This document shows positions 1 to 7,427 of a stretch of DNA of 7,427 bases, piece by piece (position 1 is the first letter of the stretch; every line of letters begins with the position of its first letter). The notes beneath the pieces were generated by a model. That model was not told where the DNA came from, did not search any database, and saw only the letters and a program-made list of their open reading frames with translations. The DNA is from Victivallales bacterium. GTDB lineage: Bacteria > Verrucomicrobiota > Lentisphaeria > Oligosphaerales > Oligosphaeraceae. The position numbers were made by a program, and so were the translations under genes. The stretch lies in NCBI GenBank assembly GCA_017963875.1, contig JAGCTA010000385.1:1-7427 (forward strand), written 5' to 3'.

Positions 1-1795
1 CAACTATGGCATGGAGAAGTACGTCCAGCCTGTGCTGTCGGTAGAGCCCGTCAACGAGGAGAAACTATCTTCGGGGCTTCAGGAACTCTATACGAGAATG
101 ATTTCCGTAGCGATTAAAAATGCGAAAGAGAAGAGAATTACTGCGGAAGAAACACAACCAGTTGCACAGGAGACAAAAACGGAAACAACAACACAGGCAG
201 GCGCACCTGATGCACAGCCCAGCGGCTTGAAGGCGCAATCTTCAGAGACGGTGGTGGCGCAGCCTGCGAGTGCATCGCCGCAGAGCAGCGGTAAAAATAC
301 AAGCGCTGATGATGCTTTGGCTGCGCGAGTTATTGCGGACGCAACTTCCAGAACACAAGATGCTTCGGACGGCGGTAATGAGGGGGAAGCGAAGGGGAGG
401 GCGCGTCCTCTGGGGCTGAATGATCCAGGCATGCCGCCATCCTATGAAGAAGAACTGCCGCCACGGCCTTCTGTCAAGCATTATGTTTGTGACTGGGGCG
501 ACCTGCTGATGCCGTCAGACCGCGCATACGTGGAATATCTTGGTAGTAAACTTGACCAACTTACTACGGCTGAATTGGTTCTGGTGACTGTCCCAACGCG
601 TGGCAACATGCCCATCAAGGAGTTTTCAGTCAAGATTGCTAACGGCTGGGGTATTGGAAAAAAGGATAAGAACAATGGCTGTATGCTTCTGGGAATCAGA
701 GACAGGCTGATGAGAATGCAGTCTGGGAAAATCCGAATTGAGGTTGGACGCTATCTGGAGGGGCGGCTCAACGATGCGAAATGCGGGCGGATTCTTGATG
801 ATTTGGCGTTGCCGCCGTTCTATCGCGATAATTCCACGAAGGATGAGCAGTCCGCTGGTCTTGTCAGCGCGTATGAATATCTTGCTAAGGAAATCGCGGC
901 TGAATATGGGAAAAGCCTTGGAATAGATATCAACGTTTACAAACTTCCTGAATCGCCGCAGGGTGATTTCACAATCGCGGATATGGGAAAACTCATGACT
1001 GAGGAGGATAGGACGGTAATTGAGAGATTGGGCCGTAAACTTCAGGAAAAGACAGGGAAACGGCTGTTTCTCGTCACTTTGCCTGAAGTGAACGGCAATT
1101 ACGGAATGAATAACGTCTGTCTGGAAATGATGGACTGCTGGAAGGTTCTTCGTGAAGGGAAGAAAGACCATGCTTTGGTTTTAGTCAACACTGGTGTCCT
1201 GTTCGATGAAAAGGTCAATCGTATGTATTATGGATTCTGCTGGGGGAGCAATTTGAATAAAGCGATAGATAACAACAACCTCAACAGGCTTTATAAGGAG
1301 CTGCTTGCACCATTGAAAAAGCCAGACAAAAAAGACAAGGAACCGAAAACCATTGATAGGCAGGCTTGTTCCCATGCATTTAGGGATTTCTATATCTGTC
1401 TGGTACAGGAAATCGCGGGGAATGGCAAATGCAAGGACGGGGCAAAACTGTTGGAATTGCCAGAAGGCACTATCTGTCTTGATGATTTAAAAACAGATGA
1501 TATTTATATTTACATCGGAATTTATGTGTTCTTTGCGATTATCCTTCTGTTCACATATCCTCCAGTCGGGCTTCTGATGTTGGTTTGGCCTATATTGGTT
1601 GTCATGCTCTTGTTCCCGAAGGGGCGCAAGTGGCTGAGGGACGCCTGGAATACTCCTGTGTCTTCCTCAAGAAGAAGTTATCACAGTTCCAGTTATGATC
1701 GAGGATATTCACGTTCCTATTCGTCGTCTTCATCGTCTTCGTCATCATCAAGTTATGGTGGCGGCTCTTTTGGAGGAGGCGGTGCGGATAGATGA
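1..1795 (+). CDS. Multi-TPM-domain membrane protein (YgcG-like), 5' partial
   Basis: Residues here count from the first in-window ATG (position 11), but the frame is open to base 2 and there is no signal peptide, so the true start is upstream. Residues 1-40 resemble the C-terminal end of a TPM domain (compare SGLQELYTRMISVAI with AGLVSAYEYLAKEIA near residue 282). A low-complexity Ala/Gln/Thr/Ser/Pro linker follows (about 41-155). Residues 158-300 form a good TPM domain, with LVLVTVPT, NGWGIGKKDKNNGCMLLG, an IEVGRYLEGRLND strand-turn and ALPPFYRD. Residues 319-470 form a degenerate second copy (LFLVTLPE, KKDHALVLVN). Two hydrophobic segments (about 497-515 and 517-535), a Ser-rich tail and a terminal GGGSFGGGGADR match the usual membrane anchor and Gly-rich end of YgcG-type TPM proteins. 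The family is generally linked to the envelope, and some members to photosystem repair or phosphatase activity; no substrate can be named here. It probably shares a transcript with the phosphoesterase downstream. Confidence 0.85.
   Translation, partial: NYGMEKYVQPVLSVEPVNEEKLSSGLQELYTRMISVAIKNAKEKRITAEETQPVAQETKTETTTQAGAPDAQPSGLKAQSSETVVAQPASASPQSSGKNTSADDALAARVIADATSRTQDASDGGNEGEAKGRARPLGLNDPGMPPSYEEELPPRPSVKHYVCDWGDLLMPSDRAYVEYLGSKLDQLTTAELVLVTVPTRGNMPIKEFSVKIANGWGIGKKDKNNGCMLLGIRDRLMRMQSGKIRIEVGRYLEGRLNDAKCGRILDDLALPPFYRDNSTKDEQSAGLVSAYEYLAKEIAAEYGKSLGIDINVYKLPESPQGDFTIADMGKLMTEEDRTVIERLGRKLQEKTGKRLFLVTLPEVNGNYGMNNVCLEMMDCWKVLREGKKDHALVLVNTGVLFDEKVNRMYYGFCWGSNLNKAIDNNNLNRLYKELLAPLKKPDKKDKEPKTIDRQACSHAFRDFYICLVQEIAGNGKCKDGAKLLELPEGTICLDDLKTDDIYIYIGIYVFFAIILLFTYPPVGLLMLVWPILVVMLLFPKGRKWLRDAWNTPVSSSRRSYHSSSYDRGYSRSYSSSSSSSSSSSYGGGSFGGGGADR
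1721..1753 (+). repeat. Ser-codon (TCN) trinucleotide tract
   Basis: Eleven consecutive serine codons (TCG, TCT, TCA, then one AGT) encode residues 571-581 of the TPM protein, just before its Gly-rich tail. The codons are mixed rather than identical, so the tract is selected at protein level more than as a slippage repeat. It is still an imperfect trinucleotide run that could change length in frame. Confidence 0.7.
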
Positions 1796-1837
1796 GCATT
1801 TGCAACGAACCATTGGTTATATGAATGTCTGATTACC

Positions 1838-2950
1838 ATGATAATTGTATTTCTTCTAGCCATTATTTTGTTCAATGTCGTTGATTGGTGGTATATTAGG
1901 TGCGCTTTTCTGCGGGAACATCCTGGTTGGTCAGGAGTTCTTCTGACATTTTTCATTCTGTTGATCATGATGCCTGTTTGGACACGTTTGTTTTGGACTC
2001 CAGAGAACGAGCCGCGCGTTCTGGTTCAATCTGGCTGGACATGGCTTGCCTTGTCTTTCTGGATGTTCAGCGCTTTCCTGATTGTGGCACTTTGGAATTT
2101 CATTTCATATTTCCTGTGCATAATTCATAAGTCTTCGGTGATACCAGACATCCCGCCAATGTATGGAACCCTGTTTGCATTTGGATTCGTGGCTTTTGCC
2201 GTTGTTTGGGGATTGATAGAAGCATCTGCAATCGAAGTTAAGACAGTGGATATTCCAGTGCCTCGTCTGCCTGAGGGGATGAATGAATACCGAATCGCTT
2301 TCTTTTCAGATATTCATATCGGCCCAGCCTGCCCAGAAAGCAGAGTTCGCAAGGCCGTTGAACTTGTCAATGGAATGAAGCCAGACCTGATTCTAAGCGC
2401 TGGAGATTTTGTTGACGGTCATGGCGAACGTGAAATGAGGTTGTCGAAGATATTGGCTGAAATGAAGTCGTCCAGTGATGTCAAATTGGGAGTATTCGGA
2501 AACCATGATGTCTATTCTGGACTTGATTTCAGCAGAAAATGCCATGATATTGCGGGGTTCACATTGCTTGAAAATGACGTATTTAACGTCAATGACGTGA
2601 TTTCTGTCTATGGAAAAAATGATCCTGCGACAAGAGTGCCACCCATCGAACCACTTGCTCTCTATCCAGAGGGGAGTTTTCCGATTCTGCTTTATCATCG
2701 GCCCGATGTCCCCGTTGCTAATCCACAAGGTTTTCGGCTGCAATGCTCTGGGCACAGCCATGGGGGGCAGATTTTCCCATTCAACTTTCTCGTGCGCATC
2801 CAGTATCCTCACAAGGAGGGGCGGCTGATTCACATTGACGGTGGTCCTGATTTGTATGTCTCGCGCGGGACAGGCCTCTGGGGGCCGCCATTCCGCTTTT
2901 TGGCACGGCCTGAAATCACGTTGTTCGTGCTGAAGGCAGAAAGAGGGTAA
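1838..2950 (+). CDS. Membrane-anchored calcineurin-like metallophosphoesterase (YkuE/YaeI type)
   Basis: A 370-residue protein. The N-terminal 130 residues carry about four hydrophobic helices (2-20, 32-53, 67-94, 110-128), and the rest is a cytosol-facing or membrane-apposed metallophosphoesterase domain. The full dimetal motif set is visible: SDIH (D158, H160), GDFVDG (D190), GNHD (N222, H223), YHRP (H287) and GHSHGGQ (H306, H308). The C-terminal SRGTGLWGPPFR is typical of the YkuE/YaeI branch, so it should be catalytically competent. Known relatives hydrolyse phosphodiester or pyrophosphate bonds in lipids and nucleotides; chlamydial LpxG of lipid A synthesis belongs to this branch, but the substrate here is not shown. 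The ATG at 1838 is the first standard start in frame after the preceding TGA. No Shine-Dalgarno sequence precedes it, which suggests coupling to the upstream gene 42 bases away. Its stop faces the oppositely oriented ATPase stop at a distance of 4 bases. Confidence 0.9.
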   Translation: MIIVFLLAIILFNVVDWWYIRCAFLREHPGWSGVLLTFFILLIMMPVWTRLFWTPENEPRVLVQSGWTWLALSFWMFSAFLIVALWNFISYFLCIIHKSSVIPDIPPMYGTLFAFGFVAFAVVWGLIEASAIEVKTVDIPVPRLPEGMNEYRIAFFSDIHIGPACPESRVRKAVELVNGMKPDLILSAGDFVDGHGEREMRLSKILAEMKSSSDVKLGVFGNHDVYSGLDFSRKCHDIAGFTLLENDVFNVNDVISVYGKNDPATRVPPIEPLALYPEGSFPILLYHRPDVPVANPQGFRLQCSGHSHGGQIFPFNFLVRIQYPHKEGRLIHIDGGPDLYVSRGTGLWGPPFRFLARPEITLFVLKAERG

Positions 2951-2954
2951 GCAC

Positions 2955-4391
2955 TCACGAAAATAGAGCATCCATTGTGATGGTGTTCTGAATGATACTT
3001 GAGTGTTTGTTCTGCTTGGGGCTGAATGTTGTAATCAACGTCGGATGGATGGCGTAGTCAGTCTTCGTTTCTGATTGCAAAATAGATATTTTTCGCCTGA
3101 TATCAGCCTCGTCATTTGCAGTCATTTCAAAAGGCGTCTCCGTAAACTTCATTTCGCAGACATTGATGATTCTGTCATTACGGACAAGGAGCATGTCAAT
3201 CTGCGCCTTACTCTCTGTTGCCTTGCTAAACCAAGGCTCTGCATAACAATGAACTCCAGATATTCCAAGGGCTTTTTTTATTTGCTCCAGATGGCTGAAG
3301 CAGAGATTCTCGAATGCGAATCCAGCCCATGATCGTATTTTAGAGGTCTGGAAATTGTCCTGCCAGAAATGCGGGTTTCCTGTAAAGTTTTTTTTCAAAA
3401 AATGCAAATGAAAGAGAGTGAAGCAATCGGTCAATTTGTATTTCTTCTCCCTTTGCTTTCCTGCAAAGGGAATGTATTCTGTAATGAAATCGCTGTTTTT
3501 CAGGGAGTCAATAATCTCAGTCAAATGGCTTCCACTTTCAAAGCCTGCTTTTTCGGCAATTTCGCCTCTGGAAAAGCCAAGGGAGCGAGTGGCCAAAAGA
3601 GAAACCACTTTGACATAATCCTGATGGTTCACAAACAGTGAGGCAAACATCCGTTCTAATTCACCTGCCAAAGGAGCATTTTTCTCGAAAAACAATGTAT
3701 CGACATTTTGAACAAAACTCATTCCCCTCTTTAGACCAGAAAGATAAAAGGGTATTCCGCCAAGAAGCATATATGACTGAATTTGGTCGAAGCGTGATAA
3801 CTCAATGCCGTATGACTTGTAATAATCCTGACAGTCAGCAAGGCTGAATGGTTCCAAATGCAATTCTCTGGTGATGCGACCGTAGAGGCCACCATGGTTG
3901 TTTATGAGTTTGTCCATCATCCAGGATGTCGCGGAACCACAGACGATCAGCATCAAGTCATCCTGAAAGGATCCCCATCCATTCCAGAAGTTTTCCAAAG
4001 CGGAGACAAATCCCGAGCGGGGTGTATCAAGCCAAGGCAACTCGTCAATGAAGACAACCTGACGACTTCCATCACGATGCTCTTCCAGAAGTTTTATCAG
4101 TGCATGAAACGCTTCAAACCAGTCGCTTAACTCATGGTCCAAATCCAGTCCATAATATCTGAGCGAATATCCGAAATTCTGCAATTGATTTCGCAGAAGA
4201 TTCGAGGCTTTCAAATCAGAAGCGGATATGCCAGCATGGCTGAAGGCAAATTGATTCTTGAAGAACTGACGAATCAAATAGGTCTTTCCCACACGGCGAC
4301 GACCGCAGACTGCTACAAACTCCGAACGATTCGAGGTCAATAGACGGGTCAGTTCTTCACATTCACGTTGTCGTCCAATGAGTTTGTCCAT
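2955..4391 (-). CDS. AAA ATPase with C-terminal PD-(D/E)XK-like domain (ATPase_2/DUF234 type)
   Basis: A 478-residue protein starting MDKLIGRQREC, as is usual for this family. Walker A is GRRRVGKT (residues 30-37, K36), Walker B is VVFIDELPW (D116, E117), and CGSATSWM (151-158) looks like a sensor 1 strand. A winged-helix-like stretch lies at about 265-325 (GFSRGEIAEKAGF). The C-terminal region (about 350-450) has a nuclease-fold signature: E361 in FAFENLC, D399 in AQID and E413-x-K415 in CEMKF. The gene appears full length and intact. Such ATPases are common as lone, multi-copy genes in host-associated anaerobes and archaea, with no agreed function; roles in DNA binding or in mobile or defence systems are speculation. 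The gene stands alone on the minus strand, has its own promoter region with repeated palindromes, and converges with the phosphoesterase gene without a visible terminator. Confidence 0.9.
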   Translation of the reverse strand: MDKLIGRQRECEELTRLLTSNRSEFVAVCGRRRVGKTYLIRQFFKNQFAFSHAGISASDLKASNLLRNQLQNFGYSLRYYGLDLDHELSDWFEAFHALIKLLEEHRDGSRQVVFIDELPWLDTPRSGFVSALENFWNGWGSFQDDLMLIVCGSATSWMMDKLINNHGGLYGRITRELHLEPFSLADCQDYYKSYGIELSRFDQIQSYMLLGGIPFYLSGLKRGMSFVQNVDTLFFEKNAPLAGELERMFASLFVNHQDYVKVVSLLATRSLGFSRGEIAEKAGFESGSHLTEIIDSLKNSDFITEYIPFAGKQREKKYKLTDCFTLFHLHFLKKNFTGNPHFWQDNFQTSKIRSWAGFAFENLCFSHLEQIKKALGISGVHCYAEPWFSKATESKAQIDMLLVRNDRIINVCEMKFTETPFEMTANDEADIRRKISILQSETKTDYAIHPTLITTFSPKQNKHSSIIQNTITMDALFS

Positions 4392-4402
4392 CGTTTTTTC
4401 TA

Positions 4403-4408
4403 CTCCTT
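4403..4408 (-). promoter_or_regulatory. Ribosome binding site of the ATPase gene
   Basis: On the minus strand AAGGAG lies 11 bases before the ATG at 4391. It is a strong Shine-Dalgarno match at a slightly long spacing and supports this start codon. Confidence 0.75.
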
Positions 4409-4414
4409 GAATAT

Positions 4415-4506
4415 ATTCTGGCTGAATAAATGGTATTTTATTTTGCCAAAATTAATGTTTTTTGTATTGTTTTGGCGAAATAGTATATATCTTATTCTGC
4501 CAAAAT
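4415..4506. promoter_or_regulatory. Array of four 13-bp near-palindromes, candidate operators
   Basis: On the + strand the copies are ATTCTGGCTGAAT (4415-4427), ATTTTGCCAAAAT (4440-4452, a perfect palindrome around its central base), GTTTTGGCGAAAT (4469-4481) and ATTCTGCCAAAAT (4494-4506). The three imperfect copies keep 5, 4 and 5 of 6 arm pairs, in that order. Their centres are 25, 29 and 25 bp apart. They overlie the predicted -35/-10 spacer, transcription start and leader of the ATPase gene, which fits an operator array for repression. The binding protein is unknown; self-binding by the ATPase through its winged-helix-like region is one possibility. Confidence 0.6.
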
Positions 4507-4510
4507 GCAA
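4482..4510 (-). promoter_or_regulatory. Predicted sigma-70-like promoter of the ATPase gene
   Basis: Read on the minus strand, TTGCAT (4510 to 4505) is followed after exactly 17 bases by TATACT (4487 to 4482), which is 4/6 and 5/6 to the bacterial consensus. Transcription would begin near 4475, giving a leader of about 84 bases. One 13-bp palindrome falls in the promoter spacer and overlaps the -35 edge, and a second covers the predicted start. This is a motif match only. Confidence 0.45.
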
Positions 4511-4517
4511 ATGGCGA

Positions 4518-4550
4518 ACATGAAAAATGTGTTTATTTCATGTGACATGA
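4518..4550. repeat. Overlapping inverted repeats between the two promoters
   Basis: ACATGAAA (4518-4525) is the exact reverse complement of TTTCATGT (4536-4543), with a 10-base spacer. The right half is shared with a second perfect odd palindrome, TCATGTGACATGA (4538-4550). The overlap means the two structures are mutually exclusive as cruciforms, but both could be read as protein sites. Confidence 0.45.
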
Positions 4551-4600
4551 GGTTCATTGTTCACTGGTGAGGCATTGCGATCAATCGGTGAGGGATTACG
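4548..4600 (+). repeat. Three direct repeats with TGAGG core at 20-21 bp spacing
   Basis: TGAGG begins at 4548, 4568 and 4589. The last two copies are longest: GGTGAGGCATTGCG (4566-4579) and GGTGAGGGATTACG (4587-4600) match at 12 of 14 bases, and similarity extends left through TCA(A). The first is weaker (TGAGG then TTCATTG). Spacing of two helical turns puts the repeats on one face of the DNA, just upstream of the TATAAT box at 4637, as expected for an activator or other repeated DNA-binding site. Confidence 0.45.
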
Positions 4601-4636
4601 TTTTTTTCTGCAAGGCAGGTTGAAAAAAAAGCCTTT

Positions 4637-4642
4637 TATAAT
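4637..4642 (+). promoter_or_regulatory. Candidate -10 box upstream of lptD
   Basis: A perfect TATAAT lies in an AT-rich context after an eight-A tract (4623-4630). No good -35 sits 16-18 bases upstream; TTGAAA at 4620 is only 11 bases away. If used, the promoter would probably need an activator, and transcription would start near 4649. The whole inverted-repeat element would then lie in a leader of about 260 bases. Confidence 0.35.
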
Positions 4643-4670
4643 ATGTTTTAAACTGTTTGCTCTCTTTGAT

Positions 4671-4703
4671 GGGACACATGGGACACATGGGACACATGGG
4701 ACA
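4671..4703 (+). repeat. Perfect 9-bp tandem repeat, left arm of the inverted element
   Basis: Three exact copies of GGGACACAT (4671-4679, 4680-4688, 4689-4697) are followed by a partial fourth, GGGACA. The unit length is a multiple of three, so the array gives Ser-His-Val repeats in a spurious minus-strand frame. Perfect identity suggests recent expansion or correction. Confidence 0.85.
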
Positions 4704-4819
4704 GGCGCGATGAATCGCAGGCGTTGCGGGTAGCGAAAGGGCAGTAGGGGAGCGTATGCTGCGGGTGTAGCAAGTGTTCTAAGGTGCTGTTTGGCACCAC
4801 AGATGCAATTGCAGAAAAT

Positions 4820-4853
4820 GGTCCTATCTGTCTCATCGGTCTCATTAGTCCCA
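4820..4853 (-). repeat. Diverged 9-bp-period array, right arm of the inverted element
   Basis: Read on the minus strand from 4852, the units are GGGACTAAT, GAGACCGAT, GAGACAGAT and AGGACC. They keep the 9-base period and the pattern RRGACNNAT of the left array, matching it at 24 of 33 bases. Several changes (G to A in the unit, read as G-U on RNA) preserve pairing with the left arm. Confidence 0.65.
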
Positions 4854-4895
4854 CAAAAGCCATTTTGAATCTAACCGAGAAACTTATCAGCCAAC

Positions 4896-4901
4896 AAAAG
4901 G
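4896..4901 (+). promoter_or_regulatory. Ribosome binding site deciding the lptD start
   Basis: AAAAGG lies 8 bases before the ATG at 4910. Together with the signal peptide that begins at this ATG, it favours 4910 over the upstream in-frame GTG at 4784. Confidence 0.65.
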
Positions 4902-4909
4902 TTTTAGAT

Positions 4910-7231
4910 ATGCGACATTGCCATTTATTCGCGTGCATCGTTCTGTTGCTGCTTTTTGCCATTGGGCTGCAAGGGCAGGAGCAAAAGCAGAAGGTGAAAC
5001 TGCCTGAAGCGGATGAACTGATTATTCGTTCAGAAAATGGTGAATATGACCTGAATGGAGACGTCATTCATCTCAAAAAAGGTCATAACCAGGTGGTATA
5101 TGGCCCCATTGAACTGAATGCACAGGAAATGTGGTTCAATCAGCAAACCTCGGAGTTCAAGGCGTCAGGCGATGTCGTCGTCAAACTTGATGATGGAACT
5201 AGTTGGGCGTCGCAGAATGTCAACGGAAACCTCAATGCCAAGGAATTGAATTTTGACGCGTATGGCTTTGACGGGAAGGTCTGGCATAGCGGCGGTGAAG
5301 GCGGACACGCCTTGCCTAATGGCGAAAAGCATCTTGACCATGCCTGGCTCACGACGTGCGATTGCTATCCGCCACATTACAGGGTCTGTGCATCTGACAT
5401 GACGCATTATCCAGACAACACGTTTTCTGCTAAACATCTCATAATTAAACTTGGAGTTGTGCCTGTTTTCTATTTTCCATACGCATGGGGCACGACTGAC
5501 AATTCCGCGGGGCTGATATTCAAGCCAGGCTATTCGGGAAAAAAAGGCGCTTATCTCAGGCTGGGAAGGATCTGGCAACTGCAAGGCGATGACAACTATA
5601 CTCAATTTTACACGGATTTGATGTCAAAACGAGGCGTTGCACTCGGACATGACACTGAGTGGAAATCGGATCGCCAGCAGGTCAGCGTCAATCTTTATGG
5701 CCTTTTGGACAGAGACCCGCCTGAAACGGAAAGAGGGTACAACCGACGATTTGACGAAGAGCATGACAGGTTTCGCATTGCAACATATTATCGTTATGAT
5801 GTTTCAGAAACATCAGCAATTCGCCTCAATGTCGATTACATGAGCGATATTGATATGCTTGAAGATTGGTTCAAGCATGATTATCGGCAGATTCTTCAAA
5901 CAAAATCCTATCTTAACTGGACGACTGATGGCGACTTCTATAATTTTACCGTGAATGTCCGCCCGCGAATCAATGAATTCTACACGGTTGTGGAGACGCT
6001 TCCTGAGGTTCGTCTTGATATTCCACGAATATCTCTAGGGGAATTGCCGCTTGAATACCAGAGCAGTACGTCATTTGGCTATTATTCAATGAAGTGGCGG
6101 AATTTCTACCGTCATCGTTGGGAAGTGATTACAGATGATGAATACGATTCGGAGGTCCACCGTGACCCAGCCGATTATCAGGCCTTCCGTGCGGATACCG
6201 TTCATTTTATGTATCTTCCGATGGCATTGGATGACTATGTCAAGTTCATCCCCCGTGCGGGATTCCGTGCGACCTATTATTCGAAAACGAGCAAGGCGAG
6301 AATCCGCCGCGAGGATATTGCCGCCATGATTGATGTCGATAATCCAGACCATGTTTACAACAGCACGCCAATCAGGCAATACGATAATGATGGCGGGGAT
6401 GTGCTTCGTACGGCGTTTGAAATCGGCGGTGAACTGAAGAACAGGATGTACAGTGACTGGGTTGATATGAATCTGGATTTCATTGATGGGCATGGAATCA
6501 GGCATGTGGTGGAACCATACGTCAATTATACGTATGCGCATGATCCGTCGCACGATTGCGACCATCTTTATTTCTTTGATGAAATCGATCGGCTGGAACG
6601 TCAGCATTTTATTCGACTGGGGGTTGACCAGTTGTGGCAGACGCGTATCGATGGACGTGTAAACACCATCGCACGCTGGCAGAACTATGTCGATTTCCAC
6701 TTTGACCGTGGAGAGGAAAGCGGCCGTCATCCAGGGGATTATGGTTCAAGGTTGGATATTTATCCATGTGAATGGCTGACGTTCTGGAGCGCAATCCTGC
6801 ATGATATCGGCGAGGGGGATATCCAGTGCGGTGAAACGGGCTTCCGTTATGGGAAAATACATGACTTCAATCTTTCGTGCAGGTATGTCTATCGTAATGA
6901 CCACATGTCCCGCAGTGTTTATTCTATGGGCTCGACCCTCGTTGATTTAACAGGCGAGAGTTCCTATTACAAGAAATACTTCGAGACGGCGGATACGATC
7001 AATGTCACATTCCATGTGCCCTTGCTTGATGACGAGAAGATGTCCTTTGATGTTGAAGCGGAATATGATTTTGAGAAGAATACTCTTTCTGAACACAAGT
7101 ATATAATCAACAAAGACCTGCATTGTTGGACAATGTCTTTCGGTGTTGGCTGGGACAATGGCGATTTCGAGGCCATGATTCTGTTCAGGCTGAAGGCCTT
7201 CCCGAACGTCAAGGTCGATTTGAATATTTAA
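4910..7231 (+). CDS. lptD: LPS-assembly protein LptD (OstA/Imp family outer-membrane barrel)
   Basis: A 773-residue protein, close to the usual LptD length (E. coli 784). LptD is the outer-membrane beta-barrel that, with LptE, inserts lipopolysaccharide into the outer leaflet. Residues 1-22 form a signal peptide (hydrophobic core CIVLLLLFAIG, likely cleavage after LQG). Residues about 30-120 are an OstA/LptA-like beta-jellyroll (DELIIRSENGEYDLNGDVI, then ELNAQEMWFN and FKASGDVVVK). The family junction is clear: TTCDCY (148-153), a long strand ending GVVPVFYFPYA (182-192), then GLIFKPGYS and MSKRGVALGHDTEW. The rest is an alternating aromatic and polar barrel, including the family-like RHVVEPYVNYTY (531-542). 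Mature cysteines are at 150, 152, 160, 550, 620, 640, 657 and 739, so N- to C-terminal disulfides are possible, though not in the E. coli arrangement. An in-frame GTG at 4784 adds 42 residues without a signal peptide and is unlikely. No lptE, lptA or surA-like gene is visible nearby. Confidence 0.87.
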   Translation: MRHCHLFACIVLLLLFAIGLQGQEQKQKVKLPEADELIIRSENGEYDLNGDVIHLKKGHNQVVYGPIELNAQEMWFNQQTSEFKASGDVVVKLDDGTSWASQNVNGNLNAKELNFDAYGFDGKVWHSGGEGGHALPNGEKHLDHAWLTTCDCYPPHYRVCASDMTHYPDNTFSAKHLIIKLGVVPVFYFPYAWGTTDNSAGLIFKPGYSGKKGAYLRLGRIWQLQGDDNYTQFYTDLMSKRGVALGHDTEWKSDRQQVSVNLYGLLDRDPPETERGYNRRFDEEHDRFRIATYYRYDVSETSAIRLNVDYMSDIDMLEDWFKHDYRQILQTKSYLNWTTDGDFYNFTVNVRPRINEFYTVVETLPEVRLDIPRISLGELPLEYQSSTSFGYYSMKWRNFYRHRWEVITDDEYDSEVHRDPADYQAFRADTVHFMYLPMALDDYVKFIPRAGFRATYYSKTSKARIRREDIAAMIDVDNPDHVYNSTPIRQYDNDGGDVLRTAFEIGGELKNRMYSDWVDMNLDFIDGHGIRHVVEPYVNYTYAHDPSHDCDHLYFFDEIDRLERQHFIRLGVDQLWQTRIDGRVNTIARWQNYVDFHFDRGEESGRHPGDYGSRLDIYPCEWLTFWSAILHDIGEGDIQCGETGFRYGKIHDFNLSCRYVYRNDHMSRSVYSMGSTLVDLTGESSYYKKYFETADTINVTFHVPLLDDEKMSFDVEAEYDFEKNTLSEHKYIINKDLHCWTMSFGVGWDNGDFEAMILFRLKAFPNVKVDLNI

Positions 7232-7260
7232 CCGCATTGGAACTTTTTTCGATATGCGGT
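7231..7260 (+). other. Stem-loop directly after the lptD stop
   Basis: ACCGCAT (7231-7237, sharing the last base of the stop codon) is the exact reverse complement of ATGCGGT (7254-7260). The 16-base loop contains six T. No T-run follows the stem, so it is not a standard intrinsic terminator. It may protect the 3' end or be part of a weak terminator or attenuator. Confidence 0.4.
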
Positions 7261-7285
7261 GTCATAGGGAAACAACATGTAAAAC

Positions 7286-7301
7286 GGGTTGCGAACAACC
7301 C
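7286..7301 (+). other. Perfect 6-bp hairpin in the htpG leader
   Basis: GGGTTG-CGAA-CAACCC forms a six-pair stem with a tetraloop 31 bases before the htpG start. It is followed by the 10-bp palindrome AACTATAGTT (7303-7312), not by a T-run. It could act in heat-shock control of htpG or end lptD transcription inefficiently. No CIRCE element (TTAGCACTC-N9-GAGTGCTAA) is present. Confidence 0.45.
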
Positions 7302-7318
7302 AAACTATAGTTAGAAGC

Positions 7319-7322
7319 GAGG
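7319..7322 (+). promoter_or_regulatory. Ribosome binding site of htpG
   Basis: GAGG lies 10 bases before the ATG at 7333. This is acceptable spacing and supports that start. Confidence 0.55.
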
Positions 7323-7332
7323 TTAGAAAAGA

Positions 7333-7427
7333 ATGTCAGAACAACGTCAATTCAAAACAGAAGTCCAGAAACTGCTGGACTTGGTCATCCATTCACTGTA
7401 TTCGAACAATGAGATTTTCCTTCGTGA
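7333..7427 (+). CDS. htpG: Chaperone HtpG (Hsp90 family), 3' truncated by window end
   Basis: Thirty-one codons plus two bases are present, beginning [15 protein letters not shown] and continuing to [12 protein letters not shown]. This is the highly conserved first helix of bacterial Hsp90, where E. coli HtpG has FQSEVKQLLHLMIHSLYSN and then KEIFLREL. The window ends inside the codon for the next residue (GA-), where the family has the catalytic glutamate of the GHKL ATPase domain. HtpG is a cytosolic ATP-dependent chaperone dimer. It follows lptD by 101 bases on the same strand; the hairpins in that gap and the absence of coupling suggest separate control. Confidence 0.93.

What the first reader, a model, noticed from the sequence alone, without database searches (positions are those of the whole stretch)
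4664..4859. A 196-base hairpin element built from two opposed 9-bp-period arrays in the lptD leader
The tandem GGGACACAT array (4671-4703) and a diverged array on the opposite strand (4820-4853) form the two arms of one long stem: 32 of 39 positions pair, with mismatches in small symmetric loops and three G-U pairs. Three smaller hairpins sit inside. Mismatches falling at the same two positions of each 9-mer, while the GGGAC core and AT always pair, look like selection for stem structure. This may be a structured leader or small RNA controlling lptD, or a MITE-like palindromic family. I do not recognise it as a described RNA.
Basis: partly seen in the sequence, partly recalled or inferred. Interest (0 to 1): 0.75.

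Follow-up and report, generated by a model that had tools for sequence, protein, structure and literature searches.

The report
Dispersed palindromic 9-bp repeat element
The hairpin upstream of lptD is real, but it looks like one copy of a scattered family of mirror-image repeats built from a 9-letter unit that recurs between genes in related bacterial genomes, not a dedicated switch for lptD; what the family does is unknown.

Summary
In detail: four TGGGACNNN units (4670-4705, +) face four TRRGACNNN units (4818-4853, -) and form 34 stem pairs, 3 of them G-U; RNA z -3.1, 0 of 200 shuffles as good.

Relatives change the reading. TGGGACNNATGGGACNNATGGGAC occurs in 25 of 197 genomes of the class, up to 89 matches per genome; the reversed control gives 0. 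Of 99 array clusters cut out (12 of those 25 genomes, plus the window), 32 have arrays on both strands, in 28 adjacent pairs as GGGAC..GTCCC, 4 the other way. They are mostly intergenic: 34 of 99 lie inside an ORF of 150 aa or more, against 156 of 166 control stretches. None of 27 lptD upstream regions holds a dimer, so a conserved lptD leader is not supported.

Arm spacers match within loci in G047 but not in G032, so selection for the stem is not shown in general. In G042, 4 of 4 copies examined have GTAATG..CATTAC ends and 8-9-bp direct repeats: that subfamily moved like a MITE. The window copy shows no such ends. RAYT link not supported (0 of 30 loci); no Rfam match.

Verdict: new variant of a known kind, dispersed palindromic repeats.

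The parts
4670..4705 (+). left array: four 9-mers TGGGACNNN (ACA, ACA, ACA, AGG)
   Evidence: TRF (4669-4703, 100% matches); unit register
4818..4853 (-). right array on the opposite strand: TGGGACTAA, TGAGACCGA, TGAGACAGA, TAGGACCAT
   Evidence: TRF row 4826-4845
4660..4859 (+). stem-loop formed by the two arrays: 34 pairs between 4660-4702 and 4821-4859, 3 G-U
4707..4806 (+). apical part: 4-bp hairpin 4707-4718 and an irregular arm 4721-4806 in the minimum-energy structure
4802..4810 (+). GATGCAATT beside the right arm; the same 9-mer (either strand) is in 4 of 21 G047 clusters and in 0 of 44,881 bases of their flanks
   Evidence: first noticed by eye
4392..4909 (.). gap between two divergently oriented genes that holds the element
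   Evidence: ORFs, Pfam
4910..7231 (+). lptD (773 aa); starts about 50 bases after the stem
   Evidence: Pfam LptD; 128 homologues
2955..4391 (-). ATPase_2/AAA_14 ATPase gene, divergent neighbour
   Evidence: Pfam

Best explanation
The feature is one copy of a dispersed, mostly intergenic, imperfectly palindromic repeat family of Lentisphaeria. Its arms are tandem arrays of a 9-bp unit TGGGACNNA in inverted orientation around a short loop, usually as GGGAC..loop..GTCCC. How it most likely works: copies are seeded into gaps between genes as small non-autonomous mobile DNA (shown for one subfamily, in G042), then grow, shrink and drift in place by slippage and, in some genomes, by hairpin-templated correction that keeps the two arms alike (inferred). 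In the window one such copy lies between two divergent genes; an lptD transcript that starts upstream of it would carry a strong 34-pair hairpin, so a local effect on lptD is possible but would be a by-product of position (inferred). What the TGGGAC core is for is not established.
For: Array pattern in 25 of 197 genomes of the class, 0 reversed-control matches; in 13 of 288 genomes of the phylum, by handle number 9 of 98 in the class set and 4 of 190 others. Opposed arrays in 32 of 99 clusters; adjacent opposed pairs 28 to 4 in polarity. Folding z <= -3 in 28 of 29 paired and 11 of 57 single clusters, against 0 of 57 and 4 of 113 windows 600 bp away. Mostly intergenic: 34 of 99 clusters inside an ORF of 150 aa or more, 15 with 60 aa before and 30 after, against 156 of 166 stretches 700 bp away. 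No fixed gene context: 25 divergent, 41 co-directional, 11 convergent among 77 clusters with both neighbours called. Mobility in G042: 4 of 4 copies examined have GTAATG..CATTAC ends and an 8- or 9-bp direct repeat; three carry the arrays. Turnover in place: orthologues L128/L262. Arms alike within loci in G047. GATGCAATT links the window copy to G047 copies.
Against: The window copy has no convincing duplication or terminal repeat: score 11, the control median; of 29 elements scored only L244 and L248 (both G042) passed the control maximum of 15. That scan also missed L246, whose ends one search shows, so it has false negatives. Copies can persist at a site: L019/L020 and L120/L261 hold arrays at matching places in two genomes, so current mobility is not shown. 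The whole-element DNA search gave only matches of 26-48 bases to array parts, in 9 of 197 genomes. G032 arms do not match in spacers, and in L262 one arm grew alone. 57 of 86 clusters with a folding value are single arrays, 46 with z above -3. The window's own genome is not held, so its copy number is unknown.
Confidence: 0.62

Rival explanations
1. Binding-site array: TGGGACNNA is the recognition site of a DNA-binding protein (nucleoid, regulator or replication factor); opposed arrays are clustered sites and the hairpin is incidental.
For: NN spacer varies by locus and genome while the core recurs (the core is demanded by the pattern, but the reversed control is 0). Single arrays are common. 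G032 arms do not match in spacers. In three viral contigs tested, GGGACACAT arrays lie next to genes with RepB_primase/PriCT_1, DUF927+DUF3854 or D5_N domains (primase-related by recall).
Against: No candidate protein was found or searched for. No gene context shared by the copies. The exact pattern is absent from 172 of 197 genomes of the class.
Confidence: 0.2
2. Structured RNA leader or attenuator of lptD: the lptD transcript folds into the long hairpin, which tunes LptD synthesis.
For: z -3.09; the three wobbles are G-U on the lptD-sense strand and that strand folds better, -89.4 against -72.5; the stem ends about 50 bases before the start codon.
Against: 0 of 27 lptD upstream regions in relatives hold a dimer. 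Copies lie by many different genes. In 12 elements between co-directional genes the sense strand folds better in 8 and worse in 4 (contexts, energies). No Rfam match. No transcript data.
Confidence: 0.1
3. Plain minisatellite: slippage in intergenic DNA, no spread between sites and no function; inverted partners arise by local inversion.
For: Locus-specific homogenised units; fast turnover between the orthologues L128 and L262.
Against: Same core across loci and genomes with 0 reversed controls; polarity 28 to 4 where local inversion would give equal numbers; target duplications in G042.
Confidence: 0.08

Closest known systems
MITEs (miniature inverted-repeat transposable elements), here with IS66-like ends
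   Same: G042 copies: 94-317 bp, inverted ends GTAATG.., 8-9-bp direct repeats, dispersed. IS66 copies in G001 show GTAAGCG ends with an 8-bp duplication in 2 of 8 IS66 loci examined (L344, L347).
   Different: The window copy and the other non-G042 elements scored show no such ends. The IS66 transposase locus found in G042 shows no G042-type end, so the mobilising enzyme is not identified.
REP / BIME / REPIN repeats with RAYT transposases (PMC3733652, passages read)
   Same: Intergenic, dispersed, palindromic, many copies per genome.
   Different: REPs are 20-40 bp, most tagged GTAG or CGTC at one end, and often associated with IS200/IS605-type genes; here arms are 9-bp tandem arrays, and 0 of 30 Y1_Tnp loci examined carry the unit.
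STAR elements of staphylococci (PMC3532100, abstract and Background read)
   Same: GC-rich short repeats, intergenic, many loci, locus-specific sequence, expand and contract, function unknown.
   Different: 14-bp unit with spacers of at least 40 bp; described as direct repeats, not inverted array pairs.
STRR (short tandemly repeated repetitive) sequences of cyanobacteria (recalled; only a search listing seen)
   Same: Short-unit tandem arrays scattered through a genome.
   Different: Recalled as 7-bp units without an inverted partner; not compared here.

Membership tests
MITE (G042 subfamily) | terminal inverted repeats at the element ends | tested here: met
   GTAATG..CATTAC with the CAGTCTTCTGTAGTGC motif near at least one end in L244, L246, L248, L337
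MITE (G042 subfamily) | target-site duplication | tested here: met
   4 of 4 copies examined: 8 bp in L244, L248, L337, 9 bp in L246
MITE (window copy itself) | terminal inverted repeats plus target duplication | tested here: not met
   best score 11, the control median; the scan has false negatives (missed L246)
REP/REPIN | association with a RAYT (Y1_Tnp) gene | tested here: not met
   0 of 30 loci examined, of 42 Y1_Tnp matches in 8 genomes, carry TGGGACNNNTGGGAC within the fetched flanks; one Y1_Tnp (G047:C547:24-365) lies about 3 kb from an array on the same contig
REP/REPIN | 20-40-bp palindrome with an unpaired GTAG or CGTC tag | tested here: not met
   arms are 9-bp arrays; the stem-loop of the window copy spans 200 bp
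STAR element | 14-bp unit T(G/A/T)TGTTG(G/T)GGCCC(C/A) | tested here: not met
   unit is TGGGACNNA
Known RNA family (Rfam 15) | covariance-model match at gathering score | tested here: not met
   0 matches in the window
Conserved lptD leader | present upstream of lptD in relatives | tested here: not met
   0 of 27 regions with a dimer in up to 800 bp; six of them had only 231-417 bp
Structured RNA under selection | covariation of variable stem positions | tested here: inconclusive
   spacer matching above swapped arms in G047, not in G032; window 0.33

The most novel reading that the evidence does not exclude
TGGGACNNA is the site of an unrecognised DNA- or RNA-binding system of Lentisphaeria: opposed site arrays in many intergenic regions of a genome are read by one protein (chromosome organiser, RNA-binding regulator, or a replication protein of a kind that phages also use at origins), and the palindrome is the working geometry.
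Probability: 0.15. Interest if true: 0.78.

Novelty: new variant of a known kind. Interest (0 to 1): 0.5.

Why it matters
Searches of the held open library for the array strings, Lentisphaerae with GGGAC, Lentisphaerae with intergenic palindromic tandem repeats and Oligosphaera ethanolica with repeats found no description of this family; subscription papers are not held. With up to 89 matches in one genome of a little-studied class, and one subfamily with target duplications, it is a tractable case of how bacterial palindromic repeats start, spread and keep their two arms alike. The contrast between G047 and G032 makes 'selection on the stem' against 'template-switch repair' testable. It also warns against reading a strong hairpin in one leader as a riboregulator before looking for copies elsewhere.

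Tried and rejected
RAYT/REP link: Y1_Tnp searched in 8 genomes, 42 matches in 7 of them; 30 loci examined, none with the unit. One Y1_Tnp lies about 3 kb from an array on G047:C547. Not supported.

General transposon ends: TSD plus TIR score for 29 of the 32 elements with both strands, against swapped flanks; only L244 and L248 of G042 exceeded the control maximum of 15; L246, which has ends, was missed. In L217 (G047) GTAATGGGGC..GCCCCATTAC flank the array by eye without a duplication.

Promoter-type placement: in G047 28 of 32 neighbouring gene ends are 5' ends and 8 of 11 complete contexts are divergent, but divergent gaps make up 5089 of 9735 intergenic bases in 95 kb of that genome, so no clear preference. 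In G032 3' ends lie at a median 10 bases, contexts mixed.

Gene calls: all are crude ORF calls of mine. The first caller (ORFs of 70 aa or more) put 50 of 98 clusters in overlap with an ORF; the second trims genes at the element and cannot see overlap; one search is the controlled count. L117 is probably inside a gene (706-aa ORF, 47 aa after the array). In one search the contigs were chosen because they hold arrays: 0 of 17 dimers in ORFs in G047, 1 of 14 in G032.

IS66 as driver in G042: one IS66 match there, without G042-type ends. Not shown.

Literature: nine searches; six without a description (one search showed 8 of 4,102), three for comparators.

Limits: clusters come from places that the searches listed, from 12 of the 25 array-bearing genomes of the class; G052 (34 matches) and others were not sampled. 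L120 and L126 did not meet the chain rule; L132 and L133 were fetched and not used. Only '+-' pairs entered the spacer test; G022 had 2 pairs (0.58 against 0.50), G001, G002, G003, G043 one each (1.00, 0.50, 0.75, 0.50), and G042's four pairs all have GT spacers and say nothing. Energies are biased by selection; one search is the controlled version (86 of 99 clusters; the others lie too near a contig end or hold N). The looser pattern had reversed-control matches (14 in G001, 26 in G002); the stricter one none. One search printed wrong + strand positions for the window's dimers; one search gives 4670, 4679, 4688.

Full report
What is there. LptD of the window (4910-7231) has 128 homologues; of the 11 listed with an organism name, 9 are Victivallales, Lentisphaeria or Lentisphaerae. 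The element lies in the 518-bp gap 4392-4909 between a divergent ATPase_2 gene and lptD. Four TGGGACNNN units on the + strand (4670-4705) face four TRRGACNNN units on the - strand (4818-4853). They pair at 34 positions, 3 of them G-U. The z-score is -3.09, 0 of 200 shuffles as good, and the arms alone beat all 1000 right-arm shuffles.

Is it specific to lptD? No. Of 28 lptD loci considered, 27 had at least 200 bp upstream; none has two units in up to 800 bp (six had only 231-417 bp). The nearest arrays lie about 2.4 kb (L019, Oligosphaera ethanolica) and 2.3 kb (L020) upstream of lptD, and 1.3 kb downstream of its end in L027.

A family. TGGGACNNATGGGACNNATGGGAC matches 25 of 197 genomes of the class, up to 89 times in a genome, with no reversed-control match. 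In a phylum sample it matches 13 of 288, by handle number 9 of 98 in the class set and 4 of 190 others. I cut out 99 clusters, the window's included. 32 have arrays on both strands; 28 adjacent opposed pairs have GGGAC left and GTCCC right, 4 the other way. Energies agree: z <= -3 in 28 of 29 paired and 11 of 57 single clusters, against 0 of 57 and 4 of 113 shifted windows. Against the reading: 67 of 99 clusters have no partner by my rule.

Place. Mostly intergenic: 34 of 99 clusters lie wholly inside an ORF of 150 aa or more (15 with at least 60 aa before and 30 after), against 156 of 166 stretches 700 bp away. Some, such as L117, are probably inside genes. Gene orientation is not fixed: 25 divergent, 41 co-directional, 11 convergent.

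Stem selection. The variable spacer is the fairer test. In G047 arms of one locus match at 0.83 against 0.59 for swapped arms (9 pairs, 0 of 1000); in G032 0.47 against 0.53 (8 pairs, 816 of 1000 as high); in the window 0.33. In the orthologues L128 (G001) and L262 (G043) the matches on the two sides are 90.6% over 1538 bp and 97.0% over 1485 bp, while the arrays between are rewritten and one arm of L262 is longer. L120/L261 keep more of the inner part. In 12 elements between co-directional genes the sense strand folds better in 8. So arms are alike in some genomes, by selection or by template switching, and not in others.

Mobility. In G042 four of four copies examined have GTAATG..CATTAC ends and direct repeats TCAAAAAG, GTCCTTTTG, CATTTGCC and ACGCAGTA; three carry the arrays, one is a 94-bp short form. 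Other end matches in G042 were one-sided, many at contig ends. GTAA ends and 8-bp duplications fit IS66 (recalled; two of eight IS66 loci examined show GTAAGCG ends with 8-bp duplications). Other genomes and the window show no such ends, though that scan missed one true case, and the enzyme is not identified. Arrays at matching places in two genomes (L019/L020, L120/L261) show that copies can stay put.

Link of the window copy. GATGCAATT beside its right arm (4802-4810) is found, on either strand, in 4 of 21 G047 clusters and in 0 of 44,881 bases of their flanks; in 0 of 77 clusters of the other genomes, and once in 182,210 bases of other flanks. This suggests a shared subfamily. It was noticed by eye first, so it is a lead, not a test.

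What is known. Rfam: none. REP/RAYT: size, tag and association not met. STAR elements are the nearest in behaviour but have another unit and are described as direct repeats. No paper on this family was found; this is a weak negative.

Verdict. A dispersed, mostly intergenic, palindromic minisatellite family with one subfamily shown to carry transposition marks: a new variant of a known kind. Shown: the family, its polarity, its preference for gaps between genes, target duplications in G042, turnover at L128/L262. Inferred: mobility of the window copy, slippage and template switching, any effect on lptD.

Noticed in passing
L001-L006 (IMG/VR), e.g. L003:4302-4530, L005:5267-5420, L004:2573-2760: Viral contigs carry GGGACACAT arrays, in 5 of 6 with three-unit GGGAC arrays on both strands; the neighbouring large genes tested in L003, L004 and L005 have RepB_primase/PriCT_1, D5_N and DUF927+DUF3854 domains. 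They look like replication-origin iterons; relation to the chromosomal arrays unknown.
   Followed up: partly
68 viral stretches: TGGGACNNA arrays also occur in viral contigs; 16 of 68 have an opposite dimer within 200 bp of the first array. Several others look like coding repeats by eye (untested).
   Followed up: partly
window 4416-4452 and 4470-4506: A 37-bp direct repeat, 73% identical, ending in GCCAAAAT, between the ATPase start and the element.
   Followed up: no
L164 and L267 (same place), L172, L239, L242: Elements of the '-+' polarity in G021, G022 and G059 share GC-rich flanks (GGCGGCGCG.., GCGCGCCGCC) around the arrays, apparently a second subfamily (by eye).
   Followed up: no
L341:75-180 (G021): An opposed array pair lies about 1.3 kb from an IS66 transposase match (1501-2328).
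   Followed up: no
L122, L123: Intergenic regions of G001 also hold other short-unit arrays next to the TGGGAC arrays (GATCGGTCT-like, GGGTTGCCTGGCCTGC).
   Followed up: no
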